A DNA stretch of 42,831 bases from Bryobacterales bacterium (lineage in GTDB: Bacteria; Acidobacteriota; Terriglobia; Bryobacterales; Bryobacteraceae), in NCBI GenBank assembly GCA_947467185.1, contig CANIHR010000010.1, positions 1 through 42,831 of the forward strand. Reading direction: 5' to 3'. Position 1 is the first letter of the stretch, and the number at the start of each line of letters is the position of its first letter. Below the pieces are notes generated by a model. That model was not told where the DNA came from. It did no database searches and saw only the letters and a program-made list of their open reading frames with translations. This document shows positions 1-42,831 of this stretch, one piece after another. Position numbers and translations under genes: made by a program.

Positions 1-575
1 ACATTCTTAAGTGCTCCGCCGATTTCGGCTCCGATCGGATCGTTGCCGGCGTAGACGCGGAGTGTGGGGCCCGAGAACTGCTGCTGGAGCTCCTGTGCGA
101 GGGCCAGGTCGTGGGAGGCGGCGACGACGGCGGTGGGGCTGCCCCCGGCGACTTCCCGGGCAAATGTCGGGCCGGTGAGGACCGCTACGGGAAAGCTGGG
201 GCCGACCACGGAGCGGATGACTTCGGAAACTCGTTCGAGCGAGCCGGCTTCGAGGCCCTTGGTGGCGCTGACCAGCGGTGTCCCGGGGCGGAGGTACGGC
301 AGCAACTGAGTGTAGACGATGCGCACGACGTGCGAGGGCATCACGGAGACGACGATGTCAGCGGCGGCGAGTGCATCGTCCAGGGCACTGGTGACACCGA
401 CGTTGGCCGGGATGGTGATGCCCGAGAGGAAGACCTGGTTGACGCGCGTGAGCTCGACGGCGGCGGCGAGTTCGGCCTCATGCATCCAGAGGCTGACGGT
501 GTCGAAGCGCTGGGCGAGGACGCAGGCAAGCGCGGTACCCCAACCTCCTCCGCCGATAATGGCGAGCTTACTCAT
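1..575 (-). CDS. gpsA: Glycerol-3-phosphate dehydrogenase [NAD(P)+], GpsA, 3' end outside window
   Basis: This cytoplasmic enzyme reduces dihydroxyacetone phosphate to sn-glycerol 3-phosphate, the backbone for phospholipids. About 191 codons are visible and the C-terminal part lies beyond base 1. The N-terminus MSKLAIIGGGGWGTALA is the Rossmann glycine-rich loop of the family. SATKGLE and LTGPTFAREVA further on are family motifs, and the visible end IGAEIGGALKN approaches the conserved substrate-binding lysine and asparagine. The ATG at 575 overlaps the stop codon of plsY (ATGA), so the two are translationally coupled. PlsY uses the product of GpsA, which makes the pairing functionally sensible. 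Identification is firm; completeness cannot be judged here. Confidence 0.95.
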   Translation of the reverse strand, partial: MSKLAIIGGGGWGTALACVLAQRFDTVSLWMHEAELAAAVELTRVNQVFLSGITIPANVGVTSALDDALAAADIVVSVMPSHVVRIVYTQLLPYLRPGTPLVSATKGLEAGSLERVSEVIRSVVGPSFPVAVLTGPTFAREVAGGSPTAVVAASHDLALAQELQQQFSGPTLRVYAGNDPIGAEIGGALKN

Positions 576-1177
576 TTGAACTTGAAGACGCGCTCTTCAC
601 CGGCACGAATCCTCTGAATATTGCCCTTGTGGCGTTCGATGACGAGGATAGCCGCGGCAGTGGCGGAGAGCAGGACGGACCAATCCGGGTGCAGAATGAT
701 GAAGCACGCGAAGGGGAACAGGCCCGCGCCGCAAATGCTGGCGAGCGAGACGTAGCGCGTGGAAAAGACCACGATGAAGAAGACGACGGCGACCGCGAGC
801 AGGGGCCAGGGCGCGAGGCAGCCAAAGGCCCCGAGGAAGCTGGCCACGGCTTTGCCGCCGGAGAATTTGCCGTCCATCAGGCGCAGCCACAGGGAGAACG
901 AGTGGCCGATAAGGACCAGGAACGCGGCGGCGGACATGAAGCGGATATCGCCGTGGGTGAGGTAGTCGGTGAGACAGACGGCGGCGAAGCCCTTGGCGGC
1001 GTCGAGCACCAGCGTGAGAATGCCGGCTTTGGCACCTGCCACGCGACTAACGTTGGTGGCTCCGATGTTGCCGGAACCGGACTGGCGAACGTCTTCACCG
1101 CTCATCAGGCGGACGATGATGAGCCCGAAGGGGATGCTGCCGATAAGGTATGCGAGCGCGATGGCGAGGAAGCCCAT
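572..1177 (-). CDS. plsY: Acyl-phosphate:glycerol-3-phosphate acyltransferase PlsY
   Basis: PlsY is an integral membrane enzyme that moves an acyl group from acyl phosphate to glycerol 3-phosphate, giving lysophosphatidic acid, the first committed phospholipid step. The 201-residue length is normal. Motifs seen are GSIPFGLI near residue 13, GSGNIGATN at about 34-42, and the loop with GHSFSLWLRLMDGKFSGGKA, where the glycine-rich stretch binds substrate. Several hydrophobic segments fit the multi-pass topology. The start codon shares one base with the thpR stop (TAATG), and the stop overlaps the gpsA start. The gene therefore sits in the middle of a coupled thpR-plsY-gpsA string. Confidence 0.96.
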   Translation of the reverse strand: MGFLAIALAYLIGSIPFGLIIVRLMSGEDVRQSGSGNIGATNVSRVAGAKAGILTLVLDAAKGFAAVCLTDYLTHGDIRFMSAAAFLVLIGHSFSLWLRLMDGKFSGGKAVASFLGAFGCLAPWPLLAVAVVFFIVVFSTRYVSLASICGAGLFPFACFIILHPDWSVLLSATAAAILVIERHKGNIQRIRAGEERVFKFK

Positions 1178-1737
1178 TACCGTGCACCTGCCATCAACGG
1201 GAAGGTAGCGACGACGCTGTAAACGGAGCCGGCCGGAGTCGGACGGCTTTCGTAGAGATGAAACTCGGTGGCCTCAAAGGTCGCGAGAGGGAAGATGTTC
1301 TGCATGGACGCTATCTGGAACCTCAATTGAACAATATTCTCTCCTGCGATGCGCGCCAGGGTGACATGAGGGTGATAAGGGTGGTCTTCGCGAGGTGCGC
1401 CGATACCGACGAGCGTGGTTTCGATGGCTGTGGCGAGGGCGGTGAGCTCGGGTTCGGGCTTCACGGCGAGGAAGAGATGGGCGGGGTGATGCGGGTTCGG
1501 AAAGAAGCCGAAACCGGGGATCGAGATGGAGATGGGGCCAGTGGGCGGGATCGCGGCGAGGGCTGTTTTCAGATCGTCCAGTCGGGTTTCGTCCCATTGG
1601 CCGATGAAGGCGGTGGTGATGTGGAGATTGGAGAGCGGTGACCAGCGAATGTCGGCTTTTGGGCGCAGCTCGGCGAGGATGCTTTCTGCCTGTTGAAGTG
1701 CCTGAGGGGGAAGAGATAAACCGGTGAAGAGCCGCAT
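1177..1737 (-). CDS. thpR: RNA 2',3'-cyclic phosphodiesterase ThpR (2H phosphoesterase)
   Basis: This 186-residue protein belongs to the LigT/ThpR branch of 2H phosphoesterases, which hydrolyse 2',3'-cyclic phosphodiester ends of RNA. Both catalytic HxT motifs are present: HIT at residues 39-41, preceded by RWSPLSNLH, and HVT at 124-126, followed by LAR. The N-terminus MRLFTGLSLP is typical of the family, and length is as expected. It lies 22 bases after the thioredoxin/TPR gene and overlaps plsY by one base. A direct functional tie to lipid synthesis is not evident, so operon membership may only reflect co-transcription. Confidence 0.92.
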   Translation of the reverse strand: MRLFTGLSLPPQALQQAESILAELRPKADIRWSPLSNLHITTAFIGQWDETRLDDLKTALAAIPPTGPISISIPGFGFFPNPHHPAHLFLAVKPEPELTALATAIETTLVGIGAPREDHPYHPHVTLARIAGENIVQLRFQIASMQNIFPLATFEATEFHLYESRPTPAGSVYSVVATFPLMAGAR

Positions 1738-1759
1738 GTCTGCATGGCTATTTTAGCGG

Positions 1760-2566
1760 TTAATGGATGAGCGCCTGTGCTTTTGTGACCGCGTCGCTGG
1801 TGGGGAAATCGCGGCGCAGGGTGGCCAGTGTCTTGCGCGCCTTGTCGCCCTGCCCATCCAGCATCCAGGCGTGCACCAGATTCAGCAGCGCTTCGGGGCG
1901 CTGGGGGCTGGTGGGGAAATCCTTCAGATAACGTTCGAAGGCTTCGGCGGCGCGGGCTCCGTCGTGGATATCGAGGAAGTCCTGGCCCATATCGCGGAGG
2001 GCGGTTTCGCGGTCCTGCGGTCGGAGTTTGGCTTCGTTTTGTCGGAGGGCGCGGTCGAAGAAGTCGCCGCTGGATTCGTAAAAGCCCAGGGACCGGAGGT
2101 GCCGGCCCAGGGCGAGAAGGGTGTCGAAGTCGTTCTTCTTCGCCTGCAGTTTGCCATCGAGGCGGTTCACTTCGGTCAGGTCTTTGGGGAGCGCCGCGAC
2201 GACTTTGGTGAGGGCCAGCGTCCCCATTTCGCCCCGGTGGCGCAGCAGGACGGTGCCGTAGATGTTGGTGAAGATGAGGTCCGGGATGGCTCCGACGCTG
2301 TACTGGCGGGCGACATCGGGCTGCATGTCCAGGTGGATGCGGATGGCGACGAGGCGTTTATTGATGGCGTCGGCCACGGCGGGGTTCGAGTACACGTTCG
2401 CGTCCATGTCCTTGCAGGGAGCGCACCAATCTGCCCAGAAATCGATCAGGACGGGTTTATTCATGGCCTTCGCTTCGGCGAGGCCCTGTTTGATGTTCTT
2501 GAACCAGCGGATTTGCTGGGTTTCGCCTGCATTCAGAGCGAACAGCAGGAGGAGTGCGAGCTTCAT
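1760..2566 (-). CDS. Secreted thioredoxin-fold protein with C-terminal TPR-like helices
   Basis: The predicted 268-residue protein starts with a hydrophobic signal sequence (MKLALLLLFALNAGE), followed by a thioredoxin domain whose redox motif WCAPC lies at residues 47-51 in the context LIDFWADWCAPCKDMD, as in DsbD-gamma or SoxW-like thioredoxins. A cis-proline is likely in VGAIPDLIF. From about residue 150 the sequence becomes helical with TPR character (LGRHLRSLGFYESSGDFFDRAL, then AAEAFERYLKDFP). The start at 2566 is chosen because it gives a signal peptide and overlaps the upstream receptor stop as ATGA; a longer open frame to 2698 would lie inside the receptor gene. A role as an extracytoplasmic thiol-disulfide reductase is inferred. 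The partner is unknown. Confidence 0.85.
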   Translation of the reverse strand: MKLALLLLFALNAGETQQIRWFKNIKQGLAEAKAMNKPVLIDFWADWCAPCKDMDANVYSNPAVADAINKRLVAIRIHLDMQPDVARQYSVGAIPDLIFTNIYGTVLLRHRGEMGTLALTKVVAALPKDLTEVNRLDGKLQAKKNDFDTLLALGRHLRSLGFYESSGDFFDRALRQNEAKLRPQDRETALRDMGQDFLDIHDGARAAEAFERYLKDFPTSPQRPEALLNLVHAWMLDGQGDKARKTLATLRRDFPTSDAVTKAQALIH

Positions 2567-5526
2567 CAGAACCGGAGGCGCAGGCCGAGCTGGGCCTGGA
2601 AGGGCGCGGTGCGCAGAGTGGCGTTGGTGAAGTACTGGCCGGTGGCGGGGTTGCGCGTCAGGCCGAAGGTGCTCGATGGGGTCGCGGCGGTGCCCCACGT
2701 CATCTGGGCGGACCCAATTTCGATGTTATCGAAATTGAACATGTTGAAGAGTTCGCCGGTGATCGACAGCCGGGCCTTCTCGTTCGGCAGATTGAAGTTG
2801 CGCTGCACGCGGAGGCTGACGTCGGAGTAGCCGGTGTTGCGGTAGAGGTTGCGGCGCATCACGCTGCCGTTAACCACTGGCCGATCACGCAGGACGCCAT
2901 CGCCGTTCGAGTCCACACCGGTCAGGGGGCTGAAGGGGCGGCCGCTGTTGAAACGCATGGTGGTTGAAAATTCGAACCCAAACGGGGCGTAATACATGCC
3001 GCTGGCGGCGAACTGGTGGCGCTGGTCGATATTGGAGTAGCTGTATTCGTTGGCCAGGTTGGCGGCGTTGTCGTAGTTTGCACCGCTGATACCGCGCTCG
3101 TGGTCATCGTGGCTGTAGCTCCAGCCGAGCGTGTAGGTCGCGTCCAGCATGTACTTCTTGCGCTGCAGGTTCAGAGTCGCATTCATGGAGTGGTAGTGCG
3201 AGCGGGCGGAGGCTTCGGTCTGGTACGCGAAACCATAGCGCGAGTACGGCTTCGTGGCGGCCACGTTCTGGTAGACGAGACGGCCGGTCGCGTCGGCGAC
3301 CGGTGTGGGCAGATTGATGTTGCGGACGCGGTCCATGCGGGCGACGTTGATGTTGGTGAAATCGACGCTGGCCTTCACGCCTCGGGCAAGTTCGCGTTCC
3401 ACGGCGGCGCGGAACTGGATGGAGCGGGGCAGGCGGAAATTCGGGTCAAAGAAGAAGACCGTCTGGCCCGCGACACGATTTTCGGGGGCAACCAGGGTGT
3501 TCAACTGGGCACCGGTGAAGACGGGCAGGCTGGAGAGCGAAGCTCCGGCGAGGTCAATCCCCGCTGCTTTGAAGGCGTTGTTGATCGCCGCAGTGCCGGT
3601 GAGCGTGACGTTGCTGCTCATGTCGGGATTGCCGCCGTTGCCAAGGATCGACTGCTCAAACAGGGGCATGTAGGATGCCGCGTAGAACATGCCGGTAGCA
3701 AGGCGGATGACGGTTTTGCCGTTCTGCTGCGGGTCCCAGGCGAGACCGAGGCGGGGAGCGATCAGTTCCTTATCGCCGGGGATGGAAGTCGCGAGAGGAA
3801 AGCGATTGGCGGCGACCGACGGCGTGCGGTATTGCGGCAGCACCGCCATTTCATAGCGGAAGCCGGGGCTGATGGTGAGACCCGGGCGGACGCGCCATTC
3901 GTCCTGCACGTAGAAGGCGACCTGGTGCATGGTGAGGTCCAGCTTGCCGGTGCCCGCAAACTGCGTGTACTGGGCTGGCTTGCGGTCCAGATAGTCCTGC
4001 AGCGTATCGAAGCGGTAGGTGCCGTTCCAGCCGGCGTTAAAGGTCGTGTTGCCGTTCACGCTGTTGGAGTCGGCGCCGAACTTGATGGTGTGCGCGCCGG
4101 TAACGATGGAGAAATTGTCGATAAACTGACGCCGCCAGTCGGTGAACTGGTATCCGATGTTGCCGTAGCTGAGGCCGGTGGCCTGCGGGCCGTAGATAGC
4201 GACCGTCTGGACAGGGCTGCCGTTGCGGACGGTGACTTCAGGGCCGGTTCCGGGGTCCCAGGGGCGGTATTCGCGGACCATCTGAACGCGGAATTCGTTG
4301 ACGTGGCGAGGCGAGAGGACGGAGGTCAACTGGCCCATGCCGGTCAGGTCCTTGCGGTCATTGACGGGCGAAGCGTTCTGCACGGAGCGGTTGGTGAGGG
4401 AGTCGGCGCCAATGCCCTGACTCATGATGAAGGCACCTGCGGAGTCGGTTACACGGTTGTGGATGTAGTCGAAGCGGCCCATGAGGGTGTGTTTTCCTGT
4501 CAGGCGGTGGTCAATTCGGTTGGTGAGGGATCGGGAATCGCTGAAGGCGTCAAGAGGCGATTCGGGGGCAACGCCGAGCAGGGCTTTGGCTCCGGCAGTG
4601 CTGCGGAGAGCCTGGTTATCCAGTTCGCTGTAGAGGACCTGAACGGGCTTGGTGTTGTGCTGGAAATCGCCCGCAAGGAAGTAGAAGGTCTTGTCTTTGC
4701 GGATGGGCGTGCCGACCGAACCGCCGAATTGCTGGCCGAGGCCGATCTGCTCGCGATTGAAGGGGTCTTTCGCTGTGGTGTTCTTATCACGGAAGAGGTA
4801 GAAGCCGCTGCCGTGCGTTTCGTTGGTGCCGGATTTGGTCGCCAGGTTGATGACTCCGCCAGTGGAGCGGCCAAACTCGGCGGAAAAAGTGCTGCGCAGG
4901 ACCTGAAATTCCTGCAGCGCTTCCAGACTGAAGCTGGGGGAGAATTCGACGTGCCCGCACCAGTGGGTGTTGGTGTAGTCGCCACCATCCACGTTGATGT
5001 TGGTGTAGAGACCCTTCTGGCCCGAGATGGCGAAGCCGCCGCATTCGGGTTCGATCTGGGTGGAGGGCGTCAGCAGGAACATGCCGCGGATACGGCGGCC
5101 GTTGGCGGGAAGGTTGCGGAGCTGCACGTCGGTGAGGACGGCCTTGGAGAACGTTTGCGCAGGCTCGAGGGCGTTACTTGTGACGTCGATGGAAGCCTTT
5201 ACGGCAGGGAGGCCCAGGTTGAAGGTCGCTTCGGTGCGGCCACCCAGCGAGACGTAGACCTGCTGCGACTGCTTCTCCATGTTGGGGGCCTGCACGGTGA
5301 CTTCGTAGTCGCCGAGCGAGACGGGGCCGATGGCGTAGCGGCCTTCCAGGTCAGTGAGGACGGTGCGGGTGGCGTTCGTGCCGAGGTTCCGGGTGTGGAC
5401 TTCAATGGCTGGCAGGGGCGCGCCGGAGGGGTCGAGGACGCGGCCTCCGATTTGACCGCTGTTGGCTGCGGTTTGTGCGGCCAGGATTCCACTGAACAGA
5501 AAATACGGCAGGATGCGACGAAGCAT
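2566..5526 (-). CDS. Oar-like TonB-dependent receptor with carboxypeptidase regulatory-like domain
   Basis: About 986 residues. A signal peptide (MLRRILPYFLFSGILAAQ) is followed by a carboxypeptidase-regulatory-like Ig domain (GGRVLDPSGAPLPAIEVHTR), a plug region (NINVDGGDYTNTHWCG, then EFGRSTGGVINLATKSGTN) and a long beta-barrel ending in LGLRLRF, with the terminal phenylalanine expected for outer-membrane insertion. This architecture is the Oar/SusC-distant type that is greatly expanded in Acidobacteriota. I chose the inner ATG at 5526 over one at 5562 because it begins the signal peptide. Substrate cannot be read from the sequence. It is coupled to the thioredoxin/TPR gene downstream (ATGA) and lies 49 bases after the YceI-like gene. 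Confidence 0.9.
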   Translation of the reverse strand: MLRRILPYFLFSGILAAQTAANSGQIGGRVLDPSGAPLPAIEVHTRNLGTNATRTVLTDLEGRYAIGPVSLGDYEVTVQAPNMEKQSQQVYVSLGGRTEATFNLGLPAVKASIDVTSNALEPAQTFSKAVLTDVQLRNLPANGRRIRGMFLLTPSTQIEPECGGFAISGQKGLYTNINVDGGDYTNTHWCGHVEFSPSFSLEALQEFQVLRSTFSAEFGRSTGGVINLATKSGTNETHGSGFYLFRDKNTTAKDPFNREQIGLGQQFGGSVGTPIRKDKTFYFLAGDFQHNTKPVQVLYSELDNQALRSTAGAKALLGVAPESPLDAFSDSRSLTNRIDHRLTGKHTLMGRFDYIHNRVTDSAGAFIMSQGIGADSLTNRSVQNASPVNDRKDLTGMGQLTSVLSPRHVNEFRVQMVREYRPWDPGTGPEVTVRNGSPVQTVAIYGPQATGLSYGNIGYQFTDWRRQFIDNFSIVTGAHTIKFGADSNSVNGNTTFNAGWNGTYRFDTLQDYLDRKPAQYTQFAGTGKLDLTMHQVAFYVQDEWRVRPGLTISPGFRYEMAVLPQYRTPSVAANRFPLATSIPGDKELIAPRLGLAWDPQQNGKTVIRLATGMFYAASYMPLFEQSILGNGGNPDMSSNVTLTGTAAINNAFKAAGIDLAGASLSSLPVFTGAQLNTLVAPENRVAGQTVFFFDPNFRLPRSIQFRAAVERELARGVKASVDFTNINVARMDRVRNINLPTPVADATGRLVYQNVAATKPYSRYGFAYQTEASARSHYHSMNATLNLQRKKYMLDATYTLGWSYSHDDHERGISGANYDNAANLANEYSYSNIDQRHQFAASGMYYAPFGFEFSTTMRFNSGRPFSPLTGVDSNGDGVLRDRPVVNGSVMRRNLYRNTGYSDVSLRVQRNFNLPNEKARLSITGELFNMFNFDNIEIGSAQMTWGTAATPSSTFGLTRNPATGQYFTNATLRTAPFQAQLGLRLRF

Positions 5527-5575
5527 CCACCTATTTTGGACAGTCGTGCCGGAACACACCAATAATCGAATTGAA

Positions 5576-6133
5576 CTAGTTTGAGCGGATGCGCCCGGTA
5601 GCTTCCACGTCGATTTCGACGAAATCTTTCACTTTCAGGATGAAGGTACTCGGGTCCTTCATGCCCCATTTCACATACGGGACATTGAAATTCAGGGTCG
5701 CAGTTAGCTTTTGCGCGTCCCGATGGGTCTTCGCCTTCATGGTGATTTCATGGGGGGCTCCGTGGATCGTGAAGATGCCATGGAACTGGACTTCGGAGTC
5801 ACCGGTGTTCGCCACTTTGCCTTCGACGCGGTCGGGCGCGAAGGTGATTTCGGGGTATTTGGCGCTCTCGAGGACGTTCTTGTGCATCCGGCCATCGCGC
5901 GCTCCGCTGCCGCTTTCGCCGCTGGTGGCGTCCACGATGAGCAGACCGCCGGCTTTGCCGGTTTCCGGGTCGAACCAGAGGTCGCCCTTTTTCAGGCGGA
6001 AGGTGCCTTTCACTGTGTGGAGGACGTCGCCGAGGGTCCACTGCACTTTGGTGGTGGCGGGATCAACTTCGAGATCGATTCGCTGGGCGAAGGCGGGCAG
6101 TGCGAGGAGGGCAATTAAGAGAATTCGTTTCAT
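5576..6133 (-). CDS. YceI-like lipid-binding periplasmic protein
   Basis: A 185-residue exported protein with signal peptide MKRILLIALLALPAFAQ. The rest reads as a YceI lipocalin-like barrel: VDPATTKVQWTLGDVLHTV at the start, then MHKNVLESAKYPEITF, and a C-terminal ILKVKDFVEIDVEATG. YceI proteins bind long isoprenoid or fatty chains in a closed barrel. The position directly after an FAD enzyme of the geranylgeranyl reductase family (ATGA overlap at 6130-6133) fits a shared isoprenoid or lipid theme, although the ligand is inference. The longer open frame upstream is out-of-context extension inside the neighbouring gene. Confidence 0.88.
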   Translation of the reverse strand: MKRILLIALLALPAFAQRIDLEVDPATTKVQWTLGDVLHTVKGTFRLKKGDLWFDPETGKAGGLLIVDATSGESGSGARDGRMHKNVLESAKYPEITFAPDRVEGKVANTGDSEVQFHGIFTIHGAPHEITMKAKTHRDAQKLTATLNFNVPYVKWGMKDPSTFILKVKDFVEIDVEATGRIRSN

Positions 6134-7233
6134 GCGGTGACAATCTCCCAGCCGAGGGCGGCTGCGGTGGCGGCGAACTGCGGAATATTCACTTTGCCGA
6201 CGTGGCTGGCGAGGATACGGGCGAACAGCTCGGGGCGGTGGGAAAACGCGCGGAAGACGCGCTGGCGGAGGATGCTGGACCGGTCCATCAGGAGCATGAA
6301 TTCCGCCATGAACAGGGGGCGGCGTGCCAATCGTGCGTGCTCCTGGCAATAGAGGTTCAGGTTACCGGCTTCCATGGCGTCGGCGAGCGCGAGTGCCTGC
6401 TGGAAGGCCATGCAGAGGCCTTCGCCCGTGATGGCGTCCACGGTGCCCGAGGCGTCGCCGATGAGAGCTACATGGCCGGCCGCAACCTTTTTCAGCCGGC
6501 GCGTGGCGGCGAAGGAGCCGCGTTCCGAGGTGGCGGGTGTCAGGTGGCCCAGGCGCTGGAAGAGGGCGGGGAAGCGGGGCAGGGCTTCGTCGATGCGGAG
6601 GTGGGAATCGCGCGACATCAGGACCAGGCAGATTTCGTCGTGCGCGACAGGTGTGATGTAGAACTGGCAGCCAATATTCCAGTGAATCTCGACATATTCC
6701 GACCAGGGCGCGATCTTGTAGTGGCGTCGGAAGCCGAAGCGGTTGGATTCGCGGCTAATGTCGCCCAAGCCTGTCCAGCGGCGGACCAGGGACTGGCCTC
6801 CATCGGCTCCGATGATCCAGCGGGCGGTGAGTTTTTCGCGGTTGAGGTGGACGGTGTGGCCGTCCACTCCGGTCACGGACGTCCCCCAGTGGCACTGGAC
6901 TCCGGCCGTCGCGGCGGTTTCGGCAAGCAGGGAGTGCAGGATGGTGCGGCGGAGAGCACGTCCCAGACCGTTGGGGAAGGGTGCCTCGACGCTGCTGAGC
7001 GGGCCGGTGAAGCGAATACCCCGGAAGCTGTGGCCTGCATCGGCGGGAATTTCAATGTCAAGCCGGGCTGCGGCGGCGAGCGAATCGGGCATCAGGCCTT
7101 CACCACAGGCTTTGTCGACCGGCGGGCGGTCGGCGTCGGCCAGGGATACGGTGAAGCCTTTACGGCGGGCGGCGATGGCTGCGGCCAGACCTGCCGGGCC
7201 TCCTCCTGAGACGAAAACATCGGTATCGAACAT
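6130..7233 (-). CDS. FAD-dependent oxidoreductase, geranylgeranyl reductase family
   Basis: This 367-residue flavoprotein begins with the dinucleotide-binding motif VFVSGGGPAGLAAAIAARR. It carries DKACGEGLMP near residue 45, a signature of geranylgeranyl reductase and related FAD enzymes (KxCGxGL). Further family elements are WIIGADGGQSLVRR and the second FAD motif VALIGDASGTVDAITGEG. Such enzymes reduce double bonds of isoprenoid chains or hydroxylate aromatic substrates. The neighbours, a class III aminotransferase four bases upstream and a YceI-like carrier downstream, suggest a lipid or isoprenoid substrate, but no specific reaction can be given. It is not HpnE: that enzyme is an amine-oxidase-type desaturase of greater length and different motifs. 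Confidence 0.82.
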   Translation of the reverse strand: MFDTDVFVSGGGPAGLAAAIAARRKGFTVSLADADRPPVDKACGEGLMPDSLAAAARLDIEIPADAGHSFRGIRFTGPLSSVEAPFPNGLGRALRRTILHSLLAETAATAGVQCHWGTSVTGVDGHTVHLNREKLTARWIIGADGGQSLVRRWTGLGDISRESNRFGFRRHYKIAPWSEYVEIHWNIGCQFYITPVAHDEICLVLMSRDSHLRIDEALPRFPALFQRLGHLTPATSERGSFAATRRLKKVAAGHVALIGDASGTVDAITGEGLCMAFQQALALADAMEAGNLNLYCQEHARLARRPLFMAEFMLLMDRSSILRQRVFRAFSHRPELFARILASHVGKVNIPQFAATAAALGWEIVTA

Positions 7234-7237
7234 GGTT

Positions 7238-8602
7238 TTAGACGTTGACGATGCGACGGGCGAGCCCCAGCGCTTCGCTCCAGAAGGACGTGGAGGTGTG
7301 CATCAGGTCCACGACGGCCGTGATGGAGTCCACGAAATGGTCGAGTTGGTCTTCCGTGACAATCAGTGGCGGGGCCACTTTTAGAACCATGAAATTATTG
7401 CCGCAGATTTGCGTGAGGATGTGCCAGTCGCGGAAGAGTCGCATCACGATGACCTGGCCGAACATGCCTTCGTGGATGTGACGGAAGGCGGCAAAAGGGA
7501 TTTTGAGTTTCAGGGATGTCGGTGGCTGGAATTCAATACCGGAGAGCATGCCCATGCCGCGGATGTCCTTCACCATCTCGTAGCCTGAGAGCGCTTCGCG
7601 GAGGCGGGTGCGGAGGCGTTCACCCATTTCGAGTGCGCGGGGGCCGAGTCGTTCTCGTTCCAGGACATCAAGCGTGGCGAGGCCAGTGCGCATAGCGAGG
7701 CCGTTTTCGCTGAAGGTGGAGGCGTGGACTATGGATCGCTTAAGGGAGTCGAAGACCGAGTTATAGATCGGATCGGTCATGAGGACGGCGCTGACGGGGA
7801 CCAGACCACCGCTCAGGGCCTTGGCGACGATGACGATATCGGCTTCGACGTTGTGCTGGTGGGATGCGAGGAACGTTCCGGTGCGGTACATGCCGGTCTG
7901 GACCTCATCGATGACGAGAAGTGTGCCGTGCTGGTGGCAGATTCTGGCCGCTTCGGCGAGGTAGCCTGGGGCGGGGACTTTGATGCCGGCTTCGGATTGC
8001 AGGGGTTCGACGAAGAACGCCGCGAATTTCCCCGTGGAGACAGCCTGGCGGAGGGCTTCGAGGTCATTGAATGGGATGGCGGTGGTGTCGGCCAGCATAG
8101 GGCCGAACTTGTCTTTCCAGAACTTGTCATCCATTAAGGAAAGGGCGCCACAGGTGAGGCCGTGGAAGGCGCCTTTGGCGTGGAGCAGGGCTGTGCGTCC
8201 GGTATGTTTCCGGGCGAATTTGATTGCGGATTCGACGCCCTCGCTGCCGGAACAGGCGAAGAAAACCTTGTGGAGCTTGCCGCCGGCGAGGTTACAAAGC
8301 CGGTGCGCGAGGGTTCCGGCAAGATCGGGGACGTGGCTTTGAAGCATCGCCGGGCCGCGACGGTCGAGTTCTTCGTGGATGGCCTGAATGATGTCTGGAT
8401 GGTTGTGTCCGGTGTTGTGGACGCAGTAGCCCGAGAGGAAATCGAGGATGATGTCGCCACCTTCGGTGTGGAGTTCGGTACCCTGGCAGCGCACGTAGCG
8501 CAGATTCATTTGCAGTAGGTTGAGGAGGCGTTCCCACTGAGGATTGACGTAGTCGGTGTAGTCCGCGGCGACGGGGGGCGCGGCAAGGGTTGCGGTGGCC
8601 AT
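7238..8602 (-). CDS. Class III PLP-dependent aminotransferase (HpnO-like candidate)
   Basis: 454 residues of the fold-type I, class III aminotransferase family (ornithine/acetylornithine/GABA type). The PLP lysine is K261 in IVAKALSGGLVP, and the aspartate contacting the pyridine nitrogen is D232 in LLVIDEVQTGMYRTG. FACSGSEGVESAIK is the phosphate-binding region. The start at ATG 8602 is preferred; an in-frame TTG at 8656 would add 18 residues without an evident ribosome site. Class III aminotransferases called HpnO make aminobacteriohopanetriol from ribosylhopane, and a hopanoid operon lies 2.4 kb away on the other strand, so HpnO is a reasonable hypothesis. An amino-acid or polyamine substrate is equally possible from motifs alone. 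Confidence 0.85.
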   Translation of the reverse strand: MATATLAAPPVAADYTDYVNPQWERLLNLLQMNLRYVRCQGTELHTEGGDIILDFLSGYCVHNTGHNHPDIIQAIHEELDRRGPAMLQSHVPDLAGTLAHRLCNLAGGKLHKVFFACSGSEGVESAIKFARKHTGRTALLHAKGAFHGLTCGALSLMDDKFWKDKFGPMLADTTAIPFNDLEALRQAVSTGKFAAFFVEPLQSEAGIKVPAPGYLAEAARICHQHGTLLVIDEVQTGMYRTGTFLASHQHNVEADIVIVAKALSGGLVPVSAVLMTDPIYNSVFDSLKRSIVHASTFSENGLAMRTGLATLDVLERERLGPRALEMGERLRTRLREALSGYEMVKDIRGMGMLSGIEFQPPTSLKLKIPFAAFRHIHEGMFGQVIVMRLFRDWHILTQICGNNFMVLKVAPPLIVTEDQLDHFVDSITAVVDLMHTSTSFWSEALGLARRIVNV

Positions 8603-8661
8603 CTGTATTTTTTCAGACGGATTGCCGGGTACGACGGGGTACGGGGAGGAGGTCAAAAATG

Positions 8662-8696
8662 AAAAGGCCGGGTCACCTTGCGGGCCCGGCCTTTTT
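8662..8696 (-). terminator. Rho-independent terminator after the M48 protease gene
   Basis: A perfect 11-bp stem (8662-8672 pairing with 8685-8695) encloses a 12-base loop. On the minus strand the stem is followed by TTTTCATTTTT, and on the plus strand it is followed by five T. It sits 21 bases beyond the protease stop codon and upstream of the aminotransferase start, so it most likely ends the protease transcript and separates it from the next operon. Confidence 0.82.
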
Positions 8697-8716
8697 CTTC
8701 TGGGGTGTTGCGTTGA

Positions 8717-9742
8717 CTACGGTTCGCGGCGCTTCAGGGTCGGACGGTCTTCCGAATCGGTCTTCGGCGCTTTTTCGTCGCCGTTCGAGTCGATCTGGCC
8801 GTTCGGGTTGCGGCGGAGGGTTGGGCGTCCGGCGTCCTTGGTGTCATCCACCTTGCGGCGGCTGTGCATAGCGAGGACGCGGGCCTTCACGTCGTTGAAT
8901 TCACTGGTGTTGACGACGTATTCCGGCTTTTCTTTGAGGTACTTCTGGATCACCTGCTGGGACGCCTTGATGCGGTCGTCTGTCGGCGGGTGGGACGAAA
9001 AGAGCTTCGACATGGTGCCGGGCTTGCGCTTTTCCAGCGCCTGCACCTTTTCGAAGAAGTCGACGAAGGAACCGGGGTCGTAACCGGCCTTGTAGATGTA
9101 TTCAAGGCCCAGCATGTCGGCTTCCGCTTCAAAACCACGGGTGAACTTCAGGAAGCCGAGCGGAACCAGGATACCCATGCCCTGATAGATCGCATAGCCC
9201 GTGATGCCACCCATAAAGATGAGGGGCAGGGTGGCGTAAGAAACCAACTGGCCGCGGGAAGCCTGGCGCGTGCCGTGACGGGCGGCCACGTGTGCGATTT
9301 CGTGTGCCATGACGCCAGCCATCTCCGCTTCGTTTTCGGCGTTGATCAGCACGCCGGTCTGCACGAAGAAAAAGCCGCCTGGGAGGGCGAACGCGTTGAT
9401 GTCTTCGGCGTCGATGACCTTAATAGTGAATGGAACCTTAGCGTCGGAGTTGCGAACCAGATTCTGCCCCACGCGGTTGACATATTCGGCAATGATGGGG
9501 TCGTCAACGATCTTCGCCTGACGTTCCACTTCCTGGGCCATCTGCTTGCCCATTCCAATCTCTTTCTCGATCGAGTAGAGATTGAGGCCTTTGCCGACAT
9601 CGCGGTTGCCGATTTCGTCGGGGTTGGTCTTCTTCTTATCGGCCAGCGCCGGGACCACCATCGCCTGCTGTGTGAGGAAAAATGCCGTTGTCAGCGCCAG
9701 AGCGCTGCGCAGAAGCGAGTTTGGTTTGAAAATCAATTTCAT
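8717..9742 (-). CDS. Exported M48-family zinc metalloprotease
   Basis: 341 residues with an N-terminal export signal (hydrophobic segment about 11-34). The M48 zinc motif HEIAH is at residues 147-151 in VMAHEIAHVAARHG, and the third ligand region is FEAEADMLGLEY near 204-214. FALPGGFFFVQTGVL is also typical of periplasmic M48 proteases such as BepA and LoiP, which degrade misassembled envelope proteins. Unlike BepA there is no TPR tail; instead the last 60 residues are charged and low in complexity (RRNPNGQIDSNGDEK). It is monocistronic: 117 bases lie upstream and a terminator lies directly downstream. Confidence 0.92.
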   Translation of the reverse strand: MKLIFKPNSLLRSALALTTAFFLTQQAMVVPALADKKKTNPDEIGNRDVGKGLNLYSIEKEIGMGKQMAQEVERQAKIVDDPIIAEYVNRVGQNLVRNSDAKVPFTIKVIDAEDINAFALPGGFFFVQTGVLINAENEAEMAGVMAHEIAHVAARHGTRQASRGQLVSYATLPLIFMGGITGYAIYQGMGILVPLGFLKFTRGFEAEADMLGLEYIYKAGYDPGSFVDFFEKVQALEKRKPGTMSKLFSSHPPTDDRIKASQQVIQKYLKEKPEYVVNTSEFNDVKARVLAMHSRRKVDDTKDAGRPTLRRNPNGQIDSNGDEKAPKTDSEDRPTLKRREP

Positions 9743-9859
9743 TCGGAGGGTGACTCCTTCAAAGGCCTTCGAGCTTATTCTTCCGAGTATAAGCTGTTTT
9801 TCCCGGGGAAGTGTTCTCTGTTACCGACGCAGTTCACACCCGTGCGGTTTCAGCCCGGA

Positions 9860-10867
9860 CTACATGCGGATGCAAACTTTTCCGAAGTGTGCCCCGCTTT
9901 CCTGATAGCGCATGGCGGCGACGGGGTCGTCAAAACCGAAAACGCGGTCGATGACGGGGCGGAGCTGTGCCGCAGAGATGGCCTGGTTCATCTGTTCGAA
10001 CATCTCGCGGGAACCAACGTAGATGCCCTGGACCTTCACGGACTTCAGGAAAATAGGCCGGGGATCGACTTCGCCCTGGCCCGTCAGGACGCCGATGAGC
10101 GCAATGTGGCCGCCGCGGCGAACGGCTTTGATAGATGACGGCAGGGTGCCGGCACCGCCGACTTCGATGATGTGGTCGGCCCCGACGCCGCCGGTGAGGT
10201 CGCGGACGGGTTTATCCCAGTCGGGCGTGGTTTTGTAGTTGATGCCGTGGGTGGCGCCCATGGCGCGGACGCGGTCGAGCTTCGCTTCACTGGAGGAGGT
10301 GACAAAAACCTGGGCGCCTGCGAGGGTGGCGAACTGGAGGGCGAAGATGGAGACGCCGCCCGTGCCCTGGACGACGACGCTTTCGCCTGGTTTCAGGTTG
10401 CCCGAGCGGAAAAGGGCGTTCCAGGCGGTGAGGGCCGCGCACGGCAGGGTGGCCGCCTCTTCAAAGGAGAGATGGGCGGGGGCGTGGACGACGCCGTTGG
10501 CAGAGAGGCAGACCTGTTCTGCCAGCATTCCGTCGATAGCGCCACCCATGGCGGACGCGGCGCTTTCGTCGGTGGGGCCACCTGCTACCCAGTTCTGGAA
10601 AAAGGTGCCGCAGACGCGATCGCCGGGCTGGAAACGGGTGACACCGGGGCCGATGGCGACGATTTCACCGGCTCCATCGGAAAGGGGGGTAATCGGGGGC
10701 TTTACCGCGCGGCCATACCCGCCTTTGGCAAGGACCAGGTCACGGAAATTCAAAGAGCAGGCCCCGACCTGGACCAGGACCTGGCCGGGGCCGGGCTCCA
10801 ACTGCGGAACATCAACAAAACGCAGGTTTTCATAGCCAAAGCCTTCAATAAAACGCCATGCTTTCAC
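9860..10867 (-). CDS. Zinc-free MDR oxidoreductase (quinone oxidoreductase-like)
   Basis: A 335-residue medium-chain dehydrogenase/reductase. The N-terminal GroES-like domain has SLNFRDLVLAKGGYG, where zinc-dependent members would have their catalytic cysteine and structural cysteine cluster; these are absent. The nucleotide-binding motif is VVVQGTGGVSIFALQFA. This pattern fits NAD(P)H-dependent quinone oxidoreductases or enoyl reductases rather than alcohol dehydrogenases. The start is a GTG at 10867, supported by an AGGAG six bases upstream. It diverges from the ispH operon across an 87-base spacer. A third MDR protein so close to the two inside the hopanoid operon may be coincidence; the substrate is unknown. 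Confidence 0.87.
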   Translation of the reverse strand: MKAWRFIEGFGYENLRFVDVPQLEPGPGQVLVQVGACSLNFRDLVLAKGGYGRAVKPPITPLSDGAGEIVAIGPGVTRFQPGDRVCGTFFQNWVAGGPTDESAASAMGGAIDGMLAEQVCLSANGVVHAPAHLSFEEAATLPCAALTAWNALFRSGNLKPGESVVVQGTGGVSIFALQFATLAGAQVFVTSSSEAKLDRVRAMGATHGINYKTTPDWDKPVRDLTGGVGADHIIEVGGAGTLPSSIKAVRRGGHIALIGVLTGQGEVDPRPIFLKSVKVQGIYVGSREMFEQMNQAISAAQLRPVIDRVFGFDDPVAAMRYQESGAHFGKVCIRM

Positions 10868-10896
10868 GGTGTACTCCTGGGGGTAGGAACCCTCTG

Positions 10897-10916
10897 CGGA
10901 GGGGGTAGTCCCTCCG
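10897..10916. other. Inverted repeat in the MDR/ispH divergent spacer
   Basis: CGGAGGG at 10897-10903 is complementary to CCCTCCG at 10910-10916 with a 6-base loop. A second arm, CCCTC at 10890-10894, could pair with the same GAGGG (10899-10903), so two hairpins would compete. The element lies in the short spacer between divergent genes, upstream of the putative ispH promoter. It could be an operator or an RNA structure in a longer leader. Function is not known. Confidence 0.4.
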
Positions 10917-10925
10917 TTCCGATGA

Positions 10926-10931
10926 TATACT
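10926..10931 (+). promoter_or_regulatory. Possible -10 element of the ispH-hopanoid operon
   Basis: TATACT differs from the TATAAT consensus at one base. Transcription would begin near 10938, giving a leader of about 17 bases before the ATG at 10955. No good -35 hexamer is seen at 16-18 bases upstream, so activation by a regulator or a different sigma factor would be needed. The position argues against the alternative upstream ispH start at 10922. Confidence 0.35.
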
Positions 10932-10954
10932 TGGACGACGGTCCCTCCTTCCCT

Positions 10955-11947
10955 ATGCCCTTAAAAACAATCGCTCCGAATACCACCGGCGAAAAGAAAA
11001 TCCTGCTTCTGAAGCCGCGCGGGTTCTGTGCGGGCGTGGTTCGGGCCATCGACGTCGTGAAAATCGCTTTGGGCGCGTATGGCGCTCCCATCTATGTCCG
11101 CAAAGAAATTGTGCATAACAAGCACGTTGTGGACGAGTTGCGGGAAATGGGCGCGGTGTTCGTGGAAGAACTCCAGGAAGTCCCCGACAACGGCCGGGCG
11201 ATCTTCAGTGCTCACGGTGTGTCTCCCGAGGTTCGGCGACAGGGTAAAGAGCGCGGATTGCAGATCATCGACGCGACCTGCCCTCTGGTGACCAAGGTCC
11301 ACCTGGAAGCGGTGAAGTTTGCGCGGGAGGGCTTCTCGATGGTCCTGATCGGGCATAAGAACCACGACGAAGTAATCGGCACGCTGGGCGAAGCGCCCGA
11401 AAAGATGGTGCTCGTGGAGTCGGTGGAAGATGTAGACGCACTCGAAGTGCCGGATCCGGCGCGGATTGCCTACCTGACGCAGACGACGCTGAGCCTGGAC
11501 GAAACCAAACACATTGTGGCGCGTCTGGAAGAACGGTTCCCGTTGATTCAGAGTCCAAAGTCGCAGGATATTTGCTACGCCACGGAAAACCGCCAGACGG
11601 CAGTGAAGGGTGTGGCGCAACACTGCGATGTGCTGCTGGTGGTTGGTTCGGAGAACAGTTCGAATTCGCGCCGGTTGGTGGAAGTGGGGCACAACTACGG
11701 CGTGCAGTCGTTCCTGGTGAATGACTGGGCCGGGGTGGATCAGTCGTGGCTTGCAGGTGCCACCACGGTGGGTGTAACGGCGGGAGCTTCGGCGCCGGAA
11801 CATCTGGTGCAGCAGATTGTTGAGTCGCTGCAGGGCATTGGCTACTCCAATCTGGAGGAAGTGGAGATGATCGAGGAAGACGTCCGATTCTCCCTGCCGC
11901 CCGAATTGGGCGCGGTGGCCGCACAATTCGTCAGTATCACGCGTTAA
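10955..11947 (+). CDS. ispH: 4-hydroxy-3-methylbut-2-enyl diphosphate reductase IspH
   Basis: IspH carries out the last MEP-pathway step, reducing HMBPP to IPP and DMAPP with a [4Fe-4S] cluster. The three cluster cysteines are seen at C25 (KPRGFCAGVVRAI), C109 (DATCPLVTKVH) and C207 (SQDICYATENRQ). The GHKNHDEVIGTLGE stretch carries the active-site glutamate (E139), and TQTTLS is also conserved. The start at 10955 gives 330 residues, close to the usual length; ATG at 10922 would add 11 residues but lies upstream of a likely -10 element. The gene heads the operon, 12 bases before shc, so C5 precursor supply and hopanoid synthesis would be transcribed together. Confidence 0.96.
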   Translation: MPLKTIAPNTTGEKKILLLKPRGFCAGVVRAIDVVKIALGAYGAPIYVRKEIVHNKHVVDELREMGAVFVEELQEVPDNGRAIFSAHGVSPEVRRQGKERGLQIIDATCPLVTKVHLEAVKFAREGFSMVLIGHKNHDEVIGTLGEAPEKMVLVESVEDVDALEVPDPARIAYLTQTTLSLDETKHIVARLEERFPLIQSPKSQDICYATENRQTAVKGVAQHCDVLLVVGSENSSNSRRLVEVGHNYGVQSFLVNDWAGVDQSWLAGATTVGVTAGASAPEHLVQQIVESLQGIGYSNLEEVEMIEEDVRFSLPPELGAVAAQFVSITR

Positions 11948-11959
11948 TCATTTCTGGAG

Positions 11960-13876
11960 ATGATGTCGACTTTACAGGTTAGAGAGACGGTTGTTGCGGG
12001 AGCGCGGCTTGCCTCCTCTCGCGCCGCCGAGCATCTGCTCGGTCTGCAACATGACGACGGCTACTGGTGTGCGCTGCTGACGGCGGACACCACGCTGGAA
12101 TCGGACTTTATTTTGTTGCAGTTGTGGCTACATGCGCCGGTGGCCGGTGTGTGGAATCCGCCGAGCCGGGCGCAGATTCAGCGTGCGGTGGACCGTATCC
12201 TCTCCAGGCAACTCCCTGACGGCGGCTTCAATATCTATGTGGGTGGCCCGAGCGAGATCAGTGCTTCGGTAAAGGCTTATTTTGCGCTGAAGCTGGCGGG
12301 AGCCCCGGAAGACCGGCTGGCGATGCTGCGGGAGCGGATCATTGCTCTGGGCGGCATTCAGGCCGCGAACAGCTATACCAAGGTCAACCTGAGTCTGTTC
12401 GGGCTGTATCCGCGTGAAGGTACGCCGAGTATTCCGCCGGAAATTCTGTTGTTGCCGGGCGGGTTGCTCTACCAGATGTCTTCGTGGACGCGGGCGATTG
12501 TAGTTTCACTTGCCATTGTCCATGCGCATGATCCGCAGCGGCCGGTGCCGGCGGGCTTTAGCCTGGAAGAGATTTTCATTCCGGGACGGAGCGTGACGTT
12601 TGAGTCGGATGACTCCTGGCTGAGCTGGCGGAAGACGTTTATCCAGTCGGACCGCATCTTCAAGCTCTGGGAAAAGTATGGCCATGCGCGCATCCGGAAG
12701 GCGGCGCTGCGCAAGTGCGAGCACTGGATGCTGGAGCGCATGAAGCACTCCCAGGGGCTGGGCGCGATTTATCCCCCGATGCAGTACTCCATCATGGCGA
12801 TGGACGTTCTGGGGTATCCAGCGAACAATCCTCTGCGAGTGGAAGCAATCCGGCAGTTCGATCACCTGATGGTGGATGACGGTAAGGAATTGTTCTTCCA
12901 GCCCTGTTTTTCGCCGGTCTGGGATACAGCAATTGGCGGATATGCACTGGGTGAGGCTGGTTACGGTGACGGGACTGCGCTTCAAAAGGCCACCGACTGG
13001 CTGCTGGCGCGCGAGATCCGGCGCAAGGGTGACTGGTCAGTCAAGCGGCCGAATACGGAACCTTCGGGCTGGGCGTTTGAATTCGAAAACGACTGGTATC
13101 CGGATATCGACGACACCGCGATGGTGATGCTGGCTTTCAAACACATGAAGGCAAGCAGTTCGTCGGCCCAGGAAGCAACGCGGAAGCGTGCGATCGACTG
13201 GCTGCTGGCGATGCAGTCGTCCGATGGCGGCTGGGCCGCGTTTGATGTGGACAATAACTGGGAGATTCTGACCCATGTCCCGTTTGCCGACCATAACGCG
13301 ATGCTGGACCCGACATGCGCCGATATTACCGGGCGGACGCTGGAAGCTTTGGCCGCCAATGGTTTTGATCGAAATCACCCGGCGTGTAAACGCGCCATCG
13401 ATTACCTGTTGAAGACGCAACTGGCGGATGGCAGTTGGTATGGCCGCTGGGGCGTCGCATTCCTCTACGGCACCTGTTTCGCGCTGCGCGGCTTGCAGGC
13501 GATGGGTGAGGATGACCACGAATCGCACATCCAGCGTGCCAACGAGTGGATTCGAGCTTTGCAGAATTCCGACGGCGGCTGGGGCGAAAGCTGCGCCAGC
13601 TACGACAACAACACGTATACCGGTACGGCGAGCACCCCGTCGCAGACCGCCTGGGCGCTGATGGGCCTGCTGGCGGGTGGCGACACGTACAGTTCCAGCG
13701 TGCAGCATGCCGTCGACTACCTGGTCTCAACCCAGAAGCCGGATGGCTCCTGGGATGAAGATCTGGCCACGGGCACGGGTTTTCCGCGCGTGTTCTACCT
13801 CAACTATCACTACTACCGGATTTACTTCCCGCTGATCGCGCTTTCGGCATTTCTCCACGCGCAGGCCAACCGGTAG
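11960..13876 (+). CDS. shc: Squalene-hopene cyclase
   Basis: Shc is a monotopic membrane enzyme that cyclises squalene to hopene and hopanol. The 638-residue protein has the catalytic acid motif DIDD at residues 382-385 (WYPDIDDTAMVML), followed by repeated QW motifs: QSSDGGWAAF, QLADGSWYGRWG, QNSDGGWGES and QKPDGSWDE. Length matches the family. Two adjacent ATG codons open the frame at 11960 and 11963, with a TGGAG just upstream; the second has the more usual spacing. It lies between ispH and hpnA, four bases from the latter. Confidence 0.97.
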   Translation: MMSTLQVRETVVAGARLASSRAAEHLLGLQHDDGYWCALLTADTTLESDFILLQLWLHAPVAGVWNPPSRAQIQRAVDRILSRQLPDGGFNIYVGGPSEISASVKAYFALKLAGAPEDRLAMLRERIIALGGIQAANSYTKVNLSLFGLYPREGTPSIPPEILLLPGGLLYQMSSWTRAIVVSLAIVHAHDPQRPVPAGFSLEEIFIPGRSVTFESDDSWLSWRKTFIQSDRIFKLWEKYGHARIRKAALRKCEHWMLERMKHSQGLGAIYPPMQYSIMAMDVLGYPANNPLRVEAIRQFDHLMVDDGKELFFQPCFSPVWDTAIGGYALGEAGYGDGTALQKATDWLLAREIRRKGDWSVKRPNTEPSGWAFEFENDWYPDIDDTAMVMLAFKHMKASSSSAQEATRKRAIDWLLAMQSSDGGWAAFDVDNNWEILTHVPFADHNAMLDPTCADITGRTLEALAANGFDRNHPACKRAIDYLLKTQLADGSWYGRWGVAFLYGTCFALRGLQAMGEDDHESHIQRANEWIRALQNSDGGWGESCASYDNNTYTGTASTPSQTAWALMGLLAGGDTYSSSVQHAVDYLVSTQKPDGSWDEDLATGTGFPRVFYLNYHYYRIYFPLIALSAFLHAQANR

Positions 13877-13880
13877 CCCT

Positions 13881-14864
13881 TTGAAACCTGCGTTAGTTAC
13901 CGGTGCAACCGGCTTTGTGGGATGGCATGTCGCCCGGCTTTTGCTGGAGCGTGGCTATTCTGTGCGCGCACTGGTGCGTGGCAGGGGGCGAGTGCCGGAA
14001 CTGGACGTGGAAGAGTACGAGGGCGACCTGCGGGACCCGGAGTCCTTGCTGCGTGCGGCGGATGGGTGTGGCCAGGTGTTCCATGTGGCGGCGGATTACC
14101 GGCTATGGTCGAAGAATCCGGAAGACATGTACCGGTCGAATGTGGGCGGGACGCGGAACATGCTGGCGGCGGCGCAGGCGGCCGGTGTGGAGCGGGTGGT
14201 CTATACCAGCACCGTGGGCTGCATCGGGATTCCGGCGGCGGATGAAAATGGCCCCGGCATCGGGGATGAGAATACGCCGGTTTCGGAAGATATGATGTCC
14301 GGGACCTATAAGAGGTCCAAGTACTTCGCCGAAAAGGTGGCGCTGGAGTTTGCCGAAGCCGGCCTGCCGGTGGTGATTGTGAATCCCACCGCGCCGATGG
14401 GTGACCACGACTTTAAGCCGACGCCGACCGGCGCGATCGTCCGCGATTTTCTGCGGGGTGCGATGCCGGCCTACATCGATACCGGGCTCAATGTGGTGAA
14501 CGTGCGGGACGTTGCGCTGGGGCATCTGCTGGCTTGTGAGCGCGGTATTCCGGGGCAGCGGTACATTCTGGGCTGTGAAAACATGACGCTGGGGCAGATT
14601 CTGCGTGAACTGGGGCAGATTACCGGCCGCCGGGCACCCCGGGTGAAGCTGCCGTATGCGGTGGCATGGGCCGCCGGCATGGTGACGACCGGGTTCGCAC
14701 ATCTGACTGGGATCCCGCCGCGAGCGCCGATGGAAGCTGTGCGAATGGCGAAGAAAAAGATGTGGGTCTCGCATGCCAAAGCGCAGGATCAGCTTGGTTT
14801 TGAGCCGCAATCGCCGGTGACCGCCTTTATCGATGCCATCAACTGGTTTGAGGGGCGGAGGTAA
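13881..14864 (+). CDS. hpnA: Hopanoid-associated sugar epimerase HpnA
   Basis: A 327-residue extended short-chain dehydrogenase. The Rossmann motif GATGFVGWHVARLLLERGY is at the N-terminus, and the catalytic YxxxK is in TYKRSKYFAEKVAL. Phrases such as FHVAADYRLWSKNPEDMYRSN and VNPTAPMGDHDFKPTPTG are characteristic of HpnA. The precise substrate of HpnA is not established; it is found with hopanoid genes and is thought to act on side-chain modification. The start codon is TTG at 13881, four bases after the shc stop, with no strong ribosome site, so reinitiation or coupling is likely. Its stop shares a base with the hpnG start. Confidence 0.93.
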   Translation: MKPALVTGATGFVGWHVARLLLERGYSVRALVRGRGRVPELDVEEYEGDLRDPESLLRAADGCGQVFHVAADYRLWSKNPEDMYRSNVGGTRNMLAAAQAAGVERVVYTSTVGCIGIPAADENGPGIGDENTPVSEDMMSGTYKRSKYFAEKVALEFAEAGLPVVIVNPTAPMGDHDFKPTPTGAIVRDFLRGAMPAYIDTGLNVVNVRDVALGHLLACERGIPGQRYILGCENMTLGQILRELGQITGRRAPRVKLPYAVAWAAGMVTTGFAHLTGIPPRAPMEAVRMAKKKMWVSHAKAQDQLGFEPQSPVTAFIDAINWFEGRR

Positions 14865-15556
14865 TGGGTCCGGTGGTGTTTGTGGCTGCCGATGCGCGCG
14901 AATGTGGTCCCTGGGTGGCACGGTGGGAAGCCGTGACGAAACCGGAGCTGCCGGTCCATTGGGCGCGGGCTGGAAAATTTCGGGGCCGGGACGTACTGGC
15001 GGTCGCGAATGGCGCAGGTCCGGCACGGGCGAGTCTGGCCGTCGAGGCAGTGGAGAAGTTGCGACCAGCGGCTCTGGTGAGCGTGGGAACCTGCGGCGCA
15101 CTTGATCCGACCCTGCAGATTGGCGATGTTTTTGTGCCGACCGAAGTTCGGGGTGGTGGTCAGACCTGGGCGTTGGCTTCGCTTTCCGGCCCGGCAGCGA
15201 AAACCGGCCCGTTGATTTCTGTCACCCGGATTGCCGCGTCAGCATCTGAAAAGAGTCAATTGCGGTCCACCGGTGCCCTGGCGGTGGAGATGGAAGCGGC
15301 CGGGGTTGCCTGTGCAAGCGGGCGTCTGAATGTGCCATTCTATTGTGTTCGTGTCGTGAGCGACCTGGCTGAGCAGGATTTCGCAAATGACTTTAATAAA
15401 GTAATCATGTCCGACGGCCGTTTCAACATCCCCGCTCTCTTGTTGAACGCGTTCGCGAGACCCCTGAGTCGCATTCCGGAGCTGATTTCCCTGGCCCAAC
15501 GGACGGCGCTCGCATCTAAAAATCTGGGAGATTTTCTTGCCCTCTGTAGTTTCTGA
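14864..15556 (+). CDS. hpnG: Hopanoid-associated phosphorylase HpnG
   Basis: A 230-residue nucleoside-phosphorylase-fold protein. HpnG is known to remove adenine from adenosylhopane, giving phosphoribohopane on the way to C35 bacteriohopanepolyols. Visible motifs are VGTCGALDPTLQIGDVFVP in the phosphate-binding region and ALAVEMEAAGVACAS, the MEAAG element that contacts the ribose. GGAGG precedes the ATG at very short spacing, and the start shares a base with the hpnA stop. Its substrate is made by the radical SAM enzyme HpnH, which is not in this window and must be encoded elsewhere if the pathway is complete. Confidence 0.93.
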   Translation: MGPVVFVAADARECGPWVARWEAVTKPELPVHWARAGKFRGRDVLAVANGAGPARASLAVEAVEKLRPAALVSVGTCGALDPTLQIGDVFVPTEVRGGGQTWALASLSGPAAKTGPLISVTRIAASASEKSQLRSTGALAVEMEAAGVACASGRLNVPFYCVRVVSDLAEQDFANDFNKVIMSDGRFNIPALLLNAFARPLSRIPELISLAQRTALASKNLGDFLALCSF

Positions 15557-16661
15557 AGCAGTCGTTTCCAATACAGCCCTGCCCGCCAGCATGAAAGCGG
15601 CGGTGTACAAGGGAAATCACCTGGTGGCGGTCGATGATGTCACGACCCCGGAGATTGGCGCGGGCGAGATCCTGATCCGCGTGGAAGCCTGTGGTGTGTG
15701 CCACACCGATCTGAAGAAGATTGAGTATGATCTGCTGACGCCTCCCCGGATTTACGGGCACGAGACGGCCGGTGTGGTGGCAGCGGTGGGCAGCGCGGTG
15801 ACGAAGTATATGCCGGGCGACCGCGTGATTGTCTTCCACCATATTCCCTGCGGCAAGTGCTTTTATTGCGACCGGAAACTGTATGCGCAGTGCCCTGTCT
15901 ACAAGAAGGTGGGCGTGACGGCGGGGTTTGAGCCGGCGGGCGGCGGCTTTGCGCAGTATGTGCGGGTAATGGACTGGATCGTGGACGCGGGTGTGGAAAA
16001 GATCCCCGACGGCGTTTCCTTCGATACGGCGGCGTTTGTGGAGCCGGTGAACACCTGCGTGAAGGCCGTGGAGCAGTGCGATCCGCAGCCCGGCGACGTG
16101 GTGCTGGTGCAGGGACAGGGTTCGATTGGCCTGATCTTCACGATGCTGCTGAAGCTGAAGGGCTGCACGATCGTCACGTCAGACACGATTGCGAAGCGGC
16201 TGGAATTGTCGCGGGAATGCGGGGCGGAGTACGCGCTGGATCCCCGCGAGACAGATGTGGCGGCGAAGCTGCGGGAACTGACGGAAGGTCGCGGCGCCGA
16301 TATGGTGATTGTGGCGACGGCGGTAAAAGGGCTGGTGGAGCAGGCAATTGCATGCACCCGACCTGGTGCGAAAATCATGTTATTCGCGCAAACCTCGGAT
16401 AAAGAACGAATTGAACTGTCGGGCGCGAGCATCTGTGTGGGTGAACGGCAGTTGCTGGGTTCCTACAGCGCGTCGGTCGATATCCAGAAGTCTGCAGCGG
16501 ACCTGGTGTTCAGCGGGAAGCTTCCCGTACACCTGCTCGTTTCGCACCGTGTGCCTCTTGATAAGATTGAGCTTGCATTCCGTCTCGCAACCCATCCCGG
16601 CGAATTTCCGGAGGAGAATCCTCTGAAGGTGATCGTGCGTCCGCAGGAGTTCACAGTTTGA
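15537..16661 (+). CDS. Zinc-dependent MDR dehydrogenase 1 within the hopanoid operon
   Basis: A 374-residue zinc-dependent dehydrogenase of the sorbitol/threonine dehydrogenase branch. Catalytic-zinc ligands are C55 (CGVCHTD) and H75-E76 (YGHE), with the glutamate of FVEPVNTCVKAVE. The structural-zinc cluster is C105, C108, C111 and C119 (CGKCFYC spacing). The nucleotide-binding loop is VQGQGSIGL. I chose the TTG at 15537, which overlaps hpnG by 20 bases, because GGGAG lies six bases upstream; an ATG at 15591 has no ribosome site. Its position between hpnG and hpnC suggests oxidation or reduction of a polyol or aldose on the hopanoid side chain. This is inference. Confidence 0.9.
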   Translation: MPSVVSEAVVSNTALPASMKAAVYKGNHLVAVDDVTTPEIGAGEILIRVEACGVCHTDLKKIEYDLLTPPRIYGHETAGVVAAVGSAVTKYMPGDRVIVFHHIPCGKCFYCDRKLYAQCPVYKKVGVTAGFEPAGGGFAQYVRVMDWIVDAGVEKIPDGVSFDTAAFVEPVNTCVKAVEQCDPQPGDVVLVQGQGSIGLIFTMLLKLKGCTIVTSDTIAKRLELSRECGAEYALDPRETDVAAKLRELTEGRGADMVIVATAVKGLVEQAIACTRPGAKIMLFAQTSDKERIELSGASICVGERQLLGSYSASVDIQKSAADLVFSGKLPVHLLVSHRVPLDKIELAFRLATHPGEFPEENPLKVIVRPQEFTV

Positions 16662-17713
16662 ACGAATCACGGTCGGCTGAAACAATGCTGGCGGCGGTGC
16701 TCTACGGCAAAGAGCACGTTCAGGTAGAACGCATTCCGATCCCCACGGTGGGGCCAGACGATATCCTCGTCCGCGTGCGTGCGGCGCTGACGTGCGGCAC
16801 CGACATTAAAGTTTTCCTGCGCGGGTATCACGCGCGGATGATCGTTCCTCCCGCCCTGTTTGGCCATGAACTGGCGGGCGATGTGGTGGCGGTGGGTGAG
16901 CGCGTGAAGGGTTTTGAGATTGGGCAGCGGATTGTCGCGGCGAACTCGGCTCCCTGTCTGCGGTGCTTCTATTGCCGCCGTGGCCGCGTGAATCTCTGCG
17001 AAGATCTGCTGTTCAATAACGGTGCGTATGCGGAGTTTATTCGCATTCCATCCCGAATTGTCCGTCTCAACACGTACGTGATTCCGCCGCATCTGGATTA
17101 TCGGGATGCTGCCCTGGCCGAGCCGCTGGCTTGTGTGGTGAAGGGCGTGGAAGATACGGAAATGCGCCCGGGCGACACGGTTGTCGTTATCGGTGTGGGT
17201 CCGATTGGCTCTATGTTCATTCGCCTGGCCAAGATGCGCGGTGCGCGCGTGATCGCGGTTGGCCGTCGTCGTCTGAAGGAAGAAAAAGCTCTGCGGCTGG
17301 GTGCGGATCGTTTTGTGGCGACCGAAGATACCCAGAACCCGGTTGCCACGGTTCGCGAACTGACCGGTGGCCATGGCGCGGATATCGTGTTTGAAGCGGT
17401 GGGTAAGCCCGAGACCTGGAACTGGTCGGTGGAAATGCTGCGCCGCGGCGGTACGGTGAACTTCTTTGGCGGTCCTCCCACGGGAACCCGCGTGGAACTC
17501 GACACCAACCTGCTGCATTACTCGGAAATCACCTGCAAGGCGAGCTTCCACCACACTCCGGCGACCATGCGCGAAGCGCTCGATGTCATCGCGAGCGGTG
17601 GTATTACGGCGCGTGACTTTGTGGATGCCGAAGAGCCTCTCCAGAACATTTCGGCCGTGCTGTTCCGCCTGGCCGAAGGCGATCGTACTCTGAAGACCGC
17701 CATCATCCCGTAG
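16658..17713 (+). CDS. Zinc-dependent MDR dehydrogenase 2 within the hopanoid operon
   Basis: A 351-residue relative of the preceding gene with all zinc ligands: C46 (LTCGTD), H70-E71 (FGHE), the glutamate of LAEPLACVVKGVE, and the structural cluster C100, C103, C106 and C114. The dinucleotide loop is VIGVGPIGSMFIRLA. The TTG start at 16658 overlaps the previous stop (TTGA) and has AGGAG eight bases upstream; ATG at 16685 is an alternative. The gene pair probably arose by duplication, though the two have diverged widely. They may act on successive carbons or as a heteromer. A function in C35 hopanoid side-chain reduction is a hypothesis from context only. Confidence 0.9.
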   Translation: MNESRSAETMLAAVLYGKEHVQVERIPIPTVGPDDILVRVRAALTCGTDIKVFLRGYHARMIVPPALFGHELAGDVVAVGERVKGFEIGQRIVAANSAPCLRCFYCRRGRVNLCEDLLFNNGAYAEFIRIPSRIVRLNTYVIPPHLDYRDAALAEPLACVVKGVEDTEMRPGDTVVVIGVGPIGSMFIRLAKMRGARVIAVGRRRLKEEKALRLGADRFVATEDTQNPVATVRELTGGHGADIVFEAVGKPETWNWSVEMLRRGGTVNFFGGPPTGTRVELDTNLLHYSEITCKASFHHTPATMREALDVIASGGITARDFVDAEEPLQNISAVLFRLAEGDRTLKTAIIP

Positions 17714-17714
17714 G

Positions 17715-18638
17715 ATGTCTGCTCCTCTCGTTCCGGCTGACTTCGTCCGCGATGCGGAGGCGATGGGTCGCGTCTGGGGCCTGACCGAAGCCGAGCAATA
17801 CACGCACTGGCTGGCGACCGCCCACTACGAGAATTTCCACGTCGTCAGCTTCCTGTTGCCGAAGCATTTGCATCAGGATTTCTACAACGTCTATTCGTAT
17901 TGCCGCTGGGCGGACGATCTGGGTGATGAGCTGGGGGATACGGCGGAGAGTCTGCGGCTGCTGGCGTGGTGGCGCACGGAACTGGACCGCATGTATGAGG
18001 GCGGGGAAGCGATGCATCCGGTGTTTGTGGCACTGGCCGGGACGGCGAAGAAGTATGGCATCCCGAAGCAGCCTTTCGACGATCTGATTACCGCGTTTAT
18101 TCAGGACCAGACCGTGACCCGGTATGACGACTGGGCTGGAGTTCTGGGGTATTGCGTGAATTCGGCGAACCCTGTGGGGCGACTGGTGCTGTATCTGTGC
18201 GGGTATTCCGATTCCGAGCGGCAGCGGCTATCGGATGCGACCTGCACCGGGCTACAACTGGCGAATTTCTGGCAGGATGTGACGGTGGACCAGCATAAGG
18301 ACCGTGTGTATCTGCCGCTCGACCTGCTGGCGCGCCACAACTATACGGTGGAAGAGATGTTCGAGCACAAGTTCGATGGTCGGTTCCGGGCAGTGATGCA
18401 GGAAGCGGTGGAATACGCGCGGGGGTTCTTCCTGACGGGTCTGCCGCTGGTGAACATGGTGAACCGGCGCTTGTCGCTGGATCTGGATTTGTTCAGCCGG
18501 GGCGGGATGCTGGTGCTCGACAAAATTGAGCAACAGGGCTACGACGTGCTCTCGCGGCGTCCGAAGGTGACGAAGGGCGAGCGGGTGCGGTTGCTGATCA
18601 CATCGCTGGTGCGGACGGCGTTTGCGAAGGCCGCATGA
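17715..18638 (+). CDS. hpnC: Squalene-synthase-like HpnC (hydroxysqualene synthase)
   Basis: 307 residues of the trans-isoprenyl diphosphate head-to-head synthase family. HpnC converts presqualene diphosphate, made by HpnD, to hydroxysqualene. The first aspartate-rich motif is D67-D68-x-x-D71 in YCRWADDLGDELGD, and the second is in NFWQDVTVDQHKDRVYLP. The start, SFLLPKHLHQDFYNVY, is characteristic of HpnC rather than HpnD. It begins one base after the dehydrogenase stop and overlaps hpnD by four bases. Length is normal. Confidence 0.95.
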   Translation: MSAPLVPADFVRDAEAMGRVWGLTEAEQYTHWLATAHYENFHVVSFLLPKHLHQDFYNVYSYCRWADDLGDELGDTAESLRLLAWWRTELDRMYEGGEAMHPVFVALAGTAKKYGIPKQPFDDLITAFIQDQTVTRYDDWAGVLGYCVNSANPVGRLVLYLCGYSDSERQRLSDATCTGLQLANFWQDVTVDQHKDRVYLPLDLLARHNYTVEEMFEHKFDGRFRAVMQEAVEYARGFFLTGLPLVNMVNRRLSLDLDLFSRGGMLVLDKIEQQGYDVLSRRPKVTKGERVRLLITSLVRTAFAKAA

Positions 18639-19504
18639 CGGATTTGGAAGCCAGTTACGCACATTGCCGGGCGGTCGCGAAGTCGCGGGCCAAGAACTTC
18701 TATTACTCATTTGTGCTGCTGGACGATGACCGGCGGAATGCTATGTGCGCGATGTACGCGTTCATGCGTTATTGCGACGACCTGAGCGACGAAACCGGGG
18801 CCACCCGGGCTGCCATGGAGCAGTGGCGCGGGGCTTTGGATGAAGCTCTGGCGGGGAAGCCTCCGGCGGGGCCGATCTGGCCGGCCTTTCTGGATTCGGT
18901 GGCGCGGTACAAGATCCCGCATCAGTACTTCCACGACATGATCGATGGCGTGGCGTCGGATCTGGAGCCGGTGCGGATTCAGACGTTTGATGAGCTGTAT
19001 AAGTACTGCTATCGCGTGGCGTCGGTGGTGGGCCTGACCACGATCCATATCTTTGGGTTTTCGGGTGATGAGGCTCTGGTCCTGGCCGAGAAGTGTGGGA
19101 TTGCGTTCCAGTTGACCAACATCCTGCGGGACGTGAAGGAAGATGCCGAACTGGGTCGCCAGTATCTGCCGCAGGAAGACCTGGACCGGTTTGGTGTGAC
19201 CGCGGCGGAGCTTGCGGCGGGGTTACGCACCGAGCGGTTTGTCAGCCTGATGGAGTTTGAGATTGAGCGTGCGGAAGGGTATTACAAAGAGTCCGCGCCA
19301 CTTTTGGCGATGACGGCGCCGGAATCACAACCGTCCCTGTGGGCGATGATTGCGATTTATCACGGCTTGCTGGGCAAGGTGGCGGAGTGTCCGTCGGATG
19401 TACTGGTGCGGCGGGTGTCGGTGCCGGTTGCCGAGAAGCTTTGGATCGTTTTACGGGCCGGGGTTCCTGCGATGTCGCGCCACGCGATGGGCGCACGGAA
19501 GTAG
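18635..19504 (+). CDS. hpnD: Presqualene diphosphate synthase HpnD
   Basis: 289 residues. HpnD joins two farnesyl diphosphates to presqualene diphosphate. Motifs are KNFYYSFVLLDDDRRNAMCA near the start, aspartates D48, D49 and D52 in MRYCDDLSDE, and the second motif NILRDVKEDAELGRQYLP. The length is normal, so the C-terminal 47 residues, which overlap a convergent gene on the minus strand, are probably genuine. It is the last gene of the operon. In many bacteria hpnE follows; here it does not, and no terminator is visible after the stop. Confidence 0.95.
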   Translation: MTDLEASYAHCRAVAKSRAKNFYYSFVLLDDDRRNAMCAMYAFMRYCDDLSDETGATRAAMEQWRGALDEALAGKPPAGPIWPAFLDSVARYKIPHQYFHDMIDGVASDLEPVRIQTFDELYKYCYRVASVVGLTTIHIFGFSGDEALVLAEKCGIAFQLTNILRDVKEDAELGRQYLPQEDLDRFGVTAAELAAGLRTERFVSLMEFEIERAEGYYKESAPLLAMTAPESQPSLWAMIAIYHGLLGKVAECPSDVLVRRVSVPVAEKLWIVLRAGVPAMSRHAMGARK

Positions 19505-21060
19505 ACCGCCTTCGCCTCGCTGCCGTCGTTGCGGTAGACGCGGAAATTGACGTCCGTGGTCTTTGAGTTTGCTGCTATCTCGGTCGCGATATTCATAGAA
19601 ACCCATTGCCACTCGGGGCCTATCGTTTGGCGGTGGGGCTGGTTCACCGTGGTGCCCGTGTAGCTGGTCGAGGCGTCAGCGATTTCCACCCAGGCGGTAG
19701 CTGTTCCGGCATCGGTTTTCATCCAGATACCAGCGCCCACGAGGTGCCCCGAAGGTACGGCGACTTTACGGGAAACGGTGGTTGGCGCGGCAGCGTTGGA
19801 TGTCGCCGACAGCGTTACTCGCGAGGGGAGCTCGCTGGTGAACAGGCTGGCGGTACCGGGCGGGATTTCGGTATTGATTGGAGTGCCTGCGGTGTTCTGG
19901 AAAGCCAGGCTGGTATTGCCTTCAATGGAGAGCATTCCCGCGCCTTTCCCGATCCGGACGACGTTTGAGGTGAAGGCGTCGCCCAGCATCGGAGGCACGC
20001 CCGTATTGTGTGCGAAGTCGATATCGACCGTGTTTTCGAGGAAGGCCGCGCCTGCGGCACCCGACGAGTTGAAGAGCGTGTTCCGAACCGTTAGCCCACG
20101 CACAGGTCTGTCGTAGCTGCTGAATTCTCCACGCAGATCCCAGCCTTTCCCATCGTGCCCGTTGGCTTCGAAATAGGCGTTGTCGATGAGGATGCCGTGG
20201 GCGAGGCCTCGGTAATAAATGCCGTACTGGCGGTTGCTTTCGGCAATGGAACTGAAGTGGAACAGGATGCTGTCGTCGCCGATGTAAACACCGCCGATCT
20301 GGTTGCCGGAGTACTCGCCGCTGATCACCTGGGTGGCGTTGTTGTAGCCATCGCGGAGGTAGAGGCCCCAGCCACCGGAGCCGGCGGAATGGACGTTGGT
20401 GAACACGAAGCCGTAACTCTTGTTCAGCTCAATGTTCTTCTGGCGAAAACCGATGATGAAGATGTTCTCCAGCGTAGAACGTGCTGCATCTCCCGTAATG
20501 CCGCCGTTGAACTGCATCCCAATATTGGCCAGGCTCCGGCCATCCACGTAGAAATTGCGGAGGTGGAAGCCATAGGCACCTTCGGAGAAAAGGAGGGGTT
20601 TTGCCGCGTCGCCGGGCATCAGGCAACTGGAGAAACCGTCGCCTTCGACAATGGCTCCGGTGGGGATCAGCAGTTGGGTTACTTTGTAGCAACGGGGGCG
20701 TGGGGTGATGAAGACACGGGGTGGTGCTTTATAGCCGGAGCCGCCATCAAGGAGCCGAATTTCGGCCAGGCGGCAGTTGGCGTCAACCTGAGCGACTGCG
20801 CGGGCGTCGCCTTCAACGCGGATCTCGGGTGCCTTACAGTAGCGCTCGCCGGGTGCTTCCAGCTTTAGGCTGGTGACGACACCGTTGGTGAGGACGGGGG
20901 TGATCTTTGCTCCGGCCCCGAGCCGATCCCCCGGGATACGGAGGTGTCCTGCGTCCAGGTCGCGCTGGAAGGCGGCGGTGAAATCTGTCTGGCCGTCGTC
21001 GGGGATCAATTGTCCAAAAGCCGATGCGGCGAGCAAAGCCAGAATCAGGGGAAACTTCAT
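19360..21060 (-). CDS. Secreted right-handed beta-helix protein, 3' end antisense to hpnD
   Basis: A 566-residue exported protein (signal MKFPLILALLAASAFGQ). After an N-terminal region with DGGSGYKAPPRVFIT, residues of about 125-370 show irregular repeats typical of pectate-lyase-like beta-helices (ENIFIIGFRQKNIELNKS, VISGEYSGNQIGGVYIGDD, ILIDNAYFEANGHDG). A beta-sandwich of about 110 residues follows (AGIWMKTDAGTATAWVEIAD). The recognisable domain ends at AVYF near residue 519; the last 47 residues are encoded opposite hpnD and look like read-through sequence. It is coupled to the protease gene upstream by a four-base overlap. A polysaccharide-binding or polysaccharide-cleaving role is possible; catalytic residues are not identifiable. 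Confidence 0.78.
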   Translation of the reverse strand: MKFPLILALLAASAFGQLIPDDGQTDFTAAFQRDLDAGHLRIPGDRLGAGAKITPVLTNGVVTSLKLEAPGERYCKAPEIRVEGDARAVAQVDANCRLAEIRLLDGGSGYKAPPRVFITPRPRCYKVTQLLIPTGAIVEGDGFSSCLMPGDAAKPLLFSEGAYGFHLRNFYVDGRSLANIGMQFNGGITGDAARSTLENIFIIGFRQKNIELNKSYGFVFTNVHSAGSGGWGLYLRDGYNNATQVISGEYSGNQIGGVYIGDDSILFHFSSIAESNRQYGIYYRGLAHGILIDNAYFEANGHDGKGWDLRGEFSSYDRPVRGLTVRNTLFNSSGAAGAAFLENTVDIDFAHNTGVPPMLGDAFTSNVVRIGKGAGMLSIEGNTSLAFQNTAGTPINTEIPPGTASLFTSELPSRVTLSATSNAAAPTTVSRKVAVPSGHLVGAGIWMKTDAGTATAWVEIADASTSYTGTTVNQPHRQTIGPEWQWVSMNIATEIAANSKTTDVNFRVYRNDGSEAKAVYFRAPIAWRDIAGTPARKTIQSFSATGTDTRRTSTSDGHSATLPSKP

Positions 21061-23624
21061 TTCAGAGTGACCGGCAGAGACGAGAGGGAATTTGTTCCCA
21101 GAAAGCGGAGAGCGACGGGTGCAATCTTCGTGGTGGACGTGCAGTCGAAAGTCCCCCGGAGGCCACTGATGGCCGGGAACTGGTAGTCCGCCCAGTGCCC
21201 CAGAGGACTCAGTTGGGGCACCGTCAGGGCGTTGGCAACCAGGCCTCCGGCGGCATTCCGCGCGATGCAGGTGACTTTCGCGGGGTTGGTCGCGTCGAGG
21301 TTGGCGATGGCGAAACCGGTATATATCTGGGTTGTACCGAACTTCGTGGCATCGAACGGCACAATGAAACCGAAGCTGCCGGTGGTGGAGGGAATGGAGG
21401 CTTCGTAGTAGTTGTTGTCTGGCGCATGATTACGAAACAGTTCCTGCACGGTGACGGCCGGGGTGGTGGTTCGGAACTGCGCAGAGCCGGAGTAGATCGC
21501 GGCGGCATTGGTCCCGACCTCGTAGTATTTTGCTCCGTTGGCTGGAATCGTGTCGGCTAACTGGCTCACCGTGCCGACACCCGTGATGGGTACCGCCAGC
21601 AGTTTGCCGTTATCGTCATAGAACGAGAACTGAAACTGCCCGGTGGCGGAACTACTGTTCAGAACGTAGAAACCGCTGATGAGGGGGCCGCCCGCCGCAA
21701 AATGCGGGATGGACACGCTGCTGGTGTAGGTGGGGCCCGCCGGGGCGATGATGGCGAAGCTAACCGGGCTGGAGGTGCCGGTCGGGTTGATGACGTAGAT
21801 CTGCGCGGTGCCTGCAGTGGTGAGCAGGCTGGCCGGAATGATGGCACTCAGCGACGTCGCGCTGACGTATGTTGTCGTGAGCGAAGTAGGCGCGACGCCC
21901 GGCAGACCGAAGGACACGACCGAACCCTGCACGAAGCCGCTGCCACTGATCGAGATAGTGCTTTGGGCACTAAGTGCGGGAAGGCCGGATGGGAAGACAG
22001 AGGTCAGAATCGGGGTTCCGGTGCCGATTGTGACAGCTTTGTAGGTGTAATCGAAGTTGTACCAGCCAATGGATAAGTGGGTGTACAGCCGGACATAGAC
22101 GGTGGAGCCGTTGGTGGGCATGCCAGCCAGCGTGACGGACGTCGAGAGGCCGTTGTTCTTGTATCCAAGGTTGTACGAACCCGCCGAACTGCCGACGTAG
22201 ATCACGTATTCGGTGGCATCGGGACTGGCGTTCCAGGTGAAGGTCGCGGCAGCGCTGGTCAGGGTACCGGACGGCGTGGGCGCGGAGATTTTGGAGATCA
22301 CCTCACCCCCTGCCGCGGTTTCGAACCAGGGCTGTAGCGCACTGTAACCGCTGCCCAGTCTGCCGTAGCCCGAAAGACTTCCGCACTGGCTGCCGTCCAC
22401 CTGGCCATTGCCGTAAGTAAGCGTTCCACGCAGGTAACCGGACTCAAAGAGGCCCGAACCGGAAGAGCCGCCGCCGGAGGCACCCGCGGTCCAGTTGACA
22501 CGATAGTATTCCGAACCCGGAGCAACTCCCAGATCGGTCACAGTGACCGTGGCATCGGAGATTCGGTTGCCGTTGCTGATTTTGAGGGGCAGGCCGTCCG
22601 GGTGGTGCAGCCCGCCGACGGTGGCTCCCACGGAAAAATCAGCCGTGGACCAGCCCATCAGAACCCAGGAACTGCCCGCCGGAAAATCTCCCAGCAGGAT
22701 CAGGCTGTGGTCACCGCTGCCGATCGGCGTATGGGCAAGCAGTTGCTGGGCGCGGACCTGATAGGTGGGGGCCCGTTCTGTTCCGCCACAAGTGGTGTAC
22801 CAGTCGTTCTGCACGGCGATGACGGTGCGGGCCGTTACATCGTCAGAAACGCAGTGGTTGGCGGTGAGCAGGAGCGGTTTCGGCGCCAGAGAGGCATCGG
22901 AGAGCCGGGGATTCACGAGGGTTCCCGAGCACACATAACTCAGGCCGTTGTGGATAAAGCTGAGTTGCGCCATCGCGCTGCCGGTGGTGTACGTGCTGCA
23001 GGCATAGTCGATATAGCAGGAATAGTCGCCGGGTGCGACCTGGGGTGACAGGGCCAGGGTCTGGTTGATGGTATCGATCTCGAAGGGTGGCTGGGTTGCG
23101 GCGCCGGTGTTGTCGGTTTCCCATTCCACCATGGCTGAATTGGCGTGGATGAGGGGCGACCAGAACTCGCCATCACCAAACGGGCCGTCTTTCGTGAAAC
23201 GGAAGGTCTGCGTCAGGTTGTCAGGGTTGGTAACGTAGACAGCCCCGTCGCCCACATGGAAGTTCAGGAAATGGACGCGGACAATCTTCGCCTCGGCGGT
23301 TTGCAGGAGGAGTCGCCAGACGCGGCGGTTTCCGGATCGGGAACTCCATTCACCTCGCTGGAGGGTGCGGGGAGCCAGTTGTCGGCTGAGGCCAACGCTG
23401 CGGAGGCGACCTTCCACCTTCGGCTTCTTCGCTTCAGCGGTCAGTGCATCAAACTGAACGGGCGAGGGTCGATCCAGCTGAAAACGCAGAGAGGGCGACG
23501 AAAACACCTCTGTCTCGGGAGCGGATGAGGTTCCGACCAGGGGCGTGTTGGAGTGGTTATCCTGCGCCAACAGCGCAAAAGCCGGGATCAGAAGAAGCAG
23601 GGATGCACATGTGGCTCGACGCAT
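21057..23624 (-). CDS. Secreted trypsin-like serine protease with FN3/IPT-like domains
   Basis: 855 residues with signal peptide and an N-terminal prodomain of about 190 residues. The protease domain resembles lysyl endopeptidase-type S1 enzymes: H257 in LLLTANHC, D305 in GSGDHSLILLGDF and S388 in GGSSGSGLFESG form a plausible triad, and several cysteines (YSCYIDYACS, YVCSGTL) suggest disulfides. Then come a fibronectin-III-like segment (about 440-535), an IPT/TIG domain (about 540-625, VFPSGLPALSAQSTISISGSGF), and a C-terminal beta-rich domain of about 220 residues. It follows the cytochrome c gene by 30 bases and overlaps the beta-helix gene. It is probably an extracellular or surface protease. 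Confidence 0.85.
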   Translation of the reverse strand: MRRATCASLLLLIPAFALLAQDNHSNTPLVGTSSAPETEVFSSPSLRFQLDRPSPVQFDALTAEAKKPKVEGRLRSVGLSRQLAPRTLQRGEWSSRSGNRRVWRLLLQTAEAKIVRVHFLNFHVGDGAVYVTNPDNLTQTFRFTKDGPFGDGEFWSPLIHANSAMVEWETDNTGAATQPPFEIDTINQTLALSPQVAPGDYSCYIDYACSTYTTGSAMAQLSFIHNGLSYVCSGTLVNPRLSDASLAPKPLLLTANHCVSDDVTARTVIAVQNDWYTTCGGTERAPTYQVRAQQLLAHTPIGSGDHSLILLGDFPAGSSWVLMGWSTADFSVGATVGGLHHPDGLPLKISNGNRISDATVTVTDLGVAPGSEYYRVNWTAGASGGGSSGSGLFESGYLRGTLTYGNGQVDGSQCGSLSGYGRLGSGYSALQPWFETAAGGEVISKISAPTPSGTLTSAAATFTWNASPDATEYVIYVGSSAGSYNLGYKNNGLSTSVTLAGMPTNGSTVYVRLYTHLSIGWYNFDYTYKAVTIGTGTPILTSVFPSGLPALSAQSTISISGSGFVQGSVVSFGLPGVAPTSLTTTYVSATSLSAIIPASLLTTAGTAQIYVINPTGTSSPVSFAIIAPAGPTYTSSVSIPHFAAGGPLISGFYVLNSSSATGQFQFSFYDDNGKLLAVPITGVGTVSQLADTIPANGAKYYEVGTNAAAIYSGSAQFRTTTPAVTVQELFRNHAPDNNYYEASIPSTTGSFGFIVPFDATKFGTTQIYTGFAIANLDATNPAKVTCIARNAAGGLVANALTVPQLSPLGHWADYQFPAISGLRGTFDCTSTTKIAPVALRFLGTNSLSSLPVTLK

Positions 23625-23654
23625 GAGGGTTCTCTGATGTTACCGGGTTTCCGG

Positions 23655-23969
23655 TCAGAGCGTCATGGCGTAGGCGACGATAGCATCTTTTTCTTCTTTG
23701 GTGAGGAGGTCGCGGAAGACGGGCATGCCGTTGCCGCCATCATTCACCTTCAGGAGGATGTTCTCGCGGGTGGCTGCCCTGCCGATGGCGTCGGGCATTG
23801 TACCGTTCTTCAGGCCCTTCAGCGAGGGGCCGAGTTTGCGCTCGTCCGTCGTCGTTGCGTGGCAGAAGCTGCACTTCTTTTCGAACAGGGCTTTCCCGTC
23901 CTGAGCCGACGCGATGGCGACGGCAATTGAAAAAACGAACCCAAGGCGCATCATTCCAGTGCCAATCAT
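23655..23969 (-). CDS. Small exported class I cytochrome c
   Basis: 104 residues with a signal segment (LGFVFSIAVAIASAQ), one haem-binding motif CSFCH at residues 33-37, and a likely axial methionine M82 in GNGMPVFRDLLT. The C-terminal helix KEEKDAIVAYAMTL is typical of mono-haem class I cytochromes. The first ATG at 23969 overlaps the DUF1501 stop (ATGA); an internal ATG at 23951 (MRLGFVF) would give a cleaner signal peptide. In an operon with a PSD1 cytochrome-domain protein it may be the mobile electron carrier for that system. Confidence 0.88.
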   Translation of the reverse strand: MIGTGMMRLGFVFSIAVAIASAQDGKALFEKKCSFCHATTTDERKLGPSLKGLKNGTMPDAIGRAATRENILLKVNDGGNGMPVFRDLLTKEEKDAIVAYAMTL

Positions 23970-25432
23970 GCAAGCATCGACTTGATGACGGAGCCAGCCG
24001 TGTCGGTCAGGCGGAAGGCGCGTCCCTGGAATGTGTAGGTCAGTTTGGTGTGCTCCACCCCCATCAGATGGAGCAAGGTGGCGTGGAGGTCATGGACATC
24101 GATAGGTTCGCCCGTACGGGAGAAGCCGAGATCGTCGGTGTCGCCGATCTTTGTGCCCGGCTTAATGCCGGCACCGGCCCAGAGCATGGTGAAAGCGTCG
24201 ATGTGATGATTACGGCCCACTTTACCGGCGTCGCGGGCTTCGCTCATTGGCGTGCGGCCGAATTCGCCGCCCCAGATGACGAGAGTGTTGTCGAGCAGGC
24301 CTCGTCGCTTCAGGTCTTTAATAAGCGCAGCGCTGGGCTTATCGACTTCTTTGGTGACCTGGTCGAGGGGCTCGCCGATATCGGCATGGTGGTCCCAGTC
24401 GGCGTGATAAAGCTGCACGAAACGGACGCCGCGCTCGACTAGCCGCGCCGCGAGAAGGCAGTTGTTCGCGAACGATGCCTTGCCCGGTTCCACGCCATAC
24501 ATGTCAAGCGTCTCTTTGCTTTCTTTCGAGAAGTCGATCAGGTCGGGGCCGGAAGTCTGCATCCGGTAGGCCATTTCGTAGGCCGCGATACGGGTGTTGA
24601 TTTCATCGTCGCCGGTAGCTTCCAGCTTGAGCCGGTTCAGGTCGCGAACGGCGGCTAGCGTCTGTTCCTGCGTGCCGTGCGGGATGCCGCGCGGGGTGGA
24701 CAGGTCCAGGATAGGGTCGCCTCCCGAGCGGAAGGGAACGCCCTGATAGGCCGTCGGGAGGAAGCCGCTCGACCATAAAGCTGCGCCACCACGGGGACCA
24801 CGAGGACCGGACTGCAGCACCACGAAGCCGGGCAGATCCGCTGATTCCGAACCGATGCCGTAGGTGACCCAGGAACCGATGGAAGGCCGTCCGAACCGGA
24901 TGGAGCCGGTATTCATGTAGCACTTGGCCGGCGCGTGGTTGAAGTTCTCGGCGGAGATGCCGTGGATCATGGTGAGGTCATCGGCGACGCCCGCCATGTG
25001 GGGCATCAGCGAGGAGAACCAGAATCCCGATTTGCCGTACTGTTTGAACTCGCGATTGCTGCCGAGAAGGCGCGGCGGATTCTTCGCGAACGTGTCCATG
25101 AAGGCGAAGCGCTTGCCCTTGATCAGCTCATCGGGGGCGACGGTGCCGGTGAACTGCTTCAGCTTCGGCTTGTAGTCGAACAGGTCCAACTGGCTGGGAG
25201 CACCGGCCATGAACAGGAAGATAACGTTCTTGACCTTGGCCGGGAAGTGCGGCGGCTTCGGGGCCATCGGGTTCAGGGGCTTGTCGGAGGTTGTGGCACC
25301 GGAGAGTTTGCCACCGGCGAGCAACGCTGCCAGCGCCGCTTTTCCCACGCCCATGCCACAGCGTTCGAAGAAGTGGCGGCGGGTCTGCTGCAACAGGATC
25401 TGGTCGTCCAGATTAAAGTCGTCGAGGTTCAT
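23966..25432 (-). CDS. Tat-exported DUF1501 protein (pair A)
   Basis: 488 residues. A twin-arginine signal is seen at residues 18-19 (QTRRHFFERCGMGVGKAAL). The body is the DUF1501 domain, a distant relative of the alkaline phosphatase/sulfatase superfamily. Characteristic stretches are VIFLFMAGAPSQLDLFDYKP, VERGVRFVQLYHADWDHHAD, LVIWGGEFGRTPMSEARD and GRNHHIDAFTMLWAGAGIK, containing metal-ligand-like Asp and His residues. The activity of DUF1501 proteins is not established to my knowledge. It begins 16 bases after the PSD1/DUF1553 gene; such pairs recur in Planctomycetota and Acidobacteriota. Confidence 0.9.
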   Translation of the reverse strand: MNLDDFNLDDQILLQQTRRHFFERCGMGVGKAALAALLAGGKLSGATTSDKPLNPMAPKPPHFPAKVKNVIFLFMAGAPSQLDLFDYKPKLKQFTGTVAPDELIKGKRFAFMDTFAKNPPRLLGSNREFKQYGKSGFWFSSLMPHMAGVADDLTMIHGISAENFNHAPAKCYMNTGSIRFGRPSIGSWVTYGIGSESADLPGFVVLQSGPRGPRGGAALWSSGFLPTAYQGVPFRSGGDPILDLSTPRGIPHGTQEQTLAAVRDLNRLKLEATGDDEINTRIAAYEMAYRMQTSGPDLIDFSKESKETLDMYGVEPGKASFANNCLLAARLVERGVRFVQLYHADWDHHADIGEPLDQVTKEVDKPSAALIKDLKRRGLLDNTLVIWGGEFGRTPMSEARDAGKVGRNHHIDAFTMLWAGAGIKPGTKIGDTDDLGFSRTGEPIDVHDLHATLLHLMGVEHTKLTYTFQGRAFRLTDTAGSVIKSMLA

Positions 25433-25448
25433 ATTCGCTTTGCTCCCG

Positions 25449-27875
25449 TTACTCTCTGGTCATGAAGTCGTCGAGGTTGAACAGGACACGGCTGACAGCG
25501 GTCCACGCGGCGTATTGCGCGATGGTGTTGCGGTCGGCCCCGGCCGGGGCCGACATGCCCGGACGCTTCAACAGTTCTTCGGCGGACTTCAAATCTTCGG
25601 TGTAAACCTGTTTTTGCTCCGACAGGTACTTCATGAGGCGCAGCGATTCGGCACCCTGCGGCTTGCGGCCGACGACCAGTGTCCACGCATAATTCATGCG
25701 GTCCTGATCGGTCTTGCCGCCTTCTTTGATCGTGCGTTTGGCCAGCGCACCGGCGAATTCCAGAAAGGCTTCGTCGTTGAGCAGCGTGAGTGACTGCAGC
25801 GGGCTGTTGGAACGGATCCGGCGGGTGCAGGAAGACGTCCCGTCCGGGGCATCGAACAGGGCGAGTGACGGCGCAGGCAGACCACGGAAGAAGAACGTGT
25901 ACACGCCGCGGCGGTAGCGGTCGGCATCGGTGTTGGTGTTCCACGGACGGCTGATCTGGCTGCCCTTCATGGCGTTCTCGGGCAGAGGCGGATAGACGGG
26001 GTCGCCGCCGAGCGTCGGGGTGAGCAGGCCGCTGGAAACCAGCGCGGCATCGCGGATGATCTCGGCATCCAGACGGAGGCGGACCTGGCGGGCGAGCAGT
26101 TTGTTGTACGGGTCCACTTCGTCCAGATCTTCGCGCTTTTTCGATCCCTGGCGGTAGGTTGCCGACATCACGATCATCTTGTGGATGGGCTTCTGCCTCC
26201 AGCCGTTGTTCATGAATTCGGTGGCGAGGTAATCGAGTAGTTCCTGATGGGTGGGACGCGAACCGATGAGGCCGAAATCGTCCTGCGTTTCCACGATACC
26301 TTTGCCGAAGTACTCCTGCCACATGCGGTTCACGGTCACTCGCGCAGTCATCGGATTTGAAGGATCGACCAGCCATTTTGCGAGGTCGAGCCGGGTGCCA
26401 CCGATCTTCTTGCCACGCGAGAGAACCGCGGGGACTTCGGGGACTACCGGGTCGCCCCGCTGCAGGAAGTCGCCACCGCGCTGGATGAAGCTTTCGCGGG
26501 GGTGGGGCAGTTCCTTCATCACCAGGGCGCGAGTGAGATACGGCTGCGGCCAGTGGAATTCGGGGGAGCCGGGCACGCCCAGGGGCTTCATGTGGGTGCG
26601 GAGGGCGGACAGAAGCTTCGCCAGATCGGCATCTTTCTGCGCGGGTTTGGTGGGGTCAACGGGCTGCGCCTGGAGTTCGTCGATCTTCGCGAGGATGTCG
26701 CGGCTCAGGTCGGTCGCTTTGGCCCAGTACGCCTTCGAGATTTCCAGTTCCTTCGCGGTGGGCAGATCGATAAACGGCTTGTAGAACTCGCCGCGTTCAG
26801 ATTCCTTCGTGATCTCGTCGGTGGAGTTGTAATACGCGAAGAGTTGGTAGAACTCCTTCTGCGCGATGGGATCGTACTTGTGGTCGTGGCAGCGAGCGCA
26901 GCCGAGAGTCAGGCCGAGGAACACGGAGCCTGTGGTGGCCACCCGATCGGCGACCGCTTCATTGCGGTACTGCTCAAAGTCGATGCCGCCTTCGAAGTTG
27001 GACGGCGTATTGCGGTGGAAGCCGCTGGCGATCAACTGATCCGTGGTCGGATTCGGCAGCATGTCGCCCGCAATCTGTTCGATGGTGAACTGCGAGAACG
27101 GCATGTCCTTGTTGAAAGCGTTGATGACCCAGTCGCGGTACTTCCACATGGGGCGCGGGGCGTCGATGCTGTAGCCGTCGGAATCGGCATAGCGGGCAGC
27201 GTCGAGCCAGTGACGTCCCCAGCGTTCCCCATAGTGGGGTGAGGCGAGGAGCTTATCGACGGCCTTTTCGTAGGCGTTGGGCGATTTGTCGGCGACGAAG
27301 GCGCGGAGTTCTTCCGGCGTGGGCGGCAGACCGGTCAGGTCAAGGGCGACCCGACGCAGCTGAGTGGCCTTGTCAGCTTCTTCCGAAGGCTTGACTTTCT
27401 CTTTTTCCAGGCGGGCCAGGATGAAGTTGTCGATCGGGTTCTTTACCCACGATTTGGCGACGACAGTGGGCGGCGTTTCATGCTTCGGGGTCTGGAACGA
27501 CCAGTGATCCCAATTTCTGGGCAGGCCCGTGTTCTTTTCGGCGCTGAACGGTACGCCTTTGGCGACCCAGTCCTTCAGGATCGCGATTTCCTCGGCTTTG
27601 AGCTTCGGGCGCGCCATCGGCATCTTCACGTCGCCGGTCTGTTCGACGGCGGCAATCAGGATTTTGTCGGCGGGGCCGCGCTTGCCACCCTTCAGCAGCG
27701 CATCGCGGCTGTCGAGGGCGAGACCACCGCTTTTGTTGGTCGCCGAATGGCAGGCTTCGCAGTTGGCGCGCAGGATGGGCCGAACTTTGGTGTCATAGAA
27801 TGCAGTGTCCGGCGACTGAGCGAAAGCCGCCGCCGCACCACTGAGTACGACCGCACAGATAATGTAAAGACGCAT
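25449..27875 (-). CDS. PSD1/DUF1549/DUF1553 protein with N-terminal cytochrome c domain (pair A)
   Basis: 808 residues. A signal peptide (MRLYIICAVVLSGAAAAFAQ) is followed by a planctomycete-type cytochrome domain with CEACH at residues 39-43 (PSD1/PSCyt1). The DUF1549 region carries [28 protein letters not shown] and a second CxxCH, GCARCHDHKYDP. The C-terminal DUF1553 domain contains TARVTVNRMWQEYFGKGIV and CTRRIRSNSPLQSLTLLND. The start at 27875 gives the signal peptide; the longer open frame to 28250 is antisense to the propeller gene. Two possible haem sites point to extracytoplasmic electron transfer. The substrate is unknown, but these proteins always seem to keep company with DUF1501. 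Confidence 0.9.
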   Translation of the reverse strand: MRLYIICAVVLSGAAAAFAQSPDTAFYDTKVRPILRANCEACHSATNKSGGLALDSRDALLKGGKRGPADKILIAAVEQTGDVKMPMARPKLKAEEIAILKDWVAKGVPFSAEKNTGLPRNWDHWSFQTPKHETPPTVVAKSWVKNPIDNFILARLEKEKVKPSEEADKATQLRRVALDLTGLPPTPEELRAFVADKSPNAYEKAVDKLLASPHYGERWGRHWLDAARYADSDGYSIDAPRPMWKYRDWVINAFNKDMPFSQFTIEQIAGDMLPNPTTDQLIASGFHRNTPSNFEGGIDFEQYRNEAVADRVATTGSVFLGLTLGCARCHDHKYDPIAQKEFYQLFAYYNSTDEITKESERGEFYKPFIDLPTAKELEISKAYWAKATDLSRDILAKIDELQAQPVDPTKPAQKDADLAKLLSALRTHMKPLGVPGSPEFHWPQPYLTRALVMKELPHPRESFIQRGGDFLQRGDPVVPEVPAVLSRGKKIGGTRLDLAKWLVDPSNPMTARVTVNRMWQEYFGKGIVETQDDFGLIGSRPTHQELLDYLATEFMNNGWRQKPIHKMIVMSATYRQGSKKREDLDEVDPYNKLLARQVRLRLDAEIIRDAALVSSGLLTPTLGGDPVYPPLPENAMKGSQISRPWNTNTDADRYRRGVYTFFFRGLPAPSLALFDAPDGTSSCTRRIRSNSPLQSLTLLNDEAFLEFAGALAKRTIKEGGKTDQDRMNYAWTLVVGRKPQGAESLRLMKYLSEQKQVYTEDLKSAEELLKRPGMSAPAGADRNTIAQYAAWTAVSRVLFNLDDFMTRE

Positions 27876-27909
27876 AGGAGACGTGGACCGCAATTTGTTC
27901 GTCTCGACA

Positions 27910-27915
27910 ATTATA
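27910..27915 (-). promoter_or_regulatory. Consensus -10 hexamer for the pair A operon
   Basis: On the minus strand the sequence is exactly TATAAT, 34 bases before the PSD1 start at 27875, predicting a leader of about 27 bases. No matching -35 hexamer is evident at 17-18 bases. Its first base is the first base of the ATG of the divergent propeller gene, so the two genes share an extremely short control region. Confidence 0.4.
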
Positions 27916-28940
27916 TGACTTTTGAATCCTCTCGCCGAGCCTTCATGAAAACTTCCGCCGCCGCATTCCCCGCGATTCTGGGTGCCCAGGACAAAGCCGG
28001 TACAAAACTCCCCGTGATGGGTACGGGGGCGCACAAGTACGAGGTAATCCACGACTGGGGCGAACTGCCCGCTGGCCTGCGCTACGGCAACACGCACGGC
28101 GTGGTGGCGGATTCGCAGGGTCGGATCTACGTCCACCACACGGTGCATGCTTCCAGCGAATCGCAGGATTCGATGGTCGTCTTCGACGCGAAGGGTAAGT
28201 TCATCAAGTCGTGGGGCAAGGATTTTAAGGGCGGCGCGCACGGGCTGCATATTCGGAAGGAGGGCTCGACCGAGTATCTGTACCTGTGCGACATCACGCG
28301 GGCAATTGTGGTGAAGGCGACGCTGGATGGCGAGGAAGTGTTCCGCGTGGGATATCCGCAGGAATCGAGGGCGTACGGGGAGAAGAAGATCGCGTATAGT
28401 CCGACGAATCTGGCGGTAGCTCCGAACGGCGATTTCTATGTGGGCGACGGGTACGGGTCGTTTTACGTGAACCAGTACAACAAGGACGGGAAGTTCATCC
28501 GCACGTTTGGCGGGCCGGGTTCCGACCCGGGGCAGTTACTGCAGCCTCACGGGATCATTGTGGATGAACGCGGGAAGGAACCGGTGCTGACGGTGGCCGA
28601 CCGGCGGAACAACCGCCTGCAGCACTTCACGCTGGATGGACAGCACAAGGGTTTTTCCGGTGGCGTGAACCTGCCGTGTCACTTCAATATCTGGAAAGAC
28701 CAGATGGTGGTGCCGGACCTGGCGGCGCGGGTGACGCTGCTGGGGAAGAATAATGAGGTGCTGGCGCAGTTGGGCGAGGGGCCGGTGAATTACCGCGAAG
28801 TCCGGCTACAGGGGCGCGAGACGTTCCCGAAGGGTGAGTTCGTTTGCCCGCATGGCGCGTGTTTTGACCACGAGGGGAATATCTTCGTGACGGAGTGGGT
28901 GGAAGTGGGGCGGGTGACGAAATTACGGCGGTTGGGGTAA
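27915..28940 (+). CDS. Tat-exported NHL-repeat beta-propeller protein
   Basis: 341 residues. The twin-arginine signal is at residues 7-8 (SSRRAFMKTSAAAFPA). The rest has repeated propeller blades of NHL type: GNTHGVVADSQGRIYVHHT, PTNLAVAPNGDFYVGDGYG, LQPHGIIVDERGKEPVLTV and CPHGACFDHEGNIFVTEW. The family resembles the propellers near peptidylglycine monooxygenase-like proteins and is frequent beside sugar-acting enzymes in Acidobacteriota and Planctomycetota, where its role is mostly unknown. ATG 27945 is an alternative start but would cut away the arginine pair. It is divergent from the PSD1 pair A operon with a 39-base spacer. Confidence 0.82.
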   Translation: MTFESSRRAFMKTSAAAFPAILGAQDKAGTKLPVMGTGAHKYEVIHDWGELPAGLRYGNTHGVVADSQGRIYVHHTVHASSESQDSMVVFDAKGKFIKSWGKDFKGGAHGLHIRKEGSTEYLYLCDITRAIVVKATLDGEEVFRVGYPQESRAYGEKKIAYSPTNLAVAPNGDFYVGDGYGSFYVNQYNKDGKFIRTFGGPGSDPGQLLQPHGIIVDERGKEPVLTVADRRNNRLQHFTLDGQHKGFSGGVNLPCHFNIWKDQMVVPDLAARVTLLGKNNEVLAQLGEGPVNYREVRLQGRETFPKGEFVCPHGACFDHEGNIFVTEWVEVGRVTKLRRLG

Positions 28941-28950
28941 GCGATACCGT

Positions 28951-28979
28951 TTGACATGCGTTACGTAACGCATTACACT
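28951..28979 (+). promoter_or_regulatory. Promoter of the higBA locus
   Basis: A perfect -35 TTGACA at 28951-28956 is followed, after exactly 17 bases, by TACACT at 28974-28979, which matches four of six bases of the -10 consensus. Transcription would begin near 28986, almost at the toxin start codon at 28985. It is the best sigma-70-type promoter in the window. Confidence 0.75.
28956..28973. promoter_or_regulatory. 18-bp palindromic operator, likely bound by HigA
   Basis: ATGCGTTACGTAACGCAT reads identically on both strands and fills the spacer between the -35 and -10 elements. HigA antitoxins are helix-turn-helix dimers that repress their own operons through such palindromes. Binding here would block RNA polymerase directly. 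Confidence 0.7.
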
Positions 28980-28984
28980 TCATT

Positions 28985-29262
28985 TTGATTCGCACGTTCC
29001 GTCACAAGGGCCTGAGACGGCTTTTTGTAGACGATGATGGGCGCGGTGTTCCTGCTGGCCACATCGAAAAGTTGAGTCGAATCCTGCCGCGGTTACATGT
29101 GGCGCGAGCCGTTTCGGATATGGATCTGCCGGGCTATCGTCTGATCCCCTGAAGGGCGACCTCAAGGGCTGTTACGCGGTAACAGTTCAGGCGAACTGGC
29201 GCATCGTGTTTCGCTTTTTGGATGGCGAGGCGCACGATGTTGATTACGTGGATTATCACTAA
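28985..29262 (+). pseudogene. higB: HigB-type RelE-superfamily toxin, frameshifted
   Basis: Translation from the TTG at 28985 gives MIRTFRHKGLRRLFVDDDG and continues to DMDLPGYRLIP, then a stop at 29150-29152. Inserting one base after 29143 restores GYRLHPLKGDLKG, then NWRIVFRFLDGEAHDVDYVDYH and a TAA at 29260, which matches the HigB family along its full length of about 92 residues. The family toxin is a ribosome-dependent mRNA endonuclease. The deletion removes the C-terminal catalytic half, so the gene is inactive unless the base loss is a sequencing error or is bypassed by frameshifting. The intact antitoxin follows after 15 bases. Confidence 0.85.
29169..29185. repeat. Inverted repeat inside higB resembling the operator core
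   Basis: CTGTTAC and GTAACAG flank a three-base centre. The GTTAC/GTAAC half-sites are the same as those in the promoter palindrome, so this may be a second, weaker HigA site. It may also be chance within coding sequence. Confidence 0.35.
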
Positions 29263-29277
29263 AAGGAGGCTTGAGTC

Positions 29278-29559
29278 ATGCGCATGAAGAACCCACCCCA
29301 CCCAGGCAAACTGGTCTTGCACGACTGCATCGAACCTCTGGGGTTGACGATCACTGACGCGGCCACTGCTTTAAAGGTGACGCGCACGACCCTTTCCGAA
29401 CTGGTGAACGGCAAACGAGGCATCTCACCGGAGATGGCCATTCGTCTGGAACAGGTATTCGGCGGGAGTGCGGAAAGCTGGATGCTGCAGCAGGTGCAGT
29501 ACGATCTGGCAAAGTTCGATCCGCGTGACCTGAAGCTGCAACGCCTTCAGGTTGCCTGA
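29278..29559 (+). CDS. higA: HigA-type antitoxin, helix-turn-helix regulator
   Basis: 93 residues of the XRE/HigA family. The opening [23 protein letters not shown] is the family signature, followed by a helix-turn-helix ([20 protein letters not shown]) and the C-terminal [17 protein letters not shown]. HigA neutralises HigB and represses the operon. AGGAGG at 29264-29269 lies eight bases before the ATG, a strong ribosome site; ATG 29284 is a weaker alternative. The reading frame is intact although the toxin is broken. The gene ends one base from the convergent metallo-beta-lactamase-like gene. Confidence 0.93.
29528..29552. other. Hairpin at the convergent end of higA
   Basis: ACCTGAAG (29528-29535) pairs perfectly with CTTCAGGT (29545-29552) around a nine-base loop, within the last codons of higA. 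There is no T tract on either side, so it is not a classical intrinsic terminator, but it is the only structure between the two convergent genes. Confidence 0.3.
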
Positions 29560-29560
29560 C

Positions 29561-30142
29561 TCAATACCAGTTGCGGCGCCGAATTTCCCTGGCTGGCGTG
29601 GATTTCAGGCCCTGTAGGTTTCGGTTGTTTGTCCGGTAGGGGAACAGGACCTTTGCCGGGATAGTGTTTGTGGCCTGCAGCGCGTTTTCCGCGCATTGGG
29701 TGCTGAGGCAAACGAAGGCGGCGTCGACAGGGTCGACCTTCACCGGGGCGGCGTTGCCGGTGACGTAAAATCGGCGTCCGGCCATGGTGAAAATGTAGCC
29801 CCCGGCGGCGGATTCTGCCGTAATCTCCCCGTAGGTCTTCTTTTCCGCCAGTGGGGCGGTGGTGATGACCGTTTCCGGCTTGCGGAGCGTCGCGTAGTTC
29901 GCCGGGGTGTCCTTTTCTCCCGCCGTGTAGAAGATGAAGTCGGCTTTGGGGAGGTCGGTGGTTTGGCCTTTGCCATCGGGGTCGACGTAGATCGCCTTAC
30001 CCTTGAACTGCAACATCAGGCTGCCGTGGTGGATCGGCACAATGACGACTTCGACACCGCTCGTGTTGGTCGAGATCACATCAAAGCTGCGGGCGCAGCA
30101 GAGCAGTGGGGCTAACAGGGCGAAGAATGCGCGTTTTTTCAT
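29561..30142 (-). CDS. Metallo-beta-lactamase-like exported protein without metal ligands
   Basis: 193 residues with a signal segment. The sequence follows UlaG-like metallo-beta-lactamase-fold hydrolases: VPIHHGSLMLQFKGKAIYVD at about 35-54, then LPKADFIFYTAGEKDTPAN at about 64-82, a stretch with AAGGYIFTMAGRRFYVTG, and the terminal VLFPYRTNNRNLQGL. In active relatives the second stretch is a THxHxDH motif and the last has a histidine. Here those ligands are replaced by TAGEKDT and R, so hydrolysis is unlikely. It may have a binding role. It overlaps the ceramidase-like gene (ATGA) and is part of the pair B operon. Confidence 0.72.
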   Translation of the reverse strand: MKKRAFFALLAPLLCCARSFDVISTNTSGVEVVIVPIHHGSLMLQFKGKAIYVDPDGKGQTTDLPKADFIFYTAGEKDTPANYATLRKPETVITTAPLAEKKTYGEITAESAAGGYIFTMAGRRFYVTGNAAPVKVDPVDAAFVCLSTQCAENALQATNTIPAKVLFPYRTNNRNLQGLKSTPAREIRRRNWY

Positions 30143-30819
30143 TCCTTCGCGATCTTAGCAGCGCGCACTGCCAGGCACCCTACCCCTACCGCAGCCAGCA
30201 GATGTTTCAGTGTGTGGCCACTCACAATCTGGCCGAAATTGTAGATCGCCTGGTCTTCCGCTTCGAACACTTTGGCGATTGTGTACGCGGCCAGCGCAAT
30301 CACCAGCCAGGCGGTTCCCGGATAGCGGGCCGGTCGCAGCGCCAGCAGCACCAGTACAGCCAGGAGCGACCCGAACTGCACGATGAAATAGAGCAGCAGG
30401 TTGCCGGTGCAAGTCCAGTAGAAGACGCTCCCAATACCCAGCAGCAGTAGCGGTGCAAACCAGCGCCGGGCGGGGTACAGGCTGACGCGTTCGGCGAGAG
30501 TCGCGGTCAGCAGCCCCATGAAGCCCAGAGTCATCGGGATCCGGTCCCAGACGAGGCGGTTGTCATCTGGCGCGAGATGATACCAGGTGGAGCCGAACGC
30601 CGTCAGCAGGGTCCCGGCGAACAGCACGAACCAGGGTTGCCGCTCCCAGGCGTCGGTGAAGTGGCAGCGAAAGGTTGCGGGCAGCCCGGCGAGTCCCGCC
30701 ACCAGAAACGCCAGATTCGACATCGCGTTGGCGAAGTTGGGGACGCCCAGAATCGTGCGTTGGTCGGCCATCGCATGATACGCCGGATCCTGTGGGATAA
30801 CGGGTACACCCCAAATCAT
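30139..30819 (-). CDS. Ceramidase-family (alkaline phytoceramidase-like) membrane protein
   Basis: 226 residues with about seven hydrophobic helices. Family features are PNFANAMSNLAFLVAGLAGL, FGSTWYHLAPDDNRLVWDR, which contains the conserved S/H/D set of the CREST membrane-hydrolase superfamily, and GHTLKHLLAAVGVG near the C-terminus with two further histidines. Those residues coordinate zinc in alkaline ceramidases. The true lipid substrate in bacteria is unknown and need not be a ceramide. It starts four bases after the DUF1501 stop and overlaps the next gene, so it is co-transcribed with pair B. Confidence 0.8.
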   Translation of the reverse strand: MIWGVPVIPQDPAYHAMADQRTILGVPNFANAMSNLAFLVAGLAGLPATFRCHFTDAWERQPWFVLFAGTLLTAFGSTWYHLAPDDNRLVWDRIPMTLGFMGLLTATLAERVSLYPARRWFAPLLLLGIGSVFYWTCTGNLLLYFIVQFGSLLAVLVLLALRPARYPGTAWLVIALAAYTIAKVFEAEDQAIYNFGQIVSGHTLKHLLAAVGVGCLAVRAAKIAKE

Positions 30820-30823
30820 GGGG

Positions 30824-32245
30824 TTAGGCTAAAACCTTCTTCACCACCGACCCTTCCACGTCTGTGAGGCGGAAGTCCCGGCCCTGGAAGCGGTAGGTCA
30901 GTTTCGTGTGGTCAATGCCCAGCAGGTGCATCGCGGTGGCATGAAGATCGTGGACTGAAACCGGGTCCTCCACGATGTTGTAGCCAATCTCATCGGTCGC
31001 GCCGATGGTTTGTCCGGGCTTCACGCCGCCGCCGGCCATCCAGACCGTGAAGGCGCGGGGGTGGTGGTCGCGGCCGAGGAACTTGACGCCGCCGCGGGCT
31101 TCGTTGACGGGCGTCCGGCCAAATTCACCGGCCCAGACGATGAGCGTGTCTTCCAGCAGGCCACGCTGTTCCAGATCCTTAATGAGCGCGGCGGAGGGGC
31201 CGTCGATTTCGCGGCAGATGGCCGGGAGTTTGTTTACGATGTCATCGCCCAGGCCCGCGCCGTGGGTGTCCCAGTCGCGGTGGAACAGCTGGACGAAGCG
31301 GCAGCCGCGCTCGATAAGGCGGCGTGCCAGCAGGCAGTTATTGGCGAACGACGGGCGGCCCGGCGTGGTCCCGTACATCTCGTGGATATGGGCTGGTTCC
31401 TTCGACATGTCCTGCAGGTCGGGGACCGAGGTTTGCATCTTATACGCCATTTCGTAGGCGGCGATGCGGGTGGCGATTTCGGGGTCGCCGATGTCGGCGG
31501 CTTCGGCTTTATTCAGGCCGTTGATGAGGTCGAGCGAGCGGCGCTGGGTCTCGGCGGCCATGCCCTGTGGGTTGGAGACGTAGAGGATGGGGTCGCCCTG
31601 TTTGCGGAAGGCGACGCCCTGGTGGACGGTCGGCAGGAAGCCGGAACCCCAACATGCGGAGCCGCCATCAGGCTGGCTGGAACCGGAGAGCAGGACGACG
31701 AACGCGGGCAGATCCTTGCTGTCACTGCCGATGCCGTAGGTCAGCCAGGAGCCGAAGCTGGGGCGGCCGGGAATCTGGAAGCCGGTACTGAGGTAGATCT
31801 GGGCGGGCGAGTGGTTGAACTGCGTGGTGTGCATGCTCTTGATGAAGGTGAGCTTGTCGGCCACGCCCTGGAGGTTGGGAAGAAGGTTGGAAAGCGTTGC
31901 GCCGGATTGGCCGTATTGCCCGAAGGTGTGGGGCGTGGCCATCAGCTTCGGCACGCCTTTTATGAAGGCGAAACGCTCGCCTTTGATGAAGCTGTCGGGG
32001 ATGGGCTGGCCGTCGTACTGGGTGAGCTTCGGTTTGTGGTCGTAGAGGTCGACCTGGGACGGCCCGCCGGCCATGTAGAGGTAGATGACGCGTTTGGCTT
32101 TTGCGGCGTGGTGCAGGCCGGTGTAGGGGCTCCCCGCGCCCTGTGCCTGTTCGGCGAGCATGGTGGCCATGGCGGCAGAGCCGATGCTGAGGCCAGCCGA
32201 TCTGCCGAAAAATTGACGCCTGGTGAGATGTTGCAGCGGGTTCAT
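30824..32245 (-). CDS. Tat-exported DUF1501 protein (pair B)
   Basis: 473 residues, homologous over its full length to the pair A protein at 23966-25432. The twin-arginine signal is at residues 9-10 ([20 protein letters not shown]). Matching stretches include [54 protein letters not shown] and [21 protein letters not shown] selected the start at 32245, which lies two bases after the stop of the PSD1 gene, over an open-frame extension inside that gene. Same unassigned function as pair A; duplication followed by divergence is likely. Confidence 0.9.
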
Positions 32246-32247
32246 CG

Positions 32248-35229
32248 TTATTGCCTTGTGAGAGTTTCGTCCAGGTTCAGGAGGCCGCGTGAAAGCATGG
32301 TCCACGCGGCGAGTTCGGGGTCCTGCGTTCCGGCGAGGGCCTTCGCTTCGGTCAGGTGTTCGGCGAAGTAGCGACGTTCTTTTTCGAGGGCGGAGAGCAG
32401 GAGGTCGGCTTCGTTGCCTTTGGGGCGGCGTGAGGTCGCGAGCTGGAACCCGTAGGTGACGCGGGCCGTCGGCGTGGTTCCGCCTTCCCGCAGGATGCGC
32501 TTCGCCATGGCCTGCGCAGCTTCAAAGAAGGCAGGGTCGTTAAGAGTGGTGAGCGCCTGCAACGGTGTGTCGGTGTGGTTGCGGCGCGCGGTGCAGTATT
32601 CGCGGCTGGTGGAGTCGAACGTCGTCATCGCGGGGTAGGGCGCGGTGCGACGGTTGAAGGTGTAGAGGCCGCGGCGGTATTTATCCTCACCAGGGCTGAC
32701 GGTCCAGACGTCGGTATCGCGCGAGTAGGGGATTTCCCAGACACCTTCCGGCTGCGGGGGCATCACCGAGGGGCCGCCGATTTTGCCTGAGATTAGGCCA
32801 CTGGCGGCAAGGGCGACATCTCGAACCATTTCGGCTTCCACGCGGAAGCGGGCACCGCGCGAGAGCAGGATGTTGGCGGGGTCCTTTTCGATGAGTTCTT
32901 TGGAGGCTGCGGGCGACTGGCGGTACGTGGCCGAGGCGACGATGGTGCGGTGGAGGGCCTTCAGGTCCCAGCCCGATTCCATGAAGCCAACGGCGAGGTA
33001 GTCGAGCAGGTCCTGATGGCTGGGGCGCGTGCCCTGGGTGCCGAAATCTTCCACGGTTTCCACCAGACCCCTGCCGAAGTAGGTCTCCCAGACGTGGTTC
33101 ACGATGACGCGGGCGGTGAGTGGGTTTTCTCGCGAGACCAGCCATTTTGCCAGGCCCAGGCGGTTCTTTTCGTTGTCCGGAAGTTTACCGAGGAAGGACG
33201 GGATATCGGCCTGGACCTCGTCGCCTTTGTTGAGGAAGCTGCCCCGGATTCGGACAAAAGATGCCGGACGTTTTACCTCGGGGTTCTCCGACGCGATCAG
33301 GATTGTCGGGATGCCGAGAGCGCGGATCTGCCCCTGCAGGTCTTCGATCTTCTTCCGCAGCGGTGCGAGTTCTTCGGCCTTGTCGTGATACCGAGTGGCC
33401 AGTTGCTCGGCCTGTTCTTTCGTGCGTGTGGCAGTGGCGATGCTGAGCACCGGGCGCAGTTTGGCGCTCACTTCCACGATGCGCTTTGGTTTCGCAGATG
33501 ACGTTGCGGAGAGGCGGAAGTGGCCGAGGTGCTGCTTACCGGCTTCGCTGCGCTGCTCCATGGTGAAGCGGAGAGTGCCACCGCCGCGGAAGGGCTTTTC
33601 GGGGATCAGGACCATCTGCCGGGGGAGGCGTTGACCGGTTTCCTCGCGGGAGACATCCACGATCCAGAACTGAACGTACTTCCGGCCTGGACCCTGTGCG
33701 CCACCGCCGGAGGAATCGTCCATAGCGGTTTCTTTGATGGTCAGTTTATTGCCGCCGACTTCGACGTTGATCTTGTTGATCTGGAAATTGCCGTAGTAAT
33801 CGCGACCGGGGCCACCGCGAGGGAGGCTCGAATCAGGGATCGCTTCGAGCCGAAGCGCAGTGATTTCGCCGGGCGGGAGTTTGGCCTCCACGGTGTAGAT
33901 GTCTTCCATCGGATTCGGCCCCGAGGCGAGGATCGAGGCGTCGGTGTTGATCGTCAGGGTGGTCCCGGCGCTGGAGGTCGCGGTCGTCGGGCGGATCGCG
34001 GTCCAGCTTTTTTCAGCGTCCAGCACGCTGCGCTCCCAGGCCGACTGCTTCGCGACAGCGGCCGGAGCGGCGTCATTCAGCTTTGCCTGCCACGCGTCGA
34101 GTTCCTTCTGGATAACGGCTTGTTTGGCGGCCTGGTCGGGCGTGGGCAGATCGAGCTGGGGTTCGGTGAACGGGGCGGCGTTGCCCTTGCCGTTCGCGCC
34201 GGTCTTCACGTAGTTCGCGTTATTGAAGAAGGCCACCATCTGGTAGAACTGCTTCTGCGTGAAGGGGTCGAACTTGTGGTCATGGCACTGGGTGCAGCCG
34301 ATGGTTGCGCCCAGAAATGTGGTGCCAATGGTGGTGGCGCGATCAATCTGGATGTTCCAGTTGTTCTCTTCGGGGTCCACGCCGCCTTCGGCATTAAACA
34401 TGGAGTTGCGGAGGAAGCCTGTGGCGATCTTCTGCTGCTGGGTCGGGTTCGGCAGCATGTCGCCCGCAATCTGTTCGATGGCGAACTGGTTGAACGGCAT
34501 GTTGCGGTTGAAGGCCTGAATCACCCAGTCGCGGTACGGCCACATGGTGCGGCGGGAGTCTTTTTCGTAACCGTCGGAATCGGCGTAGCGGGCGAGATCC
34601 AGCCACATGCGCGCCCATCGTTCGCCGTAGTGGTCGGAAGCGAGGAGACGATCCACCAGCCGCTGGTATGCGTCGGGGCGGGTGTCCTTCACAAAGGCGT
34701 CCACTTCGGTGGGAGATGGTGGCAGCCCGATCAGATCCAGGCTCAGGCGGCGAATCATGGTTTCGCGGGAAGCTTCGGGCGAAGGCTTCAGACCCTCCTT
34801 TGCAAGCCGGTTTTCCACGAAGTAGTCGATGGCGTTTTTCCCTGTCGGGGCCGCGGCTTTTATTGGAGGCAGATACGACCAGTGTTCCTGCCCGGCAGCG
34901 GAATCCGGCCAGATCGCGCCCTCATCCACCCACTGCCGGAACTTCGCGATCTGGTCCTCGGGTAGTGGCACCATTCCCATCGGCATACGGGCTTCGCTGC
35001 CGGTGCTGCTCAGGCGCTTGATGAGTTTGCTGTCCGCCGCTTTGCCCGGCACAATGGCGCGCGAGGCGAGCGACCGCACATCCAGCCGCAGGCCCCCGGT
35101 GGGCCGGTTTCCGCTGTGGCACCCATAACAGGACTTCTTCAGTACGGGCTGAATATCCCTTGTGAAATCAACCGGAGTTTGAGCTGCCAGTGTCAGGGCG
35201 CACGCGAGCGGCAGAATCAGGATCTTCAT
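32248..35229 (-). CDS. PSD1/DUF1549/DUF1553 protein with cytochrome c domain and beta-sandwich insert (pair B)
   Basis: 993 residues. A signal peptide ([17 protein letters not shown]) precedes a PSD1 cytochrome domain with CYGCH at residues 34-38. The DUF1549 part contains [34 protein letters not shown] and [12 protein letters not shown]. Between DUF1549 and DUF1553 there is a beta-rich insert (about 400-590) with [20 protein letters not shown] and a coiled-coil-like stretch, absent from the pair A protein and accounting for its 185 extra residues. DUF1553 follows with [20 protein letters not shown]. The reported open frame extends to 36252, but that part is antisense to the isomerase gene; 35229 gives the signal peptide. 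Confidence 0.9.
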
Positions 35230-35292
35230 AGGCCTTCTATAGAGCTTATCGCCGTTGGTATGAACGGGCGCTTCCAGGCTACACTTTTTGTC

Positions 35293-36342
35293 ATGGCACA
35301 AATCCAGGGCCCCGCGATCTTCCTCGCCCAATTCCTCGCAGATACCGCACCATACAACTCGCTCCCCGCCATTACGGCATGGGTCAAGAGCCTCGGCTAC
35401 CTTGGCGTCCAGATCCCGTCGTGGGACGGACGCGTCATCGACATTAAGCAGGCCGCCGAATCGAAGGCCTATTGCGACGACATTCAGGCGCAGACGAACG
35501 GCCTCGCGATCACCGAACTCGCCAGCCACTTGCAGGGCCAGTTGGTCGCCTCGCACCCGGCTTACGATGAACTGTTCGATGGCTTCGCCGCCCCGGAAGT
35601 TCGCGGGAATCCTGCCGCCCGCGCTGAATGGGCCGTGCAGCAGATGAAGTACGTGATTCAGGCTTCGGCGAACTTCGGGCTGACCGTGACGCCGTCCTTC
35701 TCGGGCGCGCTCCTGTGGCCGTTCCTGTATCCGTGGCCGCAACGTCCGGCGGGCATTGTGGAAGAAGGGTTTGCCGAACTTGCGAAGCGCTGGACGCCGA
35801 TTCTCAACTTCGCCGATCAGCACAACGTGGATATCGCCTACGAACTGCACCCCGGCGAAGATCTCCACGATGGTGCCAGCTTTGAGCAGTTCCTGGAAGC
35901 GACGGGCAATCATCCCCGCGTCGCCATCAATTACGATCCCTCGCACTTCATTCTGCAGTGCCTCGACTATGTCAGCTTCATCGACATCTACGCGTCGCGG
36001 ATCAAGGCCTTCCACGTGAAGGACGCTGAATTCCGTCCGAATGGCCGCGCTGGTGTCTATGGCGCTTATCTGGGCTGGAAGGACCGTCCGGGCCGCTTCC
36101 GTTCCCTCGGCGACGGGCAGGTCGATTTCACGCAGGTGTTCAGCCGCATGACGGCCGCCGGTTACAAAGGCTGGGCCGTGATCGAGTGGGAATGCTGCTT
36201 TAAGGATTCCGTGCAGGGCGCGACCGAAGGAGCTCCGTTCATCTCGAAGCACCTGATTGACGTCCCCACCAAAGCATTCGACGACTTCGCCGGAGCCGAT
36301 TCAGACTCCGCACGAAATCGTCGTGTACTTGGTTTGAAGTAG
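35293..36342 (+). CDS. Sugar phosphate isomerase/epimerase family TIM-barrel protein
   Basis: 349 residues of the xylose-isomerase-like TIM barrel (AP endonuclease family 2). Likely metal-site segments are DIAYELHPGEDLHDG, VAINYDPSHFILQ, IKAFHVKDAEF and GWAVIEWECCFKD, giving the usual E-D/H-H-E set. Such proteins isomerise, epimerise or, in 3-keto-sugar pathways, process keto-sugars; the exact substrate cannot be read here. No signal peptide, so it is probably cytoplasmic. The ATG at 35293 is the best start. It diverges from pair B across 63 bases and ends 29 bases before a terminator stem. Confidence 0.86.
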   Translation: MAQIQGPAIFLAQFLADTAPYNSLPAITAWVKSLGYLGVQIPSWDGRVIDIKQAAESKAYCDDIQAQTNGLAITELASHLQGQLVASHPAYDELFDGFAAPEVRGNPAARAEWAVQQMKYVIQASANFGLTVTPSFSGALLWPFLYPWPQRPAGIVEEGFAELAKRWTPILNFADQHNVDIAYELHPGEDLHDGASFEQFLEATGNHPRVAINYDPSHFILQCLDYVSFIDIYASRIKAFHVKDAEFRPNGRAGVYGAYLGWKDRPGRFRSLGDGQVDFTQVFSRMTAAGYKGWAVIEWECCFKDSVQGATEGAPFISKHLIDVPTKAFDDFAGADSDSARNRRVLGLK

Positions 36343-36371
36343 TTTTCGCTACAGTTGGAAGCGAGTTAAAG

Positions 36372-36401
36372 AGGTGTTCCGGTCTTACAGCCGGAACACC
36401 T
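36372..36401. terminator. Bidirectional hairpin terminator between convergent genes
   Basis: AGGTGTTCCGG (36372-36382) pairs perfectly with CCGGAACACCT (36391-36401) around an eight-base loop, followed by a T tract on the plus strand. It ends the isomerase transcript. The stop codon of the minus-strand dehydrogenase lies inside the loop, and its last codons form one arm. Confidence 0.85.
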
Positions 36402-37728
36402 TTTCTGATTTCACACCCTTGAGCGCATTGCGGGTATCCACGATCAACCCGGCGTCTTCCACCAGTTGCTTGTAGTTGAACGCGGTGTGGTCCGTGACGA
36501 TAACGACGCAGTCAGCCGTCTTGACGGCTTCGTGGCCAACACCCTTCAGGATGCTGTCGGGGTTGTGGCTCGCGCCGTGGTCACTGTGGTCCAGATCGAT
36601 CTGTTCCACGTGCGGATCCACGTACGAGATCTCCGCGCCCAGTTTTTTCAGCAGGTGGATGATGTCGAGGGCAGGGGATTCGCGAACGTCGTCGATGTCG
36701 CGCTTGTACGCGACGCCGTAGATCACAATCTTCGAACCCTTCACCGACTTGCAGACTTCATTGAGCGCCTTGGTGACCTTGGAAACCACAAACTGGGGCA
36801 TCTGACCGTTGATGTAACCGGCCAGTTCGATGAAGCGCGCTTCGACACCGGACTGCTTGCTCTTCCACGAAAGATAGAACGGGTCGATCGGGATACAGTG
36901 GCCACCCAGGCCGGGACCCGGGTAAAACGGCATGAAGCCGAACGGCTTGGTGGCAGCGGCCGAGATCACTTCCCAGACGTTGATGCCCATTCCGTCGCAC
37001 ATGATGGCGATTTCGTTCACCAGCCCAATGTTGATCATGCGGAAGGTGTTTTCCAGCAGTTTCACCATTTCGGCGACCTGCGTGGAGCTGACCGGCACGA
37101 CATGGTCGAGGGCCTGGCCGTAGAAAAGGCTGCCGAGTTCCGTGCAGGCAGGCGTGGTGCCACCGACGACCTTCGGAATGTTCTTGGTCTGGAAGTTCGG
37201 GTTGCCCGGATCGACGCGCTCGGGGGAGAAGCAGAGGAAGAAGTCCTCGCCCACTTTGAGGCCCGACTTTTCCAGCATCGGCAGCACCAGTTCGTCGGTG
37301 GTGCCGGGGTAAGTGGTGGATTCGAGGATGACGAGAAGCCCCGGGTGCAGATACTTCGCGATCTCGTCGGTGGCCGCGACGATGAAGCTCATGTCGGGGT
37401 CTTTGGTCTTGCGGAGAGGGGTCGGGACGGCGATGTTCACCGTGTCGAGTTCGCTCAGGACGGCGAAATCGGTGGTAGCTTTCAGTAGCCCCTTTTCGAC
37501 CAGTGGCGCCAGGACGGAGGTCGGAATATCACCAATGTAAGACTCGCCGGCGTTCACCATGTCGCACTTTTTCGCGCTCAGGTCGATGCCGGTGACCTGG
37601 AAGCCAGCCTGTGCATATTCAACGGCCAGAGGAAGACCAACGTATCCGAGGCCAACGACGCCCACCCGGGCAGTTTTGTTGCGGATCTTTTCAGCCAGTT
37701 CCGCCGAGATTCCCTGCAGATTACTCAT
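36385..37728 (-). CDS. Nucleotide sugar dehydrogenase (UDP-N-acetylglucosamine 6-dehydrogenase-like)
   Basis: 447 residues. The NAD-binding motif VGVVGLGYVGLPLAVEYAQ is at about 22-40, and the catalytic cysteine is C278 in GPGLGGHCIPIDPFYLSWK. The stretch VPTPLRKTKDPDMS and the C-terminal domain with YGVAYKRDIDDVRESPALDI place it nearest the WbpA/WecC group that oxidises UDP-GlcNAc or UDP-ManNAc to uronic acids, rather than UDP-glucose dehydrogenase. It is cytoplasmic and feeds surface polysaccharide synthesis. The ATG at 37728 overlaps dapF by eight bases. Last gene of the operon; its 3' end forms part of the shared terminator. Confidence 0.92.
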   Translation of the reverse strand: MSNLQGISAELAEKIRNKTARVGVVGLGYVGLPLAVEYAQAGFQVTGIDLSAKKCDMVNAGESYIGDIPTSVLAPLVEKGLLKATTDFAVLSELDTVNIAVPTPLRKTKDPDMSFIVAATDEIAKYLHPGLLVILESTTYPGTTDELVLPMLEKSGLKVGEDFFLCFSPERVDPGNPNFQTKNIPKVVGGTTPACTELGSLFYGQALDHVVPVSSTQVAEMVKLLENTFRMINIGLVNEIAIMCDGMGINVWEVISAAATKPFGFMPFYPGPGLGGHCIPIDPFYLSWKSKQSGVEARFIELAGYINGQMPQFVVSKVTKALNEVCKSVKGSKIVIYGVAYKRDIDDVRESPALDIIHLLKKLGAEISYVDPHVEQIDLDHSDHGASHNPDSILKGVGHEAVKTADCVVIVTDHTAFNYKQLVEDAGLIVDTRNALKGVKSEKVFRL

Positions 37729-38521
37729 TCTCTTCAATTTTCCCATAGAACCAGATGCCTTCGGCAATAACGTCGGCAGGTCCGGTCAGATAGACCGAGT
37801 CGTCCGAACGGAGCGTCAGCGAACCGGCCGGTGTTTGGACCGTTACCGGCCACCTTACCAGCCCCCGGGCGACCGCCGCCGTGGCTGCTCCGGTGGAGCC
37901 TGTTCCGGAACTGTTGGTCTCCCCGGCGCCGCGTTCCCAGAAGCGGATATCAATCGTGTGGCCATCCACTTTCCGGACAAATGAGACGTTGGTGCGGTTG
38001 GGGAACATTGGGTCGCGTTCGGTGGCAGCTCCCACAGCGCGCCAGTTGAAGTCGAAATCACTGACAGGGAAGGCGCATTGCGGATTCCCTGGGTCCACCA
38101 GCACGGCATCCAGACCCTGCACCTGAGCGTTGAGTTCCACCACGCGAACGTGGCCCATGTTCATCTCAAACTGGATTTCGAGACCCCTGCGTTCCACAAT
38201 CCGCAAATGTTTGATGCCGGCTGCCGTGCGGATGCGGACTTCGCTGGTGTCTGGCTTATCGTGCAGCAGCAGATGGGCGGCGCAGCGGGTACCATTGCCG
38301 GAGAGTTCCGGTTCGCTGCCATCGGAGTTAAAGAGGCGAATAGTGGCGTCATAGCCCTCGCCAGGAGTCTCATCGACCAGCATCCAGCCATCGGCACCGA
38401 TGCCGGTGTAGCGGTCGCAGATGGCGACGGCCAGTTCCGGCAGGCCTTCGGGTGGGGCCTCGGAAGCGGGGCTGAGGATGAAGTCGTTTTTCGCGCCGTG
38501 CAGTTTTACGAAGGGAATCAT
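37721..38521 (-). CDS. dapF: Diaminopimelate epimerase DapF family, second catalytic Cys replaced by Ser
   Basis: 266 residues, normal length. DapF interconverts LL- and meso-diaminopimelate with two cysteines that act as acid and base. The N-terminal MIPFVKLHGAKNDFIL and the first active-site loop ELSGNGTRCAA, with C80, are intact. The second loop reads RGAGETNSSGTGSTGAA where the family has ACGSGAC or ACGTGAC: the catalytic Cys is S205, codon 37907-37909, and GNPH is GNPQ. It may be a slow epimerase, or an enzyme of altered reaction on a related substrate. It lies among surface-sugar genes and not with other lysine-pathway genes; it overlaps both neighbours. Confidence 0.85.
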   Translation of the reverse strand: MIPFVKLHGAKNDFILSPASEAPPEGLPELAVAICDRYTGIGADGWMLVDETPGEGYDATIRLFNSDGSEPELSGNGTRCAAHLLLHDKPDTSEVRIRTAAGIKHLRIVERRGLEIQFEMNMGHVRVVELNAQVQGLDAVLVDPGNPQCAFPVSDFDFNWRAVGAATERDPMFPNRTNVSFVRKVDGHTIDIRFWERGAGETNSSGTGSTGAATAAVARGLVRWPVTVQTPAGSLTLRSDDSVYLTGPADVIAEGIWFYGKIEENE

Positions 38522-40125
38522 AGAATTGGTGGGGCCTGAAGTGGTGTGGATTGAAGTGGTGTGGATTGAAGTGGAGTCGGCAGGTTTGTTCTGCGGTGGT
38601 AGATCTCGATGACCGGCTGGCCTTTTACGAAGATACGCCGGTCGAGTTCGTAGTCAGGGCCATGCAGCCGGGCTTTGTCGATGATGCCCTGCACGGAGTC
38701 GCCACCCATCACCACGGCCCAGTCCTCACGGAGGAGCAGATCGGGGCGCGACTCTGCGATCAGGAACTCCTGGTAGTTGTCGCTGGTGAGGGTACGCCGG
38801 AGCGGGATCGACAGGGTCCGGTAGATGGCGGTCATGTCGTTGAAGCTGGTGAAAAAGGTATCGCCGGGGTGAGCGTTGCGGCGGAGATAGTCGGTGGCCT
38901 GCGCGATCCAGACTCGGCGTCCGCGGGAGTTCATTTCCGCTTCCTGCCAGGTGATGGGGTGGCTGTTCCAGTCCATCAGGCAGGGGGCGAGGGCGAGTAA
39001 TGTGACGGCGAAGGCAGGCCATTTCCCGTAGCGGGCGAAGGCGGCGGCCCCGAAAGCGGCCAGTGGAACCAGTGCCAGGGCGTAACGGATGTTGTAGTAA
39101 CCGTGCGGCTCCAGCTGCGGGACGAAGATGGGCGTTCCGGAAGAGTGCAGACTCCAGATGTAGAACGCGATCGGGAGAACCAGCAGCAGGGCGGGCCATC
39201 GAGCGGCGCGGGTGGCCAGGGCGAACAGAGTTCCGGCCGCTGCCAGGGCAAGCGCCGGCCATTTGGCGATCAGCGAACCTGCCGCGATGTAGTATTCGAA
39301 GGCTTCGCGCCAATTGCCGCGGCCGGGGTAGGGCTTGTTCCCCTGAATGGCTTTGGCCGACCATGGGCCGCGGTAGAAGTACAGCGCGTCATCGAAATAC
39401 CACCAGTTGTGAGCCAGCCAGATGACCGGGCCAATGGCGGCGAGGGCGCAAAACAGGAAGGTGGCGGACCACTTCCGTTGGCCTCCGGTGAACAGAAAAA
39501 ACAGCGCCACAAAGGGCAGCAGAAACCAGCCCTCATAGCGTATGAGCGTGGCGGCAGTGGCGGCGAGTCCGGCTCCGACGACCGCACCATAGCCCTGCGT
39601 TGCCTGAAAACGGACGGTGAAGTAGAGCAGGGCGAGAAGTGCGGCGAAAAGTGGTGGCTCCGTCATCGGGATGGATCCGAGGTACAGCGTGTTGGGGTTC
39701 AGCAGGAAAACGGCGGCTGCGGCCGCTCCGGCCGGCACACTGTCGAAGATCCGGCGGACGGCGGAGAAAAAAAATGTTGCGCCCAGGGCCATACAGATCG
39801 CCGAGGGAATCGCACCGGCCAGACCCGTGCTCCAGAGTTCGTCGTAACGGACGAACGGGATCATCATCAGGTGAGGCAGGGGGAGCCAGGTTGTGCCGAT
39901 CTGATTCCAGCCTGGGGTGCGCGAGTCGAGGATGCGGCGCGCGATATTGAGGTGCGCTTCGGCGTCGCCCGAGAGCAGGGTGGCCCCGGTTTTGTAAAAC
40001 CAAATGACTGCGGCGGCCATAACGGCCGCCGCGAGGAAAAAGCAGACGAATGCAGACCCCGTGCCGTTGGCGGCGACAGAGTTAGAACGACGTGAACGCG
40101 CGGAATTCTTCGAAACGGCCATCAA
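38518..40125 (-). CDS. GT39/ArnT-like membrane glycosyltransferase
   Basis: 535 residues with a short basic N-terminus and about ten hydrophobic helices in residues 25-390, followed by a C-terminal soluble domain. The first extracytoplasmic loop has SGDAEAHLNIARRILDS and GTTWLPLPH, typical of dolichyl-phosphate-mannose or undecaprenyl-phosphate-sugar transferases of GT-C fold, where the loop acidic residue is catalytic. It probably transfers a lipid-linked sugar to an acceptor at the outer face of the inner membrane. The start overlaps the kinase gene by 44 bases. The C-terminus is extended by short PLQST repeats encoded by a tandem DNA repeat. Confidence 0.83.
   Translation of the reverse strand: MMAVSKNSARSRRSNSVAANGTGSAFVCFFLAAAVMAAAVIWFYKTGATLLSGDAEAHLNIARRILDSRTPGWNQIGTTWLPLPHLMMIPFVRYDELWSTGLAGAIPSAICMALGATFFFSAVRRIFDSVPAGAAAAAVFLLNPNTLYLGSIPMTEPPLFAALLALLYFTVRFQATQGYGAVVGAGLAATAATLIRYEGWFLLPFVALFFLFTGGQRKWSATFLFCALAAIGPVIWLAHNWWYFDDALYFYRGPWSAKAIQGNKPYPGRGNWREAFEYYIAAGSLIAKWPALALAAAGTLFALATRAARWPALLLVLPIAFYIWSLHSSGTPIFVPQLEPHGYYNIRYALALVPLAAFGAAAFARYGKWPAFAVTLLALAPCLMDWNSHPITWQEAEMNSRGRRVWIAQATDYLRRNAHPGDTFFTSFNDMTAIYRTLSIPLRRTLTSDNYQEFLIAESRPDLLLREDWAVVMGGDSVQGIIDKARLHGPDYELDRRIFVKGQPVIEIYHRRTNLPTPLQSTPLQSTPLQAPPIL
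38537..38576. repeat. 15-bp tandem repeat at the glycosyltransferase 3' end
   Basis: Two full copies of TGAAGTGGTGTGGAT (38537-38551 and 38552-38566) and a partial third copy encode, on the minus strand, repeated PLQST units at the C-terminus. Unit length is a multiple of three, so changes in copy number keep the frame. Confidence 0.9.
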
Positions 40126-41002
40126 TCTCCGCGCGCGTCAGGGTCCGGAACCGATCTACGCCAAACTTCTCGCAGCAGAAGCTCCCCATCACCGACCCGT
40201 AGATAACCGCGCGCCTGATTTCATTGTGATCTACCGAGGGGTTACGGAGGTCAATACCCTGACCAGCCAGGTAACCCATGAAGCCACCAGCGAAGCAATC
40301 GCCCGCGCCGGTCGGATCGAAAACGTCGTCGAGAAGGTAGCCGGGAACCATGAAGTGGCCATCGCCGCGCCACAGAATCGCGCCGTATTCGCCGCGCTTG
40401 ATCACGAGAGTGCTCGGTCCCATGGCCAGAATCTTCTCGGCGGCCTTTTTCAGATTGGTTTCGCCGGAGAGGAGACGGGCTTCGCCGTCGTTGATGAGCA
40501 GGAAGTCCCAGCCCGCGATGGTCTTGAGGAGTTCATCGCGGAAACCGGTGATCCAGTAGTTCATGGTGTCGCCACCGGCAACGCGCAAATTCGAACCCAT
40601 TTGCTCGCGAACCGCACCCTGCAGGCCGGGCTGGATGTTCCCGAGCAGGAGGTACGGGCTCTCTTTATACGCGGCGGGGAGCTTGGGGCTGAAGTCGGCG
40701 AAAACATTCAGGTCAGTGACCAGAGTTTCGCGATCATTCATGTCCTGGGAATACTTACCGGCCCAGAAAAAGCACTTGCCAGGGACGCGTTCCAGACCTT
40801 CGAGGTCAACGCCACGCGACAGCAGCAGGTCGGTGTCTTCCTGCGCGAAATCGTCGCCGACAACAGCGACGATGGCGGGCTTCGTGAAAAAGGAGGCGGA
40901 AAGGGCGATGTAGGTGGCAGCGCCGCCCAACATGCGATCCACTTTACCGTGAGGGGTTTCGACACCGTCATACGCGACGGAGCCTACGACAACCATTGAC
41001 AT
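40082..41002 (-). CDS. PfkB-family carbohydrate kinase
   Basis: 306 residues of the ribokinase/PfkB family. The N-terminal substrate region has GKVDRMLGGAATYIALSAS with the di-glycine hinge, and the C-terminal signature DPTGAGDCFAGGF includes the catalytic base D235 and the anion hole. The substrate may be a sugar or a nucleoside; the family does not tell. It lies in an operon with sugar-nucleotide and glycosyltransferase genes, 30 bases after the methyltransferase stop. Two ATG codons (41002, 40996) could serve as start. Confidence 0.92.
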   Translation of the reverse strand: MSMVVVGSVAYDGVETPHGKVDRMLGGAATYIALSASFFTKPAIVAVVGDDFAQEDTDLLLSRGVDLEGLERVPGKCFFWAGKYSQDMNDRETLVTDLNVFADFSPKLPAAYKESPYLLLGNIQPGLQGAVREQMGSNLRVAGGDTMNYWITGFRDELLKTIAGWDFLLINDGEARLLSGETNLKKAAEKILAMGPSTLVIKRGEYGAILWRGDGHFMVPGYLLDDVFDPTGAGDCFAGGFMGYLAGQGIDLRNPSVDHNEIRRAVIYGSVMGSFCCEKFGVDRFRTLTRAEIDGRFEEFRAFTSF

Positions 41003-41032
41003 AAGTCTTTAGTGTAGCGTTCGGGCGTTTTC

Positions 41033-42412
41033 CTACAGTAAATGCGGTTCGGATGAGACGACGAACGGGGCAGAGAAGCCACTGTTCGAGGTCCGGAGGC
41101 GGAGTTCGTGGTCGCCGGGTTCCAGGCCGCGAAGGCGGGCGTTTACCTGCCAGACTCCGGGTTCAGGGCGTTCCACGGAAAGCAGGGGCCAGGGATTGCC
41201 ATCGACGGAGAGCGCGACGCGCGAAAGGTCCAGCAGGCCGGTCTCGCCGTGCGTGAAACGGCATGCGAGCGATTCGTTGCGGTACCCACGGAAGACGGTG
41301 CTGCGGTCCATCGTGTTCTCCACGCGGGTGAAGGCGGGGGCCTCCACGGTTTCGCTTTCGGCGAGGAAGGGTGTTTCGCCGTACCGGCGTTCAGACCCGG
41401 CGGGCAGCATGCGGATCTTCACCGGGTCGCTGAAGCCATCGGTGGCGGTACCGACGCGGATATCGTGATAGCCGGGGGCGATGCCGGGCGGAACCTTGCA
41501 GTTCACCTGCCAGTAGCCGGCGTCGTGGTGGATCAGGATAATGGCAGGAATCCCGTATTGGTCGATCTGAACGAGGACGTCCTTCTTTTCGAGCGGACCG
41601 TCGTGGAGGAAGGCAAGGGTGAGGTACTCGTCCTTGCGGGGCTGGAAAAGGGTGTCGTTGTGCCGGCTATTGACGGCGGAGCAGAGGAATGGGGCCTTCG
41701 CGCCGTCGCGTGGCGTGACCGGTTCCCAGCGACGGTGGGCGATGAGGCCACCCCGTCGGGAGTTCGCGTAGAGGAAATCGACGCGGGGGAAGCCGGCCGA
41801 GCGGGTCATCGACATGAGGCAGTCTACCGTCGGGCCGCACCAGTTGTCGATCTGGCCCCCGAGTTCGTCGTTTTCGTAGAACTCCATGTGGCAGCGGGTG
41901 GGGTCGGGGCTGTCGTCGATCACATAGGATTCGATAAATGCAGTGCCGCGCGTGACCGCGCAGACGTTTTCCATCGCCCACAGCGGGTGGCGTAAGTGAT
42001 AGAAAACGCCGAAGAACAGGACGTAGTCGAAGAAACCGAAGCGTTCCGGTGTGAGTTCTTCCACGTCGAGGATGGCGTACTCGATTTTGGACTCGCGGAG
42101 GCGTTTGACGGCGAGGAGTTCGTCGTATTCCACGCAGTCAATGGCGACTACTTCCGCGCCCCGGCGTTCGCATTCGAAGCTGTTCCATCCGGACGCAGCG
42201 CCGATATCGAGGACGCGGCGGCCACGGAGGTCCTGCGGCAGAGGATAGGCGGCGAGGCGCGCCTGGAGGTTCGGAACCGGGATGATACCGGGGATGATGG
42301 TGCCGTCCAGCAGTTCCAGGCTGTGGTACGGCGTGTTTTTCGCAAAGGCTTCCGTCTGCAGGCGGATCAGCCTCTGGAATTCCGGATTACGTGCTGCGCT
42401 CTCGATTCCCAG
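41033..42412 (-). CDS. SAM-dependent methyltransferase fused to two Ig-like repeats, non-standard start codon
   Basis: From a proposed CTG at 42412 the product is 459 residues. Residues of about 8-45 (PEFQRLIRLQTEAFAKNT, then YHSLELLDGTIIPG) and the SAM motif RRVLDIGAASGWNSFECERRG at about 65-85 show a class I methyltransferase like the DUF1698/CmoB-related group. FGVFYHLRHPLWAMENV is also typical. After about residue 240 there are two similar beta-sandwich repeats (GYWQVNCKVPPGIAPGYHDIRV, then GVWQVNARLRGLEPGDHELRL). No ATG, GTG or TTG exists in frame between the upstream stop (42425-42427) and the GTG at 42133, which is downstream of the SAM motif. AGGGAG precedes the CTG. The ATC at 42406 is another option. 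Confidence 0.75.
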   Translation of the reverse strand: MGIESAARNPEFQRLIRLQTEAFAKNTPYHSLELLDGTIIPGIIPVPNLQARLAAYPLPQDLRGRRVLDIGAASGWNSFECERRGAEVVAIDCVEYDELLAVKRLRESKIEYAILDVEELTPERFGFFDYVLFFGVFYHLRHPLWAMENVCAVTRGTAFIESYVIDDSPDPTRCHMEFYENDELGGQIDNWCGPTVDCLMSMTRSAGFPRVDFLYANSRRGGLIAHRRWEPVTPRDGAKAPFLCSAVNSRHNDTLFQPRKDEYLTLAFLHDGPLEKKDVLVQIDQYGIPAIILIHHDAGYWQVNCKVPPGIAPGYHDIRVGTATDGFSDPVKIRMLPAGSERRYGETPFLAESETVEAPAFTRVENTMDRSTVFRGYRNESLACRFTHGETGLLDLSRVALSVDGNPWPLLSVERPEPGVWQVNARLRGLEPGDHELRLRTSNSGFSAPFVVSSEPHLL

Positions 42413-42453
42413 GTTCTCCCTCTTTCAAAGCCGTAATGATAGCGTAGACAGTC

Positions 42454-42831
42454 ATGACCGCTCTACCTCGTCGTCCGTTTCTGAAGTCTTTGTTGAGTTC
42501 GCTGGCTTTGCCGTTAATGGCGCAGCAGGCTTCTGAGCCGTATAAACCGAAGCAGAGTGACCGCCCTGAGGCCCTCACCGGTGAAGAACCAGGTTTCCGG
42601 TCGATCTTCAATGGGAAGAACTTCGACGGCTGGGAGGGAGACCCGGTCTACTGGCGCGTGGAAGACGGCAACATGGTCGGCGAGATCACGCCACAGACCA
42701 TCGTGAAGAGCAATACCTTCATCATTTGGCGGGGCGGCACGCCGCGGGATTTTGAGCTGAAGGTGGACTACCGGATTACTTCCGGCGGCAACAGTGGGAT
42801 CAACTATCGGAGCGTGGTGGTGCCCGATCCG
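42454..42831 (+). CDS. Tat-exported DUF1080 (3-keto-disaccharide hydrolase-like) protein, 3' end outside window
   Basis: 126 codons are visible. A twin-arginine signal lies at residues 6-7 (LPRRPFLKSLLSSLALPLMA). The DUF1080 domain begins at FRSIFNGKNFDGWEGD and continues with YWRVEDGNMVGEITPQ and DFELKVDYRITSGGNSGINY, all hallmarks of this concanavalin-like fold. Some members hydrolyse 3-keto-glycosides; others only bind glycans. The gene is divergent from the methyltransferase with about 40 bases between them. Its function cannot be judged without the rest. Confidence 0.9.
   Translation, partial: MTALPRRPFLKSLLSSLALPLMAQQASEPYKPKQSDRPEALTGEEPGFRSIFNGKNFDGWEGDPVYWRVEDGNMVGEITPQTIVKSNTFIIWRGGTPRDFELKVDYRITSGGNSGINYRSVVVPDP

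Follow-up and report, generated by a model that had tools for sequence, protein, structure and literature searches.

The window, i.e. the whole stretch of 42,831 nucleotides that was analysed, comes from a soil acidobacterium and contains a hopanoid operon in which the genes of two zinc-dependent MDR proteins, here called MDR1 and MDR2, lie between hpnG and hpnC (Table 1). Hopanoids are sterol-like lipids of bacteria, and hopanes are much-used bacterial molecular fossils. The original prediction of two complete zinc MDRs at this position was borne out: both reading frames are open, and the proteins have the expected Pfam domains and conserved zinc ligands. The hpnG product scored below the cut-off of TIGR03468 (NCBIfam; 149.8 versus 187.1 bits), a cut-off that was reached by none of 149 sampled genomes of the phylum, and the gene is named as such because its context supports hpnG. 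The reading frame of ispH is open from 10172, and its domain begins around residue 270, where an ATG is found at 10922. Promoter and terminator scans of the locus gave no signal above chance. An open reading frame at 8864-10138 (+) was considered as a further operon member and rejected, as it overlies opposite-strand frames, one of which matches quinone-reductase models below cut-off; it has no Pfam or NCBIfam match. Similar frames occur upstream in three of the named loci described below, which may merely reflect related DNA.

Table 1. Genes of the hopanoid operon in the window
Gene and product	Position	Strand	Basis
ispH (LytB)	10922..11947	+	Profile matches; start is a guess
shc (hpnF), squalene-hopene cyclase	11960..13876	+	TIGR01507, 655.8 bits (cut-off 431.1)
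hpnA, hopanoid-associated SDR ('sugar epimerase')	13881..14864	+	TIGR03466, 433.4 bits (cut-off 367.65)
hpnG, adenosylhopane nucleosidase/phosphorylase	14864..15556	+	TIGR03468 best family, below cut-off; context
MDR1, zinc polyol-dehydrogenase-type MDR, NAD-type signature	15537..16661	+	ADH_N and ADH_zinc_N; position as ug1
MDR2, zinc polyol-dehydrogenase-type MDR, NADP-type signature	16658..17713	+	ADH_N and ADH_zinc_N; position as ug2
hpnC	17715..18638	+	TIGR03464, 332.6 bits (cut-off 250.45)
hpnD	18635..19504	+	TIGR03465 best, 259.2 bits, below cut-off (278.6)

MDR1 comprises 374 amino acids when read from the TTG at 15537 (in-frame ATG at 15591), and MDR2 351 from the TTG at 16658 (alternative ATG at 16685). 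Start/stop overlaps had been proposed throughout. They were found between hpnG and MDR1 (20 nt, because the TTG is taken as the start of MDR1) and between MDR1 and MDR2 (4 nt), but MDR2 and hpnC are 1 nt apart. In a comparison of 76 loci, the spacing between the hpnG stop and the MDR1 ATG ran from 4 to 91 nt, with one outlier at 573 nt, and a single frame was kept in 75. A start codon in the MDR1 frame, 10-25 nt before the end of hpnG, is present in 69 of these loci and absent in 7. The frame of MDR2 relative to the upstream gene is kept in just 47 of 71 loci, and therefore its start may be either 16658 or 16685.

Zinc sites, cofactor signatures and known relatives

Both proteins match ADH_N and ADH_zinc_N above the Pfam gathering score and have the GxGxxG Rossmann motif and the MDR fold (AF2 pLDDT 81.7 for MDR1 and 92.2 for MDR2). 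The alignments comprised 146 rows for MDR1 and 118 for MDR2, numbers that count the query and one protein in duplicate. C37, H57, E58 and E151 of MDR1 are identical in all rows except two that are gapped at E151, and C87, C90, C93 and C101 in 146 of 146; the corresponding residues of MDR2 (C37, H61, E62 and E146; C91, C94, C97 and C105) are each identical in 117 of 118. The division of these positions between a catalytic and a structural zinc would follow the pattern of the family; the third catalytic ligand is a conserved Glu in both alignments. The end of strand beta2 is acidic in MDR1 (D in 142 and E in 2 of 144 ungapped rows). In MDR2 it is Gly, Val or Ala in 116 of 118 rows, and the next residue is Arg or Lys in 110. 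To judge from these residues, the predicted cofactor signatures are opposite, NAD-type in MDR1 and NADP-type in MDR2, a feature that is new in this analysis.

The zinc sites, including the Glu as third ligand, are shared with the polyol-dehydrogenase branch (sorbitol dehydrogenase, ketose reductase 1e3j, threonine dehydrogenase). The fold is similar as well (Foldseek TM scores normalised to query length, 0.78-0.90 in the 50 matches listed per protein); identity to the listed solved structures is 22-32%. The best NCBIfam match of both is the scyllo-inosose 3-dehydrogenase IolM (NF041097), at 163.9 and 173.5 bits versus a cut-off of 450, and neither protein reached the cut-off of any listed equivalog family (IolM, threonine dehydrogenase Tdh and others).

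Two genes at the same positions, ug1 after hpnA-hpnG and ug2 before hpnC, appear in a study of hopanoid clusters from Acidobacteriota (Sinninghe Damste et al. 2017, PMC5462960), and by position MDR1 would be ug1 and MDR2 ug2. According to this study, ug2 frequently carries the annotation of a zinc alcohol dehydrogenase, with a length of ~350 amino acids; in the parts available, the product of ug1 is not stated, and neither gene is tied to the reduction of ribosylhopane. The distribution of ug2 in subdivision 3 is given inconsistently, as absent from the cluster (section 13) and as present in all of SD1 and SD3 (section 16). Thus, where the original prediction spoke of an undescribed function, these parts indeed assign none to ug1 or ug2, but the association with the cluster had already been described in part.

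Linkage and co-occurrence in the Acidobacteriota

Among 521 relatives found in genome contigs, the best 80 were kept as named loci; the titles of these 80 are of Acidobacteriota type, bar one that is evidently wrong. The conservation beside hpnG that had been put forward as a check was found: in the named loci with sufficient sequence, MDR1 directly follows hpnG in 74 of 75 and is itself followed by MDR2 in 71 of 71. MDR1 orthologues are present in 65 of 396 genomes of the phylum. Sixty-one of the 65 are near hpn genes; 58 are within 2 kb of hpnA and 48 within 1 kb of hpnG, none of the 48 being among the 17 in families f28 and f38/f84. Where the cluster is split, MDR1 keeps to hpnG and MDR2 to hpnC, which is also new in this analysis; the parted MDR2 directly precedes hpnC-hpnD in all nine genomes examined out of 29 split f2 genomes. 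This supports MDR1 and MDR2 as a conserved part of the acidobacterial hopanoid cluster. In f31, f46, f38/f84, G121 and G072, the stretches read contain pairs apart from hpn genes; in f38/f84 these are four genomes with both MDRs and zero hpn genes in the 9.7-15 kb read.

The co-occurrence sample comprised 149 genomes of the phylum, 38 with and 111 without a squalene-hopene cyclase (SHC). MDR1 was found in 21 of the former and none of the latter, and MDR2 (>380 bits) in the same 21 and in G121. All five families with MDR1 fall among the 12 with SHC, for which the probability by chance is ~1e-4 with 63 families, this number being the highest family code among those listed for the sample. Of the 37 genomes with hpnH, 20 have MDR1 and 17 lack an orthologue; thus MDR1 would not be a general reductase, if it is a reductase at all. 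The distribution of MDR1 matches that of HpnI better than that of HpnH (21/27 HpnI-positive versus 0/11 HpnI-negative SHC genomes; Fisher 1e-5 uncorrected for relatedness, 0.027 at family level), a correlation that is confounded by descent. HpnA scored above cut-off in 36 of the 149 genomes, all SHC-positive. Two genomes (G087 and G113), which may be Chloracidobacterium, have just distant MDR relatives that are mutually unlinked. One of the 17 genomes without MDR1, G007, has SHC and hpnH and no match for HpnG, MDR1, MDR2 or HpnE. The idea that this genome had naturally lost the entire set was rejected in favour of an assembly gap, which is likelier because a squalene-synthase-type gene is absent and the contig ends 2.4 kb after hpnH; the genome was kept in the counts. 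G265 and G359, of the same class, likewise have no MDR1 match.

In family f28, hpnG is absent within 1 kb of MDR1 in 13 of 13 genomes, although in two of them hpnD is followed by an HpnG-type nucleosidase; of the 13 clusters, one showed hpnC. All four f28 nucleosidase hits are 34-44% identical to nucleosidases that follow hpnD in G258 and G290, and we therefore rejected this family as one of hopanoid makers without hpnG. Three of the four first-found hits were scanned and matched futalosine hydrolase or MTA nucleosidase best, below every cut-off, and the f28 proteins were not resolved in a tree of HpnG-type proteins. The family probably has a divergent HpnG, although this is not certain. Four large proteins beside the f31 and f28 nucleosidases were considered as HpnN and rejected for want of an HpnN match.

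Some relatives are found in another setting. The best plasmid relative of MDR2 (Rhodococcus opacus WP_242323970.1, 48% identity over 97%) adjoins an FGGY kinase, a DeoR regulator and a class II aldolase; unlike at the MDR2 locus, no hopanoid genes are annotated in the 19 kb shown, but sugar genes instead. In a Rubrobacter plasmid region, MDR1-like and MDR2-like genes lie amid FGGY kinases, a transketolase and RpiB. The sugar-gene setting of these two plasmid relatives is a further new point of this analysis. G121, which has no SHC or HpnH match, carries an MDR2 of 52% identity next to a class II aldolase and near a HAD hydrolase, as well as a distant MDR pair. It lacks a squalene-synthase-type gene, and MDR2 is therefore not specific to hopanoids.

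Possible roles of the pair

The opposite signatures, the linkage and the sugar-gene settings of the plasmid relatives fit work on a sugar-like C35 side chain, and we put the probability that MDR1 and MDR2 act in some way on the side chain or the head group of hopanoids at roughly 75%. The two would be a co-inherited pair of polyol-dehydrogenase type that joined the hopanoid operon in part of the Acidobacteriota and may there act as redox enzymes on the C35 side chain derived from ribose. For one of them at least, the step that seems likeliest is the reduction of open-chain ribosylhopane (the C-35 aldehyde), the product of HpnG, to bacteriohopanetetrol (BHT), in which zinc would polarise the carbonyl and NAD(P)H would provide the hydride. 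MDR1 would be favoured by its place directly 3' of hpnG, and MDR2 by its NADPH-type cofactor site. Both seem good candidates for this reaction, which, like substrate and direction, we infer from sequence; that at least one of them is the ribosylhopane reductase we hold somewhat short of even odds. The enzyme for this conversion is not established according to PMC12583986 (2025), in which alphaproteobacterial hpn clusters are said to have no obvious further candidate genes nearby, and the open-access literature passages on ribosylhopane name no gene for it. BHT is a common precursor, and the enzyme that forms it bears on the hopane molecular fossils. Since the candidate pair is narrow and genetically linked, and the group has cultured members, the question of the reduction is testable. 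If true, the proposal would explain two genes that were left as unknown in acidobacterial clusters in PMC5462960.

Several observations speak against the reductase role. NADPH was reportedly used in the cell-free reduction of Bodlenner in 2015, whereas the enzyme adjoining hpnG is the NAD-type MDR1. The same direction is indicated by the f38/f84 pairs without hpn genes in the stretch read, by f28 without hpnG within 1 kb and by the association with HpnI. Moreover, Chloracidobacterium thermophilum produces BHT (PMC5462960), whereas G087 and G113 have distant relatives alone. In addition, a single enzyme suffices to reduce ribosylhopane, and therefore the second MDR needs further explanation.

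An alternative, to which we give about one chance in four, would place the pair downstream of BHT or on composite BHT. MDR1 would oxidise a hydroxyl of the side chain or sugar with NAD+ and MDR2 would re-reduce it with NADPH, so that the hydroxyl is inverted or a keto intermediate arises on the way to a head group that requires HpnI. The opposite signatures and the distribution of MDR1 over HpnI-positive genomes agree with this, as do SD1/SD3 strains with hpnI and hpnJ and without hpnK (PMC5462960 section 17). However, the HpnI correlation suffers from the confounding noted above, G028, whose hpn cluster includes hpnI and hpnJ, has neither MDR at the thresholds used, and an HpnJ match is missing from G061 and the four sampled f28 genomes, all of which have HpnI and both MDRs. 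A specific form, in which an oxidising MDR1 and a reducing MDR2 constitute a redox module that inverts or rearranges a C35 side-chain or sugar hydroxyl in HpnI-bearing Acidobacteriota, to give bacteriohopanepolyols of a stereochemistry or head group new to the phylum, appears unlikely.

It is equally doubtful that HpnA reduces ribosylhopane and the MDRs are accessory, as suspected for HpnA in PMC5462960. With 36 of 38 SHC genomes HpnA fits the hopanoid makers better than MDR1, and it is mostly close to MDR1, but the same paper cites some evidence that hpnA is dispensable for BHT in Burkholderia cenocepacia and mentions BHT producers without it, such as Rhodopseudomonas. Still less probable is a function of MDR2 in squalene synthesis through the link to hpnC-hpnD-hpnE, with MDR1 alone serving the side chain. 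The place of the parted MDR2 would suit such a function, but squalene is described as needing no more than HpnC, HpnD and HpnE (PMC5462960), the four sampled f28 genomes have MDR2 without an HpnE match, hpnC is rare in the f28 clusters, and some relatives sit among sugar genes. Least probable of all are chance neighbours, or general polyol metabolism riding in a housekeeping operon, which the pairs away from hpn genes would allow, but the proximity to hpn genes has persisted where the cluster was split or rearranged, and the frame of the hpnG/MDR1 overlap is conserved.

Genomic context and distribution of the MDR pair

The two zinc-dependent MDR genes, MDR1 and MDR2, are flanked in the window by ispH, shc, hpnA, hpnG, hpnC and hpnD, all transcribed in the same direction, while hpnH, hpnE, hpnI and hpnJ reside on other contigs of the genome. 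The original prediction, that two complete zinc MDRs are linked to hopanoid genes, was right, and the link is stronger than claimed. Among the best 80 of 521 MDR1 relatives in genome_contigs, which are close relatives and not independent, hpnG directly precedes MDR1 in 74 of the 75 loci with enough upstream sequence (in the exception, locus L185, it lies 0.4 kb further away), MDR2 follows MDR1 in 71 of 71 with enough downstream sequence, and hpnC or hpnD comes next in all 70 that reach that far. The nearest named relatives carry the titles Acidobacteriia, Terriglobia, Bryobacterales (which we take to be subdivision 3) or Solibacter. One locus titled as a Bordetella parapertussis MAG (L147) bears an acidobacterial hopanoid cluster; the title looks wrong, as its MDR proteins are identical to those of contig C14 of G179, a genome of the window's own family.

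The searches for MDR1, MDR2, SHC and the Hpn proteins shared a sample of 149 Acidobacteriota genomes. Orthologues of MDR1 (at least 330 bits; next best match 229) were found in 21 genomes; these 21 and G121 have an MDR2 orthologue (above 380 bits). SHC was present in 38, HpnH in 37 and HpnE in 44 (41 over the cut-off). HpnA exceeded its cut-off in 36 and HpnJ its own in 21, with G093 having a split copy; HpnI matched at E 1e-50 in 32, of which 27 have SHC. MDR1 occurs in 21 of the 38 genomes with SHC versus none of the 111 without, and in 20 of the 37 with HpnH versus one of the 112 without; the one, G103, has SHC. HpnG matches occurred in 71 genomes; many were weak or partial, and many are probably other nucleosidases. 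Acidobacterial HpnG is very divergent: the NCBIfam cut-off was reached in 0 of 149 genomes, so it will escape annotation based on that model.

In a larger sample MDR1 was found in 65 of 396 genomes, SHC having been sought only among the 149. Reading all 65 contexts placed 61 near hpn genes, with hpnA within 2 kb in 58 and MDR2 within 0.4 kb in 36. In 48 of the 65, hpnG lies within 1 kb of MDR1; in the four genomes of families f38 and f84, no hpn gene stands beside the pair in the 9.7-15 kb read. In one of these, G061, hpnA, hpnG, hpnH and shc lie together on a contig other than that of the pair.

Coordinates of the features discussed
Feature	Location	Strand	Description
hpnG, window copy	14864-15556		
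MDR1	15537-16661	+	ORF between hpnG and hpnC; complete zinc MDR dehydrogenase
MDR2	16658-17713	+	ORF between hpnG and hpnC; complete zinc MDR dehydrogenase
HpnI/HpnJ matches, window's genome (G000)	C5:40294-43607, C88:10484-11584, C114:11782-13188		
Further MDR relative, G000	C8:42269-43300 (L219:10270-11301)		163 bits to MDR2; about 2.7 kb from hpnH
328-aa protein, G148	L118:12575-13561		
hpnH, G028	L208:4942-5946		

Family variants and origin of the pair

Family f2, of the window's class and probably subdivision 1, often splits the cluster: MDR1 adjoins hpnG in 44 of 44 genomes and MDR2 adjoins MDR1 in only 15, and of the 29 split genomes the 9 read all have MDR2 directly before hpnC-hpnD. 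The positions of ug1 and ug2, as given in parts of PMC5462960, match this split pattern, so that the association with the hopanoid cluster is partly in print already. These parts are inconsistent on ug2 in subdivision 3, which section 13 reports as absent from the cluster and section 16 as present in all of subdivisions 1 and 3. The 13 genomes of family f28 have the order hpnA-MDR1-MDR2, followed by hpnD in 11 and hpnC in one; in G203 nothing was detected after MDR2 on a short contig. In G148 (family f46) hpnG is directly followed by a gene for a protein without Pfam or NCBIfam match and then by one of PLP-dependent decarboxylase type, possibly unknown hopanoid genes.

A quick tree of MDR relatives gave an MDR2 clade of 29 rows (SH-aLRT 100) and an MDR1 clade of 20 (99). 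Seven MDR2-clade rows fall outside the subclade of hpn-linked MDR2s, and five of these have an adjacent partner that the tree places on the side of MDR1 (support only 84), with no hpn gene near these pairs except a 21-bit HpnG match in G072. Such a pair thus seems, from these sequences, to be older than its place in the hopanoid operon. Beyond the Acidobacteriota, both MDRs served as queries against plasmid records and solved structures, and MDR1 by itself against genome_contigs. In G121, one of the 149 Acidobacteriota genomes, the gene next to MDR2 (52%) encodes a class II aldolase, and one for a HAD hydrolase is nearby. Two plasmid contexts were read, out of 105 and 146 matching records: a Rhodococcus MDR2 relative (48%) lies beside an FGGY kinase, a DeoR regulator and a class II aldolase, and the region that holds two distant Rubrobacter relatives (34.5% to MDR1, 37.5% to MDR2) also encodes FGGY kinases, transketolase, dihydroxyacetone kinase and RpiB. 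Such sugar-gene surroundings point to a substrate of polyol or sugar type, as the hopanoid side chain is; other stand-alone pairs adjoin oligopeptide transport, efflux or prephenate dehydratase genes and are uninformative.

Translation start and enzyme type

The claim that MDR1 starts within hpnG and is co-translated with it is backed by frame conservation. The MDR1 ATG lies at varying distances from the hpnG stop, 4 to 91 nt (573 nt in L185), and the distance equals 1 modulo 3 in 75 of the 76 loci with a usable pair (four of the 80 had none), so indels preserve a frame that opens inside the hpnG end. A start codon lies in this frame 10-25 nt before that end in 69 loci and is absent in 7. These results support 15537 as the start of MDR1, with translation coupled to that of hpnG. 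The same kind of test on MDR2 found the frame kept in only 47 of 71 loci, which makes its start less sure.

In the alignment the zinc ligands of both proteins are conserved and the third is a Glu, presumably the sorbitol- and threonine-dehydrogenase pattern. The AlphaFold2 models (pLDDT 81.7 for MDR1, 92.2 for MDR2) both match solved MDR structures. Among the matches listed for MDR2 are ketose reductase 1e3j and E. coli ECK1772 (5vm2); plain alcohol dehydrogenases rank equally high there, and first for MDR1. In MDR1 the residue closing the second Rossmann strand is acidic (142 Asp and 2 Glu among 144 ungapped rows), which we take as an NAD-type sign. In 116 of 118 MDR2 rows it is Gly, Val or Ala, and in 110 the next residue is Arg or Lys, presumably an NADP-type sign. 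No mention of this split was found in the portions of the hopanoid literature consulted.

A possible role in side-chain formation

HpnH joins adenosine to diploptene, HpnG takes off the adenine, and the enzyme that converts ribosylhopane to BHT 'has not yet been established', according to a portion of PMC12583986. Reduction of ribosylhopane by a zinc polyol dehydrogenase, as had been proposed for one or both MDRs, would be a chemically fitting last step, for which MDR1 would be favoured by its place and MDR2 by its cofactor. A single reduction leaves the keeping of two enzymes unexplained; given their opposite cofactor signs, one may act as an oxidising enzyme. The proposed function of the pair on the hopanoid side chain is a plausible but putative reading, and probably an incomplete one.

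All 21 MDR1 genomes among the 149 also have HpnI, the enzyme that attaches a sugar to BHT. MDR1 occurs in 21 of the 27 SHC genomes with HpnI versus none of the 11 without. The six that have HpnI and no MDR1 are four f31 genomes, which carry distant relatives, G028, and G007, where an assembly gap is the probable cause. The link is weak at the level of families (0.027) and confounded by descent. Every strain of subdivisions 1 and 3 that was tested yielded C32 hopanol, ascribed to tetrafunctionalised BHPs (PMC5462960, sections 9, 10 and 17), by a method that cannot distinguish BHT from its cyclitol ether.

In G028 hpnH is broken by a stop codon into two ORFs, through either an error in sequencing or a recent loss. 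Two HpnI and two HpnJ matches exceed the cut-off in the window's genome, with one HpnI beside one HpnJ; a further MDR relative lies near hpnH on another of its contigs.
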